Shown one piece after another: positions 1-61,385 of a stretch of DNA of 61,385 nucleotides; within the stretch, counting starts at the first letter, position 1; the number at the start of each line of letters is the position of its first letter. The position numbers and the translations under genes were made by a program. The stretch comes from an uncultured Candidatus Saccharibacteria bacterium (GTDB taxonomy: Bacteria; Patescibacteriota; Saccharimonadia; Saccharimonadales; Saccharimonadaceae): contig CAMPBO010000003.1 of assembly GCA_946638615.1 (NCBI GenBank), positions 1 through 61,385 of the forward strand. Reading direction: 5' to 3'. The notes below the pieces were generated by a model, which saw nothing but the letters and a program-made list of their open reading frames with translations, was not told the DNA's origin and searched no databases.

Positions 1-71
1 ATATAGTAATTATGTTTAAAACACAAGAAGATTATGCTTATGGTGGGGGGTGTCAAGAAAAATGTTAACAT

Positions 72-1001
72 TCAAGTTCCAAATAGAATCAAAATCATTA
101 GTGGCATCGTTACAACCGAAAGTAGAGTAGATACAGTGACAAGTTCGGAAGATTCAATATTATTGCCGCCGTACTTGGTGGCAAAAAGGCCAAGCGAAGT
201 CGCTGTAGGCAAAGCCTGAATCAGAGTACAGACAGTGATGACTTCGGTTGGAAATTTGAGAACGGTAAGAACCCCAAAAGTAATAAGTGGTCCCAAAATA
301 AGCTGAGACAGAGCCACAATTATTAAACGCCATTTCTTGGCGAGAGACTTTAAGTCGGCACGAGATAGCATGAAGCCAATACAAATAATAGAAAGCGGCG
401 TAGTCGCACCACCCACGAAGCCGACAGAATCCATAATGAAGTTTGGTAATCTTAGTCCAGACAAAAACAGCACCATACCCAGAAGTACTGCTAAAATATT
501 TGGGTTCAAAATAACACTTCTGAATAATTTGAGTGATAGTTTGTGTTCAAATAACCAAATCCCATACGAAAAGAGTGCTATATTAAAAGCAATGATAAAT
601 CCGCAATAAGCAATAACTCCAGTCGGGCCAAAAGTATTTACCACGATGGGATAACCTAGAAAAGTGGCATTATTAAAAATAAAGGCAAACTGCGACTCAA
701 AGCGAAGCCCACCCTTAAACCAGAGTTTATTAAATAAAATTCGCGACAGAATAATTAGAATTACCATGATGAAAATTCCAGCAACTAGTCCATAGAAAAA
801 GAGGTTCAGAGAGGTTTCATCGTATTCGGCTGGAAAAGCCAAGAAAAGCGAAGCTGGCATAAAGACGGTCAAGAGCAAGTTTGTTAACTCTTTATTTGTG
901 TTAGTGCTGATAAGTTTCCATTTGCCAAGAAAAAATCCTAGCACTAAAATAAGTGCGAGTGAACCAAGCCGAGCATAGAATTCAGATAGTTCAATGTGCA
1001 T
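72..1001 (-). CDS. AEC (auxin efflux carrier) family transporter
   Basis: The 309-residue product is almost entirely hydrophobic, with about ten predicted membrane segments and the two-half arrangement of the AEC/malate permease family. The C-terminal half has the family's glycine- and proline-rich helices, including LPTATSLGLFATKYGG. Family members export or import organic anions such as malate; the substrate cannot be told from sequence. There is no Shine-Dalgarno site. Instead TGT-TAAAAT sits six bases before the ATG, which suggests a leaderless transcript. The gene stands alone, with a highly structured non-coding segment behind its promoter. Confidence 0.85.
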   Translation of the reverse strand: MHIELSEFYARLGSLALILVLGFFLGKWKLISTNTNKELTNLLLTVFMPASLFLAFPAEYDETSLNLFFYGLVAGIFIMVILIILSRILFNKLWFKGGLRFESQFAFIFNNATFLGYPIVVNTFGPTGVIAYCGFIIAFNIALFSYGIWLFEHKLSLKLFRSVILNPNILAVLLGMVLFLSGLRLPNFIMDSVGFVGGATTPLSIICIGFMLSRADLKSLAKKWRLIIVALSQLILGPLITFGVLTVLKFPTEVITVCTLIQALPTATSLGLFATKYGGNNIESSELVTVSTLLSVVTMPLMILILFGT

Positions 1002-1007
1002 AAGTTA

Positions 1008-1013
1008 ATTTTA
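1008..1013 (-). promoter_or_regulatory. Extended -10 promoter, leaderless start of AEC transporter
   Basis: On the minus strand TGT-TAAAAT is followed by six bases and then the ATG at 1001, so transcription would begin at or next to the start codon. Confidence 0.55.
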
Positions 1014-1060
1014 ACACATTTTGATGGATACGAGGGTCAGTGGATTTGCTGAGGCAAATC

Positions 1061-1187
1061 AGGATAAAAAATATGCCCGTAAGGCAATATTTCTTATCCT
1101 GGTGGGTGATGAGGGGTGGATTTGCCTGAGGCAAATCCACACTTCTGGGCGTCAGCTCGGAAAAAGAAAAGCAAGCTTTTCTTTTTC
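1061..1187. repeat. Cluster of three hairpins in intergenic region
   Basis: Three inverted repeats follow each other: 1061-1100 (arms AGGATAA...TTATCCT), 1116-1140 (GTGGATTTGCC / GGCAAATCCAC, perfect, 3-base loop) and 1160-1187 (13-base perfect arms of GAAAAAGAAAAGC). A GC-rich imperfect hairpin continues to about 1230. No convincing gene lies here. The segment is part of the structured block next to tRNA-Val. Confidence 0.7.
1100..1116 (-). repeat. Copy of the tRNA-Val 3' end (direct repeat, att-like)
   Basis: TGGTGGGTGATGAGGGG is an exact 17-base copy of the 3' end of tRNA-Val (1349-1365), in the same orientation and 249 bp away. Such duplications of tRNA 3' ends are typical attachment-site remnants, though a local duplication is equally possible. 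No integrase is adjacent. Confidence 0.6.
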
Positions 1188-1251
1188 GCTCGCTTCCTAC
1201 AGAAGGCGAACCCTGCGGGTTCTCGCCCCTCTTATCGAGCTAGTCATTAGA

Positions 1252-1344
1252 GATTGAAAGGCGCCAGATTGGTGTTTTCTTCGCGCGAAGCGCTATTATC
1301 GATAGAGCGAGCACGAAAAAACGCCGAGATGGCGCCTTTCAATC
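1252..1344. repeat. 93-bp near-perfect palindrome beside tRNA-Val
   Basis: Perfect 15-base terminal arms (GATTGAAAGGCGCCA and its complement) enclose further matching inner arms (GGTGTTTTCTTCG against CGAAAAAACGCC) and a small central hairpin. It lies directly downstream of tRNA-Val on the minus strand. It could be a transcription terminator or processing structure, or a miniature mobile element; neither is proven. Confidence 0.7.
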
Positions 1345-1348
1345 CTAA

Positions 1349-1425
1349 TGGTGGGTGATGAGGGGCTCGAACCCCCGACCTTCTCGGTGTAAACGAGACG
1401 CTCTAGCCAACTGAGCTAATCACCC
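1349..1425 (-). tRNA. tRNA-Val (anticodon TAC)
   Basis: The reverse strand folds into a full cloverleaf: acceptor GGGTGAT/ATCACCC, D arm TAGCTCAGTTGG, anticodon loop TTTACAC (anticodon TAC), T arm with GGTTCGAGCC, and an encoded CCA end (1349-1351). Confidence 0.95.
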
Positions 1426-1449
1426 GTGACGTACATTATACCACAGAGG

Positions 1450-3075
1450 TTATTTTTTGACAAATTTACGAGTAACGTCAAATTTTTCCATGTAAAGCCC
1501 CAACATAAGGCGAGTCTGTGAATAAAACGCAGCTAGTGACTGGTAAAGAATAGACGTAATTGGCATTAAAATCCATTGCAAAACCATCAATAAACTTCTG
1601 CCCTTACTATATTTAGCAGGACGTTTTGGAAGCATTCTTAATGAAACCAAAATCGAAACAATTAGACCAATGGATGCGAACGTTTCAACAATGCTCACAA
1701 TATTTGGCACATTATATGCAACCATGGCGCGAGATGATAAATTCATAATCATCGGGACCCAACCACCAAAAGCAACGATCGGAGCTAAAATCGCAAGAGT
1801 AATATGTCCATCAAGAAGGCGCCAAAATTTTGGAAAAAGTTTCCAAAAAGGAACAGGACGACGATTGCGACTAACAAAAAGTTTCGATCCTACATAAGCA
1901 ACATCGCTAGCCCCATAATACCAACGCCGAACTTGAACAAATTGAGCTTTGACAGTCTTCCAAATAGTTTCGTCAATAACTGCGTCTTGATAGATAGGAA
2001 TACGGATTGGCAAAACTGAATAATCACCGTTGAAAAAGAAGAGACTGCGCCAATATTGATGGCCATCTTCAACGATAGTACGTTTGGACCAAAAATTCAT
2101 TGCATTAAGAGCTTGAAGTGGTTGTGAGTGCGAAGCAAAATTGCGTAAAGCATGTGGTCGCATAGTAGATATGACATTGAAAAAAGAATTTGAAACCGCA
2201 ATAACACGCGTAGGGGCTGGTGCATCCCAAATATTATTCATAAAAAGCGATACTGGCTGATAGCTTAAATGTTGACGATTGGGGTGCGTAACAAATTCAT
2301 AAGCGACAGAATCAAGATATTTAGGGGCCATTCTATTATCGCTATCTAGTGATGTTACAATAATGTTCTCAATAGGCAAATTTTTGTCTTTGACGTATCC
2401 AGCTAAACGTTCCCCAGCATAAGTCAGATTCGGGCCTTTACCAATAACTTCACCTGGCAAGTTAGCAGGATGCTTGACGATAAGAAAATCTTTGAACGTT
2501 TTTTGATATTTTTGAGCAAGTTTTTTGGCAGTATTTTCCATGGCTGCACCGCCTCGTTCTTCATAAGCAAGAACGAAAATAATTCGGCTATTTGAAAAAG
2601 TTGTATGTTTGACTGCCTCGATAGAAGGACCAATAACTTCTTCCCCTTCGTTATAAGCCGCCATAATAACGGCATGAATGATTTCGGCAGGATTAGGATA
2701 ATCTTTACCCATTGCTGCCATGAGTTTAAGATTTTCGAGATGTTTACCGAAATGATAACTATGATTATTGTCGTCACGTAGACGCTCATAAGCCTCATGG
2801 GGATTTGCTAAATCTTCCATACGCTTATGCCAATCAACACGTTCGGCACGCTTCAAAACCTCATAACCCTGAACAGTTCGATATGCTACACTTATAGCTT
2901 TGACTAAAGTTGAGGCAATAATGATGAACAAATAAATGCTACCTAATACTGGATCAAGCCACGATAATATGAACAATAATATTATGGCACTATAAGAAAT
3001 TAAACCAGGCAAAATTTCAAGAAAACGATAGAGACGAGTACGTTTCCCTTGTGGTATTTCAAGATTTTTACGCAT
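1450..3075 (-). CDS. Membrane-bound family 2 glycosyltransferase
   Basis: The 541-residue protein has two N-terminal membrane segments (about residues 20-65), a GT-A fold catalytic domain (AEIIHAVIMAAYNEG, the metal-binding SLDSDNRM, and an NGDYSVLP-QVRRWYYG acceptor-side region with a Q..RW-like motif), and two or more C-terminal membrane segments. Processive and polyprenyl-dependent GT2 enzymes share this plan. It probably builds a cell-surface glycan from a nucleotide sugar. Its ATG overlaps the upstream gene's stop by one base, and two small membrane proteins precede it in the same operon, so the three are likely co-transcribed. Confidence 0.8.
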   Translation of the reverse strand: MRKNLEIPQGKRTRLYRFLEILPGLISYSAIILLFILSWLDPVLGSIYLFIIIASTLVKAISVAYRTVQGYEVLKRAERVDWHKRMEDLANPHEAYERLRDDNNHSYHFGKHLENLKLMAAMGKDYPNPAEIIHAVIMAAYNEGEEVIGPSIEAVKHTTFSNSRIIFVLAYEERGGAAMENTAKKLAQKYQKTFKDFLIVKHPANLPGEVIGKGPNLTYAGERLAGYVKDKNLPIENIIVTSLDSDNRMAPKYLDSVAYEFVTHPNRQHLSYQPVSLFMNNIWDAPAPTRVIAVSNSFFNVISTMRPHALRNFASHSQPLQALNAMNFWSKRTIVEDGHQYWRSLFFFNGDYSVLPIRIPIYQDAVIDETIWKTVKAQFVQVRRWYYGASDVAYVGSKLFVSRNRRPVPFWKLFPKFWRLLDGHITLAILAPIVAFGGWVPMIMNLSSRAMVAYNVPNIVSIVETFASIGLIVSILVSLRMLPKRPAKYSKGRSLLMVLQWILMPITSILYQSLAAFYSQTRLMLGLYMEKFDVTRKFVKK

Positions 3076-3437
3076 TAAATTTCTCCAAGTAATCTAATCA
3101 AAACTAAAAATGAACCGAGAATGAGTGCTGTTGTAATAAGCAGAAAAAATTTAGTCATCCCGCCGCCGCGTTTATGAAAAATACGAGTAGCAAGAAGATT
3201 GTGCATGGCTCCAAAAATAATGGCCAGTATTGGAAAAGCTAATAAATCCATCCAGGTTCCATCACGATAACCACCTATATCTCCATAACCAATTTTGACA
3301 ACCGAAGCATTAGGATTAAGATTAGTGATCGAAAAGATAAAAAGAGCTAGGGCAAGCAAAAAATTAATAATCATTAAGAATAAAGCTCCCCGTTCGGTAT
3401 GATAAATGCTTACTAAATCCGTTTTAAAAGTTTTCAT
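3075..3437 (-). CDS. Small membrane protein of glycosyltransferase operon
   Basis: The 120-residue product has about three membrane helices (residues ~15-38, ~55-75, ~85-110) and no family I recognise. The start chosen here (MKTFKTDLVS) overlaps the upstream stop codon in an ATGA arrangement, indicating translational coupling; the longer reading frame upstream of this start lies inside the previous gene and is not used. Position between a DUF308-like protein and a glycosyltransferase suggests a role in surface glycan assembly, but that is only inference. Confidence 0.7.
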   Translation of the reverse strand: MKTFKTDLVSIYHTERGALFLMIINFLLALALFIFSITNLNPNASVVKIGYGDIGGYRDGTWMDLLAFPILAIIFGAMHNLLATRIFHKRGGGMTKFFLLITTALILGSFLVLIRLLGEI

Positions 3438-4033
3438 TTTGTAATGCCAGTAATTTTCTCTATGATAGTATTGACATGTTGTATGAACATAATGTCTCCG
3501 ATAATTCCAATAACACCAACAAGAACCATAACCCAACCAATAAGAGCAATTACAGCTCCACTATAGAAAGTAATAAAGACGCCAAGCACCAACATTGCTA
3601 AAGCCAAAATTAAAACATATTTCCAAGTCTGAATGTTTGTAGCGTGAAGCTTAATTGCAGTATTCATACGAACTAGTGATTCATAGATCATCCAAATACC
3701 AATTATGATACGAAAGACCTGAGCGATTTCTTCCCCCATTACAAGAACAGTAATGCCCAGCAAGACAGAGATTACTCCAAAAAGAAGCCCGTTATTAAAA
3801 AAATCGTTTTGCCCTTTAATAATAAAATAATTGATAATTTGATAAGCCCCTTTAATAACAAAGAAGGCTCCGACGATATAAGCAATAACTTTAATCACTG
3901 CATCTGGCCAGGCGATTAAAAAAATACCAATAATTACTGTAGCGAGTGATTCAATTATCGCCATCCAGGCTGATTGTTTGAGGTTACTATTAAACTTTTC
4001 AACAGGACGTTTGATTATCTCCACCTTGGGCAT
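3434..4033 (-). CDS. DUF308/HdeD-like membrane protein
   Basis: The 199-residue product has six hydrophobic helices in three similar pairs, with repeated glycine-rich turns such as IGIFLIAWPDAVIKVIAYIV, as in the DUF308/HdeD family. HdeD proteins are linked to acid resistance in enterobacteria; the function here is unknown. It begins with a good ribosome site (AAAAGGAG, 6 bases before ATG) and an extended -10 TGC-TATAAT at 4057-4062, making it the first gene of the three-gene operon ending with the glycosyltransferase. Confidence 0.75.
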   Translation of the reverse strand: MPKVEIIKRPVEKFNSNLKQSAWMAIIESLATVIIGIFLIAWPDAVIKVIAYIVGAFFVIKGAYQIINYFIIKGQNDFFNNGLLFGVISVLLGITVLVMGEEIAQVFRIIIGIWMIYESLVRMNTAIKLHATNIQTWKYVLILALAMLVLGVFITFYSGAVIALIGWVMVLVGVIGIIGDIMFIQHVNTIIEKITGITK

Positions 4034-4056
4034 ATATTACTCCTTTTGTTGTAATA

Positions 4057-4062
4057 ATTATA
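4057..4062 (-). promoter_or_regulatory. Extended -10 promoter of DUF308-glycosyltransferase operon
   Basis: TGC-TATAAT on the minus strand, 23 bases before the ATG at 4033. The short leader carries AAAAGGAG, so this operon uses a conventional led transcript. Confidence 0.5.
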
Positions 4063-4162
4063 GCATAAATGTGGTATAATTTAGCAAGTGCCAATGTAGT
4101 TTTAGTTATAAATGTTAGAATAATTCATTCTACAGACGCACTCTATACTTATAGTAGTTTAT

Positions 4163-4238
4163 GCCGATGTAGCTCAGTTGGTAGAGCAGCTCATTCGTAA
4201 CGAGCAGGTCACAGGTTCGATCCCTGCCATCGGCTCCA
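4163..4238 (+). tRNA. tRNA-Thr (anticodon CGT)
   Basis: Cloverleaf with acceptor GCCGATG/CATCGGC, D arm GCTCAGTTGGTAGAGC, anticodon loop TTCGTAA (CGT), T loop TTCGATC and encoded CCA. A-C mismatches occur at the ends of the anticodon and T stems (pairs 31-39 and 49-65), which is slightly unusual. Confidence 0.93.
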
Positions 4239-4262
4239 AACTCTCGCCAAGCTCCGCCTTAT

Positions 4263-5738
4263 TTAATGGCGGGATTTTCGTTTTTTCTTGGGCTCAATAG
4301 AACTAGATTTATAACCAATCCTTAGAGTGCGCAGAAGTTTAGAACGAGCTTGTGAAGTAAAGATTTTTTCGAGCCAAGAGCTTTTGGGAGTTTGGTTTTT
4401 AGAAGTAAGAATTTCGACAATGTCACCTTGTTCTAATTTTTTGTTCAGATTACTCATCTTACCATTGATTTTGACACCTACTACATGATCGCCAATTTCA
4501 GAATGAAGACGGTAAGCAAAATCAAGAGGCAAAGCACCTTTAGGTAAATCAATAATATCGCCTTTTGGAGTATAGACAAAAATTTTGTCAGCAAAGAGAT
4601 TGAGTTTGAGTTTTTTTAGATCAACTCTCTTGCCTTCGCGAAGTCTAGCCGCGGTAGTTTGAAGTTCAGTAATCCAAAGAAGATTGGTTGGTAAATGCTC
4701 AATCTTCCCTTTTTTATAATTTTCGGTGAGTTTTTGCTCGTTATAATAAAAACTTGCAGCAAGACCACGCTCAGCGTATTCATGCATTTCGTGAGTACGC
4801 ATTTGAAATTCTACTATGCGTTTATCCTTGGTAATGACGGTTGTATGAAGAGACTGGTAACCATTTTGTTTAGGCTTAGCAATGTAATCTTTAATGCGTC
4901 CGCCCATAGGAGTATAAAGTGAATGAATAACACCTAAAGTAAGATAACAATCGGTAATATCGTCAACAATAACACGAAGAGCTGTGAGGTCATATATTTC
5001 ACCCATATTTTGATTGTGCTTGGCGAGTTTTTTGTGAAGTGAATAAACTGACTTCACGCGACCAGAAATTTCAAAATGGATTTTTTCTTTTTTTAGAGCC
5101 ATGGAGACTTCTTCTTCGATTTTTTTGAGAGATTTTTCTGCGGATTTATTATATTTGTCAATTAGACTTTTGAGCTCTTCAAAGCGACGAGGGTCAACGT
5201 ATTTGAAAGAAAGATCGGCAAGTTCAACTCTTAGGCGTCCCATATTTAAACGATCAGCAAGTGGAGCAAATACCTCAAGAGTTTCTTTAGCAATTTTCTT
5301 TTGCTTATCTGGCGGAAGAGCTGAAAGCGTGCGAAGATTATGTAAGCGATCGGCGAGTTTAATAATGAGGACTCGGATGTCATCGCCGAGTGCAATCATT
5401 AATCTTAAGAAATTATCCTTAGTGGCTGGCAAATAAGTATCGATATCTCGCATCCCATTACGAGCAGTACTGAGCTTAGTAACACCATCGACTAAAAAGG
5501 CGACAGACTCGCCAAATTCTTTTTTGATATCTTCTAAGGTGAGCTTGGTATCTTCAACGGTGTCATGAAGAATGCCAGCAATAATCGTATCTTCGTCCAT
5601 GCCCCATTCTTCGAGGATTTTTTTCACAGCAAGGGGGTGAACAATGTAGGGCTCACCAGTTTTCCTGAGCTGACCCTCGTGGGCCTTTTTGGCCGCTTCG
5701 ATAGCTTTCTGAACACGTTCAGAATTCTGTTCTTTCAT
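4263..5738 (-). CDS. rsh: RelA/SpoT-family (p)ppGpp synthetase/hydrolase
   Basis: A bifunctional stringent-response enzyme of 491 residues. The N-terminal HD hydrolase domain has HPLAV, HDTVED (residues 58-63) and KLADRLHNLRT. The synthetase domain has GRVKSVYSLHKK, YDLTALRVIV and KPKQNGYQSLHTTV. A TGS domain follows (VYTPKGDIIDLPKGALPLDFAY). The protein stops soon after TGS, so the zinc-finger/helical and ACT domains of typical 700+ residue Rel proteins are missing. It follows parB by seven bases but also has its own TGC-TATAAT six bases before ATG, overlapping the parB stop. Confidence 0.93.
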   Translation of the reverse strand: MKEQNSERVQKAIEAAKKAHEGQLRKTGEPYIVHPLAVKKILEEWGMDEDTIIAGILHDTVEDTKLTLEDIKKEFGESVAFLVDGVTKLSTARNGMRDIDTYLPATKDNFLRLMIALGDDIRVLIIKLADRLHNLRTLSALPPDKQKKIAKETLEVFAPLADRLNMGRLRVELADLSFKYVDPRRFEELKSLIDKYNKSAEKSLKKIEEEVSMALKKEKIHFEISGRVKSVYSLHKKLAKHNQNMGEIYDLTALRVIVDDITDCYLTLGVIHSLYTPMGGRIKDYIAKPKQNGYQSLHTTVITKDKRIVEFQMRTHEMHEYAERGLAASFYYNEQKLTENYKKGKIEHLPTNLLWITELQTTAARLREGKRVDLKKLKLNLFADKIFVYTPKGDIIDLPKGALPLDFAYRLHSEIGDHVVGVKINGKMSNLNKKLEQGDIVEILTSKNQTPKSSWLEKIFTSQARSKLLRTLRIGYKSSSIEPKKKRKSRH

Positions 5739-5744
5739 GTATGT

Positions 5745-5750
5745 ATTATA
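5745..5750 (-). promoter_or_regulatory. Extended -10 promoter, leaderless start of rsh
   Basis: TGC-TATAAT on the minus strand, six bases before the rsh ATG; it overlaps the stop codon of parB. Confidence 0.6.
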
Positions 5751-6585
5751 GCAGATTACGAATAAGATCTTTTAGCTCGGAGTCAGATTTACATTTAAAA
5801 GTAAGTGAACGGCCAGTAATTCTGACAGAAATATTATATTTGGCAGAAATGGCATCTTCATCTTTGTGGTAATTGTTTTCCTTAATTAAAGTAGCGCTGG
5901 ATTTCTTTTTATGATCAGAAAAATAGCGTTCAACCTTGCGAGCAGTCCAACCCTCCTGGATAATTTTGGGAAGAACTTTTTTGATAGTTTCTTCGTCGCG
6001 AGAAACGAGTGGTCGCATAATGCCTTCGGGGAGTTTTTCTTTCACCATAGTCTTCTTAACATCGTCGGGAAGATTTAAAAGACGAAGGGTGTTTTGGACG
6101 GAAGATTCGGACTTACCAACTTTAGCGGCGATGTCTTCAGCGGTGAGATTGAATTGAGTCTTGAGTTTAGCATAAGCCGTGGCAAGTTCGATGGCGTTCA
6201 AATCTTCGCGCTGGGCGTTTTCGATAATAGAAAGCTCGAGGCGATTTTGGGAATCTAACGTTCGAATGATAGCTGGGATTTTATCGAGTCCAGCAATTTT
6301 GGATGCACGCCAACGGCGTTCACCAGCGACGATTTTATATTTTCCCTCTTCTCTAGTTACAACGATAGGTTGTAAGACTCCGTGTTCTTTAATGGAGGCG
6401 GCGAGCGCCTCAAGAGCACCTGCGTCAAACTCACGACGGGGTTGATTCTCGTCACGGACAATTTCGCTAAGTTTTAATTCTTTAAGCTTGCTTTCTTTTT
6501 TGTCTTCAGCAGCGGTTAAATCAAACTCGTCGTCGATTAAGTCTGTTGGGATTAAACTATCAAAACCTCTTCCTAAACCCTTCAT
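5746..6585 (-). CDS. parB: Chromosome-partitioning protein ParB
   Basis: The 279-residue protein has the ParB/Spo0J order: N-terminal ParA-stimulating GLGRGFDSLIP, ParB/CTP-binding domain with NQPRREFD and GERRWRASKIAGL, a helix-turn-helix (LTAEDIAAKVGKSESSVQNTLRLL) and a C-terminal dimerisation segment. It binds parS near the origin and loads SMC. Its start overlaps the parA stop by four bases (ATGA), so the two are translationally coupled. Confidence 0.95.
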   Translation of the reverse strand: MKGLGRGFDSLIPTDLIDDEFDLTAAEDKKESKLKELKLSEIVRDENQPRREFDAGALEALAASIKEHGVLQPIVVTREEGKYKIVAGERRWRASKIAGLDKIPAIIRTLDSQNRLELSIIENAQREDLNAIELATAYAKLKTQFNLTAEDIAAKVGKSESSVQNTLRLLNLPDDVKKTMVKEKLPEGIMRPLVSRDEETIKKVLPKIIQEGWTARKVERYFSDHKKKSSATLIKENNYHKDEDAISAKYNISVRITGRSLTFKCKSDSELKDLIRNLL

Positions 6586-7355
6586 TTGGTTCTCTCCTCT
6601 ACTTCTTTAGTAAAATCTTTGTAAGCTTTGGCACCTTTGCTAAACTTATCATAAGCACCAACTGGTACGCCATGTGATGGCGCTTCGGCAACACGGACAT
6701 TGCGAGGAATAGTGGTATTAAAAGTAAGTTGCTTGAAATATTTTTTGATTTCATCATAGACTTGAGCGGACAATGAAGTGCGTTTATCATACATGGTCGC
6801 AAGAACACCGAGAAGTTTAAGATTGGGATTGGCTTGTTTCATGACTAGCTTCATGGATTCGAGAAGCTGAGCGACACCTTCCAAAGCGTAAAATTCAGTT
6901 TGAACTGGAAGAAGCAAGAAATTACTCGCAATCATGCCATTTACTGTCAGCAAACTGAGTGATGGTGGTGAGTCGATAATAATGTAGTCGTAATTTGTCT
7001 CAACACTGCGAATAGCATCACGAAGACGTATAAATTTACGTTGCATACTAGTGATTTCAACTTCGGCATTAGCAAGTTCAGGAGTGGTGGGGGCAAGATC
7101 GAAATTTTTATATTTAGTGGGACGGATAGATTCGGAAAGACTAGCTTGGCCCAAAATAACTTCAGTCATAGTGGTACCGAGTTTCTTAATATCGTTCTTT
7201 TCAATACCGAGACCAGAAGTGGCGTTGCCTTGAGGATCAAAATCGATAAGTAGGGTTTTAAACTTATCTTTTGCGAGATAATAAGCAAGATTGACAGCGG
7301 TAGTAGTCTTCCCTACGCCGCCCTTTTGATTGGTCACACAAATCACCTTTGCCAT
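6582..7355 (-). CDS. parA: Chromosome-partitioning ATPase ParA
   Basis: A 257-residue ParA/Soj/MinD-type ATPase with a deviant Walker A (KGGVGKTT, residues 10-17), the switch segment LLIDFDPQGNATSGLG, and IIIDSPPSLSLLTVN. It drives ParB-parS segregation. A TGA-TATAAT element at 7366-7371 lies ten bases before ATG, so the mRNA leader would be only a few bases long. First gene of parA-parB(-rsh). Confidence 0.95.
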   Translation of the reverse strand: MAKVICVTNQKGGVGKTTTAVNLAYYLAKDKFKTLLIDFDPQGNATSGLGIEKNDIKKLGTTMTEVILGQASLSESIRPTKYKNFDLAPTTPELANAEVEITSMQRKFIRLRDAIRSVETNYDYIIIDSPPSLSLLTVNGMIASNFLLLPVQTEFYALEGVAQLLESMKLVMKQANPNLKLLGVLATMYDKRTSLSAQVYDEIKKYFKQLTFNTTIPRNVRVAEAPSHGVPVGAYDKFSKGAKAYKDFTKEVEERTK

Positions 7356-7365
7356 AATACTTAAG

Positions 7366-7371
7366 ATTATA
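7366..7371 (-). promoter_or_regulatory. Extended -10 promoter of parAB
   Basis: TGA-TATAAT on the minus strand, ten bases before the parA ATG, predicting a leader of about three to four bases. Confidence 0.5.
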
Positions 7372-7389
7372 TCATAAAAAGTGCGATTA

Positions 7390-7552
7390 GAAAATTATAA
7401 GTATTTCTTCGCTGGTCCTCAGTCCGCAGTCGTCAAAAAAAACAACAGTCAGTCGAATCCGCACTGAAATTACAGTTTCAGATTTGGATTCGTGACTGTT
7501 GTGTTTTTAACTACTGGGATCTGCGGAATCGCTCAGAAATACCTATAATTTC
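7390..7552. repeat. ~160-bp imperfect palindrome after rplU
   Basis: Successive matching arms nest around a centre near 7472: outer GAAAATTATA-AGTATTTCT against its complement at 7533-7552, then TCCGCAG/CTGCGGA, CAACAGTCA...GAATCC/GGATTCGTGACTGTTG, and CTGAAA/TTTCAG at the tip. It starts directly after the rplU stop codon. It could be a terminator between rplU and parA or a miniature inverted-repeat element; it has no gene. Confidence 0.7.
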
Positions 7553-7861
7553 TTAGGCGATTTTTACGATTTCGATCTCAGAGTACTTCTGGCGATGGCC
7601 AGTCTCTTTGTGAACGCGTTTTTTTGCTTTGTAGCGGATAACGCGGAGTTTATCGCCTTTAACTTCGGGCGTTACTACTTTCGCTGAAACTTTTACGCCC
7701 TTTACTGTAGGAGTACCAACGGTGGTTTTGTCGCCGTCGATCACGAGTAAAGCGTCAAGTTCGAGCTCTTTGGTGCCTTCCGGGAGGAGGTCCACCCGTA
7801 GGGTCTCTTTTTCAGTAGCGACGTATTGCTTGCCGCCAACTAAAATGACTGCTTTTTTCAT
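7553..7861 (-). CDS. rplU: 50S ribosomal protein L21
   Basis: The 102-residue product matches bL21 over its whole length: the N-terminal AVILVGGKQY, the beta-barrel core and the C-terminal KAKKRVHKETGHRQKYSEIEIVKI. It binds 23S rRNA. Bacteria usually follow rplU with rpmA (L27); here a long palindrome and parA follow instead, so L27 must be elsewhere or missing. A weak AAGGA site precedes the ATG. Confidence 0.96.
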   Translation of the reverse strand: MKKAVILVGGKQYVATEKETLRVDLLPEGTKELELDALLVIDGDKTTVGTPTVKGVKVSAKVVTPEVKGDKLRVIRYKAKKRVHKETGHRQKYSEIEIVKIA

Positions 7862-7884
7862 ATAATTCCTTATATTAACTTGGA

Positions 7885-9195
7885 TTATTTTATCATATTA
7901 TTTGGATTTTGGGAAGAGTCTTTGCCTGAAACTGAGTTCTCGACAGTCTTTAAAGTCTTTTTGGTGCGATAAAGATAGTAACCGCCACCGCCAATACCTG
8001 CAATAATGATTGCTGCCATGAAGATTTCAAGCGGTCCAGTGTTAGGAAGCTCTTGGCATTCGGGAAGCTCAGGGTTGGTTTTACAATTTCTTTCTGGTAC
8101 GCCATCGCAATTTATTGTAACCGTAGAGGTGTCAGTCTTATTTTCAGTTGAGTTATATTTTACAGTGATGGTGTTTTTGAGAGTCCTGCCGCAATAGTCG
8201 GTACTGTCGGCTACTTTAGCTTGGTAAACTATTTGAACGAGCGCCCCTGGAGCAACGTCGCCGAAATTGTAGCCACTAAGATCGAGGATATCATCAATGA
8301 CTTTGCCGTCAACATTATTGACGTCAAAAATCTTAATACTGCCCGAACGAAGAGTTAAGCCATCATCATGGGAGTCCTGCATAATAACATTTGTAAGAGT
8401 GGTATTGCCAGTATTTTTAAAAGACACTTTGTAGGTCACATAATTACCAGGTTTGACGGTAACATTATCATACCATTTTTCGCCATCAATTGAGACCTGT
8501 TTATCAAGTGTGATATCAACTTTTTCGGCAATCAATGTATAAGTAATGTACCCAGAATATTCAGCACAGCCAGGAAGATTGCCAATTAACTTGTTGTAGC
8601 CAATCGGAGTCCCTTCTTCCGTAAAAAGCGTTGTTGGCAAAACTGAACCGTTAGAAGCTCCGCCATTATGGATAACAGCCGAGCCAGTTTTGTAGCGGAG
8701 AGAAACTCCTTCAGTTTTAGTTGTAACATAAGCTTCGTCCCAAACAGTTCCAGTTTGAGCATTATTTGGGCTTGATGGAGTAACGTAGCTCCAAGAAATA
8801 ATGCCGCTGATCATTCCCCTTTCGCCGACGTTTAGAATGGTTGGATAAGCAGAAGAAACTCTTGTATTGGTTGCCATACCATAGCCTGAAGCATTGGTGT
8901 TTGAAGCGGCATTATTGTGATAATAAATATAGACCTCATATTCTTTACCAGGTACGATTTCAATTTCGTCGCGATAAGCATCGGTTGAGCCAACTTCGCC
9001 AATACGAACAAAGTTACGCTCGTCGCCGACAGCAGCATTGTTTGTAATGGAATTAAATGTTGCATAAGGGGCTGGCGATTCGTTTGTATAAGTTTGTCTC
9101 TCGGGGCCCCATGCCGATGCACCCCAGAACGGAAGAAGTGCAAACAAAGCTGCAAGAACCCCTCCGACAGAAGTTATTAAATGCTTTCTGTTCAT
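7885..9195 (-). CDS. LPNTG-anchored surface protein with DUF11-like domain
   Basis: The start at 9195 is chosen because AAAAGGAG precedes it and it yields a clean signal peptide (MNRKHLITSVGGVLAALFALLPFWGASA); an upstream ATG at 9225 is possible. The 436-residue protein has an extracellular N-terminal domain, then a DUF11-like beta domain (VTYKVSFKNTGNTTLTNVIM), a cysteine-containing linker, and a C-terminal sorting signal LPNTG followed by a membrane helix and RTKK. The LPxTG form implies covalent attachment by a sortase, although some members of this lineage carry the motif on tails that extend further, as here (about 27 residues after the helix). Confidence 0.75.
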   Translation of the reverse strand: MNRKHLITSVGGVLAALFALLPFWGASAWGPERQTYTNESPAPYATFNSITNNAAVGDERNFVRIGEVGSTDAYRDEIEIVPGKEYEVYIYYHNNAASNTNASGYGMATNTRVSSAYPTILNVGERGMISGIISWSYVTPSSPNNAQTGTVWDEAYVTTKTEGVSLRYKTGSAVIHNGGASNGSVLPTTLFTEEGTPIGYNKLIGNLPGCAEYSGYITYTLIAEKVDITLDKQVSIDGEKWYDNVTVKPGNYVTYKVSFKNTGNTTLTNVIMQDSHDDGLTLRSGSIKIFDVNNVDGKVIDDILDLSGYNFGDVAPGALVQIVYQAKVADSTDYCGRTLKNTITVKYNSTENKTDTSTVTINCDGVPERNCKTNPELPECQELPNTGPLEIFMAAIIIAGIGGGGYYLYRTKKTLKTVENSVSGKDSSQNPNNMIK

Positions 9196-9237
9196 TTTTT
9201 CTCCTTTTAGGCTTAATATTTTCATAATTTTACCTGT

Positions 9238-10944
9238 CTAAAAATTGCCTCCATTATATATATTTGCACGTTCACCGACACCAGCGTTGGCGTTGGCAGT
9301 GGCAGCGGCGGCATTAGCTGAAGCTTGAGCATCGGCGGCAGCTTGAGCGGCTGCGGCAGTAGCGGCGGCGGCAGTAGCTTGTTGTTCGGCAGCGGCAGCG
9401 GCAGCTTGTTGTTCGGCAGCGGCGGCGGCAGCTGCTGCTGCAGCTTCATCGGCGGCAGCTTGATTTTCGATAACAGCCTGACGATCTGCTTCGGTGGCTA
9501 CAGCGTTAAAACCAGCCATAGCGGCAGCTTCAGCCTGACGTCTAGCTTCAGCTTCTTCAGCGACGCGACGTTCGGCTTCGGCCTGCTCAGCGCGAACCTT
9601 TTCAGCTTCGACGGCGCGTTCGGCATCTTTTTGCTTTTGCTCTTCAATAGATTTGAAGTTAGCTTGATCTTCATCCAAAGTTGACTTCGGTGTAATAATA
9701 TCGTCTAAACTCTGGACATCGACATTGTCGCCAGCGTACTTATTTTGTTCTTCTGCGCTCTTTGGAGTTAAGGTTCCAAAATTTGGTATTGGCGCTGGTG
9801 GAATGTATGAAGGAGTAGGAGTTATAATAGGCTCTGGATCTGAGACCGGAATGGGATCTGATGTTGGAATGGGATCTGAAATGGGCTCAGCAATAGGTTC
9901 CTCTTCGTCTGGAATAAACGGAATATCTACTGGTGGAATTTCAAAGTTTGGTTGGAAGCCACAGTAGAGATTAAGATCTAATACTTTGACTCTTTTACCA
10001 TCGACGGTACGATAAACGTCAACCTGAGCGGCGCCGTTGCGCTTGACTGTACTGTAGCCAAGATGCATTTCGTCTGGGGTCATAACATTATCGCCGTTTT
10101 CGTCAACAAAGTAAATGTAGTGGGAATGCTCTGTATCGTTTTCGTAATAATAGTCAAACTCAGCGTCATTGTTTATGAAGTTTTTGAGAGCACTAAGAAG
10201 CTTTTTTTGCATAGCTCCAGCTTCAGGGTTTTCTGGGTCGCTCATCAGGTCGTCAATTTCGGTTGGGCTCATGTTGGCAATGCCGAGATCGGCTTTCTCA
10301 TCTTCGGTAAAAGCGTAATAAACATAGGAGCTAAGTGCTTCAGGAGTACGCTCAGCAACTTCGTACCAGTCAGTTTTGGTTTTTTCTACATCGTTGAAAC
10401 AATCAGAGTAATCATAATCGTAGGCATTTTTGCTGGATTTATTTTCGAAATCTGCCCAGTGAGTGTAGTCGTAAGATAAGCGAAGCTGGTCTTTTTCGCT
10501 ATCATCTTGGAGCTGTTCGCTGGTAGGATTAATAGGCTCAACAATAGGTTCAGAAGAAAGACGAGAAGCAACAAAACCGCCAATAACAATGGAACCGGCA
10601 AGAGCAACAAGCGCTATCGTCTTCTTGAAATTCACTTTAGATTTAGCTTTCGCGAGATTAGCTGCAGACTCTGGAGAAAGCTCGGATGTTTCGACCGACG
10701 ATTCGGATGACGATTCCGAAGCTGAATTAATAGAACCATTGCCTAACCCCCCCTCCACGGATTGAATAATAGCCATTGCTGCGGCACGCTCTTGCTCAAG
10801 TTTATTGAGCTCTTGAGATAGTTCTTTTTTGCGAGCATCTAATTCCGCACTAGTGGCTTTTTCAGCACGTTCTCTGTCAACTATACGAGAGGTTTCTGGA
10901 CTTTTCCCCTCGTTTGGATTTGGCACATTTTCACCACTAGGCAT
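9238..10944 (-). CDS. Single-pass membrane protein with alanine-rich coiled-coil tail
   Basis: I do not recognise a family. The 568-residue protein has an N-terminal coiled coil (about residues 20-60, ELDARKKELSQELNKLEQER), one membrane helix (about 115-130, TIALVALAGSIVIGGFVA), an acidic extracellular part, a Pro-rich stretch with repeated DPIP units (about 355-390), and a ~170-residue Ala/Glu/Gln-rich tail dominated by poly-alanine with EQQ interruptions. The DNA for the tail is made of near-identical GCN repeats, including two copies of a 21-base unit around 9379-9421, so it may vary in length between strains. It overlaps the gene upstream by eight bases. Confidence 0.65.
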   Translation of the reverse strand: MPSGENVPNPNEGKSPETSRIVDRERAEKATSAELDARKKELSQELNKLEQERAAAMAIIQSVEGGLGNGSINSASESSSESSVETSELSPESAANLAKAKSKVNFKKTIALVALAGSIVIGGFVASRLSSEPIVEPINPTSEQLQDDSEKDQLRLSYDYTHWADFENKSSKNAYDYDYSDCFNDVEKTKTDWYEVAERTPEALSSYVYYAFTEDEKADLGIANMSPTEIDDLMSDPENPEAGAMQKKLLSALKNFINNDAEFDYYYENDTEHSHYIYFVDENGDNVMTPDEMHLGYSTVKRNGAAQVDVYRTVDGKRVKVLDLNLYCGFQPNFEIPPVDIPFIPDEEEPIAEPISDPIPTSDPIPVSDPEPIITPTPSYIPPAPIPNFGTLTPKSAEEQNKYAGDNVDVQSLDDIITPKSTLDEDQANFKSIEEQKQKDAERAVEAEKVRAEQAEAERRVAEEAEARRQAEAAAMAGFNAVATEADRQAVIENQAAADEAAAAAAAAAAEQQAAAAAAEQQATAAAATAAAAQAAADAQASANAAAATANANAGVGERANIYNGGNF

Positions 10945-11269
10945 TTTGACCTCCTAAAAATTCAGTTTTGTAATCTTGCATAGCTTTAGTAACAGTCTGT
11001 TCTAGGTCTATTCCACACCTTATAAAGAAATCCTTGTATTCGTCTTCAGATGGTTCTTCGTCACGATCGAACATTTGGCTTAATTCTGCGTTCTGCTCTT
11101 TACTGAGTCGACTAAAGACTGCAGTGCCGATTTTGTCATCAAGAGCCGTAATGCTCTTTTCTCTTAAATCGTTTAGCTCTTCGGCAGTATTAACTGGTAA
11201 GGGTTGTTGTTTGATTAGTTCGTCGATAAACTGCCCCAAAGTTTCTCGATCGATGAGAGTGTTATCCAT
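10937..11269 (-). CDS. DUF5663-like small acidic protein
   Basis: A 110-residue, acidic, helix-rich soluble protein (MDNTLIDRETLGQFIDELIK...) resembling the DUF5663 proteins of CPR bacteria; the function is unknown. A TAAAAT hexamer at 11276-11281 lies six bases before ATG, though without the TG extension seen elsewhere. Its end overlaps the start of the alanine-rich membrane protein, so both are probably one operon. Confidence 0.6.
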   Translation of the reverse strand: MDNTLIDRETLGQFIDELIKQQPLPVNTAEELNDLREKSITALDDKIGTAVFSRLSKEQNAELSQMFDRDEEPSEDEYKDFFIRCGIDLEQTVTKAMQDYKTEFLGGQNA

Positions 11270-11360
11270 AGCAAGATTTTATTTGATAATGTTGACCTTT
11301 CTGAAGTTTAGTTTAGCATAATCACAATCTTTGGTCAATCTTTTTATGTTTATTCTGAAA

Positions 11361-11393
11361 TCAAAAAACCGAACATTATGTTCGGTTTTTTGA
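11361..11393. terminator. Bidirectional rho-independent terminator
   Basis: TCAAAAAACCGAAC-ATTAT-GTTCGGTTTTTTGA: a strong GC stem flanked by A and T runs, placed after the 41-residue peptide gene on the minus strand. Confidence 0.85.
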
Positions 11394-11408
11394 TTGTAAT
11401 TTATGGTT

Positions 11409-11534
11409 TTATAACATGAAGGTCAGCATGGATATAAAGTTATACACCACCTGAAGTCCTTCTGTAATGATTGGGATAATTGGATATATTACATCGGGAA
11501 ATTCCTCCGTTAAAGTTAATATTAGTTCGTCCAT
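11409..11534 (-). CDS. 41-residue hydrophobic peptide
   Basis: A short reading frame (MDELILTLTEEFPDVIYPII...) preceded by AAAGGAG twelve bases before ATG. The product has an acidic N-terminus and two hydrophobic stretches, compatible with a membrane-associated peptide. It is the second gene of a two-gene unit that has a consensus promoter (11889-11917) and a strong terminator (11361-11393), which is why I accept it despite its size. No homologue is recognised; a toxin, leader or signalling peptide are all possible. Confidence 0.45.
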   Translation of the reverse strand: MDELILTLTEEFPDVIYPIIPIITEGLQVVYNFISMLTFML

Positions 11535-11596
11535 CTTATAAATGTACTCCTTTCGTTTATATAGGAAAACTGTTTGATTTATTTAATGACGGTGGT

Positions 11597-11824
11597 TTAA
11601 GCTACGAGTTTTTCGTTTCTACTGAAGACGGTAAGTAATTTATGCCCACGTTCCTTATTTAACTTACGGGCTTTAATTTTTTCTATACTTACATCGGATA
11701 CTTCAGCAGGTGATATATATTCCCTTTCTTGTCTGTCGGTGCCGTAGGTTTCAAAATCTAAATCTACGTCATCTCTCCAGCTAGAGTCAATTACTTGGTT
11801 TGGTATTTTGAGTTGTTCCGTCAT
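11597..11824 (-). CDS. 75-residue hypothetical protein of two-peptide operon
   Basis: A charged, soluble protein (MTEQLKIPNQVIDSSWRDD...) with an acidic first half and a basic second half ending KLLTVFSRNEKLVA. An A-rich leader with AAAGGAAAAC precedes the ATG. The promoter upstream is TTGACA-N17-TACACT. No family is recognised. With the hydrophobic 41-residue peptide following, the arrangement resembles a small regulatory or toxin/immunity pair, but nothing in the sequence proves it. Confidence 0.6.
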   Translation of the reverse strand: MTEQLKIPNQVIDSSWRDDVDLDFETYGTDRQEREYISPAEVSDVSIEKIKARKLNKERGHKLLTVFSRNEKLVA

Positions 11825-11888
11825 TTTTGTTTTCCTTTTTGTTTTTGTTATTTGTTAGAATTTTTATTTTATTTTCTAACTTGTTTTA

Positions 11889-11917
11889 AGTGTAGCACAC
11901 TTTGTGAAATTTGTCAA
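11889..11917 (-). promoter_or_regulatory. Consensus sigma70 promoter of two-peptide operon
   Basis: On the minus strand TTGACA (11912-11917), 17 bases, TACACT (11889-11894). The leader is about 60 bases and A-rich. This is one of only two clear -35/-10 consensus promoters I noticed in the window. Confidence 0.75.
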
Positions 11918-11977
11918 TACTGTTTATGCTATAATTTATGAAAATGTCAAATTCAACAGGGGTAAAAATTGAACAAA

Positions 11978-12001
11978 AAAATAGGCCCGAAGGCCTATTT
12001 T
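11978..12001 (-). terminator. Terminator of ileS
   Basis: AAAATAGGCC-TTCG-GGCCTATTTT followed by further T residues on the minus strand, a few bases after the ileS stop. Confidence 0.85.
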
Positions 12002-12006
12002 GGAGT

Positions 12007-14952
12007 TTAGATTTTTTCTAACGAGATCGTGACGTTTTCGCCGTTTAATTTAACAATCTCGTCATGAGCAAAGTTGGCGTCTTTTGTAAATGAGGCAACA
12101 CGAGCCTCGTTTAGAACATAGTCATCGTAGCCTTCTGGAAGCGCTATCGAAAGCGAGAGCTTAATTTGGTCATCCATACTAAGACCAGCGTTTTTGCGGG
12201 CAGACTGGATGGCGCGAACTAGCTCACGAGCATATCCTTCTCTCTTTAAGTCCTCAGTGAGGGTTTTATCCAGGATAAGCTCGGAAGCATTTTCGACAAT
12301 TTTGACGTTGACTTCTTCGGCGATAATAGTTTCGTAAAATTCATCAAGCTTGTTGCCTGGATAAGTGAGGCTTGCGAGCGGTTGGCGGACTTTGATTTGT
12401 TTCTCAGTGTCAGACTTCTGCATGCGAAGAGCAAGAGCACTCGCGATTATTTCGCGTGTGCGAGACATGTCTTCAAGAACCTCGACATCAATAGCTCCAG
12501 CTTCTGGCCAGGTCAGAAGATGAACGGATTCATCATTGCCAGTCATTTTTTGATATAGTTCCTCGGCAAGGAATGGTGTAAATGGTGCAAGGAGTCTAGA
12601 TAAATAAATTAAGACGTTATGTAGTGTGGCAAAAGCCTGTTCTTTGTCGGCGGGATTGTTATTTTTGGAAAAACGACGACGAGAGCGACGCACAAACCAG
12701 TTGGAAAGATCATCAATAAATAGTAAAACTCCGCTAAGGGCTTTTGGAATATTATATTCTTCCATACCAGAGGTAATTTCATCACGAAGTTGATACATAC
12801 GCGAAATGATCCAGAGATCAAGAGGGTTTGAGGACGAAATTTGTGAATCATCGCTATCAAAATTCTCAATCTCGGCATAGGTAGTGAAGAAATCATAAAC
12901 ATTCCAGATCATGGCGAGCTTACGATTGACGTCGGAGACGTCCTTGTCGAGAAGAGCGAAGTCTTCGCCAGAGAGAACTGGACTTGAGAGAAGCAAAAAA
13001 CGGAGAGCATCAGCAGAATATTGATCCATTAAAATATTGGGGTCGGTGAAATTACCAAGAGATTTACTCATTTTGCGACCATCATTCCCTGCCAGAGTAC
13101 CAGTAGTGATAACATTTTTAAAGGCATTTTTCGGACCATTTTTAGCTTTATCACCAAAGGCGCCAATTTCGACCAGAGCAGTATTGACAGCATGAACATA
13201 ATAGAACCAGGCGCGAACCTGACCGATGTATTCTACAATAAAGTCCGCGGGATAGTTTTGCTCGAACTTTTTCTTGTTTTCAAATGGGTAATGAAGCTGG
13301 GCAAAAGGCATGGAACCAGATTCAAACCAACAGTCGAGCACCTTTTCGATGCGGGTGAAGTGTTCACCATTGATGTCGAATTCAATTTGGTCAACCCAGG
13401 GACGATGATAGTCGTCAAGTTTCTTCCCAGAGAGTTCATAAAGTTCATTATAAGAACCGACGACTTTAACAGAACCTTTGTCACCCTTCCAGACCGGCAT
13501 GGCGGTGGCCCAAAAACGATCGCGACTCAAATTCCAATCGGGAGCCTGCTCAATATTTTTGGCGAAACGGCCATGTTTTAGATAAGCTGGGAACCAGTTG
13601 ATGTTTTCGTTCTCGGAAAGCATAAGCTGCTTTTGACCATCAATATCAAAGAACCAAGACGGGAAAGCGCGATAGATAATGCGCTCTTTGGAACGAGGGT
13701 TGAAAGGATATTCGTGTTGAATATATTCAATCTTATAAATGATTCCCTTTTCTTCAAGGACTTTGGCAATAAATTTGTTGCCAGCCCAGACCTGAATACC
13801 ATTTTCGTCGGTATCACGGACGCCAAGCTCATGAAGTTTTGTGGCCATTTCGGAAAGATAGTAACCATTCTCGTCAAGACAATCAACAAAATCAACTTTG
13901 TATTTCCCAGCGAGAACGTAATCGTCCTCACCGTAAGCTGGAGCAATATGGACAATACCAGTACCATCTTCAGCAGAGACAAAGTCGCCTGGAAGAACGG
14001 TGTAAGTATCTGGACGAATTACCGTACCCTTATCGCCACGGAGACTGAGATCGAAAAGACCGTCAGCAACTTCAATAATTGGCTCATAATGTTTGCCGAC
14101 GAGAGCAGTACCTTTGAAGGTTTTTTCGGGCTTTTTGCCTTCGAATAAAACTTTTGCTCGCTCCAGGGCTACAATAAATTTTTCACCATCTACATCGTAA
14201 ACACCATAATCTAAATCTGGGTTAATTGCAAGAGCCATGTTAGCTGGCAGAGTCCAAGGGGTCGTAGTCCAAGCTAGTAAGTAAAGGTTCGAAAATGCAT
14301 CTTTTAATCTAAACTTCACATATGCACTTGGATCGGTGACGACCTGATAGGCGTCATTATCCATCGTGACCTCGGCCTTGGAGACTGGAGTAGCAAATTT
14401 CGTATCATACATAAGAACTTTACGTCCTTCGTAAATCTTCCCTGCTTCATAGAGTTGCTTAAAAGCCCACCAGACGGATTCCATGAAATCTTTGTTCATA
14501 GTACGATAACAGTTGTCAAAATCGACCCAACGACCAATACGGTCGATAGTAGAACGCCAAGTTTCGGAATTTGCAACCATTGATTCGCGGGCTTTAATGA
14601 TGTAATCTTCAAGACTCCATTTAGTGCCAATTTCTCGGCGATCAGTAATACCAAGTTGTTTTTCAACAAAATTTTCGGCTGGAAGACCATGGCAATCCCA
14701 GCCCCAACGACGCTCTACATGGTAACCATTCATGGTCCAGTAGCGTGGGACGGCATCTTTGACAATAGAGCTAAGAAGAGTACCATGATGAGGATTGCCA
14801 GTAATGAACGGAGGTCCGTCGTAAAAAACATAAGATTTGTCAATTGGGCGACCTTCCACTGATTGCTCAAAAGTCTTGTTCTTTTTCCACCACTCAGCGA
14901 TGGCTTTCTCGTATTCTGCGGCTTTTCGCCTCTCTCCAGCTCTATATTTCAT
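12007..14952 (-). CDS. ileS: Isoleucyl-tRNA synthetase, type 2-like
   Basis: The 981-residue class I synthetase charges tRNA-Ile. Visible parts: Rossmann fold start YVFYDGPPFITGNPHHGTLL (residues ~41-60), the WDCHGLPAEN motif, the CP1 editing domain with TTPWTLPANMAL, the KMSKS loop (GRKMSKSLGNF, ~residue 625), and the anticodon-binding domain. The spacing and the RRWGWDCHGLP wording resemble eukaryote-like type 2 IleRS. The HIGH motif reads HHGT, so its last histidine is threonine. TGG-TATAAT lies seven bases before ATG; a terminator follows the gene. Confidence 0.95.
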   Translation of the reverse strand: MKYRAGERRKAAEYEKAIAEWWKKNKTFEQSVEGRPIDKSYVFYDGPPFITGNPHHGTLLSSIVKDAVPRYWTMNGYHVERRWGWDCHGLPAENFVEKQLGITDRREIGTKWSLEDYIIKARESMVANSETWRSTIDRIGRWVDFDNCYRTMNKDFMESVWWAFKQLYEAGKIYEGRKVLMYDTKFATPVSKAEVTMDNDAYQVVTDPSAYVKFRLKDAFSNLYLLAWTTTPWTLPANMALAINPDLDYGVYDVDGEKFIVALERAKVLFEGKKPEKTFKGTALVGKHYEPIIEVADGLFDLSLRGDKGTVIRPDTYTVLPGDFVSAEDGTGIVHIAPAYGEDDYVLAGKYKVDFVDCLDENGYYLSEMATKLHELGVRDTDENGIQVWAGNKFIAKVLEEKGIIYKIEYIQHEYPFNPRSKERIIYRAFPSWFFDIDGQKQLMLSENENINWFPAYLKHGRFAKNIEQAPDWNLSRDRFWATAMPVWKGDKGSVKVVGSYNELYELSGKKLDDYHRPWVDQIEFDINGEHFTRIEKVLDCWFESGSMPFAQLHYPFENKKKFEQNYPADFIVEYIGQVRAWFYYVHAVNTALVEIGAFGDKAKNGPKNAFKNVITTGTLAGNDGRKMSKSLGNFTDPNILMDQYSADALRFLLLSSPVLSGEDFALLDKDVSDVNRKLAMIWNVYDFFTTYAEIENFDSDDSQISSSNPLDLWIISRMYQLRDEITSGMEEYNIPKALSGVLLFIDDLSNWFVRRSRRRFSKNNNPADKEQAFATLHNVLIYLSRLLAPFTPFLAEELYQKMTGNDESVHLLTWPEAGAIDVEVLEDMSRTREIIASALALRMQKSDTEKQIKVRQPLASLTYPGNKLDEFYETIIAEEVNVKIVENASELILDKTLTEDLKREGYARELVRAIQSARKNAGLSMDDQIKLSLSIALPEGYDDYVLNEARVASFTKDANFAHDEIVKLNGENVTISLEKI

Positions 14953-14959
14953 GGTAAAA

Positions 14960-14965
14960 ATTATA
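14960..14965 (-). promoter_or_regulatory. Extended -10 promoter, leaderless start of ileS
   Basis: TGG-TATAAT on the minus strand, seven bases before the ileS ATG. Confidence 0.6.
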
Positions 14966-14997
14966 CCACATTTCCCTGTTAATTTAAAATTATTATA

Positions 14998-15684
14998 CTA
15001 TTTTTTGCTATGAAGATCCAGCTGGGTGTAAGGCAAAAGAATCTTGTGAGAGGCAAGAGTATCAATGATGACACCGAGAGAATCTCGACGAATCCGAAGT
15101 TGGTTCATGGGGTCACAAGTGATTTGAATTTGATAGTTTAATGATGAATTAGTAATTTCAGTAGGACCTTGATTTATCACAGAAGTAACACCGTTTAGCT
15201 TTTGGACATTTTTGGTAATTTCGGACATAAGAAGCTTGGCGGCGTCAGGCTTAATACGAAGCGGAAGCGGAGTCTGAAGATAAATATACCCAGTGACGAC
15301 CTCGACTTGATTAATATTGCGATTGGCAATAGAAACAATATTCATCGTGTTGATGTCTTGAATTTTAGTAGTACGAAGATTGATAGAAAGAACCTGGCCA
15401 ACGTTATCGCCAAACTTAATGACGTCGCCAATATCATAATAATTATCTGAAACAATTTCAAGGCCACGAAAAATATCCTTCATAGCATCCTGAAGCGCAA
15501 AACCAATAATGATTGAGGCAATGCCAACACCAGCTAACATTGACGAAACATTAATACCGAAAAGTTGTAAAACAATTAGGACAGCTATAACAATGATAGC
15601 GGCGACTACAATGCTACGTAACATGCGTAAGTATGTTTTACGTTTTTTATCTGAAAAGACCTTATCTTTTTTCTTTACGCCCAT
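14998..15684 (-). CDS. mscS: Small-conductance mechanosensitive channel MscS family
   Basis: Start chosen at MGVKKKDK (15684) because a TGT-TATAAT element lies exactly six bases upstream; the longer frame would run through that promoter and the preceding gene. The 228-residue protein has two membrane helices, the glycine/alanine-rich pore helix (SSMLAGVGIASIIIGFALQD), the beta domain (YYDIGDVIKFGDNVGQV) and a C-terminal alpha/beta vestibule. It would relieve hypo-osmotic stress. A second osmotic valve, MscL, is at 35140. Confidence 0.9.
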   Translation of the reverse strand: MGVKKKDKVFSDKKRKTYLRMLRSIVVAAIIVIAVLIVLQLFGINVSSMLAGVGIASIIIGFALQDAMKDIFRGLEIVSDNYYDIGDVIKFGDNVGQVLSINLRTTKIQDINTMNIVSIANRNINQVEVVTGYIYLQTPLPLRIKPDAAKLLMSEITKNVQKLNGVTSVINQGPTEITNSSLNYQIQITCDPMNQLRIRRDSLGVIIDTLASHKILLPYTQLDLHSKK

Positions 15685-15690
15685 GCTTAA

Positions 15691-15696
15691 ATTATA
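15691..15696 (-). promoter_or_regulatory. Extended -10 promoter, leaderless start of mscS
   Basis: TGT-TATAAT on the minus strand, six bases before the ATG at 15684, overlapping the stop codon of the thioredoxin-like gene. Confidence 0.6.
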
Positions 15697-15946
15697 ACAT
15701 ATAATATAAAACTTCGTTGATAAGTGGCAAATTACGACCTCGCCAAGAAGCACGAACTTCGCCGTTATTTCCGAGAGCTAAAATAGTGGGGTATTCGACG
15801 ATATCGTAAGTTTCACAAAAATTGACACTTTCGTCAGGATTCATGGTTTCTATTTCTCTACCAGTTTGACGACGAAAATTCTCAAGCCACTCATCGACAG
15901 CTCTTGTATAATCCTCTTTATCTCGATAAATACACAAAACACGCAT
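15692..15946 (-). CDS. Thioredoxin/glutaredoxin-fold protein lacking CxxC
   Basis: The 84-residue product has the thioredoxin-fold plan: strand MRVLCIYRD, helix, NPDESVNFCETYDIVEYPTILAL with the cis-proline YPT, then GEVRASWRG. The usual redox CxxC is absent; only isolated cysteines C5 and C49 remain. It may be a binding or regulatory fold rather than a disulfide reductase. TTAGGAG seven bases before ATG gives a good ribosome site, and it follows nrdR by only three bases. Confidence 0.6.
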   Translation of the reverse strand: MRVLCIYRDKEDYTRAVDEWLENFRRQTGREIETMNPDESVNFCETYDIVEYPTILALGNNGEVRASWRGRNLPLINEVLYYML

Positions 15947-15949
15947 GAA

Positions 15950-16480
15950 TTAACTCCTAACTGGGTCCTGTCGACTTTTCCTCCCTTGCTCCAAATTTTC
16001 GCAAGAGTTCTTCTCCAAAGTCGTTATCCGCCTATGAGCATCTCTTTGCTCTTTGAGAATGTTTTCGAAATCTTCAAGAGTTTTGAATTCACGAAAAACT
16101 GAGGCAAAACGAACATAGGCAACTTCGTTAGCCTCAGCGAGAACATCAAGAACAGCTTCACCGATTTGTCTAGATGTAACTTGATCAATCCCATAGCCGT
16201 AAAGAATGTCAGATGCTCGATTTACTACCTCTTCGACTTCAAGTTCGGAATTGAAAAATTTACCAACACTGCGACGAACAGCGAGAAGTAATTTGTCACG
16301 ATCAAAATTCTCTTTATTACCACTGCGTTTCAAAACAGTAAGTGGCGGCATTTCGATACGTTCATAAGTAGTAAAACGTCGGCCGTCGGAAGTCTCGCGA
16401 CGGCGACGAATCATAGTGCCATCGACAGTTTCACGACTTTCTAGAACTTTGCTATCCCCAATGCGAAGTTGTCGTTCCAT
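15950..16480 (-). CDS. nrdR: Ribonucleotide reductase regulator NrdR, zinc ribbon cysteines lost
   Basis: The 176-residue protein has the NrdR frame: a short DNA-binding ribbon (KVLESRETVDGTMIRRRRE...RRFTTYERIE) followed by an ATP-cone (LTVLKRSGNKENFDRDKLLLAVRRSV...EVAYVRFASVFREF). The four zinc-binding cysteines of the ribbon are all missing: the N-terminal MxCPxC is MERQLR and the ECxxC after RRRR is ETSD. NrdR represses reductase genes through paired boxes; two such boxes occur at 24584-24631. The last ~22 residues are encoded by a palindromic repeat element. It follows ftsZ by 17 bases. Confidence 0.85.
   Translation of the reverse strand: MERQLRIGDSKVLESRETVDGTMIRRRRETSDGRRFTTYERIEMPPLTVLKRSGNKENFDRDKLLLAVRRSVGKFFNSELEVEEVVNRASDILYGYGIDQVTSRQIGEAVLDVLAEANEVAYVRFASVFREFKTLEDFENILKEQRDAHRRITTLEKNSCENLEQGRKSRQDPVRS
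15963..16029. repeat. GGTCCTG palindromic element, copy in 3' end of nrdR
   Basis: GGGTCCTG, then stem CGACTTT/AAAGTCG enclosing CTTGC/GCAAG, then TTATCC. It shares 5' sequence and layout with the copies at 44701 and 58748 and lies within the nrdR reading frame (about codons 151-173). Confidence 0.55.
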
Positions 16481-16497
16481 GTCGTAAACCCTTTCTT

Positions 16498-17655
16498 TTA
16501 ATCTTTTTTCTTCTTACCCCTTAAACGCTCGCGAAGTGATGGTGGTATATCCATATCGTCGTCATCTGCGATTGGTTCAGGTTCGGGTTCACTCTTAATT
16601 GAATCCCACATATTCGACTTGTTTTCTAAGGCAAAATCCTTAGCTTCTGCAGTTGGTTTGCGATCTTCGGGCTCAGGTTCAGTGGTAGAAGTCTTTTCTT
16701 CATCAAAATACTCTGAATCAAATCCCGTTGCAACGACCGTAACGATAATTTCGTCTTCTAGCTCTGGGCGAATAGACGCACCGAAAATAATATTAGCATC
16801 TGGGGAAACTGCACCAGTAATAACTTCAGCGGCTTCTTGAATTTCAGACATAGACATATCATAACCACCAGCAACTGAGAATAGTACACCGCGAGCTCCT
16901 TCGATTTTAACCTCAATAAGTGGTGATTCGACAGCTTGTTGAGCAGCGATGACGGCCCGATTTTCACCAGAAGCGCGGCCAATACCCATAAGAGCCGAGC
17001 CAGCATTTTTCATAATAGCTTTAACATCGGCAAAATCGAGGTTAATTAATGAATGCTCAGTGATAAGTTCGGAAATGCCTTGAACGCCTTGGCGAAGAAC
17101 GTCATCAGCGATTTTGAAAGTTTCAAGAAGCGGGGTGCGAGGATCGATGGTTTGAAGAAGCCTATCGTTTGGAATAGTGATGAGAGCATCAACTTGACGA
17201 GAAAGTTTGTCTATAGCGACTTCAGCATTAGCACGACGACGTGCTCCCTCAAAGGTAAATGGTTTAGTGGCAACACCTACGGTAAGAATATCTTTTTTGC
17301 GAGCTTCTTCGGCAACAATTGGGCCTGCACCTGAACCAGTACCACCGCCAGCACCAAGAGTAATAAACACCATATCAGCACCATCCAAAGCTTTATCAAT
17401 TGCTTCCCTACCCTCTTCGGCAGCCTCGCGACCTTTTTCAGGATCGCCACCAGCACCTAGGCCTTTACCAATATGAACTTTAACGTCGGCTGGTGAATGA
17501 TGTAGCGCCTGAGCATCTGTATTGATAGCCACGAACTCTACGCCCGAAAGACCGACCTCTTTCATTCGTTCAACGGCAGAACCACCGGCCCCACCAACGC
17601 CTACTACTTTAATACTTGCTTTACTCTCCACCTCTGTCGGTTTAACCTCTGGCAT
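16498..17655 (-). CDS. ftsZ: Cell division protein FtsZ
   Basis: The 385-residue tubulin homologue forms the Z ring. It has the nucleotide-binding GVGGAGGSAVERM, the tubulin signature LGAGGGTGSGAGP, the T7 region with NLDFADVKAIM, a disordered acidic linker, and a conserved C-terminal peptide DIPPSLRERLR that binds FtsA. It has its own promoter (TATAAT 17685-17690) and ribosome site (GCGAGG, seven bases from ATG), and lies after ftsA. Confidence 0.97.
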   Translation of the reverse strand: MPEVKPTEVESKASIKVVGVGGAGGSAVERMKEVGLSGVEFVAINTDAQALHHSPADVKVHIGKGLGAGGDPEKGREAAEEGREAIDKALDGADMVFITLGAGGGTGSGAGPIVAEEARKKDILTVGVATKPFTFEGARRRANAEVAIDKLSRQVDALITIPNDRLLQTIDPRTPLLETFKIADDVLRQGVQGISELITEHSLINLDFADVKAIMKNAGSALMGIGRASGENRAVIAAQQAVESPLIEVKIEGARGVLFSVAGGYDMSMSEIQEAAEVITGAVSPDANIIFGASIRPELEDEIIVTVVATGFDSEYFDEEKTSTTEPEPEDRKPTAEAKDFALENKSNMWDSIKSEPEPEPIADDDDMDIPPSLRERLRGKKKKD

Positions 17656-17674
17656 AATTTTACCTCGCTTTAAT

Positions 17675-17691
17675 GTATAATTCTATTATAC
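17675..17691. promoter_or_regulatory. ftsZ promoter -10 inside a 17-bp palindrome
   Basis: GTATAATTCTATTATAC is a perfect palindrome; its minus-strand half supplies TATAAT (17685-17690) for ftsZ. It could be an operator or simply a symmetric AT-rich -10. Confidence 0.5.
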
Positions 17692-17716
17692 ACCTAAACT
17701 TCTCCTTTATCAAGGG

Positions 17717-17787
17717 TTTCAATAAATTCTAATTTTATTTTCTCAACGATTAAATTCCATCACAATAAAAATCAGAATTTATTGAAA
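17717..17787 (-). terminator. Intercistronic hairpin between ftsA and ftsZ
   Basis: TTTCAATAAATTCTAATTTT (17717-17736) is complementary to 17767-17787 with one mismatch, giving a ~20-bp AT-rich stem with a ~30-base loop. The upstream arm overlaps the last codons of ftsA. It may attenuate read-through or stabilise the ftsA message; it lacks a classic GC stem with T tract. Confidence 0.5.
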
Positions 17788-19010
17788 ATTTTTTTGATGA
17801 AATTAAGTGGATTGGAATCACTGAGTTTGGGAGATTTTTTGGATTTTTTAGCGGGAGTAGGTGCTAAATTTATATTTTCGGCAGCAAACATTGCAAGACC
17901 AATGGCGGTAGCAAATTCGGGTTTTTCGATAGATTCTGCGACGCCACCGAGACCTTTGGGTATACCTATCTGAACAGCAGACTCTAAAACTTGTTTAGCG
18001 AATAATTCGATATCACGCATCTTAGCACCACCACCAGTTAAAATGATGCCTTCTGGTAAGCGTTGGTCGTATTTGGCGGATTTGAGCTTTTTACGAACTT
18101 CAGTAAAAATTTCCTCTAAGCGTGCTTTTACTACTTCTTCGACTTCTTTACGCTCAAAAGCACGTTCTTTACCGTCTTTACCAACTTTGATAGTGAGACT
18201 TTTTTCATTATTAAAGTCGCCAGTAACGAATCGAGTTTTAATTTCTTCAGCTAAGTCGGGGCTGACGGCGAGAACGATGGCAAGGTCATTGGTAATATTG
18301 TTGGAGCCAGCTGGAACTACACCAACATATTGCAAATCCCCCTCTTCATAAACAGCAATAGAGGTTGTCGTGGCACCAAAATCAACCACAGCAACACCGT
18401 TTTCTTTTTGACGTTCGGTAAGAACAGCTTTTGCAGCAGCTACCACGCTAGGAATAAGTCGCTGGGCTTCGACATCTGCGGTAGCGGTAGCTTTTTTGAG
18501 ATTTTCACAATTGGGCGTGAGAGCCGAAATAACGCAAGCGCGCATCTCAAGGCGAGCACCAGACATACCTAAAGGATCTTTGATCCCTCCTTGACCGTCA
18601 AGAGCATATTCAAGTGGGATGACATCAAGAACATCGCGATTGGCTGGAATGCGGCCAGTAACAGCAACATCTTCGACGCGTTCTAAATCTTCAAGATCAA
18701 TTTCGTGCTCGACGGCACCCACAGCAATCATACCTTCAGTGTGAGTGGAAATAACTGTAGAGCCATTGATGGAAACGAAAGCAGAACGAACATCATAACC
18801 ACCCATACGCTCAGCGTCACCAAGAGTGCGATCGATAGCTTCGGCTGGACCAGTAAGATTGGCTGGAATACCTTTACGCATGCCAGCAGATTTGCCTTCG
18901 TTATAACCAACTATTGAGATCTCGCCTGATTTGTTTACGGTAGCGATGACAGCACGAATATTCTCAGTGCCAACGTCGAGACCGGAGACAAAACGTTTAT
19001 CGTTATCCAT
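17772..19010 (-). CDS. ftsA: Cell division protein FtsA
   Basis: The start MDNDKRFVSGLDVGTE (19010) is chosen because TGT-TATAAT lies exactly six bases upstream; the longer frame runs through the promoter and a palindromic element. The 412-residue actin-like protein has phosphate-binding GLDVGTENIRAVI, the 1C SHS2 domain, VVDFGATTTSIAVYEEG and ILTGGGAKMRDIELFAKQ, and a C-terminal amphipathic helix (NPLNFIKKIFNKF) for membrane binding. It tethers FtsZ. Confidence 0.95.
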   Translation of the reverse strand: MDNDKRFVSGLDVGTENIRAVIATVNKSGEISIVGYNEGKSAGMRKGIPANLTGPAEAIDRTLGDAERMGGYDVRSAFVSINGSTVISTHTEGMIAVGAVEHEIDLEDLERVEDVAVTGRIPANRDVLDVIPLEYALDGQGGIKDPLGMSGARLEMRACVISALTPNCENLKKATATADVEAQRLIPSVVAAAKAVLTERQKENGVAVVDFGATTTSIAVYEEGDLQYVGVVPAGSNNITNDLAIVLAVSPDLAEEIKTRFVTGDFNNEKSLTIKVGKDGKERAFERKEVEEVVKARLEEIFTEVRKKLKSAKYDQRLPEGIILTGGGAKMRDIELFAKQVLESAVQIGIPKGLGGVAESIEKPEFATAIGLAMFAAENINLAPTPAKKSKKSPKLSDSNPLNFIKKIFNKF

Positions 19011-19016
19011 AACGAC

Positions 19017-19022
19017 ATTATA
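19017..19022 (-). promoter_or_regulatory. Extended -10 promoter, leaderless start of ftsA
   Basis: TGT-TATAAT on the minus strand, six bases before the ftsA ATG. Confidence 0.65.
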
Positions 19023-19035
19023 ACACATCCGAACT

Positions 19036-19105
19036 GGTCCTGCTAGTCTTTTCTCTCCCATGACTTCTGCCTGTCTGAGACTCCGTGAACCTTCCAAATC
19101 TGTCG
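19036..19105. repeat. GGTCCTG palindromic element, diverged copy upstream of ftsA
   Basis: GGTCCTGCTAGTCTTTTCTC at the 5' end and CCAAATCTGTCGC at the 3' end match the layout of the copies at 15963, 44701 and 58748, but the stems are less perfect. It fills the gap between map and the ftsA promoter. Confidence 0.4.
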
Positions 19106-19118
19106 CTCGTTCGGTTTG

Positions 19119-19895
19119 TTAATCTGGTAAAGTTAAAACTTCGTAACCAGTGGCGGTAACAAGAACAGTGTGTTCACAATGACAACCGATAGAGCCGTCT
19201 TTCATTTTGACGGTCCAGTTACTATCTTTATCGACATAATTGGCTGGTTTACCGAGACATGACATTGGCTCAATACAAATAGTGTCACCTTCTACAAGCT
19301 TGTAACCATGACCTTTTTTGCCATAATTAGGAACTTCGGGCTCTTCGTGCATAGTTTTGCCGATACCATGACCGATATAATTTTCAATTACACCAAGATG
19401 GCCTTTTCTTAAAACTGTTTCAACGGCATGACCAATATCACCAATATAAGCACCTGGCCTTACCTGTTCAATACCTTCCCACATGGAAGATTCGGTAATC
19501 TCTATCATTTTTTTAACAGCAGGAGAACCTTTACTACCAACAATCATAGTAAAAGCAGAATCAGTAAAATAACCTTTATAATATATATCTAAATCAAATG
19601 AAACTTTATCACCTTCTTCTAGCGGTTCGTCAGTTGGGGCTCCGTGCACAAGCTCGTCGTTAACCGAAATACAAATTGCACCTGGAAACTCTTCATCGAG
19701 CATGTCATAAGCGACTTTAGCGCCACGGGCAACGATTTGTTCCCTAACCCAGGCGTCGATTTCTTTACCAGTCATGCCAGGCTTGACATAGCTTTTAAGA
19801 TCACGGAGCAAATTGCCAAGAATTTTACCCCCCTCACGCATGGCAGTAATTTTTTGTTGCAGAGTTTTAGTATCAGCAGTATCTTTATTCACCAT
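19119..19895 (-). CDS. map: Methionine aminopeptidase type I
   Basis: Start at MVNKDTADTK (19895) gives 258 residues, the usual type I length; the longer open frame lies inside adk. It removes N-terminal methionine from new proteins. Metal ligands are visible: DELVHGAPTDEPLEEGDKVSFDLDIYYKGYFTDSAFT (two aspartates), GHGIGKTMHEEPEVPNYG (histidine), and TICIEPMSC and the final HCEHTVLVT (glutamates). It overlaps the adk stop by eleven bases, as in the adk-map pairs common in bacteria. Confidence 0.95.
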   Translation of the reverse strand: MVNKDTADTKTLQQKITAMREGGKILGNLLRDLKSYVKPGMTGKEIDAWVREQIVARGAKVAYDMLDEEFPGAICISVNDELVHGAPTDEPLEEGDKVSFDLDIYYKGYFTDSAFTMIVGSKGSPAVKKMIEITESSMWEGIEQVRPGAYIGDIGHAVETVLRKGHLGVIENYIGHGIGKTMHEEPEVPNYGKKGHGYKLVEGDTICIEPMSCLGKPANYVDKDSNWTVKMKDGSIGCHCEHTVLVTATGYEVLTLPD

Positions 19896-20478
19896 AGCTT
19901 TTTTCAATTTCGTCACCATTAACATCGTCTTTTTGTTCGGTGGCGCTTGGATTGATTTCTTTAACAACATCAACCAGGCGAGCAGTAACTTCTTCAACTG
20001 CGCCGACACCATCGATGTGCCTAATTGGTATGTTTTTAATTTCAAACAGAGGTAAAATTGAACAAATATTTTGTTCAAAGATTTCAAAACGGCGGTCAAT
20101 GCTGGCGCGCTCTTTATCATCGTCACGACCACGTAAAGCCAAGCGGTCGTAGAGTTCGTCCTTGGGGACTTCGAGGACAATGGCACCATCAATTTTATCT
20201 GCCATGTGTTTTACAATCCAATCAGCTTGTTCTTTGTCTCTGGGATAGCCGTCTAAAATCACGTCAAAGCCTTCAGCTTCAGATTTTTCAATTTCTCTAG
20301 TCATCATTTTGATAACTTCAGCATCAGGAATTAATTCACCGCGATCGATGATTTCTTTATATTCGCCCGTTTGACGAATCACATCGCCAACCGATAACCA
20401 TTTCCAGCCAAAAATTTCGGATAAAGCCTTACCCTGTGTACCTTTGCCTGAACCAGCCAAACCAAATAATATAATCAT
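19885..20478 (-). CDS. adk: Adenylate kinase (short-lid)
   Basis: A 197-residue NMP kinase: P-loop GLAGSGKGTQ (residues 6-15), the NMP-binding SVGDVIRQTG, the DGYPRDKEQADW motif, and a short lid RLALRGRDDDKERASIDRRF without a zinc knuckle. It interconverts AMP, ADP and ATP. It has AAGGAG seven bases before ATG and TGT-TATAAT at 20497-20502, so it heads the adk-map unit with a led transcript. Confidence 0.93.
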   Translation of the reverse strand: MIILFGLAGSGKGTQGKALSEIFGWKWLSVGDVIRQTGEYKEIIDRGELIPDAEVIKMMTREIEKSEAEGFDVILDGYPRDKEQADWIVKHMADKIDGAIVLEVPKDELYDRLALRGRDDDKERASIDRRFEIFEQNICSILPLFEIKNIPIRHIDGVGAVEEVTARLVDVVKEINPSATEQKDDVNGDEIEKSYGE

Positions 20479-20537
20479 ATATTGCTCCTTTTTGTCATTA
20501 TAACATACTCTAGAAAAGCCCAGTTTAGCTTTCCTCT

Positions 20538-20564
20538 AAAAAATCCCCCAGAGGGGGGATTTTT
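20538..20564 (-). terminator. Terminator of rpsU
   Basis: AAAATCCCCCC-TCT-GGGGGATTTTTT on the minus strand directly after the rpsU stop. Confidence 0.9.
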
Positions 20565-20781
20565 ATTTGAGTCCTAATTTAATACGCTCAGTTTTCTCAG
20601 CCTTGCGTGCTTCGCGAATGATAGCCTTAAGGCGTCGTTCACGCTTTGAAATAGGTTTACTAAAACGCATCTGTGACTTCTTAAGTGGCATCATACCGCT
20701 CTGGAGGACTCTGCGGTTAAAACGACGAATAATGTTTTCGTTCGCTTCCCCTTGATCTTTTCTTGTAACTTTAATAGCCAT
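20563..20781 (-). CDS. rpsU: 30S ribosomal protein S21
   Basis: Start at MAIKVTRKDQ (20781), giving 72 residues as usual for bS21; the longer frame has no support. The basic sequence with RRFNRRVLQSGMMPLKKSQMRFSKPISKRERR is typical. It is not linked to dnaG-rpoD here (those are at 31.8-34.4 kb), unlike the macromolecular synthesis operon of enterobacteria. TGC-TATAAT lies ten bases before ATG, leaving only about three to four leader bases; a strong terminator follows. Confidence 0.93.
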   Translation of the reverse strand: MAIKVTRKDQGEANENIIRRFNRRVLQSGMMPLKKSQMRFSKPISKRERRLKAIIREARKAEKTERIKLGLK

Positions 20782-20791
20782 ATTGAGAGGT

Positions 20792-20797
20792 ATTATA
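20792..20797 (-). promoter_or_regulatory. Extended -10 promoter of rpsU
   Basis: TGC-TATAAT on the minus strand, ten bases before the rpsU ATG. Confidence 0.5.
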
Positions 20798-20850
20798 GCA
20801 CAGGTAGTAGAAAAATGCAAAGGAAGTTAATAAAACAAAGACAAATCATT

Positions 20851-20891
20851 GATTTTGCTTTGCAAAATCAAAAAATGAGCCCTTTGGGCTT
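20851..20891 (-). terminator. Terminator(s) after tRNA-Asp
   Basis: AGCCC-AAA-GGGCT (20878-20890) followed by TCATTTTTT on the minus strand, then a second hairpin GATTTTGC/GCAAAATC at 20851-20869. Both lie just downstream of tRNA-Asp. Confidence 0.7.
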
Positions 20892-20904
20892 ATTTTTATT
20901 TTAC

Positions 20905-20981
20905 TGGCGGATCCGACGAGACTCGAACTCGCGACCTCTGCCGTGACAGGGCAGCGCTCTAACCAACTGAGCTACGAATCC
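20905..20981 (-). tRNA. tRNA-Asp (anticodon GTC)
   Basis: Reverse strand cloverleaf: acceptor GGATTCG/CGGATCC, D arm TAGCTCAGTTGG, anticodon loop CTGTCAC (GTC), T loop TTCGAGT, discriminator G and encoded CCA. Confidence 0.95.
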
Positions 20982-21023
20982 AATACTTGCTATTATACCC
21001 TACTGTCTATTAAAAATCAATAG

Positions 21024-22574
21024 TTACATACCAGGGATTTTGAAAGCACCTGGATCGGATGGAACAGATGGAGCTGGAGCCGAAATGACTGGCTCTGAAG
21101 TTGAGGCCACTGGCTCTGGGGCTAAGACTGGAGTTGGCTCTGGAACTAGTGTTGGAGTGGGCTCTGGAACTGGCTCGGAAACAGGTGTCAAAGTTGTGTC
21201 ATCAACATCTGGCATAATCGGCGGAGTTGGCGGAGGCGGAAGTACTTCTTCACCTGGCATTGGCATATAATTGATTTCGGGAACCCCATTAATCTCGGGG
21301 TTGACAGGGACGACTGGTGCGTTCATACTGGCAGGATTCGGCTGTTGATTAGTGTTAGCTAAGGCCTCTTCAAGCATTTTGCCATACTTAGATGAGTCAT
21401 CGGGCGACTCAGATAGCAAATCGTCGGAGGGTTGTAGGACTTTTTCGGTTCCCTGCCTAGTAATACCAGCTTCAGGCTGAAGAGATTCCTTAGTGGAGAG
21501 AGTGTCTGAAATTGACTCCGAAGAGTCGCTGTCGATTTTAAGCGGCTCGGTACTAGCTTCTGGAGTAGCTTCGGCACCAGCTTGAGCGAGACTGGCCTCA
21601 GCAGCTTTCAAATCATCCAATAAGGTGGATTCTCTTTCGGTAATTGAAGAGCTAATTTCTTTATCTTCATTAGTCCCCTCTTCGTTACCGTGCTTAATGT
21701 CTAGCTTGGTACCATTTGGTTTAGTTGCGGGAGTATCTGGCATTGAGAAGGTTTCGTTTTCGACATCAGGTGTAATATTCTTAGCGACTAATTGCTGATT
21801 AGCGCCAGACTCCATCAGGCGCGATGCTAGCTTCATAGTATCAGGAGTAGTCTTGGCATTTGAAAAACGGTTAGTGGCAGCAACGATGCCAGTAAGGAAA
21901 GCAGTAGCTTCTTCTTTTTCGATCTTAGCCTTACCATCAATGTGATAAAGAAGCTCGGCAATCATTTCGGAGACAGAACTAGCGGACTTATTGCTCCATT
22001 CAATTTCACCGAATTTACCTGGGTTGCCTGTAGTGATATTGACAATCACCGCGTCATGCATAATGCGACCGTGTTCGCGAAGAGCAGAGTCAAGATCAAT
22101 GCCATTCGCAACATCAAGCGCAAGTACCAAATCAACATTAAAATCACCATAAGAGAAACTGAGATCATCCTCAGAAATACGAGACTTGTAAGGTGTAATA
22201 AAAATTTTGACAAAATCACCGTCGAGCTTGTATCTTAGGTGGTCGGCACGCTCCTTGTTAAGAGCAATAACAAAATCTTGAAGAGTGTCGGCAGTAGATT
22301 CAAAAGTTTCTTCAGGCTTTAGAAATTCAAGAGCATTTGGTGTAGTACCAGAATAAATAGCGGTAGCACGCTTACCAAGCTTATCTAGAAAAAGTGAAAG
22401 ACCAATGGCTGAAGCCATTTCGTCCACAGAAGGGTCGCTCGATAGAGCCACCAAAATGTTGTGGGCTTCGTTAATCTTACTGACAACTTCTGAAATAATA
22501 TCGAGTGTGTTTGTTTCATTCGGTACGGTCGCAGGAGTTGTGCTATCTTGATTATTAATAGCTTGTCCGTCCAT
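21024..22574 (-). CDS. Degenerate DHH-family protein with long disordered tail
   Basis: Residues ~30-280 have the DHH phosphoesterase fold (nanoRNase/phosphodiesterase type): AHNILVALSSDPSVDEMASAIGLSLFLDKLGK, DFNVDLVLALDVANG and TAFLTGIVAATNRFSNAKTTPDTMKLASRLM. Key metal ligands are altered: the DxDxDS loop reads SSDPSVDE and no DHH triplet is present, so catalysis is doubtful. The C-terminal ~240 residues are Ser/Glu-rich, then Pro-rich with repeated PEPxP units, and look disordered. TGC-TAAGAT lies six bases before ATG (leaderless). Confidence 0.7.
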   Translation of the reverse strand: MDGQAINNQDSTTPATVPNETNTLDIISEVVSKINEAHNILVALSSDPSVDEMASAIGLSLFLDKLGKRATAIYSGTTPNALEFLKPEETFESTADTLQDFVIALNKERADHLRYKLDGDFVKIFITPYKSRISEDDLSFSYGDFNVDLVLALDVANGIDLDSALREHGRIMHDAVIVNITTGNPGKFGEIEWSNKSASSVSEMIAELLYHIDGKAKIEKEEATAFLTGIVAATNRFSNAKTTPDTMKLASRLMESGANQQLVAKNITPDVENETFSMPDTPATKPNGTKLDIKHGNEEGTNEDKEISSSITERESTLLDDLKAAEASLAQAGAEATPEASTEPLKIDSDSSESISDTLSTKESLQPEAGITRQGTEKVLQPSDDLLSESPDDSSKYGKMLEEALANTNQQPNPASMNAPVVPVNPEINGVPEINYMPMPGEEVLPPPPTPPIMPDVDDTTLTPVSEPVPEPTPTLVPEPTPVLAPEPVASTSEPVISAPAPSVPSDPGAFKIPGM

Positions 22575-22580
22575 AAGAAA

Positions 22581-22586
22581 ATCTTA
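22581..22586 (-). promoter_or_regulatory. Extended -10 promoter, leaderless start of DHH-like gene
   Basis: TGC-TAAGAT on the minus strand, six bases before the ATG at 22574. Confidence 0.5.
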
Positions 22587-22670
22587 GCATAAGCATAAGA
22601 AATTCGCAAGAGGGTGTGATATATTTTGCAGGAGTTTTTAAAATTTAATAAAGATTAACCAGATGTTGTC

Positions 22671-22699
22671 TTTACTTTTTTAGAGAAAAGAGTTATAAT
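22671..22699 (+). promoter_or_regulatory. Promoter of rpsT
   Basis: TTTACT (22671-22676), 17 bases, TATAAT (22694-22699). The leader of ~35 bases is AT-rich and ends with AGGAACGAA before the ATG. Confidence 0.55.
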
Positions 22700-22739
22700 A
22701 CAATAAAAGTAATTAATTATTAATCTATATAGGAACGAA

Positions 22740-23135
22740 ATGCCGATTATTAAATCCGCCAAAAAGGCCGCTCGACAAGCTGAAAAGCGCACAGAGCACA
22801 ATGCAGAAATCAAAAAAGCAATTAAGCTTGCAATTAAGGATTTTAAGAAAAATCCTTCAGTAAAAACTCTTGCTAAGGCTCAATCCGAAATTGACAAAGC
22901 CGTCAAGAAAGATTTACTCAAGAAAAATACTGCCGCGAGGCGTAAAGCTGCTTTGCATAGAATCGCAAAGAACGCTGGAGTAAAACTTGAAAAAGCCACC
23001 GCCAAAGTTGCCAAAGCTGTGGAAAAGAGTGCTACCAAAGTAGCTAAAGAAGCTGACAAGGTTGCGAAGAAAGCTACAGCGAAGACAGCCTCAGCAAAAA
23101 AGATTCAATCAAAAGCCAAGGTTGAAAAGAAGTAG
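22740..23135 (+). CDS. rpsT: 30S ribosomal protein S20 with lysine/alanine-rich extension
   Basis: The first ~85 residues match bS20 (MPIIKSAKKAARQAEKRTEHN ... KKDLLKKNTAARRKAALHRIAKNAG), which binds 16S rRNA. A further ~45 residues of Lys/Ala repeats (KATAKVAKAVEKSATKVAKEAD...) extend beyond the usual length and resemble histone-H1-like tails. The last 62 bases overlap the 3' end of holA on the other strand. Confidence 0.93.
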   Translation: MPIIKSAKKAARQAEKRTEHNAEIKKAIKLAIKDFKKNPSVKTLAKAQSEIDKAVKKDLLKKNTAARRKAALHRIAKNAGVKLEKATAKVAKAVEKSATKVAKEADKVAKKATAKTASAKKIQSKAKVEKK

Positions 23136-23679
23136 ATTTTAAATCTAAGTCAAGTTTGGAGAGCTCACGAAGGGCTCTCTTTTCTTTGATTCCCTGCCTA
23201 GTAGAGTAATCTTTGATGGCTTGCGAAACAAGAAGACCAAAAAACATCATTGGCTCTTCTTCGGTTTTGATTTTGTCTAGCAGAGCAAGAGCTTTTGGGC
23301 CATCAACTTTGGCAATTTTGTAAATATCAAAAACGAGATTAAAATTAGAATTCTTAGGAAGGGCAAATTCTTTGAAAATAATTTGATCCTTTAAAGATTT
23401 GTAAGTGGCGGAACGTTTATCTAGCTTGAGTTCTAGGATGATGACATTATGAGGCGTGGTTAGATAATCGAGGAGCTTATCAGCAATGGATTTATTAAGA
23501 AAAAAATCACGAATTAAAATTGAGCGAGTGCCAGAAAGTAATGAGTTCCCCAGAAAAAGACTCGGTAAATCGGACGAAACAAGATCAGTTCCCTCATAAA
23601 CTTCGTAGTCTTGACCGAGAATTTTGATAATTTCGGCTTTAGCACGGACGCGATCATCACCGTAAAAAATCTGAATCAT
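23074..23679 (-). CDS. holA: DNA polymerase III delta subunit (compact)
   Basis: Start at MIQIFYGDDRVRAKAEI (23679), where AAGGAAG precedes and the ATG overlaps the fpg stop (ATGA). The product matches HolA: N-terminal FYGDDRVRAKAEI, middle helices, and the C-terminal pattern LDLDLKSTSFQPWLLIESFLLRLSSL. It opens the sliding clamp during loading. At 201 residues it is much shorter than the usual ~330. Its last 62 bases overlap rpsT tail-to-tail. Confidence 0.75.
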   Translation of the reverse strand: MIQIFYGDDRVRAKAEIIKILGQDYEVYEGTDLVSSDLPSLFLGNSLLSGTRSILIRDFFLNKSIADKLLDYLTTPHNVIILELKLDKRSATYKSLKDQIIFKEFALPKNSNFNLVFDIYKIAKVDGPKALALLDKIKTEEEPMMFFGLLVSQAIKDYSTRQGIKEKRALRELSKLDLDLKSTSFQPWLLIESFLLRLSSL

Positions 23680-24521
23680 ACTAACTTCCTTTGGCAATGA
23701 GGACAAATGTGAGTGCCCCGACCAGCAACGCGAATTTTGGTGATTTTGGCACCACATTTCGAGCAAGGTTTGCCTTCGCGACGAAAAACTTGAGCGAATT
23801 TATCAAGATAATCACCCCTAGTGCCATCGGCTTTAACATAGGTCTTCATAGTAGAACCACCAGAATCAATGGATCTTTGCATAACGTCACTGGCAGCATG
23901 GATTAAGTTATCGGCATCTTCTAAAGAAAGTGCGCCAGATTTGGACTCAGGATGAATACCAACAGCAAAAAGCGTTTCATCGGCATAAATATTACCCAGC
24001 CCACAAATAATGGATTGGTCTAAAATAGTTGCCTTGATAGGAGAGTTTTTATGCTTTTGAAGTTTGACGTAAAGTTCTTCGGCGGTCATAGCCCAGGGTT
24101 CTTTGGCGAGTTTTTTGATAAATGCATCGTTTTCGATTTTGGGTGTTGGTATAGTCTTAATAAATCCAAATTTACGTTGATCATTGAAAAAAAGCGTGCC
24201 ATCTTCAAGAGTTAGAATAACCCTCGTTTGTTTGTTGGGAAGTTTGGCTACAAAATTATCACTTGGATGACCAGCGGCGTAACGCTCTTTCCCATCATAA
24301 ATAAGCTGACCAGTCATGCGGAGATGAATCAGGAGCGAACAGCCATTATCAAGATCAAAAATGAGTGCCTTGCCGAAACGACGAATATTTATAATTCGCC
24401 CAAGATTTGGCGTGCCCTGAAAAGATTTATCGCACAAAATATCAATTTTGGTAATTTTTTGATTAATAACGAATTTATTGAGACCACGACGAATAGTTTC
24501 TACTTCGGGCAGTTCGGGCAT
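23676..24521 (-). CDS. mutM: Formamidopyrimidine-DNA glycosylase
   Basis: A 281-residue base-excision repair enzyme for 8-oxoguanine. It begins with MPELPEVETIRRGL (catalytic Pro2 and Glu3), has the helix-two-turn-helix (ILDQSIICGLGNIYADETLF), and ends with an intact zinc finger (CSKCGAKITKIRVAGRGTHICPHCQRK). It has a GGAG-type ribosome site and is the first gene of a two-gene unit with holA. Confidence 0.96.
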   Translation of the reverse strand: MPELPEVETIRRGLNKFVINQKITKIDILCDKSFQGTPNLGRIINIRRFGKALIFDLDNGCSLLIHLRMTGQLIYDGKERYAAGHPSDNFVAKLPNKQTRVILTLEDGTLFFNDQRKFGFIKTIPTPKIENDAFIKKLAKEPWAMTAEELYVKLQKHKNSPIKATILDQSIICGLGNIYADETLFAVGIHPESKSGALSLEDADNLIHAASDVMQRSIDSGGSTMKTYVKADGTRGDYLDKFAQVFRREGKPCSKCGAKITKIRVAGRGTHICPHCQRKLV

Positions 24522-24583
24522 GAATTTCTCCTAATTTTGTTCTTCCCTTTGATTTTAGCATATTTTAATAAAATTGTGGAAAA

Positions 24584-24599
24584 ACGCTATATTTAGTGT
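24584..24599 (+). promoter_or_regulatory. NrdR box 1
   Basis: ACGCTATATTTAGTGT matches the published NrdR consensus acaCwAtATaTwGtgt at 14 of 16 positions. It lies upstream of the -35 element. Confidence 0.7.
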
Positions 24600-24608
24600 G
24601 AAAAGGTC

Positions 24609-24637
24609 TTGACAGGCGCTATATATGGGGTTAGAAT
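24609..24637 (+). promoter_or_regulatory. Consensus promoter of the glycyl-radical-like gene
   Basis: TTGACA (24609-24614), 17 bases, TAGAAT (24632-24637). A short inverted repeat TAGAAT-GA-ATTCTA (24632-24645) covers the -10 and start point. NrdR box 2 fills the spacer, so bound NrdR would block polymerase. Confidence 0.8.
24616..24631 (+). promoter_or_regulatory. NrdR box 2
   Basis: GCGCTATATATGGGGT, 12 of 16 matches to the NrdR consensus with an intact CTATATAT core, placed exactly 32 bp (three helical turns) after box 1 and between -35 and -10. Confidence 0.65.
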
Positions 24638-24701
24638 GAATTCTAGGTAATGCTTATTTAGTAATTAATGCTCCGACAGGCGAGCGGCAGAAAGGAAAAC
24701 C

Positions 24702-25139
24702 ATGAAGAAAATAGTTTACAGAAACCCGGAAGATACGGAAAATTTTGATTTAAAAAGGTTTGTGAAGTCGCTCTCGAGATACGCTAAAGTATCAGAAAAA
24801 GAAGCTAAGGAGGCTTTGACGGAATTTGATCAATATGAGACAATGCATGTTTCGTGCCTAGTCGAGGTCGGTATGAAGCTAATCAACGAAAAAGCTGGCG
24901 AAGACGCAATGAAAGAATATTTTGACGAACACGAAGTCTGGTTTGATGAAGGTAAATTTGAAAGACTTCGCCGAATTACTGGATATCTCGTCGGGACTTT
25001 GGACCGCTGGAATGATGCCAAAAAAGCCGAGGAAAAAGCTCGCGTTAAACACTGCGTAAATTCAGCAATCAATGATGCTGAGCGCTTGGTTGCACTTGAA
25101 ACTCAGGCGATGGAACAAAACATCGCTTACGCGCGTTAA
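24702..25139 (+). CDS. Stand-alone NrdD C-terminal (glycyl-radical-like) protein
   Basis: The 145-residue product has residues 89-117 (LRRITGYLVGTLDRWNDAK...RVKH) that match the C-terminal end of class III ribonucleotide reductase NrdD (E. coli RRVCGYLGSPDARPFNAGK..EE..RRVKH). In NrdD the glycine of xGYL carries the radical; here that is Gly94. The ten-stranded catalytic barrel and the four zinc cysteines of NrdD are absent. The N-terminal ~85 residues are helical and unfamiliar. Paired NrdR boxes and a consensus promoter precede it and GAAAGGAAAACC forms the ribosome site, so it is probably part of dNTP synthesis: a detachable radical domain like GrcA/YfiD, or a piece of a split reductase. 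Function is inferred. Confidence 0.6.
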   Translation: MKKIVYRNPEDTENFDLKRFVKSLSRYAKVSEKEAKEALTEFDQYETMHVSCLVEVGMKLINEKAGEDAMKEYFDEHEVWFDEGKFERLRRITGYLVGTLDRWNDAKKAEEKARVKHCVNSAINDAERLVALETQAMEQNIAYAR

Positions 25140-26110
25140 TTTTCTAAGAGTTTACAGATAAGGGCTATTAAAAGGCCCTTTTCTTTTGGATTAGATTCAG
25201 CAATCAAAAGGGCTAGAGCAGTAAGAGCACGATCGGAAATTTTGGTTTCGCCATTTTTGGTGAGGTGATAATCGTTAATGGTTAGGAAAACCACAAAAAG
25301 CAGAGCGCCGATGCGTTTGTTACCATCATAAAAAGGATGGTCTTTGATGATAAGATAAAGGAGATTAGCGGCTTTTTCGGAAATAGATGAGTAAACATCT
25401 TTACCATTGTAGGTTTGAGTAATAGCGCCGAGACTAGAAGCAAAGGCTTCACCACGAGGTTTGCCAAAAAGCTCGCCCTCTTTGACGTTTTTCTTTAAAG
25501 TGGCAATAATATCAATACAATCGGAAACAGCTAAAGTTTTGGCGGATTTTTTACCTTTAGTAAAAGAAATGTAGCCTTCGTCATACTCTTGAAGAGCCTT
25601 GAAACTGGGGCCATACTTAGTGATGACTTCGAGAATACCGCTAGCCTCGTCGACAGAGAGATCAGAGCTGGCAACTAAGCGTTTGACGATACCTAGAGCG
25701 TTCTCGATTTCGTGAAGTTTTTCACTGTCGAGCTCTTTTAGGCGACGTTCATTTATAGCGACGCCATCCACAACGTAGCGGTGGAGAACTTTGGTGGCCC
25801 AAACACGAAAATCAGTAGCTTTTTTGGAATTAACACGATAACCAACAGAGATAATAGCATCAAGATTGTACATTTTGACCTGGTATGTTTTGCCGTCTGC
25901 AGCAGTGTGTGCATTTTTTGCACACACTGCATTCTCGTCTAGTTCTCCATCACGAAAAATATTACGAAGATGACGACCAATTACCGTGCGATCTACATCA
26001 AAAAGCTTTGAGAGCTGATCCTGGGTAGTCCAAATAGTTTCTTTATTTGTGTCTACTTTAAAGACAATTTCACCCTCATGAACTTTATAGATTTCGATAT
26101 TTTTTTCCAT
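25136..26110 (-). CDS. RhuM-Fic/Doc fusion protein
   Basis: The 324-residue protein has an N-terminal RhuM-type DNA-binding region (TIWTTQDQLSKLFDVDRTVIGRHLRNIFRDGEL...YNLDAIISVGYRVNSKKATDFRVWATKVL) and a C-terminal Fic/Doc domain with the motif HPFYDGNKR (residues 258-266). Fic domains transfer AMP or phosphate to target proteins; Doc-type members act as growth-arrest toxins. No separate antitoxin is adjacent, so the N-terminal half may provide control. A CAGTGTGTGC repeat occurs in the upstream region and twice within the gene. It converges on the glycyl-radical-like gene with a 4-base overlap. Confidence 0.85.
   Translation of the reverse strand: MEKNIEIYKVHEGEIVFKVDTNKETIWTTQDQLSKLFDVDRTVIGRHLRNIFRDGELDENAVCAKNAHTAADGKTYQVKMYNLDAIISVGYRVNSKKATDFRVWATKVLHRYVVDGVAINERRLKELDSEKLHEIENALGIVKRLVASSDLSVDEASGILEVITKYGPSFKALQEYDEGYISFTKGKKSAKTLAVSDCIDIIATLKKNVKEGELFGKPRGEAFASSLGAITQTYNGKDVYSSISEKAANLLYLIIKDHPFYDGNKRIGALLFVVFLTINDYHLTKNGETKISDRALTALALLIAESNPKEKGLLIALICKLLEN
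25160..25187 (+). terminator. Terminator of the glycyl-radical-like gene, inside fic 3' end
   Basis: AAGGGC-loop-GCCCTT followed by TTCTTTT on the plus strand, 20 bases after the stop codon, within the end of the convergent RhuM-Fic gene. Confidence 0.6.
25902..25930. repeat. 29-bp palindrome within RhuM-Fic
   Basis: GCAGTGTGTGCA and its complement are separated by TTTTT. The same ten bases CAGTGTGTGC occur at 26121-26130 just upstream of the gene, next to a second partial palindrome (26123-26142), so these may be binding sites for the encoded DNA-binding domain. Confidence 0.55.
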
Positions 26111-26222
26111 AATTATTCTTCAGTGTGTGCGATATACACATACTGATTGTAACACCCATCTTTAGAGCGGTCTAGGGTGAACTTATTGTATTTTTCAGGT
26201 TCGATTTTGATTTAAATTATAA

Positions 26223-28637
26223 TTAGAGCACGCCCCAATTGTCGCCGATAGTAACTTCGACAGCAAGCTTGATTTTAAGTTCAGGAGCAACAGATTCCAT
26301 TTCGGTTTTTAAGATTTTTGCAACTTCGTTAGCAATATCTTTATCACATTCAACGATCAATGAATCATGGACTTGCATAACTAGCTCGGCACCTTTGGGA
26401 AGCTTAGCATCAACTTTTATCATAGCACGCTTCATGAGGTCGGCCTCGGTACCTTGAATTGGCATATTCTCGGCAGCACGTTCAGCGGCTTGACGAATTA
26501 CGAAGTTAGAGGATTTGACATCTGGAGTGGGGCGTCTGCGACCATAAAAAGTTTCGACGTAACCTTCTTCCCTGGCCTGTTTTAAAATAGATTCAAGTTT
26601 TTGCTTGATGGGAGCACGAATCTTAAAATAATTATCGATAAATTGTTTCGCTTCGTAAATTGGCATTTTGGCGGCATCAGAAAGACCTTTGACGCTCATA
26701 CCATAAAGAATGCCGAAATTGATTACTTTGGCAGCACGACGTTGATCTTTAGTAACTTCGCTCATAGGTACATTAAAGGCCTCAGAAGCAGTCTTGGTGT
26801 GAATGTCAATGTCGTGATTAAAATCATCAATAAGAGCCTGATCCCCCGAAAGAATGGCGGCAAGACGAAGTTCGAACTGAGAATAGTCAGCGGAGACCAA
26901 AACTTTGCCTTCGGAAGCAATAAATCCCGTGCGGATTCTCTTCCCCTCATCGGTACGGACGGGAATGTTTTGAAGATTAGGATCTTTAGAGCTAAGGCGA
27001 CCAGTCGCAGTGACATTTTGAGTGAACGTAGTGTGAATACGGTTCTCTTTGTCGGCGAGATTAGGCATTGGGATAATGTAAGTATTAAGAAGCTTAGCGG
27101 ATTCACGATATTCAATAATTTTATCAATGATGGGATGGAGCCCTTTTAGTTTATCGAGCTCTTTGGCGCCAGTAGAATAACCACGAGCGGTTTTTTTAAT
27201 ACCTTTCGTAGGAAGAGCTAGGCTCGTAAATAAAACTTCAGAAAGCTGAATCGGCGAATTGACATTAAATTCCTGACCAGCAAGTTCATAAATTGAACGT
27301 TCAAGTCTAGCAACTTCTAATATATATTCTTCTTTGAGATTATCAAAATACTCACGATCAATGAGCATGCCTTTCTTTTCCATTTTGTATAGAATCGGAA
27401 TTAGAGGCAAATCAAAATTGACATATATATTATATAGTCTGGGGTATTTTTGAAATTCAGCAAATTGTCTCTGGCATTCTTCTTCGGGAACTACGAGCTC
27501 AGGCTCTTCCCTTGTCAAAGGGTTTAATAAAAATCTAGCTTGACTAAGATCCCAAAAAGACTCGCCAGCTAAAATTTTTTTGGCGATTTTGTTGTCGCTA
27601 TGCATGATAGATTTAATATCCCAACCGATAATAGCGCCTCTAGGCGGATGTTGTTGAGTGCTCTTCTCGATTACTTCGCTTATGCTTAATGGGTGATTCT
27701 TTCTAGATTCACTGTCTAGCTCTAAAGTACTACTATCTAAAATTTTAGTTTCTTTGCTTTTTGATAGGTCGATTTTGCGAATGAGAGAATTGAATTCGAG
27801 TTTTTTAAGACCAGCAACAACACGATCGTGATCAAAATGAAAATCAGGAATTTTACTGAGCTCAACTGGAGCATCAAACATTATTTTGGCAAGCTTTTTG
27901 GACATATAAGCTGAATCTTTTCCCGCCTCAAGTTTAGCTTTGGTGGAGCCAGTAATTTTGTCGAGATTTTGATAAATCCCGTCAAGGTCACCGTATTCGT
28001 TTAATAATTTTACAGCAGTTTTCTCACCAATACCTGAAACACCAGGAATATTGTCTGAAGAATCGCCTTTGAGAGATTTGAGGTCAAGAAATTGAGATTT
28101 CTTGATGCCGTATTTGGCTTCAATTTCGGAAACGTTAATTTCTTCAATTTTAGTAAAGCCCTTGAGGATACGCCACATAAAAGTATTTTCATCGACAATT
28201 TGGAGCATATCAAGATCAGAAGAAATAATGTAAGTTTCATATTCACAGTGTCCGTTTTGGTCTAAGGTTTCATCTGCCTCACGACTAAATGTTCCAATGA
28301 TATCATCGGCTTCATAATTATCAACTTCAACAAAAGCCCAGCCTAAGTCTTTAATTAATTCTTCCAAAAATGGAATCTGAGCATAAAAATCTTCGCCAGG
28401 TTTTATGCGCCCAGCTTTATATTCAGGAAAAATCGCACGACGACGAGAGGTTGAAGTTTTAGAATCCCAAGCAACTATGACCTTAGTGGGATTAAGCTTT
28501 TTGACAATTTCCATAGCAATAGCAGCAAAACCATAAATACCACCAGTCGGAGTGCCATCGGACAAACTCAATGCGCCCATGGCATAATAGCCCCGATAGA
28601 AGACTGATTTGCCATCGATTAGAACTAGTCTTTTCAT
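26223..28637 (-). CDS. polA: DNA polymerase I
   Basis: The 804-residue enzyme removes primers and fills gaps. The 5'-3' exonuclease domain (residues ~1-290) has VDNYEADDIIGTF, SSDLDMLQIV and KGDSSDNIPGVSGIGEKTA. The middle domain is short and lacks the DEDD proofreading residues. The polymerase domain has TATGRLSSKDPNLQNIPVR, VSADYSQFELR (motif A), RRAAKVINFGILYGMS (motif B) and QVHDSLIVE (motif C). It lies one base after the small membrane protein gene upstream. Confidence 0.96.
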   Translation of the reverse strand: MKRLVLIDGKSVFYRGYYAMGALSLSDGTPTGGIYGFAAIAMEIVKKLNPTKVIVAWDSKTSTSRRRAIFPEYKAGRIKPGEDFYAQIPFLEELIKDLGWAFVEVDNYEADDIIGTFSREADETLDQNGHCEYETYIISSDLDMLQIVDENTFMWRILKGFTKIEEINVSEIEAKYGIKKSQFLDLKSLKGDSSDNIPGVSGIGEKTAVKLLNEYGDLDGIYQNLDKITGSTKAKLEAGKDSAYMSKKLAKIMFDAPVELSKIPDFHFDHDRVVAGLKKLEFNSLIRKIDLSKSKETKILDSSTLELDSESRKNHPLSISEVIEKSTQQHPPRGAIIGWDIKSIMHSDNKIAKKILAGESFWDLSQARFLLNPLTREEPELVVPEEECQRQFAEFQKYPRLYNIYVNFDLPLIPILYKMEKKGMLIDREYFDNLKEEYILEVARLERSIYELAGQEFNVNSPIQLSEVLFTSLALPTKGIKKTARGYSTGAKELDKLKGLHPIIDKIIEYRESAKLLNTYIIPMPNLADKENRIHTTFTQNVTATGRLSSKDPNLQNIPVRTDEGKRIRTGFIASEGKVLVSADYSQFELRLAAILSGDQALIDDFNHDIDIHTKTASEAFNVPMSEVTKDQRRAAKVINFGILYGMSVKGLSDAAKMPIYEAKQFIDNYFKIRAPIKQKLESILKQAREEGYVETFYGRRRPTPDVKSSNFVIRQAAERAAENMPIQGTEADLMKRAMIKVDAKLPKGAELVMQVHDSLIVECDKDIANEVAKILKTEMESVAPELKIKLAVEVTIGDNWGVL

Positions 28638-28638
28638 T

Positions 28639-29076
28639 TTACGGCCTTAAATATTCACGACTTGGTCTGCCAACGAGAAGTTTTTTGATGGCATCTAAAA
28701 CCTTGGGATAAGTATAACAAGCGACAGAATCACAAGTTTTAGAAGTATCCGATTCATCTAAAATCAACCTTGATGTATCTAGGCCTTCATAAATGGTATC
28801 CTGAGAACCCTTAGAATTGTTGTCTTTAATTTCTTTTAAGACAATAATATGATTGTCATAAACATAATAGGTCGCCCAATCTTCGGTGTTTTTGGTATTG
28901 TGGTCAGTGATTGAAAATTTATAACCATCTGGAACAGGCTTGGAGACATTATTGTCAAAAAAATTTTTAAAAAGTAGGGCCGCTAATACAACCAACACAA
29001 TGGCAACTATAAAAAATCCATAACGAACAAATTTATTCTGATTACCTTCGGTGCTGATGAGATTGGTGTCGCTCAA
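28639..29076 (-). CDS. Hypothetical single-pass membrane protein
   Basis: The 145-residue protein has a short cytoplasmic N-terminus, one membrane helix (about residues 17-40, FVRYGFFIVAIVLVVLAALLF) and an outer domain with two cysteines in SKTCDSVACYTYP that could form a disulfide. No family is recognised. It overlaps the kinase gene upstream by four bases and precedes polA by one base, so it is translated from the same operon. Confidence 0.65.
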   Translation of the reverse strand: MSDTNLISTEGNQNKFVRYGFFIVAIVLVVLAALLFKNFFDNNVSKPVPDGYKFSITDHNTKNTEDWATYYVYDNHIIVLKEIKDNNSKGSQDTIYEGLDTSRLILDESDTSKTCDSVACYTYPKVLDAIKKLLVGRPSREYLRP

Positions 29077-29639
29077 AACTTAATCTCCTTTAATATTTCG
29101 TCAAGGCGCTTTTTTATATCATCGATTGAACCGTTATTTAAAATATAATAGTCTGCCGCCACGATAGGGCCACCCTTTTCAAGATTTTCAATTTCGGAGC
29201 GATCGCGTTCGCGAATGGCCACCGAATCAAAAGAGCGACCAGGGCGTTTGGCTACGCGGTCATAACGAAGAGCTTTATCAACAACAATAGCAACAAAAGT
29301 AATAGATTTAAGAAATTCTTTTTTTAAGATTTTATATTCGGTCCAAGAATATACACCGTCTAAAACGATTCGGCGCTGACCAGCTGCGATAAGATCTTTT
29401 GTTTCGGCAATAACTTGATTCACCACCCAATCTTTGCCCTCCTGCTCACGAATTTGCTCGCGAAAGATTTTTTCGGATTCGCCATCTGGAGTACGTTCAA
29501 TGCCACGTTTTTCCATTTCTTTGTAAATCATGCCGCCAAAATAAACTTTAGGGCAACCTTTTTCTGTGAGATAATCCACTACGACTGATTTGCCACTTCC
29601 ACTCATACCTACAATTGCGAGAATTTTAACATTGTCCAT
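29073..29639 (-). CDS. Dephospho-CoA kinase-like P-loop NTPase
   Basis: The 188-residue protein has Walker A GMSGSGKS (residues 12-19), a Walker B-like IVLDGVYSW, and an arginine-rich lid RYDRVAKRPGRSFDSVAIRERDRSE. The pattern resembles the UPF0200/archaeal dephospho-CoA kinase-like group more than bacterial CoaE. It may phosphorylate a nucleotide or coenzyme precursor. TGT-TATACT lies six bases before ATG (leaderless); it heads the unit ending with polA. Confidence 0.7.
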   Translation of the reverse strand: MDNVKILAIVGMSGSGKSVVVDYLTEKGCPKVYFGGMIYKEMEKRGIERTPDGESEKIFREQIREQEGKDWVVNQVIAETKDLIAAGQRRIVLDGVYSWTEYKILKKEFLKSITFVAIVVDKALRYDRVAKRPGRSFDSVAIRERDRSEIENLEKGGPIVAADYYILNNGSIDDIKKRLDEILKEIKF

Positions 29640-29645
29640 AGCACA

Positions 29646-29651
29646 AGTATA
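29646..29651 (-). promoter_or_regulatory. Extended -10 promoter, leaderless start of kinase-polA operon
   Basis: TGT-TATACT on the minus strand, six bases before the ATG at 29639. Confidence 0.55.
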
Positions 29652-29660
29652 ACATACATT

Positions 29661-30458
29661 TTAACCAGTTGTAAGATACTTGATTTTGGCAATACGACGA
29701 GCATCGTCATCTTTTTGGGGTAAGTCTTCTCTTTTTGAATATTTCTTAAAAATTTCGAGAGCGTTTTTGATTTTGCCATCATAGATTGGAAGTTCATCAT
29801 AAACACTCCAAAGAATTATACGAATATCAGAGGCGTTGTTGGCATAAAATTTAAGGGCGTGCGAAGTAGCGCGAATAAACTCTTCTTCGGTTTCTTTGGT
29901 ATGGCGCCAAGCGCGACTTTTTAGAAAATGTTCGGTTACGACTGGAGAGGCTGCAACCATAAGAATAAGAGCTTGATAATTCCCCATTTTTAACATTTTT
30001 AACAAAATCGCTTCTATTTCGGGATCCAACAAAGCAACATCCAAAATAATGTCGTAACCTTTTTTCGTAAGTTCGGTAAGGGTTAAAAACATCATAATGG
30101 TACTAAACTCATCTGTGTTTTTACGAAGATTAACTTCGCCGTAATAGTTTTTGATTTCCTGATAGTGAGGATGATATTCAACGAAACGACGGGCAGCGAT
30201 CAAAATGGGATGTAAATCATGCTGGTTACAATAAGCTTCGACAGCAGGGAGAATTTGAGTAGTCTTGCCAGAGCCAGATGGACCAGTAATACGAAATAAA
30301 TGACGCTTAACGGTAGCGTTTGATGTAAAATCATTAAGTATTTGAGCTAAGATTAACGGATATTCGCTGAAGCCAACTTGCCACTCCTCTTTGACCCTAC
30401 TTGGCCAGTGCAACTTCATATATTCGATGACTTTTGCAAAAGTAGGGTTCTCAAACAT
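29661..30458 (-). CDS. Zeta-toxin-like P-loop kinase
   Basis: The 265-residue protein has Walker A GPSGSGKTT (residues 59-67), then ARRFVEYHPHYQEIKNYYGE, which matches the zeta toxin DxxR..HP.Y block, GYDIILDVALLDPE and VAASPVVTEHFLKSRAWRHT (lid arginines). Zeta toxins phosphorylate UDP-N-acetylglucosamine and block wall synthesis; chromosomal relatives can be housekeeping kinases. No epsilon-type antitoxin precedes it. It lies ten bases after the lipid-kinase-like gene and continues the rpoD transcript. Confidence 0.65.
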   Translation of the reverse strand: MFENPTFAKVIEYMKLHWPSRVKEEWQVGFSEYPLILAQILNDFTSNATVKRHLFRITGPSGSGKTTQILPAVEAYCNQHDLHPILIAARRFVEYHPHYQEIKNYYGEVNLRKNTDEFSTIMMFLTLTELTKKGYDIILDVALLDPEIEAILLKMLKMGNYQALILMVAASPVVTEHFLKSRAWRHTKETEEEFIRATSHALKFYANNASDIRIILWSVYDELPIYDGKIKNALEIFKKYSKREDLPQKDDDARRIAKIKYLTTG

Positions 30459-30467
30459 ATTAATTTC

Positions 30468-31370
30468 CTATTTTTGAATCACTTTAATATATTTATTAGT
30501 TTTTTTGATTTCGATAGTTTGGATGTTAACAAAAACCTTATTTTCACCTTCGGCTTGGATTTCGACAGTAGCAGGAGCAAGAAATTCCAAAACGTCACCC
30601 GTGGTTAAAACCCCAGGAACGCGATGAAACATACTTCTAGTCATAAGTTTGGCAAGACGATAAAAATTGGTGAGGCGATCGGTTTTAGAACGAAAGATGG
30701 TTGGATCTTTAAAGTCTTCTCCGCCCTTCATGACGCGAGCCATGTATTTGCCATTAATGGCGGCATAGTCGGAGGTGTTTTGGGGTTGGAGTTTGTTATT
30801 TAATTTGAAGTCTGGCAAGAATGTTTTTTTGTGACGATTCTTAAAATACCAGCCTGCGAGATGGGTATAAGAACCTACATTACGACCATTTGTAGTCTTT
30901 AGGATTTTACGCATTTTAGGCTCATCGTATATTTTGACTGCTTCAGCCATCATACCAATCGTTACATAACAGGTGGCATAGCGCCAATGTTTGCCGTTTA
31001 CGATGATGTCCAACGGATACAAATTCTGAGTGGACTCCGTTAAAACATCCTCTAACTTTGCTGTACCGAGAGTACGAGCGAGATCGTTAAAATTACCGTA
31101 GGGCAAGACAGCTAGAGTAATGTTTTTATTAGAATTTAATATAGCGTTGGCACAGATGACACCAGTAGCATCACCACCAGCAGAAATAACAAAATCGCCA
31201 TCTTTCAAAAGTTTAGCAAATTTAGCAACGTTTTCATCAACATTAGTAGGTTCAATTTCATATTTGCCGATAATGTAACCTTTTAGTTTAGGTAAATGAT
31301 TCAAAACTTCTTTCTTAACGTCGCAAAAACGAGAAGAGCGAGGATTATAAACGACAAAGAGATGTTTCAT
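30468..31370 (-). CDS. Diacylglycerol kinase-like lipid kinase
   Basis: The 300-residue protein has the DagK catalytic fold: VVYNPRSSR at the N-terminus, VISAGGDATGVICANAIL (the GGDGT motif reads GGDAT), LPYGNFNDLARTLG, and a C-terminal beta sandwich. It would phosphorylate a lipid or sphingosine-like alcohol at the membrane. It is nine bases after the VirB2-like gene. Whether the altered GGDGT reduces activity is unclear. Confidence 0.85.
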   Translation of the reverse strand: MKHLFVVYNPRSSRFCDVKKEVLNHLPKLKGYIIGKYEIEPTNVDENVAKFAKLLKDGDFVISAGGDATGVICANAILNSNKNITLAVLPYGNFNDLARTLGTAKLEDVLTESTQNLYPLDIIVNGKHWRYATCYVTIGMMAEAVKIYDEPKMRKILKTTNGRNVGSYTHLAGWYFKNRHKKTFLPDFKLNNKLQPQNTSDYAAINGKYMARVMKGGEDFKDPTIFRSKTDRLTNFYRLAKLMTRSMFHRVPGVLTTGDVLEFLAPATVEIQAEGENKVFVNIQTIEIKKTNKYIKVIQK

Positions 31371-31378
31371 AAAATAGA

Positions 31379-31783
31379 TTAAGATTGGTTAATGTTAAGA
31401 AAGATTAAAATGGCATAAAAGACAGCATAAGCTACTAAACCAATAACGATTTCAAAAAGACGACGTTTAGCTTTGCGGGCTTTTTCTTCGTTGCCACCAG
31501 CCGTGAGATATTGAATCCCAACAATTGAAATACCGATGACACCGAGGATACCAACACCGATAGTCATAATGTCAACAACAAGCTTTAAAATATTAATGAT
31601 TGATCCTCCTTCGCCATCATCTTTGAGACATTTTTCACCGTTGGTACCTATAACAATATTATCTTCGTTGCCTAAAATCGAAACGGGCACCGTACCTTCT
31701 GGACAAGCGGCAAAAACGGGAGCTGGAACGAAAAGAAATGCCCCTAGAATAATTGTTAGGATACTTAGTATATATTTCTTCAT
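31379..31783 (-). CDS. VirB2/TrbC-like pilin precursor
   Basis: The 134-residue protein has a signal peptide (MKKYILSILTIILGAFLFVPAPVFA, cleavage after AFA), a short cysteine-containing N-terminal part and two membrane helices separated by a positively charged turn (TAGGNEEKARKAKRRL). This matches the two-helix VirB2/TrbC conjugative pilins and related small T4SS proteins. It sits seven bases after rpoD, an odd place, with no other T4SS gene in the window. Confidence 0.6.
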   Translation of the reverse strand: MKKYILSILTIILGAFLFVPAPVFAACPEGTVPVSILGNEDNIVIGTNGEKCLKDDGEGGSIINILKLVVDIMTIGVGILGVIGISIVGIQYLTAGGNEEKARKAKRRLFEIVIGLVAYAVFYAILIFLNINQS

Positions 31784-31790
31784 ATTCCTC

Positions 31791-32765
31791 CTACCTTAAA
31801 TATTCGTGTAATTTTTTGGTATCTTTGTTCTTGCGAAGTTTAGAAAGAGCTTTAGCCTCAATTTGACGAATGCGCTCACGAGTAACATCAAACTCGGCAC
31901 CAACTTCTTCCAATGTGTGTGGGCGACCACCGCCGATGCCAAAACGAAGACGGATAATTTTCTGTTCCCTATCGGTTAATGTAGCGATAATCTCGGAAAG
32001 TTGTTCTTTTAAAATTTGATTGGCGGCGGAATCTTCGGGAGAGTCGCGCTCTTCATCTTCAACAAAATCGCCGAGAACAGAATCTTCATCGTCACCTTCG
32101 CGACCGACGGAAGCGTCAAGCGATGCAATATCCTGCTTGATACGCATAACGTAGTCAATCTTTTCAGGTTCCATGTCGAGCTCTTTCGCAATTTCTTCGT
32201 TGGTTGGTTCGCGATTTAATTCAGAAGTGAGCTTACGTGTAGTGCGGAGGACTTTGTTGATGGTCTCAACCATGTGGACTGGAATACGAATAGTACGAGC
32301 CTGATCAGCGATAGCGCGAGTAATGGCTTGTCGAACCCACCAAGTAGCATAAGTCGAGAACTTAAAACCTTTGTCGGGGTCGAATTTTTCAACAGCTCTA
32401 AGAAGCCCTGTGTTCCCTTCCTGAATGAGATCAAGAAAATCAAGGCCACGACCACCATAACGTTTGGCAATAGAAACAACAAGGCGCATATTAGATTCAA
32501 CCATTTTATCCTTGGCTTTTTTGTCGCCTTTGATAATGCGCTGAGCAAGGTCAGCTTCTTCTTCAGGAGTCAGAAGCGGAATTTTACCAATTTCTCGAAG
32601 ATAAAGTCTTACTGAGTCATCCGCGAAAGCATCAACATTCTCGGCAGTAATAGCAAGCTCTTCGTCGGAAAGTTCTTCTTCGTTTTCGAGGTCATCGGTC
32701 GCTGGCTCCTCGAGTTCAAGATTTAAATCTTTTGCATTCAAAATATCGTCTTTTTGAGAGTTCAT
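31791..32765 (-). CDS. rpoD: RNA polymerase primary sigma factor
   Basis: The 324-residue sigma70 has region 1.2 ([17 protein letters not shown]), 2.1-2.4 ([40 protein letters not shown]), 3.0 ([14 protein letters not shown]), and 4.2 ([28 protein letters not shown]). Region 1.1 is reduced to a short acidic N-terminus. Region 3.0 is the part that reads the TG of extended -10 promoters, which dominate this window. It follows dnaG by 16 bases; TATAAT lies eight bases before ATG. Confidence 0.97.
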
Positions 32766-32781
32766 TATGACAAATTATAAT

Positions 32782-34422
32782 CTAATCTTGCAAATATTGC
32801 AAGTCATAGATTTGTTTTAAAATTTCATCGTAACGAGCATCGTCTTCGCTTAAAGTCTCGAGTTCTGCATTAAGAGCTGTGATTTTATGTTGATTTAATT
32901 CCCTAGTGTAACGATTGAGCAGTTCAATGGCTTCTTTTTCGTAATTGGGAGTTTTAATATTTTCGTGATCGCGATTAAAAACAAGTTCTAATTCGGCGAG
33001 ACGAGTTTCATCTTCAGGAATATCAAAAGGAAGTTTAACTTTAGTGACTCCGCCAAAAATTTGAAGAGCAATGAGACTATTTTCGAGTTTTTTGAGCTGG
33101 TCACTTTTTATCTCAGTCTTGGGTTTTTTATAATACTTCCTAGTGGCAGATTGAATAAAATTTTTATACAGACGGTCACCCTTCTCGCGAAGAACAGAAG
33201 TTTCAACATCTAGTTTCTTGGCAATTTTTTCTTCGTAAGCACGGCGTTCGACCTCATCTTTGACGTAACTCAAAAGTTTTAAGGCGACATCAGAATATTT
33301 ACGTTTATCAGGAGCGGAACGAAGGTTAAGGTTTTCCTCATATTTATTAAGTAGCCAGTCCACGGCAGGAATACGATGCTCGACAGCGTCATGCCAGAGT
33401 GCTGGGTCTTTTTGAATAAGCTCATCAGGGTCTTTGGCACCGTGATAATCAGAAATCACGGTGAGATCAATGCCGAGATCGCCAGCGAGCATAATGGCGC
33501 GTTCGGTAGCCTTCACGCCAGCTTCATCACCGTCGTAAGCAAGTCGAATATCGGAAGTAAGATTAGATAAAGCCTTTAAGTGCTGTTCAGTCATAGCCGT
33601 GCCGCTGGTGGCAACAGCTTCTTTTACTCCAGCTTGGTGACTCGAAATTACATCCATATTTCCTTCAACAATCACGACAAAACCGCTTCGACGGATAGAC
33701 TCTTTGGCCTGGTAAAGGCCGAAGATAAACTTGGATTTATTAAATAACAAGGTTTCAGGGGTATTTAGATATTTTGGTTCGCCTTTATCTAAAATACGGG
33801 CAGTAAATCCAATCACGTTGCCAGTAGTATCGATAAACGGAACCATCATGCGATTTTTAAAAAGATCAGACTTAAAACGATTAAGTAGGCCAGCGGTGTC
33901 AAGCTCGTCTTCAGTGTAACCACGTTTTTTGAGAACTTCAATTAGAGCTTTGCCACTGGCAGGAGCATAGCCGATTTTAAAATCTTGAACGGTTTTACGA
34001 TTAAGATTACGCCGATAAAAGACATATTCGCAAACCGCTTTACTGCGAACAAGACAAGCTTGATAATATTTAGCGGCAAGGGCAAGAGCTTCTTTGGCGC
34101 GAATTTTTTTCTTAGAAACAGCGGTGTCGCCACCGCGATATTTAGTAAGATCGACACCAGCTTGACCAGCGAGTTTTTCGAGAGCCTCTTTAAAGCTAAT
34201 GCCTTCAACCTCCATTACGAAAGTAAAAATATCTCCACCTTTATTGGCTGAAAAATCGTGCCAGATGCCTTTTTCGGGTGAAACCATAAAAGAAGGGGTT
34301 TTATCAACGCCCCAAGGAGAGTGGCCTTTCAGATTACGACCAGCACGTTTTAATTCCACATATTGCCCGACAACATCTTCCACCGCGAGCCTGGATTTAA
34401 TTTCCTCTTTCGCGTCGTTCAT
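32782..34422 (-). CDS. dnaG: DNA primase DnaG, zinc ligands lost
   Basis: The 546-residue primase has the N-terminal CHC2-type domain, the catalytic core and TOPRIM motifs (VVIVEGNMDVISSHQAG, LAYDGDEAGVKATERA). The zinc ribbon keeps its frame (GHSPWGVDKTPSFMVSPEKGIWHDFSANKGGD) but all four ligands are replaced: the CPFH block reads SPWG (S35, G38) and the CxxC reads D56-A59. DnaG zinc ribbons help sequence recognition, so DNA contact must differ here. TGT-TATAAT lies six bases before ATG; rpoD follows. Confidence 0.94.
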   Translation of the reverse strand: MNDAKEEIKSRLAVEDVVGQYVELKRAGRNLKGHSPWGVDKTPSFMVSPEKGIWHDFSANKGGDIFTFVMEVEGISFKEALEKLAGQAGVDLTKYRGGDTAVSKKKIRAKEALALAAKYYQACLVRSKAVCEYVFYRRNLNRKTVQDFKIGYAPASGKALIEVLKKRGYTEDELDTAGLLNRFKSDLFKNRMMVPFIDTTGNVIGFTARILDKGEPKYLNTPETLLFNKSKFIFGLYQAKESIRRSGFVVIVEGNMDVISSHQAGVKEAVATSGTAMTEQHLKALSNLTSDIRLAYDGDEAGVKATERAIMLAGDLGIDLTVISDYHGAKDPDELIQKDPALWHDAVEHRIPAVDWLLNKYEENLNLRSAPDKRKYSDVALKLLSYVKDEVERRAYEEKIAKKLDVETSVLREKGDRLYKNFIQSATRKYYKKPKTEIKSDQLKKLENSLIALQIFGGVTKVKLPFDIPEDETRLAELELVFNRDHENIKTPNYEKEAIELLNRYTRELNQHKITALNAELETLSEDDARYDEILKQIYDLQYLQD

Positions 34423-34428
34423 GTTTTT

Positions 34429-34434
34429 ATTATA
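34429..34434 (-). promoter_or_regulatory. Extended -10 promoter, leaderless start of dnaG-rpoD
   Basis: TGT-TATAAT on the minus strand, six bases before the dnaG ATG. About 65 bases away a divergent extended -10 serves the plus-strand gene at 34511. Confidence 0.65.
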
Positions 34435-34498
34435 ACACGAACTGAGGCTATTCTTATGTTCGCGAGAGAGCTACTCAAAAATAATTTTAGACATATGA

Positions 34499-34504
34499 TA
34501 TAAT
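34499..34504 (+). promoter_or_regulatory. Extended -10 promoter, leaderless start at 34511
   Basis: TGA-TATAAT followed by six bases and ATG. Confidence 0.6.
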
Positions 34505-34510
34505 AAAATT

Positions 34511-35125
34511 ATGCAAGGACAAGATTATCTTAATCAAATCTCAATGTACAATCGGCCAGTCAAAAAAACACGAACGGGTATTTTTAAATCAAAGATTTTT
34601 ATGGTAAGCATGATTGGGATAATTGCTCTGATTGTTATCATAATCATCGGGGCAATAATTAGCGGGAGTAAGAGCGGAGAGAAAAATTTAAGTTTAACTT
34701 TAAAATTACATCTTGATAATACTGCTTCTGTGATTTCGGAATATCAGCCACGATTAAAATCTTCGGATTTGCGCTCCCTTAGTGCATCTTTAACGAGTGT
34801 GATTTCTAATACTAGTCGCGAACTAACGGATTATCTCACCTCAAAATATAACTACAAAGATAATGAGGTAGATAAAAACCTTGTCGATGAAGCTAATTTA
34901 TTAAAAGACGGTCTTGAGGCAGATTTATTTGAGGCAAGAATCAATGGGAATCTCGACCGAATTTATGCACATAAAATGGTTTTTGAAATTTCTTCGTTTA
35001 TGAATGAAGAAACAAAACTTATTAATACAACTTCGGATTCATCTTATAAAGATTTATTAATAAAATCTTATAACAGTTTTAAAAACTTATCTGATGGTTT
35101 TAGCAATTTTTCGGAAACTAAATAA
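34511..35125 (+). CDS. Hypothetical single-pass membrane protein
   Basis: The 204-residue protein has a basic N-terminus, one membrane helix (about residues 31-52, IFMVSMIGIIALIVIIIIGAII) and a helical, mostly polar outer domain of ~150 residues without cysteines. No family is recognised. It is 14 bases upstream of mscL and shares its transcript, so it could take part in envelope stress, but this is only positional. Confidence 0.65.
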   Translation: MQGQDYLNQISMYNRPVKKTRTGIFKSKIFMVSMIGIIALIVIIIIGAIISGSKSGEKNLSLTLKLHLDNTASVISEYQPRLKSSDLRSLSASLTSVISNTSRELTDYLTSKYNYKDNEVDKNLVDEANLLKDGLEADLFEARINGNLDRIYAHKMVFEISSFMNEETKLINTTSDSSYKDLLIKSYNSFKNLSDGFSNFSETK

Positions 35126-35139
35126 AGAAAAGGAGATAT

Positions 35140-35571
35140 ATGACAAAAACTGAAGTAGCAAAAAAAGAAACTTCTAAAGTTAAAAAAGTAAAAGAAACTT
35201 TAAAAGTAGCGCGCGAAAAAAGTGGCGGATTCCGTAAAGAATTTGTTGAGTTTATTAACCGTGGGTCGGTGGTGGACCTTGCTGTAGGTGTAGCAGTGGG
35301 TGGAGCTTTTACAGCAATTGTTAATTCCTTAGTCAAAGATATCGTAATGCCAATTGTAGGACTGATTGCTGGTGGAGTAGATTTTACAAAACTTGCAATT
35401 CGGATTCCAAATTTTTTTGGAACAGGCGATGAGGCAGTGATTGCTTATGGTAATTTTTTACAAAGCGTACTTCAGTTTTTGATTATTGCCTGGGTGATTT
35501 TTATGATTATTAAAGGTATGAATCGTTTACACCGCCGACGCGATGCGAAGGCAGCAAAAGCAACAAAGTAA
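35140..35571 (+). CDS. mscL: Large-conductance mechanosensitive channel
   Basis: The 143-residue protein matches MscL: the S1/TM1 block GFRKEFVEFINRGSVVDLAVGVAVGGAFTAIVNSLVKDIVMPIVG, the periplasmic loop, and TM2 (NFLQSVLQFLIIAWVIFMIIKGMNRL). A lysine-rich extension of ~25 residues precedes TM1. It is the emergency valve for osmotic downshift. AAAGGAG lies six bases before ATG. Confidence 0.95.
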   Translation: MTKTEVAKKETSKVKKVKETLKVAREKSGGFRKEFVEFINRGSVVDLAVGVAVGGAFTAIVNSLVKDIVMPIVGLIAGGVDFTKLAIRIPNFFGTGDEAVIAYGNFLQSVLQFLIIAWVIFMIIKGMNRLHRRRDAKAAKATK

Positions 35572-35618
35572 TTTGTAAATATCGTGTAGAACTAAACCAA
35601 TTAGAAGTTCGATGGACT

Positions 35619-35954
35619 TTAGGCCGAAAGGTTGTAGCTTAAACGAATAAGATCAGCAATTTCGTCATTCGTGAGCTGACCGGCAGGGATAATTTCAATA
35701 CCACCTCGACCAAAATACCGAGACTCCATGACAGATTCATATTTGGTTTTTAAATGCTGACTAAGTTTTTCATCACAACGCACTTCGAAAGTGTGCGAGT
35801 TCTCAATTAAAAAAGCTTTGTCGTTTCTGTAATATATAGTACGTTTTGTGTTGTGATGATTCGGGTTCTTGTTGTGTTGATTAGTATTTTGATTAAGTTC
35901 AGTTTTAGCAGTAAATTCGCCAATTCCACTTATTTTAGAAAGGTCAGGTACCAT
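35619..35954 (-). CDS. MmcQ/YjbR-like protein
   Basis: The 111-residue protein ends with ESVMESRYFGRGGIEIIPAGQLTNDEIADLIRLSYNL, which fits the C-terminal part of the YjbR/MmcQ fold; the middle (KAFLIENSHTFEVRCDEKLSQHL) also fits. The first ~35 residues are Asn/His-rich and atypical. Biochemical function of the family is unknown. Its start overlaps the orn end by 25 bases. Confidence 0.6.
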   Translation of the reverse strand: MVPDLSKISGIGEFTAKTELNQNTNQHNKNPNHHNTKRTIYYRNDKAFLIENSHTFEVRCDEKLSQHLKTKYESVMESRYFGRGGIEIIPAGQLTNDEIADLIRLSYNLSA

Positions 35955-36454
35955 TTTAACTCCTCTATAGAACCATTAATATCATCGAGCGCGCGATGAT
36001 TTTCGGGTTTAATAAATTTTTTATTCAGAGCGTTTTCGAAATAAATTTTCCAAGCGGAGACATCAAGCATACGATAATGAAGTTTCTTATTTAGTTCGGG
36101 CATTTCGCGTTCTAAGAATTTACGATCTTGATGAATAGAATTACCTGCAAGATAAATTTCTTTACCGAAATGTTTTTTAACAAAATTAAGTAGTTCCCTT
36201 TCGACAACGGCCACAGGTTGACCATTGACATTTTGGGCAATGAGAGCATCACGAGATTTACTGTTTTTCTCCCAAAATTCGCCAACCATGCGAGATTTAA
36301 TGAGCTCGTCGTCAACTTTAACGATAGCTTCGTATTTTGCGATTTCATTTAGAGCCATATCAGTTGCAACGGCGGCAACTTCGAGAATCTTGTCTTTTGT
36401 AGGATCAAGGCCGGTCATTTCAAGATCAATCCAGAGTAATTTAGCTTTTTTCAT
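35930..36454 (-). CDS. orn: Oligoribonuclease
   Basis: A 174-residue DEDDh exonuclease that degrades 2-5 nt RNAs including pGpG. Exo I is LLWIDLEMTGLDP (D and E), exo II contains GNSIHQDRKFLEREMPEL, and exo III ENHRALDDINGSIEELKWY (H and D). TGG-TATAAT lies six bases before ATG (leaderless). Confidence 0.95.
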   Translation of the reverse strand: MKKAKLLWIDLEMTGLDPTKDKILEVAAVATDMALNEIAKYEAIVKVDDELIKSRMVGEFWEKNSKSRDALIAQNVNGQPVAVVERELLNFVKKHFGKEIYLAGNSIHQDRKFLEREMPELNKKLHYRMLDVSAWKIYFENALNKKFIKPENHRALDDINGSIEELKWYLTFLK

Positions 36455-36460
36455 AATAAC

Positions 36461-36466
36461 ATTATA
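36461..36466 (-). promoter_or_regulatory. Extended -10 promoter, leaderless start of orn
   Basis: TGG-TATAAT on the minus strand, six bases before the orn ATG; it overlaps the stop codon of the upstream gene. Confidence 0.6.
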
Positions 36467-37247
36467 CCACCTTAAAAGATATGTTATACATATCGTGTTT
36501 TTTGCCGCTCCTTAGGGCTTTCCAATTTTTGGTAACAATATTTTCTAAAAAGAGACGGGATTTTTTGCCAGTTTCTTCCCTGGCTAAATCTGTAATGAGG
36601 CCTCTACTTTGAGCTTTGCGAAGCATCATGTATGTTAAGGAGTGGCTTCTAGTATTGTAAGTTTCGCCAGGCTTTAAACCTTCGAATAGTTTTGTGGTTT
36701 CGGCTTCAAAAATCTCAGAGCTGGTTTTACCGTGATATTTTATTAGATTGGGAAGGAGATTTAGACGTTGAGTAATGTGATTTTTGCGATCCACCTTAAA
36801 CATCGAGCCGTTGACACCATTAATGTTGTACTCAACTGAATCTGCTGCCAAAAGAGCCGCTGGCGCAAGCAAAGGAATGGTGGCTGGGATGAGGCACATC
36901 GCGCCCACCGAGGCAAAGGTTAGGGCGAGACTGCCCGTAGCAACTGCTCCGTGTTTTAAGGCTTGACTAACTAAATTCTCGCGGTGAGTGATTTGTGGCA
37001 CTGGAGCCTCTTTAATGGTTGGTGCGGTTTCGAGTGGAGCATTTTTGTGATATGCTTCCTCAACATGTTCACGGGCTTCATCGAGTTCAGCCGATTTCTC
37101 TTGTCTTGATAATGAAGGGTCTCTTTCTAGATTTTCTGTAGCGTCGCCAGAATCTTTTTCACCGCCAAATGGAGTCACCTCGCCAATATCCCAGCGTGAA
37201 TCGTCTTGGGACTCATGACTAAATTCGCCAATATTTTTGTTCGCCAC
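36462..37247 (-). CDS. Hypothetical membrane protein
   Basis: The 261-residue protein has an acidic disordered N-terminus (~85 residues), one long or two short hydrophobic helices (about residues 95-130, KHGAVATGSLALTFASVGAMCLIPATIPLLAPAALLAADS), and a basic soluble C-terminal domain. I recognise no family. Its ATG overlaps the argS stop by one base, so it is co-translated with argS. Confidence 0.6.
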   Translation of the reverse strand: MANKNIGEFSHESQDDSRWDIGEVTPFGGEKDSGDATENLERDPSLSRQEKSAELDEAREHVEEAYHKNAPLETAPTIKEAPVPQITHRENLVSQALKHGAVATGSLALTFASVGAMCLIPATIPLLAPAALLAADSVEYNINGVNGSMFKVDRKNHITQRLNLLPNLIKYHGKTSSEIFEAETTKLFEGLKPGETYNTRSHSLTYMMLRKAQSRGLITDLAREETGKKSRLFLENIVTKNWKALRSGKKHDMYNISFKVV

Positions 37248-38962
37248 TACATTTCCTCTGGGATTTCAATACCTAAAATGTTTAGACCGTGGGTCATAGT
37301 ATCTAGGTAGACTTTGACGATTTTTAGGCGCTCTTTTTCCTCGCTTGAGCCGGTGACTTGGCAATTTTCATAAAATCTTGAGAAGTCCTGGGCGAGTTCG
37401 TATAGGTAATTTGCGACTTTGTGTGGGGCCATCTCGGCAACAGATTCGGCAAGCATACCCCTATACTCCAAAAGTTTTTTAATTAATGCCCTCTCGCTTG
37501 GATGGAGGTCTCTCGACCCCGTTCGCTCAGGCCCGTCGTCACGGGCTTCGCTCTCTTCGCTCGGGTCGTAACCCTCGCGGGACACGGTCTCAAGACCTTC
37601 ATCCTGCGCGAACGCGTTTGTCAAAATCTTCTTGGCGCGGACACAGGAGTAGAGGAGATATGGACCAGAGTTGCCGGTCATTTTGACGGATTCTTTTGGA
37701 TCAAAAATGATATTACCGCCCATTTTGTATTTCAAAAAGGCATATTTCGTAGCGGCGAGAGAAACTTTTTCGTCGGTTGAGCTATATTCGGACTTTAATT
37801 CATCTTTCACGAGGTCGAGGACCTCAACGGCTTTTAAGAAGTTGCCCTTTCTCGAAGACATTTTAACGTTGCCTGGGAGCTTGACGAGGCCGTGAGTCAA
37901 GTGTGTGGTTTTTGCGACTAAGTCTGGGGCGTACTGCTCGATAGATTTCAAAACCACTTTCATGTATTCGAGCTGTTCGTTGCCGGTGATGACCACAGAT
38001 TTGTCAAAATGATAATCGTTGTTTTTGGTGAAAATCAGACCGACGTCCTTAGCTTCATAAGTTGGGACGCCCTCTTTATTGATAAAGACACGGGTATGGA
38101 GACCATATGGTTCACCCTTAAAGACTACGGCGCCGTCGGATTCTTCATAAACTCCGGCCGCGAGCTCTTTTCTGACGGTCTCAAGGCCGAGGGCAGCGAC
38201 GGTAGATTCGGGGTAATATTTGTCGAACTTAACGCCGATGCTAGCATAAAAATTGTTGAAGTACTCATAGCTTAATTCGCGACCTTTCCAATAAAGATCG
38301 GAAATTGGCGTGCCATGGATACCCTCAGCGTTGATCTTGTAAATTTCTTTGTTGAGCCTTGTGATTTCGGCGTGGGCTTGCTCGTCTTCATCGTAAGCGG
38401 CAGTACCTTCGACGTAACATTTTGAAATATCTTCTATGGTGAGGTTGTCTGGAGTGAAGCCGTTTCTTAGCAAGGCGTAGCTAGTCTTGGCCACGTGGAG
38501 ACCAACGTCACCACCGAAGTTGGCACGGATGACTTTGGCGCCAGCGTATTCGTAGAGTCTCGAAATGGAATCACCGACAATGCTGGTATAGAGATGGCCG
38601 ACATGGAGGACCTTAAACGGATTTGGGTCGCTGAATTCGCAGATTACCGTTTTGCCGCTAAGTTCGTTCGATTTGGTCTCGTTATCAAAACCATTATTTA
38701 AACTATCAAGTTTTTGACTTAGATAGTTATCAGATAAATTGAAGTTTAAGAAACCTGGATTAGAAATTCCGACATTTAATTCTTTATTTAATTCCTCGGC
38801 AATATCCATTGGAGATTTATGAAGATCTTTTGCGAGTTTTAATGGGGCGTTGGTGGAGTAATCGGCGTCGATATTACTTGGAGATGGGGTAAGCTCGGGC
38901 TCAAAATCAAGATTGTATAAATTTTTTATTATGAGTTTTAATTTTTGCTTGATTTCTTCCAT
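37247..38962 (-). CDS. argS: Arginyl-tRNA synthetase with in-frame palindromic insert
   Basis: The 571-residue class I synthetase charges tRNA-Arg. It shows SDPNPFKVLHVGHLYTSIVGDS (HIGH = HVGH), the KMSKS-like KMSSRKGN and a DALR anticodon-binding domain ending KVANYLYELAQDFSRFYENCQV. Between the catalytic part and DALR, residues ~453-488 (DEGLETVSREGYDPSEESEA...) are highly charged and encoded by a 105-bp GC-rich palindrome, an insertion not typical of the family. TGA-TATAAT lies eleven bases before ATG. Confidence 0.95.
   Translation of the reverse strand: MEEIKQKLKLIIKNLYNLDFEPELTPSPSNIDADYSTNAPLKLAKDLHKSPMDIAEELNKELNVGISNPGFLNFNLSDNYLSQKLDSLNNGFDNETKSNELSGKTVICEFSDPNPFKVLHVGHLYTSIVGDSISRLYEYAGAKVIRANFGGDVGLHVAKTSYALLRNGFTPDNLTIEDISKCYVEGTAAYDEDEQAHAEITRLNKEIYKINAEGIHGTPISDLYWKGRELSYEYFNNFYASIGVKFDKYYPESTVAALGLETVRKELAAGVYEESDGAVVFKGEPYGLHTRVFINKEGVPTYEAKDVGLIFTKNNDYHFDKSVVITGNEQLEYMKVVLKSIEQYAPDLVAKTTHLTHGLVKLPGNVKMSSRKGNFLKAVEVLDLVKDELKSEYSSTDEKVSLAATKYAFLKYKMGGNIIFDPKESVKMTGNSGPYLLYSCVRAKKILTNAFAQDEGLETVSREGYDPSEESEARDDGPERTGSRDLHPSERALIKKLLEYRGMLAESVAEMAPHKVANYLYELAQDFSRFYENCQVTGSSEEKERLKIVKVYLDTMTHGLNILGIEIPEEM
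37500..37604. repeat. 105-bp palindromic element inserted in frame in argS
   Basis: Twelve-base outer arms (GGATGGAGGTCT and AGACCTTCATCC, one mismatch) enclose CGACCC/GGGTCG and GCCCGT/ACGGGC hairpins. The length is exactly 35 codons and GC content is far above the surroundings. The design matches Rickettsia-type palindromic elements that insert into proteins. Confidence 0.7.
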
Positions 38963-39015
38963 ATATAATATATATTATATCATATCTTATATAATATGAT
39001 ATAATAGAGGTAGTT

Positions 39016-39090
39016 GCGGGTATCGTATAGCGGCTATTATGTATCCTTCCCAAGGATGAGATCAGGGTCCGACTCCCTGTACCCGCACCA
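39016..39090 (+). tRNA. tRNA-Gly (anticodon CCC)
   Basis: Acceptor GCGGGTA/TACCCGC, D arm, anticodon loop TTCCCAA (CCC), T loop TCCGACT, discriminator A, encoded CCA (39088-39090). Confidence 0.93.
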
Positions 39091-39100
39091 GTGAAAGTAG

Positions 39101-39124
39101 AATAACCACTTGTGGTTATTTTTA
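39101..39124 (+). terminator. Terminator of tRNA-Gly
   Basis: AATAACCAC-TT-GTGGTTATT followed by TTT, ten bases after the CCA end. Confidence 0.75.
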
Positions 39125-39154
39125 GTTTCTGTGGAGTGGGGTCCTGGGAGACCT

Positions 39155-39176
39155 TGCTCCCTGTATCCGCACTAGT
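39155..39176 (+). repeat. Imperfect copy of the tRNA-Gly 3' end
   Basis: Nineteen of 22 bases match the tRNA-Gly 3' end plus flank at 39072-39093, in the same orientation and 83 bp downstream. It is too short to be a tRNA gene; it looks like a decayed duplication or attachment-site remnant. Confidence 0.55.
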
Positions 39177-39224
39177 GTTGAGAGCTTGCTCTCGTTTGTT
39201 ATTTGAAGATCAAAAGAAATTGTA

Positions 39225-40232
39225 TTACTCTTCGGTATTGATTTCGATGAGCTCGTGAATTTTGCCTTCCTCTTCTAGGATGGCGAAACGCTCGCCAAAC
39301 TCAGTGAATGGAATTTTGATAGAAACAAAGTTAACTTCGATATCGGTTTTATTAATAAGCTTAACAAAATAATAACTGTCGCCATTCATAGAAATAAATT
39401 TGCCACTGCTTTGTCCTGGCTCCAACTTCATAGCCTCTGAAGCACGGCCGCCGTCAATGTTTTTGCTATCGACGAGACCCCCTGTCTCCTCGTAAATAAT
39501 TTTGTCGCCAAGAGCTTCAATTACTGCATTATAATTATTATTATTAGACGCAAGGACTGATTCGACTTGTGTAGCAATTTGGTTGGCGGCATCATCTATA
39601 GCGATAGAAACTTTAGCTTTGATGAGATTTAGATAAAGCATTCTGCGATATTCTGATTTGGTGAGACCAAAATTATCTTCAACGATTTTAAGAAAACTAG
39701 CTTCGCTACGATTAGTGCCACCAATAGTTAAATGTCGAGCAAACTCTTCGTCAATCTCTTCTTCTGAAACAGTAATATTTTGCTCTTTAGCAAGACTAAT
39801 GGCATAAGTGTATTTTTCGGCTTCAGAAAGAGCAGAACGTTTGTATTCGTTACGAAGATAATTAAGGGAACTCTCATCGGTTTGATTGTTAAATTGACGT
39901 TCGACTGAAATAATACTGCTACGATATAACATTAAATAATCTGAAAAGCGAACATCTTCGTTATTAACAGTAGCAACGGGGATTGGAAAAATTTGAGTAG
40001 CTCTAAAAAGTAGCTCATCGGTCATATCAAAACGATACAAAGCGAACCAGCCACCAGTAAAAACTAGTGCAAAAATAACAACCGCAATAAGTATAGTGCT
40101 GGTGACAATACGATAACGTGTCCACTGAAGAGGATATTTGAACTTACGGCCAGTAGCAAGAACCTCTTCGCGACGCTCTGCGACTTTTTCTTGCTCGGTT
40201 TTCTTGTCGTCTTTTTTCTTTAATATATTCAT
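39225..40232 (-). CDS. SurA/PrsA-like membrane-anchored foldase
   Basis: The 335-residue protein has a basic cytoplasmic N-terminus, a membrane helix (about residues 44-67, IVTSTILIAVVIFALVFTGGWFAL), a SurA N-terminal-like helical chaperone domain (VNNEDVRFSDYLMLYRSSI...LAKEQNITVSEEEIDEEFARHL) and a C-terminal part resembling a parvulin domain (KLEPGQSSGKFISMNGDSYYFVKL). It would help secreted or surface proteins fold. No ribosome site or -10 at the usual place is visible. Confidence 0.7.
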   Translation of the reverse strand: MNILKKKDDKKTEQEKVAERREEVLATGRKFKYPLQWTRYRIVTSTILIAVVIFALVFTGGWFALYRFDMTDELLFRATQIFPIPVATVNNEDVRFSDYLMLYRSSIISVERQFNNQTDESSLNYLRNEYKRSALSEAEKYTYAISLAKEQNITVSEEEIDEEFARHLTIGGTNRSEASFLKIVEDNFGLTKSEYRRMLYLNLIKAKVSIAIDDAANQIATQVESVLASNNNNYNAVIEALGDKIIYEETGGLVDSKNIDGGRASEAMKLEPGQSSGKFISMNGDSYYFVKLINKTDIEVNFVSIKIPFTEFGERFAILEEEGKIHELIEINTEE

Positions 40233-40258
40233 AGTTTAAATTAGTTAATAGAAGATAA

Positions 40259-40334
40259 TGGTGATCCGGGTGCGAGTCGAACGCACAACCTTTTCCTTAG
40301 GACGGAACTGCTCTATCCATTGAGCTACCGGACC
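40259..40334 (-). tRNA. tRNA-Arg (anticodon CCT)
   Basis: Reverse strand cloverleaf: acceptor GGTCCGG/CCGGATC, D arm TAGCTCAATGGATAGAGC, anticodon loop GTCCTAA (CCT), T loop TTCGACT, discriminator A, encoded CCA. The first pair of the anticodon stem is a G-A mismatch. Confidence 0.93.
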
Positions 40335-40371
40335 CCGTATCAAGATTATATCATGAATTGGGCCTTCATGT

Positions 40372-40377
40372 TATAAT
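40372..40377 (+). promoter_or_regulatory. Extended -10 promoter, leaderless start of amino-acid ABC operon
   Basis: TGT-TATAAT followed by six bases and ATG; no recognisable -35 is present at the usual spacing. Confidence 0.65.
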
Positions 40378-40383
40378 GGGATT

Positions 40384-41235
40384 ATGCATAAGCTTAAAAC
40401 CATTATTTACTTCGCCGTTTTCCTATTAATGACGGCGGGGATGGGGGTAAGCGTGTTTTTCTCGATTCGTGGAGATGCAGAAGCAGATTATGTGGTGGAA
40501 ACTAATGCATTTTTTGCGCCGTTTGAATTTTATGAAAATCGACAAATTGTAGGAGTGGATATTGAAATTGTAAATCGCGTGGCAGAAAAATTAAATAAAA
40601 AGATTCAAATTAAAAACGTCGAGTTCGATGTAATTATTGATAACGTAGAAGCGGGGCGAATTGCTGATGCTGGAGCTGCTGGGTTAACAATTACGGAGGC
40701 GCGAGCCGAAAAAGTAAATTTTACAATTCCCTATTACACTTCAGTACAATATGTAATTTTCAATCGGAACGCTCCGCCATCAATGCGAGATAATCATATT
40801 GTATGGGAAGCTTTGGCGGGGACGAAACTTGGTACGCAAACTGGAAGTACTGGTTATATTTTTGTGGATGATGAAATTAAAAACGGAATTTTGTCTGGAA
40901 CTGGAACAACTGTAAGAGGGATTGATTCACATCAGCTGGCTGCTGATGCGATTGGCGCACACATTATTGACTATGCGATTGCCGATGAACTAGCAGCAAA
41001 ATTTATTGTCGACAAAAACCCAGAGCTCGACGCTTTGCCATTATATTATTCAGGACCAACTCGAGAAGATGATTATCCTGTAGAAGAATCCTATGCAATC
41101 GCAGTCAATAAGAGTAAAAATGATTTACTAGAAGCTTTTAATGAAGTATTAGCCGAAATGCTAACCGAAAACGATAAGGGCGAAACTGAAATTGATAGAT
41201 TAGTATTAAAATATATGGGGCTTTTAAATGAATGA
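40384..41235 (+). CDS. Amino-acid ABC transporter substrate-binding protein
   Basis: The 283-residue protein begins with an uncleaved anchor or signal helix (residues ~5-28), then a family 3 solute-binding domain: TNAFFAPFEFYENRQIVGVDIEIVNRVAEKLNK, GAAGLTITEARAEKVNFTIPYYTSVQ and GTKLGTQTGSTGYIF. It captures a polar amino acid outside the cell. It overlaps the permease gene by eight bases and heads a three-gene importer operon. Confidence 0.93.
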   Translation: MHKLKTIIYFAVFLLMTAGMGVSVFFSIRGDAEADYVVETNAFFAPFEFYENRQIVGVDIEIVNRVAEKLNKKIQIKNVEFDVIIDNVEAGRIADAGAAGLTITEARAEKVNFTIPYYTSVQYVIFNRNAPPSMRDNHIVWEALAGTKLGTQTGSTGYIFVDDEIKNGILSGTGTTVRGIDSHQLAADAIGAHIIDYAIADELAAKFIVDKNPELDALPLYYSGPTREDDYPVEESYAIAVNKSKNDLLEAFNEVLAEMLTENDKGETEIDRLVLKYMGLLNE

Positions 41236-41917
41236 ATTCTTTTCTAAAATAACTGAACTTTTTAGTACACCAGAATATATTGATTCCCTACTGCACGGAT
41301 TTTGGTTGACCATTCAAATATCGTATTTTGCGATTTTGATTGGAGTAATCCTCGGCACAATAATTGCGCTAATTGATACGGCAAAACCTTCGAAGTGGCT
41401 AATGATACCGAAATTTATTTGTCGAGCTTATACAACTGTGATTCGTGGCACACCGATGGCATTGCAACTTTTTATTATGTTCTTTGTGATTTTTGCAATT
41501 AAAGGATTCCCGAGTATTATTACTGCGATACTGGCATTTGGGCTCAACTCTGCAGCCTATACGGCAGAGGTTATTCGTGGAGGAATTTTGTCAGTAGATA
41601 AAGGCCAAACTGAAGCAGGACTGGCACTAGGACTGTCGCGAATGACAATTTTTATGCGAATTGTGGCGCCACAGGCGATAAAAAATATCATCCCGGCACT
41701 TGGTAACGAAATAATCACCGTGATAAAAGAGACTGCTATAGTAAGCATGGTGGGGATGTATGATCTTAACATGGCAGCAAAAGATATTGGTTCAGGCCAG
41801 AACATGGCAAGTTATATAGTGCCAATGTTTGTGGCGGCGTTATTCTATCTCGCAGTAATCTATGTGATTACGTTTATTGTCAAACAAATCGAGAAAAGTT
41901 TACGTAAAAGTGATTGA
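41228..41917 (+). CDS. Amino-acid ABC transporter permease (HisM/GlnP type)
   Basis: The 229-residue membrane protein has about five helices and the EAA loop (QTEAGLALGLSRMTIFMRIVAPQAIKNIIPALGNEIITVIKETAIVSMVG), plus the N-terminal RGTPMALQLFIMFF motif of the polar amino-acid family. It pairs with the binding protein upstream and the ATPase downstream. Translation is coupled to the upstream gene by the eight-base overlap. Confidence 0.95.
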   Translation: MNEFFSKITELFSTPEYIDSLLHGFWLTIQISYFAILIGVILGTIIALIDTAKPSKWLMIPKFICRAYTTVIRGTPMALQLFIMFFVIFAIKGFPSIITAILAFGLNSAAYTAEVIRGGILSVDKGQTEAGLALGLSRMTIFMRIVAPQAIKNIIPALGNEIITVIKETAIVSMVGMYDLNMAAKDIGSGQNMASYIVPMFVAALFYLAVIYVITFIVKQIEKSLRKSD

Positions 41918-41931
41918 GGGTGGAAAAATAA

Positions 41932-42663
41932 ATGAATGGTAATACGGATTTAAAAGTTAAAAATTTACGAAAATATTTTGGCTCCAATAAAGTACTGAAC
42001 GGAATTGATTTTGAGCTTAAAGAAGGCGAAAGAGTAGTAGTACTCGGACCATCAGGGTCGGGTAAGTCAACTTTCTTACGTTGCATTAATTGGATGGAAG
42101 AGCCAACGGCTGGTAAAATAATTTTGGATGACGTGTCGATTACTGAAAAAAATGTGCGGATGATGAGACGTCGTATTGGTATGGTGTTTCAGCATTTTAA
42201 TTTGATTAATAATCTGACGGTGATGGACAATTTGCTTTTGGCGCCAGTAAAATTGAAACTATTGAAACGCGACGCAGCAAAAAAGCGGGCGCAAGAACTT
42301 TTGAAGCATATTGGGCTACTCGATAAGGCTGATGCATTCCCTGCCAGTTTGTCGGGCGGGCAAAAACAACGCGTGGCGATTATTCGGGCAATGATGTTGT
42401 CGCCAGAAGTGTTGCTCTTTGACGAACCGACTTCGGCGCTCGATCCAGAATCAATTGGTGATGTGTTGTCCCTCATTCGCGAGCTGGCGGGGAGAGGCAT
42501 GACTTTCATAATCGTGACACACGAGATGAATTTTGCAAAAGAAATCGCAACGCGCATTGTATTTCTTGATAAAGGTAAAATTATTGAAGAGGGTACACCT
42601 GAAGAGTTTTTCAAGCACCCAAAAACCCCGCGAGTGCAAGAGTTCCTAAAGAAGGTATTATAG
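41932..42663 (+). CDS. Amino-acid ABC transporter ATP-binding protein
   Basis: The 243-residue ATPase has Walker A GPSGSGKST, Q-loop MVFQHFNLI, signature LSGGQKQRV, Walker B VLLFDEPTSALDPE and switch histidine VTHEMNF, as in GlnQ/HisP. It powers the importer. GAGGGTGG lies about ten bases before ATG. It ends two bases from the convergent metallopeptidase gene. Confidence 0.96.
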   Translation: MNGNTDLKVKNLRKYFGSNKVLNGIDFELKEGERVVVLGPSGSGKSTFLRCINWMEEPTAGKIILDDVSITEKNVRMMRRRIGMVFQHFNLINNLTVMDNLLLAPVKLKLLKRDAAKKRAQELLKHIGLLDKADAFPASLSGGQKQRVAIIRAMMLSPEVLLFDEPTSALDPESIGDVLSLIRELAGRGMTFIIVTHEMNFAKEIATRIVFLDKGKIIEEGTPEEFFKHPKTPRVQEFLKKVL

Positions 42664-42665
42664 AT

Positions 42666-44051
42666 TTAAGAGACCTTAGACTCATAGACGAGGCGAGATT
42701 GGTTTTCGTCTAGGATGTTGGATTTACCAGAGAGAAAAAGGTTATCAAGAAGATCTGGATCGTCAATATGATCTTCAATATAATGCCAGACAAGATTGGC
42801 GCCATTATAGTAAACTAAGTCTTTGTTATTAGGGAGTTCGCCCGTGCCGCGAAAGCAGCGCATGGTACGGTTAAAGATAGCGTCATCTTTAGCATGAAAC
42901 CTAGTGGATTTTTCGGTTGAAGACTCTTCGGGCTTACACTTTTTGAGATAAAGGAGTTTCTGTTGAATATCAAAAACTTCGCGAAAATTTTTGCCTTTGA
43001 AATTTGCGAGTCCAATATTAATATAATGCTCAACACCAGAGTCGGAATATTTACCCTCAACAGCTTGCTCGCAACATTTAGCGATACCCTCATCGATTAC
43101 TTCGTTCCCTGGAAGCTCGTGAGACATTGCAGAAATCCCATAATCTTCATAAACCATAGCTCGATAGGCATGAGTACATAGCTCGTGTGCAAGAATCTTT
43201 TTGAGTCCAAGTCTTGAAAAGTTACCAGAGGCGCGTTCGACTGGAAAGATAATAACACGTTTATCATGATTAACTGAGACACTGCTGTCATCCTTGCTCA
43301 TAACAGCTCGATAGTCAGTATGCTCTAACCCGATTTCTTCGGTAATTATTTCATTGGCAATATTGCAAGCTTCTTCTGTGGTAAATTCGTCTTTATCTTC
43401 TGGAATATGTTGCCAGAAATTTTCGAACAATAAATTTATCATCTCCGAAAAACGCTCTACTGTTTCTGGGCTGGGTTTAAAACGTTCAGATGATACTGGT
43501 TTCAGTTCGCCTATCTCAGAAATAAGCGAATCATATATCTTTTTGTCATCTTCAGATAAAATGTCAACTGGAATGGATGCTAACCCTTCGGACAGAAGAG
43601 AATAGAAAGTGTCCTCGTCGGGGGTGCCGTAAAGCGCTTCGTTGGTGAAGCGATGCGTTTCCGCGTAGGTGGCTTTTTCTTCGGGAGTGACAGCCGAATT
43701 GTACGAGATGCAATCTTGGACAAAGGCATTCTTCTTGGCAACATCATCAGTAATAATCTGGAGGGTAAGTTCTTCTACGTTGGACAAAGTCGCAGTACCC
43801 ATCTGCTCATAAACATCGGCAATGGTTTTTAGATTTGAAGCTATGCTTTCTTCATCAATATTACCCTGCTCAAAATTTGGTCTAGTCAAGTTGGGATTGT
43901 TAAAAAATTCAGCCTTAGCGGTAGCACGATTGGTGGGATTTAATACTTCATAAACAGTAATACTAGTGCTGGAAGCTTTTTCTAGAAGTTCGGAAAAATC
44001 GGAAGATTTTTCGATTTCTGTTTGATTACTAAATGTATTAAGATTTTCCAT
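42666..44051 (-). CDS. DUF1704/MATCAP-like zinc metallopeptidase
   Basis: The 461-residue protein has an HExxxH site, KKILAHELCTHAYR, followed by VIDEGIAKCCEQ, which supplies a likely third ligand glutamate. This pair of motifs and their spacing fit the DUF1704 family, whose animal members are tyrosine carboxypeptidases. Bacterial substrates are unknown. There is no signal peptide, so it acts in the cytoplasm or is released another way. A GAAAGGG site precedes the ATG, with TATAAT further upstream. Confidence 0.65.
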   Translation of the reverse strand: MENLNTFSNQTEIEKSSDFSELLEKASSTSITVYEVLNPTNRATAKAEFFNNPNLTRPNFEQGNIDEESIASNLKTIADVYEQMGTATLSNVEELTLQIITDDVAKKNAFVQDCISYNSAVTPEEKATYAETHRFTNEALYGTPDEDTFYSLLSEGLASIPVDILSEDDKKIYDSLISEIGELKPVSSERFKPSPETVERFSEMINLLFENFWQHIPEDKDEFTTEEACNIANEIITEEIGLEHTDYRAVMSKDDSSVSVNHDKRVIIFPVERASGNFSRLGLKKILAHELCTHAYRAMVYEDYGISAMSHELPGNEVIDEGIAKCCEQAVEGKYSDSGVEHYINIGLANFKGKNFREVFDIQQKLLYLKKCKPEESSTEKSTRFHAKDDAIFNRTMRCFRGTGELPNNKDLVYYNGANLVWHYIEDHIDDPDLLDNLFLSGKSNILDENQSRLVYESKVS

Positions 44052-44073
44052 AAGCCCTTTCTATCATGATTAT

Positions 44074-44106
44074 ATCAAAAAACTCCTTTTTACGGGAGTT
44101 TTTGAT
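44074..44106. terminator. Terminator after ndk
   Basis: TCAAAAAACTCC-TTTTTAC-GGGAGTTTTTGA. It lies after ndk on the minus strand and just before the metallopeptidase gene. Confidence 0.85.
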
Positions 44107-44117
44107 ACGGTGTGTGC

Positions 44118-44633
44118 TTAACGGGTGTATTTTTCGTTAAGGTCAGAGTAGTCGTAAAGCTCGTTGGCGTTGAACCAAAGATCGATTTCCTTTTTGGCTT
44201 CTTCGGCATTAGATGAAGCGTGGACAAGATTAGGAACACCTGTACCTTTAGCATCAGAATAGCCGAAGCTCATGTGAGAATAGTCACCACGAATAGTACC
44301 CATTTCGGCAGATTTTGGCTCAGTAGGACCAACAATCTTGCGAACTAAAGGAATAGCTTCGACGCCTTCTAATACCATGGCGATAACTGGCCCAGTCATC
44401 ATGTATTCAACATTGTAACGAAAAACTTGTTCGCCACGACGAGTAATCATTTGGCCAATACCCTCATAGTGTTCACGATACAGATGTTCGTCTGGCATAA
44501 CCATCTTCATGCCAACGATTTTAAGACCAACACGCTCGAAACGATGAATAATCTCACCAATGATGCCGCGCTGGACAGTGTCAGGCTTTAATACTACTAA
44601 ACTTCTTTGAATAAAATCTTCTGATTTTGACAT
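44118..44633 (-). CDS. ndk: Nucleoside diphosphate kinase, long form
   Basis: The 171-residue enzyme balances NTP pools. It has RSLVVLKPDTVQRG, the GTIRGDYSH motif and the catalytic histidine in NLVHASSN. The segment before the histidine (MSFGYSDAKGTGV) and the tail after it (KKEIDLWFNANELYDYSDLNEKYTR) are longer than in the usual ~140-residue bacterial enzyme, a form I associate with archaeal and CPR sequences. AAGGAG precedes the ATG. Confidence 0.95.
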   Translation of the reverse strand: MSKSEDFIQRSLVVLKPDTVQRGIIGEIIHRFERVGLKIVGMKMVMPDEHLYREHYEGIGQMITRRGEQVFRYNVEYMMTGPVIAMVLEGVEAIPLVRKIVGPTEPKSAEMGTIRGDYSHMSFGYSDAKGTGVPNLVHASSNAEEAKKEIDLWFNANELYDYSDLNEKYTR

Positions 44634-44700
44634 AAAACTCCTTTTCGCAATTATATCATAGATTTAACTTTTTAATCGTCTTCTGTACTACGTTATAAGC

Positions 44701-44776
44701 GGGTCCTGCTGGACTTTTCCTTCCCGCGACTCCTCCCTGACGGGAGCTTCGCGGGAACCCTCCCAAGTCCGTCACC
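44701..44776. repeat. GGTCCTG palindromic element, best copy, upstream of xer
   Basis: GGGTCCTGCT, stem GGACTT/AAGTCC, inner stem TTCCCGCGA/TCGCGGGAA with a tip hairpin, then GTCACC. It lies 15 bases before the xer promoter. Related copies are at 15963, 19036 and 58748. Confidence 0.65.
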
Positions 44777-44790
44777 TGTCAGTAACATGC

Positions 44791-44796
44791 TATAAT
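44791..44796 (+). promoter_or_regulatory. Extended -10 promoter, leaderless start of xer
   Basis: TGC-TATAAT followed by six bases and ATG. Confidence 0.6.
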
Positions 44797-44802
44797 GAAA
44801 AC

Positions 44803-45741
44803 ATGGATATTTATGAGCTGATCAATGATTTTTTGGAACATCTTGAGATTGAAGCTGGACGAAGTAAGCGGACGGTTGAGAATTATCGGCTATACCTAGA
44901 GAGGTTTGCGGAGCTTTCAGAAGAGATTCTAGGTAAGGGCGAACTTAAAGCGCAAGATATAGATAAGGAACTTCTTAGAAAATATAGGTTAAAATTAAAT
45001 CGTTATGGCTCAGAGATGGGCGGAGATGATCTTAAGGTAATTACACAAACTTATCATTTAATTGCGCTTCGAGGTTTTTTGAAATATTTAGCAAGAAGAG
45101 ATATTAAATCGCTTGACCCCTCGCTAGTGGATTTACCAAAGGCGGCCAGGAAACAAGTGACATTTCTTCATTTTGATGAAGTAGAAGATATGCTTGGGCA
45201 GATTGATTTGTCAACGGAGTCTGGGCTGAGAGACAGAGCAATTATCGAACTGTTGTATTCAGGTGGGCTACGGGTGTCTGAACTAGTTGGGCTAAATCGT
45301 GACTCGATTAATTTGGATAGACGAGAATTTATGGTGAGAGGTAAGGGTTCTAAGGACCGACCGATTTTTATTTCTCAGTCGGCGGCAGACAGAGTGCGAG
45401 ATTACTTGGACGCTAGGACTGATTCCCTACCGGCGTTGTTTTTAAATAATTCAAAGCATACACAAGCGGTAGATACTTCGGGAGATTATCGGCGAATGAC
45501 AGCGAGGTCGGTCGAAAGAATCGTGGAAAAATACGCAAGGTTGGCTGGGATCACCAAGCATGTGTCACCACACACTCTTAGACATTCGTTTGCGACAGAT
45601 TTATTGATGAATGGGGCGGATTTACGTTCGGTGCAATCAATGCTGGGACATGCGGATATTTCGACCACACAGATTTACACACACGTAACCGATAAACATT
45701 TAAAAGAGATTCACGATAAGTTTCATAGCGAGACGAGCTAG
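44803..45741 (+). CDS. xerC: XerC/XerD tyrosine recombinase
   Basis: The 312-residue recombinase has an N-terminal SAM-like core-binding domain and a catalytic domain with the full set: R in SGGLRVSELVGL, K in GKGSKDRPIFIS, HTLRHSFATDLL (H and R), H in LGHADISTTQIYTHV with the nucleophile Tyr. It most likely resolves chromosome dimers at dif, the only such gene in the window. No integrase-specific arm-binding domain is present. Confidence 0.9.
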   Translation: MDIYELINDFLEHLEIEAGRSKRTVENYRLYLERFAELSEEILGKGELKAQDIDKELLRKYRLKLNRYGSEMGGDDLKVITQTYHLIALRGFLKYLARRDIKSLDPSLVDLPKAARKQVTFLHFDEVEDMLGQIDLSTESGLRDRAIIELLYSGGLRVSELVGLNRDSINLDRREFMVRGKGSKDRPIFISQSAADRVRDYLDARTDSLPALFLNNSKHTQAVDTSGDYRRMTARSVERIVEKYARLAGITKHVSPHTLRHSFATDLLMNGADLRSVQSMLGHADISTTQIYTHVTDKHLKEIHDKFHSETS

Positions 45742-45771
45742 GGATATTTTTAGGAAAAGCTTTTTAGCTTG

Positions 45772-48210
45772 TTACTTAACTACACAACGGATAGAATAAG
45801 TAGGACCGTTATTTTGGATATTATATGGTGTATATATATTGTTGTTTGAAACACTAATACCGCTACTTGATGTCAGATAATATCCAGAATTAACAGCAGA
45901 TAGATAAAAGTTTGATACATAATTAACTGTTGATAATCTAAGTAGAGAGGCTTTTTTCGCGGCAAATATGCTTTGATAGTTTTGGCTGCTCGCAATTTTC
46001 CAGCCTTTGGGACAAATATCTTGTGCTTTTTCTTTGCCGTCATACGAGGAGCCCACCCAAGCCGCTACAGGATTATAGAAAATTCTGCTATTACTAATAG
46101 CCATTACCACTGGCGATGTTCCCATTACCTGCTGGGCATATCCACCTAGATATTGGGCAATATAGCCTTGACAACCCTGAGCACAGGCCATAGGATTTGG
46201 CGAACTTGCACATGCCTGACATACGCTAGCTATACTATTACCGGCAGCACTGATTGTATTCATAGTTTCGCTAGACAACGTAACCATCGGAAAACTAGCT
46301 GGGTTGGTAAAATTGGATTGAGAACTTTGAAGGTTCTGATAGATGCTGAGATCTTGAGTCATCCAACAAACATTATCAATATGTCTTACGGTATAGGGTT
46401 TTTCGTCGCGATGATCGTAGATCGTATAATCACCCGTAGAGGCTAATGAAGCGCAATGGTCTATGGTAAAATCTTGCATATAATATTTCTGATTGGCTGG
46501 GTATTGAATTTTTTCCCATTGGGCGTAGAGAGTTATAGTGGTGGTGGAACTAGTTGAGGCTGGAGCCACAAAAGTAGCTCCATTAGCATAAGATTGCCCA
46601 TTGCCATTCGCAGAAGTATTCCAGCCTTTGAATGTATAGCCAGTCCGTGAAAAAGCGTTGCCCGCAAGCTTCGCTGAGCTACCAAAATTAATGGATTGAT
46701 TAGCCATGCTACCACTAGTACTACCATTCCCATTAAAAGAAATTATAAAAGGACGACAAGGAGACGTATATGTGATATTAGGGCTATTAAAGGCGCTACG
46801 CGTTTCGCAAGGAATGATTTTATCATTTATAAAAGCAAAGACATTCCAGGTACCTCCCTCACCTACGGCATTACTTGCAGTAAAAGTTCTGTTTAGGTTT
46901 AATTTGCCTGAGGAAGTAACTGTTACGGTAGCACTAGTGATGTTTGAGTTTTTATCACTATAATTGTCAACATAATAATAATATTTGTCGCCACCAAGAG
47001 TGTTGATTTTAAAAATCTCTTCACGACAAGAGCCTGTACAGTCTATGTTTAGAGTAGCAATGGCTGGTTGCCCAGGGATAAAACTAGCTGCCTTATTGTT
47101 GTAAAATGCCGTAAAGCTTTGGCCGTCAGTACGAACTCCATGGACATGAGAATCAAGATCTCTATGAGCAGTAGTCCAAGAAAGTTTGATGGTAATTTCT
47201 TCGTTCCACATAGCATAAAGATAAATGATACTATTAGAACTTAAGTTCGGTGCAGTGTATTTGCATTTGTCACCCTCGGCGGTAACATTGCCAAAATTAT
47301 TGACCTTACAAAGGTTATTTTCCCAAGAAACGTTACCACCAGTAAGATCTTGTCGAAGACTCCAGCCAACAAAACCAGCATTATTCTCATAACGAGGAAT
47401 ATAAACCGATTCTCCAGGGTAAACGGTTTGACGCACAACTGGGACACTAGGACCGCCGTTGCTCATATATATAATAGTAACTCTAGATTTATTACGATTG
47501 ACGGTATCTGGTGGACTATAAAGACGCATGACAGTAGAAATAGCTGTAGGTGTATCGGCACCAGTGCCATACCAACAAGTACGAATATAGAAATCATAAA
47601 ATCCAGAACCTCGTGACGGTGAAGTAGATCCGACAATTTGAGTGGAATTAGAATCTTTTACGGCGATTACATAAATCCCCTCGGCACGATAAAGATTAGA
47701 GCTAGTCGTGGAACCAATAAGACTATCGGCGCTCGATGCTTCTTCTGCAGAATAGATCAAACGAGGAAAAGTTGCAGCGGGCTTGAAATAATTGCTACTA
47801 TATCCGACATAAGCGTTCGCTGGATTAGTATTGAGGGCTCGTGGGTTAATAATAAAACCATGGTTTTTTAAAACATCACTATTTTGAACTTCTTGACAAG
47901 TCTGAGGAGAATAATTTAGATAATCCGTGCCGTCTGTTGCAGGGTCAATTGCATTATCAATAATTTTATCCCAAAGTTGAATATATGGATCATCTATGCT
48001 GGCATCAATACCAGTAACATAGGCGGAATGAATAAAACGTAGTGCTTCAGCCTGGACGTCAATCTCTTCGCGAGCAAGAGTAGTCTCAAGAGCGGTTTCA
48101 ACGCTTGAAGTGCCACCTGTCATAACAGCTACCACAGCAATGGCTACCATTGAAAAAATACCTATAGCTAGAGATACCTCAACCAATGTATCACCCACTC
48201 GTCTCTTCAT
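45772..48210 (-). CDS. Prepilin-like adhesin with InlB B-repeats and FISUMP domain
   Basis: The 812-residue protein starts with a type IV prepilin leader, MKRRVGDTLVEVSLAIGIFSMVAIAVVAVM (cleavage G6/D7). It continues with a pilin-like helix, an InlB B-repeat/Listeria-Bacteroides repeat (about residues 240-330, NAGFVGWS), a second repeat (about 480-545, YTFKGWNTSANGNG) and a C-terminal FISUMP domain (YTVRHIDNVCWMTQDLS...CPKGWKIASS...YSIRCVVK). It is probably a pilus-tip or surface adhesin processed by the PilD encoded next to it. TGA-TATAAT lies six bases before ATG. Confidence 0.85.
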   Translation of the reverse strand: MKRRVGDTLVEVSLAIGIFSMVAIAVVAVMTGGTSSVETALETTLAREEIDVQAEALRFIHSAYVTGIDASIDDPYIQLWDKIIDNAIDPATDGTDYLNYSPQTCQEVQNSDVLKNHGFIINPRALNTNPANAYVGYSSNYFKPAATFPRLIYSAEEASSADSLIGSTTSSNLYRAEGIYVIAVKDSNSTQIVGSTSPSRGSGFYDFYIRTCWYGTGADTPTAISTVMRLYSPPDTVNRNKSRVTIIYMSNGGPSVPVVRQTVYPGESVYIPRYENNAGFVGWSLRQDLTGGNVSWENNLCKVNNFGNVTAEGDKCKYTAPNLSSNSIIYLYAMWNEEITIKLSWTTAHRDLDSHVHGVRTDGQSFTAFYNNKAASFIPGQPAIATLNIDCTGSCREEIFKINTLGGDKYYYYVDNYSDKNSNITSATVTVTSSGKLNLNRTFTASNAVGEGGTWNVFAFINDKIIPCETRSAFNSPNITYTSPCRPFIISFNGNGSTSGSMANQSINFGSSAKLAGNAFSRTGYTFKGWNTSANGNGQSYANGATFVAPASTSSTTTITLYAQWEKIQYPANQKYYMQDFTIDHCASLASTGDYTIYDHRDEKPYTVRHIDNVCWMTQDLSIYQNLQSSQSNFTNPASFPMVTLSSETMNTISAAGNSIASVCQACASSPNPMACAQGCQGYIAQYLGGYAQQVMGTSPVVMAISNSRIFYNPVAAWVGSSYDGKEKAQDICPKGWKIASSQNYQSIFAAKKASLLRLSTVNYVSNFYLSAVNSGYYLTSSSGISVSNNNIYTPYNIQNNGPTYSIRCVVK

Positions 48211-48216
48211 AATTTT

Positions 48217-48222
48217 ATTATA
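48217..48222 (-). promoter_or_regulatory. Extended -10 promoter, leaderless start of pilus adhesin
   Basis: TGA-TATAAT on the minus strand, six bases before the ATG at 48210; it overlaps the pilD stop. Confidence 0.6.
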
Positions 48223-49021
48223 TCATGCTTATGAAAAAATCCGCAAAAGATAATGTTAAAACGAATGCCATTACTAAGAATGGGCCAAAATGAATTTTGT
48301 AATGACGCTTCCCTTTTTGTAAAGGAATTGTAACGACGCAAGCAAAAAAATTAGAAAGAAAGAGTACGATAAGAGCATACCAAGGACTCATAAGTGCAAT
48401 TCCAATAGCCGTGCCGAGTAACCAATCTCCATTACCAACCCATTTGCCTCTTGAAATGAGGTAAAGCAAAAGGTAAAGCCCACCTAAAATTAGCACCGAT
48501 GAAAGCGGAGCAATAATATTTTCAAATGAAAATGGCGCAACTAAAAGCAAGGTCCATTCTTTCAGGATTAGTATAATTATAGCACAAATAATTGAAAAAG
48601 TCAAGCAAAAGCTCGGTAGTTCACCATAGGCTCCGTCGTAGATTGCCAAAAAACTTAGGCTTAAAGTAAGCACTAGCGTCATTACGAAAATTGCCCAGTC
48701 TAGCGGCATGGCGGTTTCAAGATTAATGGTTGTGCCTAAAATCAAAAAAGCAAGGGCGAGCCCTAGCTCGGAAAAGAATTCGAGTAGGCCAATTTTGTTG
48801 CCACATTTACGACATTTTCCTTTTAGAAATAGCCACGAAAATATTGGAATGTTATCGTACCATTTTATTTTGTTTTTGCATGAAAGACAGACTGAATGGT
48901 TGCCAAGTGGTTCATAATCCTTCTGGGTTTCTTTTAAGCGTAGTCGACGAGCCTGGCAACAAAGATAAGAACCCAAACAGGCTCCAATGATAAATAAAAA
49001 TATGAAAAACATAACCTGCAT
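48218..49021 (-). CDS. pilD: Prepilin peptidase
   Basis: The 267-residue membrane aspartic protease (A24) cleaves and methylates prepilins. Two CxxC pairs are intact in the cytoplasmic loop (CLSCKNKIKWYDNIP...KGKCRKCG). The catalytic aspartates are in FLAIYDGAYGELPSF and the GxGD motif VGNGDWLLGTAIG. About seven membrane helices are predicted. TGC-TAAAAT lies six bases before ATG. Confidence 0.93.
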   Translation of the reverse strand: MQVMFFIFLFIIGACLGSYLCCQARRLRLKETQKDYEPLGNHSVCLSCKNKIKWYDNIPIFSWLFLKGKCRKCGNKIGLLEFFSELGLALAFLILGTTINLETAMPLDWAIFVMTLVLTLSLSFLAIYDGAYGELPSFCLTFSIICAIIILILKEWTLLLVAPFSFENIIAPLSSVLILGGLYLLLYLISRGKWVGNGDWLLGTAIGIALMSPWYALIVLFLSNFFACVVTIPLQKGKRHYKIHFGPFLVMAFVLTLSFADFFISMI

Positions 49022-49027
49022 AATTAT

Positions 49028-49033
49028 ATTTTA
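49028..49033 (-). promoter_or_regulatory. Extended -10 promoter, leaderless start of pilD
   Basis: TGC-TAAAAT on the minus strand, six bases before the pilD ATG. Confidence 0.5.
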
Positions 49034-49085
49034 GCATAACTTGTTTTCTAATGAAAAATAATTTATAATGACGCTAAGGAGAAAT

Positions 49086-49655
49086 ATGAAGCAGGGTGCA
49101 AAAAAGAGAAAAGGGTTTACGATTATCGAAGTAGTTTTGGTGCTTGGAATTGCTGGTTTAATTTTTCTTATGGTGTTTGTAGCCTTACCAGCCCTACAGA
49201 GAAATTCGCGTGATGCAAGAAGACGTGATGATATGATAACTTTTGCAGATGCGTTTAAAAAATACCAATCCAACAATCGCGGTACATCACCAACTACAGC
49301 CGAAAGTGGGTCCACTACGGTAGTAGCAACAGCATCACTCTATACCAATACCAGTATTCAAGCGAATTCTTGGGCGGGGTTTTACCGTGATTATTTGCCA
49401 AATCCTTTTAAGGATCCCTCGGGAGATGATTACCGAATAGTAGCAGCACAATGTTTGCCTGCAACATCTACTGGAAAATGTACTGGAACAGCACAAAATT
49501 TAATAAATAGCGTTGGAGATAATACTAATCACTCTATTTTCGTGATAATACAAGCATCCTGCCAAGGTGAAGCAGTTGTCGGAGCGTCGAATCCTAGAAA
49601 GGCTGCGATATTATACAACTTGGAAGGTGGTGGAATATATTGCGGAGATATGTAA
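49086..49655 (+). CDS. Type IV pilin
   Basis: Start at MKQGAKKRKGFTIIEV (49086), because AAGGAG precedes it by six bases; an ATG at 49068 lies upstream of that site. The 189-residue prepilin has the G/FTIIEV cleavage site and hydrophobic helix (VVLVLGIAGLIFLMVFVALPALQ), then a globular part with cysteines C117, C124 and C171/C187 likely forming disulfides. It shares its N-terminus almost exactly with the next pilin, so the pair arose by duplication. Confidence 0.9.
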   Translation: MKQGAKKRKGFTIIEVVLVLGIAGLIFLMVFVALPALQRNSRDARRRDDMITFADAFKKYQSNNRGTSPTTAESGSTTVVATASLYTNTSIQANSWAGFYRDYLPNPFKDPSGDDYRIVAAQCLPATSTGKCTGTAQNLINSVGDNTNHSIFVIIQASCQGEAVVGASNPRKAAILYNLEGGGIYCGDM

Positions 49656-49773
49656 TTCAGCTAGCGACGAGAAAAGCTATTGCTTTTTTGATGAAAATTT
49701 GTTACGCTTAGGTAAAGACTATGTCACTAAGATGTCCTAGGGTACATAGGATAAAATTAAGAAAGGATTATAT

Positions 49774-50313
49774 ATGGCTAAGGATAATATCAAATCTAAA
49801 AAAGGGTTTACGATTATCGAAGTCGTGCTCGTGCTTGCTATCGCGGGTTTAATCTTCCTGATGGTGTTCGTAGCCTTGCCAGCGCTTCAACGCTCGCAGA
49901 GGGACACACAGAGGCGGGATGATATGGGTAGGTTCATTTCGCAGCTTGCACAATATCAAGCCAACAACAATAATCAGGTGCCTGGAAAACCTGGTACACT
50001 AAACGACTGGACAAATTTCGTTACTAATTATTTACGAGTCGGCGGTGATACTTTTCAAGATCCAAATGGTAGCGATTATTCAGTAGCTAGTGTTTGTGTT
50101 ATGTCAAATGACACTACTTGCGCCAGTAATTCACTTGGTTCAAAAGTAAAACCAGATGCAGCCTTAACTTGGGATGGAAACAAGAATCAAATTATGGTCT
50201 ATACTAATGCTCGTTGCAATGGAGAAAAAGCGGTTTATGTAGCAAATTCCCCAAACCAAATAGCGATTCGTTATAAGCTAGAAGGTGCTGGCATTTATTG
50301 CGGCAATAACTAA
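49774..50313 (+). CDS. Type IV pilin
   Basis: The 179-residue prepilin has MAKDNIKSKKGFTIIEVVLVL and the same helix as the preceding pilin, an Asn/Gln-rich middle and a conserved C-terminus GAGIYCGNN (GGGIYCGDM in its neighbour). AGAAAGGA precedes the ATG. The 118-bp gap before it holds a small palindrome around CCTAGG (49735) and possibly its own promoter. A terminator follows, so it may be the major pilin. Confidence 0.9.
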   Translation: MAKDNIKSKKGFTIIEVVLVLAIAGLIFLMVFVALPALQRSQRDTQRRDDMGRFISQLAQYQANNNNQVPGKPGTLNDWTNFVTNYLRVGGDTFQDPNGSDYSVASVCVMSNDTTCASNSLGSKVKPDAALTWDGNKNQIMVYTNARCNGEKAVYVANSPNQIAIRYKLEGAGIYCGNN

Positions 50314-50325
50314 TTCTTGATTAGA

Positions 50326-50356
50326 CTAAAATCACCCCCCAAGGGGTGATTTTTAG
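50326..50356 (+). terminator. Terminator after the pilin genes
   Basis: CTAAAATCACCCC-CCAA-GGGGTGATTTTTAG, 12 bases after the stop of the second pilin. Confidence 0.85.
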
Positions 50357-50386
50357 TGCCGTATAATAAATTATAATTCCCTACCA

Positions 50387-50497
50387 ATGGGGTTGGTCTC
50401 GACACAAGAAAATATCAGTGTTAGTTTGACTACGCTCAGTGCATTACTTGCTGGTGTAGTTTTATCAAGAGTATATGATACATGGTTCAAAAAATAA
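50387..50497 (+). CDS. Possible 36-residue small membrane peptide
   Basis: A short frame, MGLVSTQENISVSLTTLSAL..., with one hydrophobic segment and a basic end (DTWFKK), preceded by TATAAT at 50372-50377 but with no ribosome site. It lies in the ~210-bp gap between the pilins and pilC, which otherwise holds only the pilin terminator. Weakly supported. Confidence 0.25.
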   Translation: MGLVSTQENISVSLTTLSALLAGVVLSRVYDTWFKK

Positions 50498-50525
50498 AAA
50501 GTATAGAATTATATGAATTTTTTAT

Positions 50526-51734
50526 TTAGACGCTGACGGAATTCACGAGGGAGTAGATTGGAAGAAGTGTACCACCAACTACGACGCCGATAAGGCCGGC
50601 CATAATGACCATTAAGATTGGCTCAATCATAGTAGAGATGTTGTTGATTTGTTCTTCGAGCTCGGTTTCGTAAACCTGGGCGGCTTTACCTAACATTTCG
50701 TCAATTTTGCCAGACTCTTCACCGATTGAAGACATCTGCGGGACAAGCGGAAGCATATATTCCCTATCGCGTAAAGCTTCGGAAAGTGGCTTACCACCTT
50801 TAATAATTTCAAGAGATTTGTTGTATTCCTCTTCAACTACACTATTGGAGACAGATTCTATGGAAATCTTAACCGAATCAAGCATCGGCACGCCAGTTGC
50901 AAGCATCATTTCGCAAGTACGAGCAAAGCGCGAAACATAAAGTTTGCGAAATAGCCCACCAAAAATAGGCACACTAATTTTGAAGGTATCCATAGCTTTG
51001 CGACCAAATGCAGTACGCTTAACCGCAAAATAAATACCAGCAATAATGCCACCAATAAATAAAGCAACTAGCCACCAGAAATTACCGAAGAAACTAGAAA
51101 TCATGGTAAGGATTTTAGTAAGAGCGGGCAATTCCTTATTCATATCGGAATAGAGATTATCTACTTGTGGAACCACCATAATCATCATAAAGGCAAGCAC
51201 CGCAATAATGACAACCAAAATAATAGCAGGATAAACCAAGGCGCCACGGATTTTGCTCATCATGGCGGCGTCTTTCTCTTCCTGATCGGCGAGACGTTTT
51301 AAGGCAATATCGAGAGTACCAGAAGTTTCGCCAGCTTGAATCAAAGCTAGATAAACGCCATTAAAAACATCCGGAAACTGAGCGAAAGCGTCGTGGAGGC
51401 TCTTGCCAGATTCGACAGCAGCAAGAATCTCTTCAATAATTGCCTTCATGCCTTTGCTCTGGGTCTGTTCAACAACGGTGCGAAGGCTACCGGCAAGTGG
51501 GAGACCAGCGCCGATGAGAGTCGCAAGCTGACGCGTAAAAGTAATGCGGTCTTTGTTGGTGACACGAGTTTGCTGTTTACCAAAAATCCCAGCTCCTTCT
51601 TCGGTGACTGACTCAGGAATGTAACCTTGATCAATCAAGAGTCGACCTGCAATTTGTTCGGTTTCAGCTTGGATGCTGCCTTTGACAATTTTACCAGTGG
51701 ACTTTTCTTTGGCTTTGTAATTAAACCGCTTCAT
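50526..51734 (-). CDS. pilC: Type IV pilus inner membrane platform protein PilC
   Basis: The 402-residue GspF-family protein has two T2SSF domains (FTRQLATLIGAGLPLAGSLRTV and FARTCEMMLATGVPMLDSVKI) and three membrane helices. It anchors the PilB and PilT motors. It is the last gene of the pilM-N-O-x-B-T-C operon, one base after pilT. Confidence 0.95.
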   Translation of the reverse strand: MKRFNYKAKEKSTGKIVKGSIQAETEQIAGRLLIDQGYIPESVTEEGAGIFGKQQTRVTNKDRITFTRQLATLIGAGLPLAGSLRTVVEQTQSKGMKAIIEEILAAVESGKSLHDAFAQFPDVFNGVYLALIQAGETSGTLDIALKRLADQEEKDAAMMSKIRGALVYPAIILVVIIAVLAFMMIMVVPQVDNLYSDMNKELPALTKILTMISSFFGNFWWLVALFIGGIIAGIYFAVKRTAFGRKAMDTFKISVPIFGGLFRKLYVSRFARTCEMMLATGVPMLDSVKISIESVSNSVVEEEYNKSLEIIKGGKPLSEALRDREYMLPLVPQMSSIGEESGKIDEMLGKAAQVYETELEEQINNISTMIEPILMVIMAGLIGVVVGGTLLPIYSLVNSVSV

Positions 51735-51735
51735 T

Positions 51736-52824
51736 TTAGCCTTTCACCAAACGATTAAGTTCATTGATATCGACAGCATATTCGCGAGCAGAATCGTAAG
51801 TGATGACGCCAGTCTGAACAAACTTAGCCAAAGTGCGATCCATAGTTTGCATTCCCTGTTCAGCACTAGTTTGAATAACAGTATCAAGCTGATGAGTTTT
51901 ACCATCACGAATAAGTGCCCGAATAGCAGAATTTGCTATCATAATCTCGGCAGCTGCAACTCGGCCACCGCCAATAGCTGGAACGAGCCTTTGAGCACAA
52001 ATAGCCATGAGAATATTGGAAAGTTGCGAACGAACTTGAGGTTGCTGATGAGCTGGAAAAACATCAATCATACGATCGATCGATTGCGCAGCTGAATTAG
52101 TATGAAGAGTAGCAAAAACTAAATGACCAGTTTCAGCAATAGTAATAGCAGCCTGAATAGTCTCAAGATCACGCATCTCGCCAATCAGTACAACGTCAGG
52201 ATCTTCACGTAATGCCGAACGAAGAGCCGCCGCAAAACTGAATGTATCGTAGTGAACCTCGCGTTGAGCAATCACGGAACGTTGAGAGCGATGCGTGAAT
52301 TCAATCGGGTCTTCGATAGTTATAATGTGCACGGATTTTTCGCGATTAATTTTATCAATAAGTGCAGCTAAAGTAGTAGATTTGCCAGAACCTGTTGGCC
52401 CAGTAACAAGAACAAGTCCTCTTGGGAATTCAGCAAAAGTTTCAACAATTGGGGGCATGCCTAAATCGTTGATGTTCTTGATTTGATTGGGGATTAACCG
52501 AAAAGCAGCGGCGAGCTTGCCTCTTTCATGAAAAGCATTAACACGAAAACGAGCAATATCGCCAAAAGCAAATGAATAGTCAAACTCTTTGTCTTTAACA
52601 AGAATTTTTTGTTGATCTTCGTCAAGTGTGGCAAAAATTAAATTTCTCACAATATCTTCCGATAAGGACGGAATACCTACGATGGGTGTCAACACGCCAT
52701 CGATGCGTAAAATTGGTGGAAGCCCGTATTGAATATGAAGGTCGGACGCATTTCGTTTAATACATTCTTCGAGTAGGGTTTCGATTCTTGGTGGAGTGAT
52801 TGTTTGCTGCCCACTGTTTTCCAT
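51736..52824 (-). CDS. pilT: Type IV pilus retraction ATPase PilT
   Basis: A 362-residue secretion ATPase with Walker A GPTGSGKSTTLAALI, the Asp box, Walker B-like PDVVLIGEMRDLETI, the His box HLVFATLHTNSAAQSIDRMIDVFP and the PilT-type AIRALIRDGKTHQLDTVIQTSAEQGMQTMD. It powers pilus retraction and twitching. TGC-TATAAT lies six bases before ATG, so retraction can be expressed apart from the upstream operon. Confidence 0.96.
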   Translation of the reverse strand: MENSGQQTITPPRIETLLEECIKRNASDLHIQYGLPPILRIDGVLTPIVGIPSLSEDIVRNLIFATLDEDQQKILVKDKEFDYSFAFGDIARFRVNAFHERGKLAAAFRLIPNQIKNINDLGMPPIVETFAEFPRGLVLVTGPTGSGKSTTLAALIDKINREKSVHIITIEDPIEFTHRSQRSVIAQREVHYDTFSFAAALRSALREDPDVVLIGEMRDLETIQAAITIAETGHLVFATLHTNSAAQSIDRMIDVFPAHQQPQVRSQLSNILMAICAQRLVPAIGGGRVAAAEIMIANSAIRALIRDGKTHQLDTVIQTSAEQGMQTMDRTLAKFVQTGVITYDSAREYAVDINELNRLVKG

Positions 52825-52830
52825 AACATT

Positions 52831-52836
52831 ATTATA
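52831..52836 (-). promoter_or_regulatory. Extended -10 promoter, leaderless start of pilT
   Basis: TGC-TATAAT on the minus strand, six bases before the pilT ATG, in the short gap after pilB. Confidence 0.65.
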
Positions 52837-52845
52837 GCATAAGTT

Positions 52846-54609
52846 TTATGACAAGTCACTAGCTACGCGATTAACCTCTTCTATGGTTGTGATGCCTGAC
52901 AGAACTTTTAAAATACCATCTTGACGCATAGTGACAGTACCTTTAGACCTTGCAAGGCGCATAATCTCATTAGCAGTGGCGTGACTAATGATAAGTTTTT
53001 GAATATCCTCGTCGACATCAATGGTTTCATAAAGCCCAGCACGACCTTTATAACCACCTGGCGTTTCTTTGGTGTTCATTCCCTTTGCCAACATATAATG
53101 GTCTTCGTTTTTTACTGGAAGGCCTGGATAACCAAGGTCTTCACTAACATTAGCAACATCTTCTTGGCTCTTAGGAAGTAGGTCGCCTACGATTGAGTTA
53201 ATTCCTTCAGTCTCAATTGGACTAGATTTATAGATTTCGCGTTTTTCGGTAATGCGACGAACAAGACGCTGTCCGATTACAACATTCAATGTAGAGGCGA
53301 GAAGAAATGGCTCTATGCCCATATCAAGAAGACGTGGTAAAATACCTGCCGCTGAGTTGGTATGAAGCGTACTAAAGACAAGGTGGCCAGTAAGTGCGGC
53401 TTGTACGGCCAGACTAGCGGTTTCAGAATCACGAATTTCCCCAACCATCACGACATCAGGGTCTTGGCGAAGAATGCTTCGAAGACCAGAAGCAAAAGTT
53501 AAACCAGCATCAACATTGACTTGAATTTGATTGATACCATCCATTTTATATTCAACTGGGTCTTCCAGGGTTACAATGTTAATTTCTTCAGATTTAATTT
53601 GCTGAATCAGCGCATAAAGGGTTGTAGATTTACCAGAACCTGTTGGACCAGAAGTTAGAATCATACCATTAGGCTTCTTGATACCAGTAAGAACATCACG
53701 GAGCGCACGACCGCTCATACCCATTTTTTCAATCTCCATAGAAACACCAGTTTTATCAAGAAGACGAATTACAACTTGCTCGCCCCAAGTAACTGGAGAA
53801 ATCGCAATACGAAGGTCAATTTCCTGATCATCTACCAATACCGTAAATTGGCCATCCTGTGGAATGCGATGCTCATCGATTTTAAGATTGCTTAAAATTT
53901 TGATACGAGAAACAAGGGCGGGGGCAACAGTCTTGGGAAGTTCCATGATTTTACGCAAAACACCATCAATGCGACAACGAATAACGAGAGAGTTTTCGAG
54001 TGGCTCGATATGAATATCGGAAGCTTTAGTTTTGGCGGCATAACTTAGGATAGTGGTAAGAGCTTTTGAAATTGGTGAATCCTGGACGATAGTTTTAACA
54101 TTAGATTTAGCTTCTTCGGCGGCTTCTTCGTTGGTTTCTTTGACTGCTTCCTTGACGCCAGAAAAATCACCATGATATTTGTCAAGCATTTCACGAATGC
54201 CACGTTCAGATGACATCCAAACTCGAAGAGGCTGATTAATAAGATTAGATAGATAATCAATCGCTTGAACGTTCGTGGCATCGACCATCGCAACATTCAA
54301 CATACCATCTTTTTCGCCGAGCGGAATGGCCAATACACGAGCAGAAGCTTCACCAGGAATTTTTTGGAGAATATCTTGATCAATGGTGATATTTTTAAGT
54401 TCGACGTAAGGAACTCCAATAATGGCAGCAGTAGCACGAGCAACCATGTCTTCGCTAATTAATTTTTGCTTAATAAGTTCAGCAAGTACTGGTTCATTCT
54501 TGGCTTCAGTCTCTGCTTTGATATTATAAACAAGATTAGCGTCAGCTAGGCCTTCACTTAGAAGAAGGTTAATAATTCTCTCTTCGGCATCCTTAGTAAG
54601 TAACGCCAT
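52846..54609 (-). CDS. pilB: Type IV pilus assembly ATPase PilB
   Basis: The 587-residue GspE-type motor has an N-terminal MshEN domain (ELIKQKLISEDMVARATAAIIGVPYVEL), Walker A GPTGSGKSTTLYALIQQ, Walker B PDVVMVGEIRDSETASLAVQ and the His box HLVFSTLHTNSAAG. The tetracysteine zinc motif usually before GYKGRxGxYE is missing; that stretch reads AKGMNTKETPGGYKGRAGLYE. It extends the pilus. It overlaps no gene; the small membrane gene upstream ends two bases away. Confidence 0.95.
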   Translation of the reverse strand: MALLTKDAEERIINLLLSEGLADANLVYNIKAETEAKNEPVLAELIKQKLISEDMVARATAAIIGVPYVELKNITIDQDILQKIPGEASARVLAIPLGEKDGMLNVAMVDATNVQAIDYLSNLINQPLRVWMSSERGIREMLDKYHGDFSGVKEAVKETNEEAAEEAKSNVKTIVQDSPISKALTTILSYAAKTKASDIHIEPLENSLVIRCRIDGVLRKIMELPKTVAPALVSRIKILSNLKIDEHRIPQDGQFTVLVDDQEIDLRIAISPVTWGEQVVIRLLDKTGVSMEIEKMGMSGRALRDVLTGIKKPNGMILTSGPTGSGKSTTLYALIQQIKSEEINIVTLEDPVEYKMDGINQIQVNVDAGLTFASGLRSILRQDPDVVMVGEIRDSETASLAVQAALTGHLVFSTLHTNSAAGILPRLLDMGIEPFLLASTLNVVIGQRLVRRITEKREIYKSSPIETEGINSIVGDLLPKSQEDVANVSEDLGYPGLPVKNEDHYMLAKGMNTKETPGGYKGRAGLYETIDVDEDIQKLIISHATANEIMRLARSKGTVTMRQDGILKVLSGITTIEEVNRVASDLS

Positions 54610-54611
54610 TT

Positions 54612-54929
54612 TTATTTCTCCGTGGATTCGTCTGGTTTTACAATGTCATCGTCAGAAACGTCAGTATCTTCTTGATAAAGCGCATCATCAAGGCATTCAC
54701 CATTCTCGTCATATTCAGTACAGCTTCCTACATAAACTTCGACTGTAGGATTAAGAGCTCTATAATTGAATAGTTCAATGTCTGGTTCAATATAATCGGC
54801 CCCAATGGATGAATCTACTGAAGTATAAGTAAATTCTCCAACGGAAGGAATAATCATATTAGTAACAAAATAAGCAACTATCGTACCAACAACACCTATA
54901 ACAATTACAGTGGCTAGATTAGCTTTCAT
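54612..54929 (-). CDS. Small membrane protein of pilus operon
   Basis: The 105-residue protein has one N-terminal membrane helix (residues ~5-27) and an acidic outer part with one possible disulfide (SCTEYDENGECLDD). Position between PilO-like and PilB suggests a pilus assembly role, possibly in place of PilP, but I see no homology to PilP. Confidence 0.6.
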   Translation of the reverse strand: MKANLATVIVIGVVGTIVAYFVTNMIIPSVGEFTYTSVDSSIGADYIEPDIELFNYRALNPTVEVYVGSCTEYDENGECLDDALYQEDTDVSDDDIVKPDESTEK

Positions 54930-54931
54930 AA

Positions 54932-55837
54932 TTAATTAGTCTCCTCTCCTGTGGTTGAGTTATCGGCGCTTAGATTATTTATATTAACTGACTTGTTTGT
55001 CTCTTCGATTTTAGATTCACTCATATAATGAGCAGTTGCCTGAGCATTAAGAGTTAGTGAGTCATTTCCGCTCCATTCAATAGTGGCACGTTCAATATTA
55101 AATTCACGAATGGAGCGTTCAATATTGCTAAGAGTCTTCATAGTGGTGCTAGTTCCTGCCTCAATAGATAAATTAACTGATATTGAAAAAAGATTTTTGC
55201 CAAGATCTGAAGCTTGACTTGTCCCGCTCGGACTGAGAGATTCTGGTTCCCATCCCGAAATGATAAAAAGTCGATTAAGGCTAGCGAGTAAAGCTTCTTC
55301 GTTTTTGAAAGCAGGCAAAGCATCAGGGATAATGCGAAGAGCTGAACAGCTTCTAATGAGTCGACTAGCGGCCGATAACTCTTCGGTATTTGCGGCCTGG
55401 TCATAAATATCGTTTAATTCTTTATAGGTATAATTTTTACCAGTGACTGGGCTAAGACAATCTGAGTTATCTTCTTTGGGTACAGAGTTTAATGCTTGAT
55501 TTGCAGCTAGATTTTCAAGAATATTTGCTCGAAGTGTACCTGGTATCTCAGAAACTTCAATACTATCGGGGTAGCATTTTTTTAATTCCTCATCGGAATA
55601 AATACGACCACTAGGGCTTTTGCAAACTCCTAAAGTCTTGATGACATCCGTATATGCCACAATAGATTGTTCTTCACCCATAATTATTTCGGTATTGAAT
55701 GAAATAACTTTTATAAAATGCATCACCAATGCGATAGCGACACCAAGAAAAGCTGCTGCGCCAAGTACTGCAAGCAACATATATTGTTCAGCTTCTGAAA
55801 TTTTGACGCGTTTGCCAGCGGCTATATTTTTGGCCAT
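54932..55837 (-). CDS. PilO-like pilus alignment protein
   Basis: The 301-residue protein has one membrane helix (residues ~18-42, YMLLAVLGAAAFLGVAIALVM), a helical stalk and a C-terminal ferredoxin-like domain (NLFSISVNLSIEAGTSTTMKTLSNIERSIREFNIERATIEW) typical of PilO. PilO dimerises with PilN across the membrane. It follows the PilN-like gene immediately. Confidence 0.75.
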   Translation of the reverse strand: MAKNIAAGKRVKISEAEQYMLLAVLGAAAFLGVAIALVMHFIKVISFNTEIIMGEEQSIVAYTDVIKTLGVCKSPSGRIYSDEELKKCYPDSIEVSEIPGTLRANILENLAANQALNSVPKEDNSDCLSPVTGKNYTYKELNDIYDQAANTEELSAASRLIRSCSALRIIPDALPAFKNEEALLASLNRLFIISGWEPESLSPSGTSQASDLGKNLFSISVNLSIEAGTSTTMKTLSNIERSIREFNIERATIEWSGNDSLTLNAQATAHYMSESKIEETNKSVNINNLSADNSTTGEETN

Positions 55838-57109
55838 TTAATTACCTCCTTTACATGCGGTGTCATCTTTAGCACAATCTTTAGCACGCTGACCAAACAT
55901 AGCCTGGATTTGAACATAAGAATCTGTAACGTTATAGCGACCCGCTGGAGCTAAAGCTAACATGTGGGTATTATTAAAATCATAAACTTTAGGTTCAAGT
56001 ATGATGTTTGCAGAAAAACGTAAAACTAAATCTTCGGATGCATCACGACCATTAGATGATTCGACGATAGTAATTCCGTCATCACCTTCTGGTACAAGAA
56101 GACAAGTATCGTTATAGCTGACCCATGTAGTGTTGCCAGTAGTAGCAACGACAGTTCCTCCATTATTATTGGTATATTCAAAACTATCGTAGCCAGAATA
56201 TGAAATACAAGAACTTTCAAAATGTGGAACATTCTGAATCGTACCACTTCTGTCGATAGAAGCAGCACCATCAACAGAATTTTCAGAGTCTTCGGAATAC
56301 CATTTGGCAAATTGCGGAGTACGCCAAATTCGGACGACTGGTAAGCCATTATAGCTTTCGATTTCGTAGCCACTATCGCCAGATTCTTCTTCAAAATCAG
56401 CCGAAACATTACAACCATCACCCTCAATCGTCCAATAAGCATAAATCGATTTTGTTTCTAAGTCAGTAAAAAATGCACCACTATCATTTGTTTCAATCAT
56501 ACAATACGCAGGAATAGTGTTGTTATATTTATCAACATAACGACCATAATCATAACGCATGTATTTCATGCTTTTTTTGAATGAATCAAGAACATTATAA
56601 TCAATGTAAGGTGGACGTCCAGCATTAGCTTGAGCGTCAAAAACAAAAGAAGGATTATCCCCTGATAAATCTACACTCAACTCAGATATTCTAATATAGT
56701 CGGCTCCAGTAGGAAATAAAGCTGAAATAACATTAAATGTACGAGAAAGAACTTTCTTGTTAGACGTGATTTCTGAAAGGTTGGAGAGTTGATCTTTAAT
56801 AGTAAGAAAATAGTCTAAATCACCATAAGATTTGAGTTTGCTTGAAAGATTGTTGATGGTTTGTTTTTTCCCGTCGATAGCGGCTTGTTGCCCGCCAGCA
56901 ATCGTGCCAAAGATTGCTGTAATACCAACACTTGCAGCTGCAATTACAATACAAAGAAAGAAGATAAAATTGCGAAGCTTAAGAGATCTGATCATCTCGT
57001 CCTTAATATCAGGAACAAGATTAATCTCATTATGTCCACGATGATAGATTTTTTTGACTTTGGTAGTAAGTTTTTTGAAAATGTCTGAAAAATTATATTC
57101 TTTAGCCAT
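55838..57109 (-). CDS. PilN-like pilus alignment protein
   Basis: The 423-residue protein has the PilM-binding motif INLVP (residues ~29-33) before a membrane helix (residues ~48-72), then a coiled coil (IDGKKQTINNLSSKLKSYG) and a PilN-like fold. A ~250-residue C-terminal extension with a cysteine-containing beta domain goes beyond the usual ~200-residue PilN. It overlaps pilM by one base and the PilO-like gene follows directly. Confidence 0.75.
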   Translation of the reverse strand: MAKEYNFSDIFKKLTTKVKKIYHRGHNEINLVPDIKDEMIRSLKLRNFIFFLCIVIAAASVGITAIFGTIAGGQQAAIDGKKQTINNLSSKLKSYGDLDYFLTIKDQLSNLSEITSNKKVLSRTFNVISALFPTGADYIRISELSVDLSGDNPSFVFDAQANAGRPPYIDYNVLDSFKKSMKYMRYDYGRYVDKYNNTIPAYCMIETNDSGAFFTDLETKSIYAYWTIEGDGCNVSADFEEESGDSGYEIESYNGLPVVRIWRTPQFAKWYSEDSENSVDGAASIDRSGTIQNVPHFESSCISYSGYDSFEYTNNNGGTVVATTGNTTWVSYNDTCLLVPEGDDGITIVESSNGRDASEDLVLRFSANIILEPKVYDFNNTHMLALAPAGRYNVTDSYVQIQAMFGQRAKDCAKDDTACKGGN

Positions 57110-58155
57110 TAGTCATTGCTCCTTTCTGATAAACCAATAACAACTGCAAATTCACTGGCGACAGGCATAAGAGCTTGTTGTTGTTCAGGAGTGGTGCGAA
57201 CGAGTTGCCAAGGATTGCCTTTCATGGTCGGAACACTTGTTTTGGCTTCGATGTATTCTGAAAAGAGCGGAGTCATACTACCATAACCAGTAAGCACAAT
57301 ACCACCAACCTTGCCACCTAAATACTTAGTTCCAAAGAAACGAACCGATTTGGCAAGTTCGGACGCAAAATTATTAAGATGTGTATTAAGGATGCGAAAA
57401 ACTTGACCTTCGATCTGTGTTTCATCAAGGCCAAATTTGAGAATGAATTGACGAGACTGATCTTCACGAACACCAAGCCCATTAGCTACGGCGCTAACAA
57501 GAACACCAAAGCCACCTGGAATAGAGCGGACGAGCCGAGGTTGATTTTTATAAACAATCACAATGTCGGTAGATTTCTCGCCAAAATCAACTATCATGGT
57601 AGCATCAATAGCTCCCGGTATAGCCAGTGAGCGCGCCATAGCGAGTGGCTCTGGCTCCATAGCGATAATATTAAGACCAGTTTTTTCTACTGTTTCCATG
57701 GTTTCTTCAACATATTCTCTAGCAACAGAGCTAACAAGGATTTCGGTCTTAGCAGGGTCATTAGGACTAGGACCTAAAATATAAAAGTCAGCTTTGGCTT
57801 CGCTCATAGCCATTGGGACATATTTATCAAGTTCGTATTTGAACGATTTGGCAAGCTCGCCTTCGGGGAGTGTTTCGGTTTCAACAATAGAAGTAAAAGT
57901 TTTGCTGGCGGGTAAACCTAAGGCGATATTCTTAGTCTTAATGCCTGCTTGATTTACGGCACCAAGAATAGCTTCACCGAGACGCTTTCTGCCAAGTTCA
58001 GATGAATCTTGTACTAATTTGGGGCTGACTGGAACGTAGGCGTATTTTTGAAGAGTCCAACCATGTTGATTGCTACCAGAAAGTTGTACGATTCGCATCG
58101 AGTTTGTCCCGATATCTAGGGAGAAGAAGTCGCCCACGCCGTGCAATAAGTTCAT
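57109..58155 (-). CDS. pilM: Type IV pilus actin-like protein PilM
   Basis: The 348-residue protein has FFSLDIGTNSMRIVQLS, the ATP-binding MIVDFGEKSTDIVIV, and GGIVLTGYGSMTPLFSEY, as in PilM/FtsA-like proteins. It binds the PilN N-terminus in the cytoplasm. It is first in the pilus operon; TATAAT (58163-58168) lies seven bases before ATG, here with TGnn rather than TGn. Confidence 0.95.
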   Translation of the reverse strand: MNLLHGVGDFFSLDIGTNSMRIVQLSGSNQHGWTLQKYAYVPVSPKLVQDSSELGRKRLGEAILGAVNQAGIKTKNIALGLPASKTFTSIVETETLPEGELAKSFKYELDKYVPMAMSEAKADFYILGPSPNDPAKTEILVSSVAREYVEETMETVEKTGLNIIAMEPEPLAMARSLAIPGAIDATMIVDFGEKSTDIVIVYKNQPRLVRSIPGGFGVLVSAVANGLGVREDQSRQFILKFGLDETQIEGQVFRILNTHLNNFASELAKSVRFFGTKYLGGKVGGIVLTGYGSMTPLFSEYIEAKTSVPTMKGNPWQLVRTTPEQQQALMPVASEFAVVIGLSERSND

Positions 58156-58162
58156 GCTTATT

Positions 58163-58168
58163 ATTATA
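58163..58168 (-). promoter_or_regulatory. -10 promoter, leaderless start of pilus operon
   Basis: TGCG-TATAAT on the minus strand, seven bases before the pilM ATG. Confidence 0.55.
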
Positions 58169-58191
58169 CGCAGTTATCACGTTAAAGTCAA

Positions 58192-58854
58192 TCAAAATAA
58201 TGATTGCTTAAGCCAATAAAAGCGTTCTTGATTCCCTGTCTTACCCTTAAGGTCGTTATCGCGTTTTTTGACGATAACGTAGTTGTTCTGCTTAAGCCAC
58301 TGCTCGAAATTTTTGATAATGTCACGACGAATTTTTTCGTTTTTGACGACGCCTTTATGCAACTGGTCTTCACGAGCTTCAAATTGCGGTTTTAGCATCA
58401 TGAGTAAATCTGTGTTTCTCGTGGGTAATTTTTTTAAGTAGGTTAGGATTTTTGTTAAAGAGAGGAATGAAACGTCGGCAACGACGGTGTTAATTTCTTT
58501 AGTCAATGGAAAATTGAAGATGTCGGTTTTTTCGTGAAGTTCGACGCGAGGATCGAAACGGAGAGGGGCCTTCATTTGGTGAGAGCCCTTCTCTACTGCG
58601 ATGACTTTTTTCGCGCCTTGTTCTAAGGCATATTCGGTGAAGCCGCCGGTCGAAGAACCGATGTCGAGAACGGTTTTGCCATGAAAATCAAAACCGAATG
58701 CCTTGGCGGCTTGAGAAAGCTTAACATATCCCCGGACGGGGACTCTCGACGGGTCCTGCCAGACCTCCCCCACTTCGCTAAAGCTCAGTGAGGGACCCCC
58801 TCCAGGTCTGTCACCCGTCCGTGTTACTTTATTTTTTCCGTTCGCGGTAGGCAT
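58192..58854 (-). CDS. tlyA: TlyA-like rRNA methyltransferase, S4 domain replaced
   Basis: Residues ~37-220 match the TlyA FtsJ-like methyltransferase: YVKLSQAAKAFGFDFHGKTVLDIGSSTGGFTEYALEQGAKKVIAVE and the ADVSFLSLTKIL motif, LLMMLKPQFEAR. The N-terminal S4 RNA-binding domain (~60 residues) is missing; in its place, codons ~12-36 are encoded by a palindromic element. The start at 58854 overlaps efp by 26 bases; a start at 58917 is also open. TlyA methylates 16S/23S rRNA; without S4 its targeting may differ. Confidence 0.8.
   Translation of the reverse strand: MPTANGKNKVTRTGDRPGGGPSLSFSEVGEVWQDPSRVPVRGYVKLSQAAKAFGFDFHGKTVLDIGSSTGGFTEYALEQGAKKVIAVEKGSHQMKAPLRFDPRVELHEKTDIFNFPLTKEINTVVADVSFLSLTKILTYLKKLPTRNTDLLMMLKPQFEAREDQLHKGVVKNEKIRRDIIKNFEQWLKQNNYVIVKKRDNDLKGKTGNQERFYWLKQSLF
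58748..58819. repeat. GGTCCTG palindromic element inside tlyA 5' end
   Basis: Arms GACGGGT/ACCCGTC (58748-58754, 58813-58819), AGACCT/AGGTCT (58761-58766, 58804-58809) and an inner CACT...AGTG stem. It shares GGGTCCTGCC...GTCACCCGTC with the copy at 44701. It stays in frame with the methyltransferase. Confidence 0.65.
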
Positions 58855-59389
58855 AAGTTTCCGTGTCGACTGAAACAATGTCGCCTTCTTTGATAAATGC
58901 TGGTACTTTGATGACAACGCCGGTCTCTAGGGTAGCATCTTTCATGACAGAAGTTGAGGTGTCGCCTTTGACGGCGGTCTCGGTGTAGGTTACGGTGAGC
59001 CAGAGATTTTTAGGAAGTACGAGGTTGATAGGAGAGCCATTGTAAAATTGGATTTCCATTTCATCACCGTCTTTCATAAAATCTTGCATATCGCCGACCA
59101 TATCTTTTGCAAGCTCGTATTGTTCAAAAGATTCTGGATCCATGAAATAGAACTTTTCATCATCTTTGTAGAGATATTGAACTTTACGAGTGGTAACTTC
59201 GGCTGGTTCGATTTTTTCTTGGCCTTTGAAAGTCTTAGGGAGTAAGGCCCCAGTGATAAGGTTTTTGACCTTAACGTTGACGATGGAACCACCTCGGCCC
59301 ATGACTTTTTGGGAATACTCAACTACTTTATACGGTTGACCGTCCAAAGTAATGAGGGTGTTTTTCTTTAAATCTGTTGGTCCGTACAT
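58829..59389 (-). CDS. efp: Elongation factor P
   Basis: The 186-residue protein rescues ribosomes stalled at polyproline. All three domains are present, with NLVLPKNLWLTVTYTE and GVVIKVPAFIKEGDIVSVDTETYAYRERKK at the end. The loop that carries the modified residue reads VMGRGGS, so the tip residue is Arg32, not lysine. It follows rpsR by eight bases. Confidence 0.96.
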   Translation of the reverse strand: MYGPTDLKKNTLITLDGQPYKVVEYSQKVMGRGGSIVNVKVKNLITGALLPKTFKGQEKIEPAEVTTRKVQYLYKDDEKFYFMDPESFEQYELAKDMVGDMQDFMKDGDEMEIQFYNGSPINLVLPKNLWLTVTYTETAVKGDTSTSVMKDATLETGVVIKVPAFIKEGDIVSVDTETYAYRERKK

Positions 59390-59397
59390 CTTACTCC

Positions 59398-59595
59398 TTA
59401 ATTATTTGAAACAAATGGCAAAAGGGCTAGATGACGAGCACGTTTAACGGCCACTGCGAGTTGGCGTTGTTGTTTAACGGAAAGACCAGTCTTAGCAATT
59501 GGTTCAATCCGACCATAATTATCGATATAACGACCTAAAGTCTTAACATCGCGATAATCGAAATAAAGATTTGGATCGCTTTTAATCCTTTTCAT
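59398..59595 (-). CDS. rpsR: 30S ribosomal protein S18, cysteine-free form
   Basis: The 65-residue protein matches bS18: [51 protein letters not shown]. The zinc cysteines of C+ paralogues are absent (TGLSVKQQR in place of TGTCAKHQR). It binds S6 in the platform of the 30S subunit. AAGGAGAATATTTT precedes the ATG; it follows ssb in the rpsF operon. Confidence 0.95.
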
Positions 59596-59621
59596 AAAAT
59601 ATTCTCCTTCGCTTTAATTAT

Positions 59622-60065
59622 TTAGAATGGGACATCGCTTAGATCAATTTCACCTTCTGGAATGTCATCAGGAAGGTCGGTAGCTGGAGCCTCTGGCATA
59701 GCACTATCGCTATAGTTTGAGCCGCCATTTTCACGAGCTGCACCAGTGAAATTGAAATCTTCGACAACGATTTCGACACGGGAACGACGAACGCCATCTT
59801 TACCTTCAAAACTACGTTGATCAAGACGGCCAGAAACAAGAACGCCAGAACCCTTCTTAGCGTATTGATTAATCATTTCGGCAAGCTTGCCCCAAGCTGA
59901 ACAATCAATAAACGAAACGTCTTCTTTCTGTTCGCCACTAGCGTCGCGATAAACACGATTGACGGCTACAGAAAAGCTGCAAACGCTAGCACCATTTGGA
60001 GTGGTGCGAAGCTCTGGATCGCGAGTAAGGTTACCAGTGATAATAGCTTTAGAAAATCCACGCAT
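59622..60065 (-). CDS. ssb: Single-stranded DNA-binding protein
   Basis: The 147-residue protein has the OB fold (FSKAIITGNLTRDPELRTTPNGASVCSFSVAVNRVY...SFIDCSAWGKLAEMINQYAKKGSGVLVSGRL) and an acidic tail ending DLSDVPF, which matches the DDIPF-type tip for partner proteins. It sits between rpsF and rpsR as in most bacteria. AAAAGGAG precedes ATG. Confidence 0.96.
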   Translation of the reverse strand: MRGFSKAIITGNLTRDPELRTTPNGASVCSFSVAVNRVYRDASGEQKEDVSFIDCSAWGKLAEMINQYAKKGSGVLVSGRLDQRSFEGKDGVRRSRVEIVVEDFNFTGAARENGGSNYSDSAMPEAPATDLPDDIPEGEIDLSDVPF

Positions 60066-60066
60066 G

Positions 60067-60426
60067 TTATTCTCCTTTTTCAGTGGTTACTTTGTCTTCA
60101 GTCGAAGCTTTCTCGGCACGACGAGCGGCAAATTTAGCCTTGCGTTCGTCGACGCGAACGAGCAAATAACGTAAGGCTTCATCAGTAATGTTGAGAGCTG
60201 ATGAAATTTTGCTTGGAGCTTCAGCTGGAAGCTGGACATCAAAGAAGTAGTAGACGCCAAATTCTTGGCCACCAATGGTATAGGCGAGACGCTTTTTGCC
60301 ATCGTTTTCTTCTTTGGTTATTTTGCCACCGTTTTGGTCGATTAGTTTTTTGACTTTGTCGATAGCTGGGTCGAGATTCATCTCAAGATCGGGATGAAAT
60401 ACGACTGTAAGTTCGTAATCTTTCAT
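60067..60426 (-). CDS. rpsF: 30S ribosomal protein S6
   Basis: Start at MKDYELTVVFHPD (60426), where AAAGGAG lies seven bases upstream; the longer frame crosses a leader hairpin and is rejected. The 119-residue protein matches bS6 (KVKKLIDQNGGKITKEEN...KRLAYTIGGQEFGVYYFFDVQLP...LRYLLVRVDER). It heads the rpsF-ssb-rpsR-efp unit. Confidence 0.95.
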   Translation of the reverse strand: MKDYELTVVFHPDLEMNLDPAIDKVKKLIDQNGGKITKEENDGKKRLAYTIGGQEFGVYYFFDVQLPAEAPSKISSALNITDEALRYLLVRVDERKAKFAARRAEKASTEDKVTTEKGE

Positions 60427-60443
60427 GGAACTCCTTTGGTTAA

Positions 60444-60494
60444 AGCAAACGTCGCTCTTCTCTGCCTCGTGGCTTGAGGGTTGGCTCGTTTGCT
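60444..60494 (-). promoter_or_regulatory. Structured leader of the rpsF-ssb-rpsR operon
   Basis: Arms AGCAAACG/CGTTTGCT enclose an inner CCTC/GAGG hairpin, 18 bases before the rpsF ATG. S6:S18 complexes bind their own leader in many bacteria; this hairpin lies in the right place, but I do not see the published core with certainty. Confidence 0.5.
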
Positions 60495-60513
60495 GAGCTA
60501 ATATTATGGTTAT

Positions 60514-60519
60514 ATTATA
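60514..60519 (-). promoter_or_regulatory. Extended -10 promoter of rpsF operon
   Basis: TGC-TATAAT on the minus strand, 87 bases before the rpsF ATG, giving a leader of about 80 bases with the hairpin at 60444-60494. Confidence 0.55.
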
Positions 60520-60715
60520 GCACAAGACGACGGAAAAGAAAAGGGGCGAATAACAGAAATTATGGCTGAGGATACGGCGGGAGCGGCTAGGGTTTAAATA
60601 TTGTTTTTTGTCTAGTCTATAATAGGATAAAAGAAGCCCTCTAGGGAGATCTCTTTGTGGGTTGATCCGCTAAGTACTATAGCAAATTTTTTTGGTGCGG
60701 ATTTACGCTTAGGAA

Positions 60716-61385
60716 CTACTTAGCTATACAGCGTACGCTATATCCGTCGCCCCTATAGTAGTAAATGCTAGGGTTGATATTACTAGTACTCATGCCGAGA
60801 CCCCTCATGAGGTTGGTATTATACCAAGTAGAGGCCCAGAAGTAGCCGCCCGTACCATGATCCCGAGCCGAACCACTGGTATAGCCGCCTGAGAGCGGGG
60901 TAGAAAGGGCTCTGCGGAAATCAGTGTAATTATCAGAATAGGCTAGGTAAAGAGCTCGGTATTCCCCACCATTATTACTAGTAGGCATTCGCCAACCTTT
61001 GGGACAGATATCGCCATCTATATCAATTAAGGTATCAGAATAAGGGTTAGTCTCAGGACTACCAGCATAACTTGTACCGTTCCCCCAGCAATAAGTACCA
61101 GCAGAAGCAGCGCAGTAGTTGTAGTAAATACCAATCTTGTTATAGCCCCTGCTGTTTGGAATGGCTCCTATTGAATATGGTAATACACTGTCTTTAGTCC
61201 AGTTGCCAGTAGTAGGGTCATTAGCACATTCAGTATTATAACAGGTACCGCTAGTGACCATCAATGGGATAGAATAGTTATTGGCGGTGGTGAAGGTAGT
61301 AACTCCTGCCGTAGGATATTGGTCAGTTGCAGTACCAGTTCTAGTACCTTTTAAGTATTCTAGAGCAATATCGCTGGCATTAGTC
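60716..61385 (-). CDS. FISUMP-domain surface protein (5' end beyond window)
   Basis: The frame is open from the window edge, so the start is outside. The visible ~223 residues are Ser/Thr/Tyr/Gly-rich with DIDGDICPKGWRMPTSNNGGEYRAL and end YYRGDGYSVRCIAK, the FISUMP (Fibrobacter succinogenes major paralogous) pattern also seen in the protein at 45772. It is likely a secreted or surface protein. The ~190-bp gap before rpsF's promoter holds a small CCCTCTAGGG palindrome (60636) but no clear gene. Confidence 0.8.
   Translation of the reverse strand, partial: TNASDIALEYLKGTRTGTATDQYPTAGVTTFTTANNYSIPLMVTSGTCYNTECANDPTTGNWTKDSVLPYSIGAIPNSRGYNKIGIYYNYCAASAGTYCWGNGTSYAGSPETNPYSDTLIDIDGDICPKGWRMPTSNNGGEYRALYLAYSDNYTDFRRALSTPLSGGYTSGSARDHGTGGYFWASTWYNTNLMRGLGMSTSNINPSIYYYRGDGYSVRCIAK

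Follow-up and report, generated by a model that had tools for sequence, protein, structure and literature searches.

The arginyl-tRNA synthetase gene (argS) of an uncultured Candidatus Saccharibacteria bacterium contains a palindrome that is quite probably a member of a family of small, dispersed palindromic elements specific to one lineage. These elements, most likely selfish and non-autonomous, would invade the genes and terminator-like stems of Saccharibacteria from the ruminant gut. The palindrome lies in a stretch of 61,385 nucleotides (contig CAMPBO010000003.1, here called the window) from a 541-kb draft genome in 26 contigs, which is 71% complete and is placed in the ruminant gut by kinship. 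As far as comparison of sequences can establish, a core is common to copies in many unrelated genes, the copies occupy loops that are absent from relatives, and the reading frame is kept. The alignments likewise indicate that the stem flanking the core consists of locus-specific sequence, both flanks changing in step in copies that share a site.

A palindrome within argS

The palindrome spans positions 37500-37604 (105 bp) and lies in frame in a minus-strand gene, with a GC content of 65% against about 45% for the gene. Its coding-strand RNA folds with -65.8 kcal/mol, compared to -44.5 +/- 3.7 kcal/mol for shuffled sequences (z -5.7; 0 of 200 shuffles). This fold, the ORF and the match to TIGR00456 bear out what had been read from the sequence alone, namely a GC-rich palindrome in frame in argS. 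The features discussed here are the following.

37247..38962, minus strand: argS, arginine--tRNA ligase of 571 aa, host of the element (ORF; NCBIfam TIGR00456, 302 bits, E 6e-90; Pfam tRNA-synt_1d, DALR_1 and Arg_tRNA_synt_N)
37593..37604, minus strand: 5' (coding-side) locus-specific arm GGATGAAGGTCT, weak pairing continuing to about 37616 (fold; the arm pairs only with its own partner)
37513..37592, minus strand: conserved core of type A, a three-way junction, encoding ETVSREGYDPSEESEARDDGPERTGS (R1, 106.6 bits; copies in unrelated genes)
37558..37579, minus strand: core hairpin 2 (CGCGAGGGTTACGACCCGAGCG), a covarying stem (pair table of the core alignment)
37525..37551, minus strand: core hairpin 3, the most conserved part over all related types (consensus GYGAGCCCCGTRACGACGGGMGCGA, diverged in the argS copy)
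37500..37511, minus strand: 3' (coding-side) locus-specific arm AGACCTCCATCC, encoding DLHP.., weak pairing to about 37489 (fold)
58748..58821, minus strand: second palindromic element of a dissimilar family, type E (GACGGGTGAC...GGCAGGACCCGTC; weak R1 match of 17.1 bits; fold; type-E copies elsewhere)

The sequence-only reading had described an insertion of 105 bp with 12-base terminal arms. The terminal 12-mers ggatggaggtct and agaccttcatcc do pair, but at 11 of 12 positions only, and the stem reaches beyond them to about 37489-37616. These outer arms are specific to the locus and lie outside the unit common to the copies, which is the inner 80 nt (37513-37592; covariance model R1, E 2e-28); across the family, the conserved unit is a core of about 60-80 nt forming a three-way junction. 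The insertion is real, but its length has to be corrected: argS gained about 75 nt (25 codons) relative to element-free relatives, not 105. The 3' arm is probably native linker sequence, since it resembles the LxPxER ends of some element-free relatives. A search of the genome itself with the exact 105-mer gave a single match and no further copies; the genome holds one core of this family and two type-E elements.

Insertion and decay in the ArgRS linker

Judging from the alignments, the argS segment is an insertion. The linker measures 123 nt here, whereas most element-free linkers among 95 distinct ones surveyed have 42-66 nt; those that bear elements range from 87 to 207 nt. Several of 23 other ArgRS sequences of the genus, retrieved in a first search, do not have the segment, so that the segment-free close relatives proposed earlier as the proof of insertion do exist. 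The converse finding, the same charged segment in distant ArgRS sequences, would have refuted it and was not made: the segment is absent from order-level relatives, and in one structure alignment with the solved ArgRS 6ao8 the insert falls between two aligned pieces. Across species, this single loop holds at least six element types or peptides.

Two linkers (L224 and L244) retain only the 3' part of a type-A copy and are back to 54-60 nt, that is, they appear to represent in-frame decay of such a copy. A search for the argS C-terminus was successful in 153 of the genus's 174 genomes; all of these matches are free of internal stops. One further linker (L073, argS of genome G018) shows a local tandem expansion, with an in-frame repeat of the left part of its type-A element (VAQNEGLKTV / VAQNEGLETVSREG / VAQNEGLKTVSREG).

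A dispersed family in one lineage

An ArgRS query matched three unrelated ORFs in relatives through the insert peptide. The covariance model R1 represents four aligned cores as a three-way junction, and their alignment contains compensatory changes. With this model, related cores were detected in 142 of the 174 genomes, while 32 gave no core match. A pattern for hairpin 3, allowing up to three mismatches, was present in 135 of the 174 with a maximum of 26 copies per genome; the reversed control gave 0 throughout. Outside the genus, an order-wide sample had the pattern in three genomes only, from three neighbouring genera of the same family, and in a phylum-wide sample it was confined to the genus. 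A scan of 85,000 species genomes (GTDB) revealed at least 118 hairpin-3 stretches, and all 80 matches listed were from Saccharibacteria, many of them from ruminant gut. All relatives are draft or metagenome-assembled genomes.

The related cores fall into types A, B and C. Their host genes include ObgE, GatA, Der, TypA, the Leu-, Ile-, Ala-, Val- and Asp-tRNA synthetases, LigA and others, and copies are also found in intergenic terminator-like stems. The family is thus dispersed over many unrelated genes and the intergenic DNA of one lineage. The argS palindrome had already been likened to the design by which selfish palindromic elements survive inside proteins. Our results support this, and the dispersal of the same element over many unrelated genes goes beyond it.

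Rfam has nothing at the argS element, the sole matches in the window being five tRNAs. We considered tRNA mimicry for the lower-scoring R1 matches of about 74-78 nt, but the three loci tested contained no tRNA. An exact match in IMG/VR, which would have indicated viral carriage, was not found.

Type E and other repeats

Type E is present in 70 of the 174 genomes. The type-E element of the window is located near the start of a TlyA-like rRNA methyltransferase ORF (58192-58854, minus strand). This ORF overlaps the end of efp, and its alignment to the TlyA model begins only at about position 49, with the S4 part apparently missing. At another locus (L131:5950-6061), a type-E element is followed by two partial tandem repeats of its 3' end (ACAGGACCCGTC / GGCAGGACCCGTC), all in one ORF. 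The window also contains an intergenic GC-rich inverted repeat beside tRNA-Val (1252-1344; 27-nt arms, 85% complementary, with 39 nt between them), perhaps yet another palindromic element.

Hot spots, empty sites and mobility

Some loops have received elements of different types, namely in ArgRS (three sites), ObgE (two), GatA, Der and TypA, and some of these hot spots hold elements in both orientations. Clean empty sites are available for IleRS, AlaRS, ObgE, LigA and ValRS (gene names in both cases by reading of the sequences). In tight loops, the net gain is about 99-117 nt. This exceeds the core, and some arm DNA must therefore have arrived with or after the insertion.

Y1 transposases (Y1_Tnp) were found in 8 of the 174 genomes. 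Reverse transcriptase genes (RVT_1) occur in 98 of these very small genomes, often several in each. One genome (G122) is 99% complete and has 22 copies, yet it is on neither the Y1_Tnp nor the RVT_1 list. With Y1 transposases rare and this high-copy genome matching neither, the two enzymes are unsupported as mobilisers. A search for Y1_Tnp and RVT_1 in 174 genomes, which did not cover other transposases, thus implicated no mobilising enzyme.

Locus-specific arms

We aligned the left flank of each of 171 in-gene copies locally with its own right flank, requiring a score of at least 9. The arms paired in 93% of the copies, compared to 6.5% when left and right flanks were taken from different copies. 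At shared sites (the ArgRS linker, an ArgRS N-terminal site and ObgE site 1) both arms change together and the pairs are kept by two-sided compensatory changes. Four ObgE copies have one bulge in common and therefore probably descend from one ancestral insertion, as far as their sequences tell. In ObgE, the right arm at site 1 spans the conserved IADL, and its reverse complement forms the left arm. The core is often bordered by GA on either side, which might be a target-site duplication but could also belong to the element.

It is possible that the elements target the tips of existing hairpins and that the arms are the target's own stem. Many intergenic copies indeed lie inside stems between an A-tract and a T-tract, and YPAL of Yersinia is likewise reported at dyad targets (PMC2229807). 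However, homologous empty sites contain no comparable inverted repeat (judged by eye, unscored), and in-gene arms reach at least 20 bp, which makes this origin of the arms unlikely, although it deserves to be kept in mind.

Alternatively, selection on the mRNA might keep the stem as a regulatory or protective structure (pausing, decay control or co-translational folding), so that the element would not be a selfish passenger. The two-sided compensatory changes in core and arms would fit, as would the tandem GA mismatches that flank the core in many copies and the slight lean of arm mismatches towards G-U (158, against 119 A-C). Yet the hosts are many unrelated genes, and the same loops receive different types in both orientations. 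Copies are lost by in-frame deletion, and 32 of the 174 genomes have no core match at all. Moreover, the same covariation can come from template switching without selection (PMC8794818). We regard mRNA selection as distinctly unlikely to be the main explanation; on the arms it remains possible, the excess of G-U over A-C being only slight.

Template switching within the hairpin is the likeliest way for the arm stems to be made and kept. It is known to create and repair perfect stems (PMC8794818); the stem-making is the same as the one proposed here, but the evidence for it comes from RNA genes rather than from mobile elements within protein genes. We also considered an inverted target duplication of fixed length. 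The net gains vary, from the core only (argS) to the core plus about one or two arms, and this model was therefore dropped in favour of overwriting. That insertion or residence of the element itself drives the switching, so that the host coding sequence on either side of the core becomes a perfect inverted repeat, is a suggestion that we make only tentatively.

Reading frame and the host protein

Among 119 copies, 99 are situated in an ORF of at least 150 codons. Three of the six frames account for 94 of these and four frames for 98, while the third same-strand frame is not used by any; the type-A core has stops in at least one same-strand frame. The remaining 20 copies are in no ORF of at least 100 codons and mostly inside terminator-like stems. 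Gene-breaking insertions are thus not seen, since nearly all in-ORF copies use stop-free frames and the others stay outside such ORFs. Several intergenic copies (L137, L181, L201, L211 and others) are placed at the tip of a terminator-like stem, in the order A-tract, stem, element, stem, T-tract. Although no transcript or protein data back the inferred translation, the inserts are apparently translated as harmless floppy loops.

A strong hairpin with a long closing stem is also a property of the mitochondrial byps, and an element of this shape might be cut out of the RNA like an intron or be bypassed by the ribosome, never appearing in the protein. Such a process needs no frame, yet the linker length is divisible by three in all 95 ArgRS linkers, and the in-ORF copies avoid the third same-strand frame, the type-A core having stops in at least one same-strand frame. 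The lack of Rfam matches in the window other than the five tRNAs also speaks against this reading, which we consider very improbable.

In the AlphaFold model of ArgRS, the mean pLDDT is 90 and values below 50 are confined to residues 456-483, which are the insert. The model places it between helices 433-454 and 488-498, the first and the next helix of the DALR anticodon-binding domain. It was earlier thought to lie just before this domain; instead, it lies inside (Pfam DALR_1, residues 437-571). The surface loop sought in a predicted structure is there, and the insert is predicted to be the sole disordered surface loop of an otherwise confident model. Being charged and within the anticodon-binding domain, the segment could be an adaptive part of ArgRS, such as an extra loop for tRNA binding or interaction. 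This is hardly tenable, as many congeners do without it, others carry unrelated element peptides in its place, the same core occurs in unrelated proteins, and the loop is modelled as disordered.

Even though the genomes are metagenome drafts and hairpins are hard to assemble, a chance GC-rich stretch or fold-back chimaera is in practice refuted by recurrence, that is, by over a hundred distinct copies from many independent assemblies, together with the z of -5.7, the kept frame, and an arm bulge and covariation shared across species.

As we picture the life of an element in this selfish family, a core would first be inserted by an unidentified route. Only insertions that are in frame, free of stops and in tolerant surface loops would survive, translated as disordered, charged, near-neutral loops. 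The flanking stem would then arise from host sequence. Its perfection would be maintained mainly through template switching of the DNA within the hairpin, whereby the reverse complement of one flank replaces the other flank. Finally, the copies may decay by in-frame deletion.

Comparison with known systems

Besides Rickettsia, Wolbachia and a report from archaea, we know of few cases of dispersed palindromes inside protein genes, and of no mechanism by which they spread. The archaeal report is cited in a paper (PMC2229807) that also reviews the Rickettsia palindromic elements (RPE; Ogata 2000, 2002). These are palindromes of 105-146 bp with stable stem-loops, found in frame within conserved protein genes as well as between genes; a Gmk with an RPE is translated and active, and RPEs are listed with 12-bp terminal inverted repeats. 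The Saccharibacteria elements resemble them as palindromes of about 100-150 bp in frame in conserved genes and also between genes. They differ in belonging to another phylum, in an outer stem that is different at each locus and built from host sequence, in using three or more frames and both orientations, and in loops that several families have hit repeatedly. Wolbachia palindromic elements are also in-frame, stop-free palindromes, in genes such as addA, addB and priA of again another phylum (PMC4224334). That the Saccharibacteria elements work like these coding palindromes is an analogy only, without any sequence comparison with RPE or WPE.

ERIC/RU-1, YPAL/RU-2 and the Correia element (107 bp) are small and dispersed, with hairpin transcripts and in-frame fusions, and YPAL targets lie near dyad symmetry; the descriptions place these elements mainly between genes, give them terminal repeats in common and mostly mention a duplicated target (PMC2229807). 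In contrast to these MITE-like elements, the Saccharibacteria copies sampled lie mostly within genes and have no outer repeats in common. The MITE criterion of terminal inverted repeats shared between copies therefore fails, only the inner core being common. Mitochondria of Nematomorpha have perfect inverted repeats in translated genes with both arms coding; the arms there are described as coding for conserved parts of the protein, without a dispersed element between them (PMC6649704).

We found no report of intragenic repeats or in-frame insertions in the literature on Saccharibacteria or Patescibacteria, a search that did not extend to most subscription journals. The family, its occurrence in ruminant-gut Saccharibacteria and the host-derived, co-evolving arms appear to be new; the kind of element itself is known from Rickettsia and Wolbachia.

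Implications

Over a hundred copies are available in a parasite-like clade with reduced genomes, and homologous sites are filled by different families or empty, so that landing, frame keeping, the origin of the arms and loss can be tested by comparison alone. Since many of the hosts are housekeeping enzymes, the family provides a natural experiment on which loops of essential proteins tolerate random peptides. Template switching may be the source of the covariation here, which would normally be taken as proof of RNA function. If the element does drive the switching, this would amount to a novel mode of gene remodelling by a mobile element, leaving an inverted rather than a direct copy of the target while translatability is kept.
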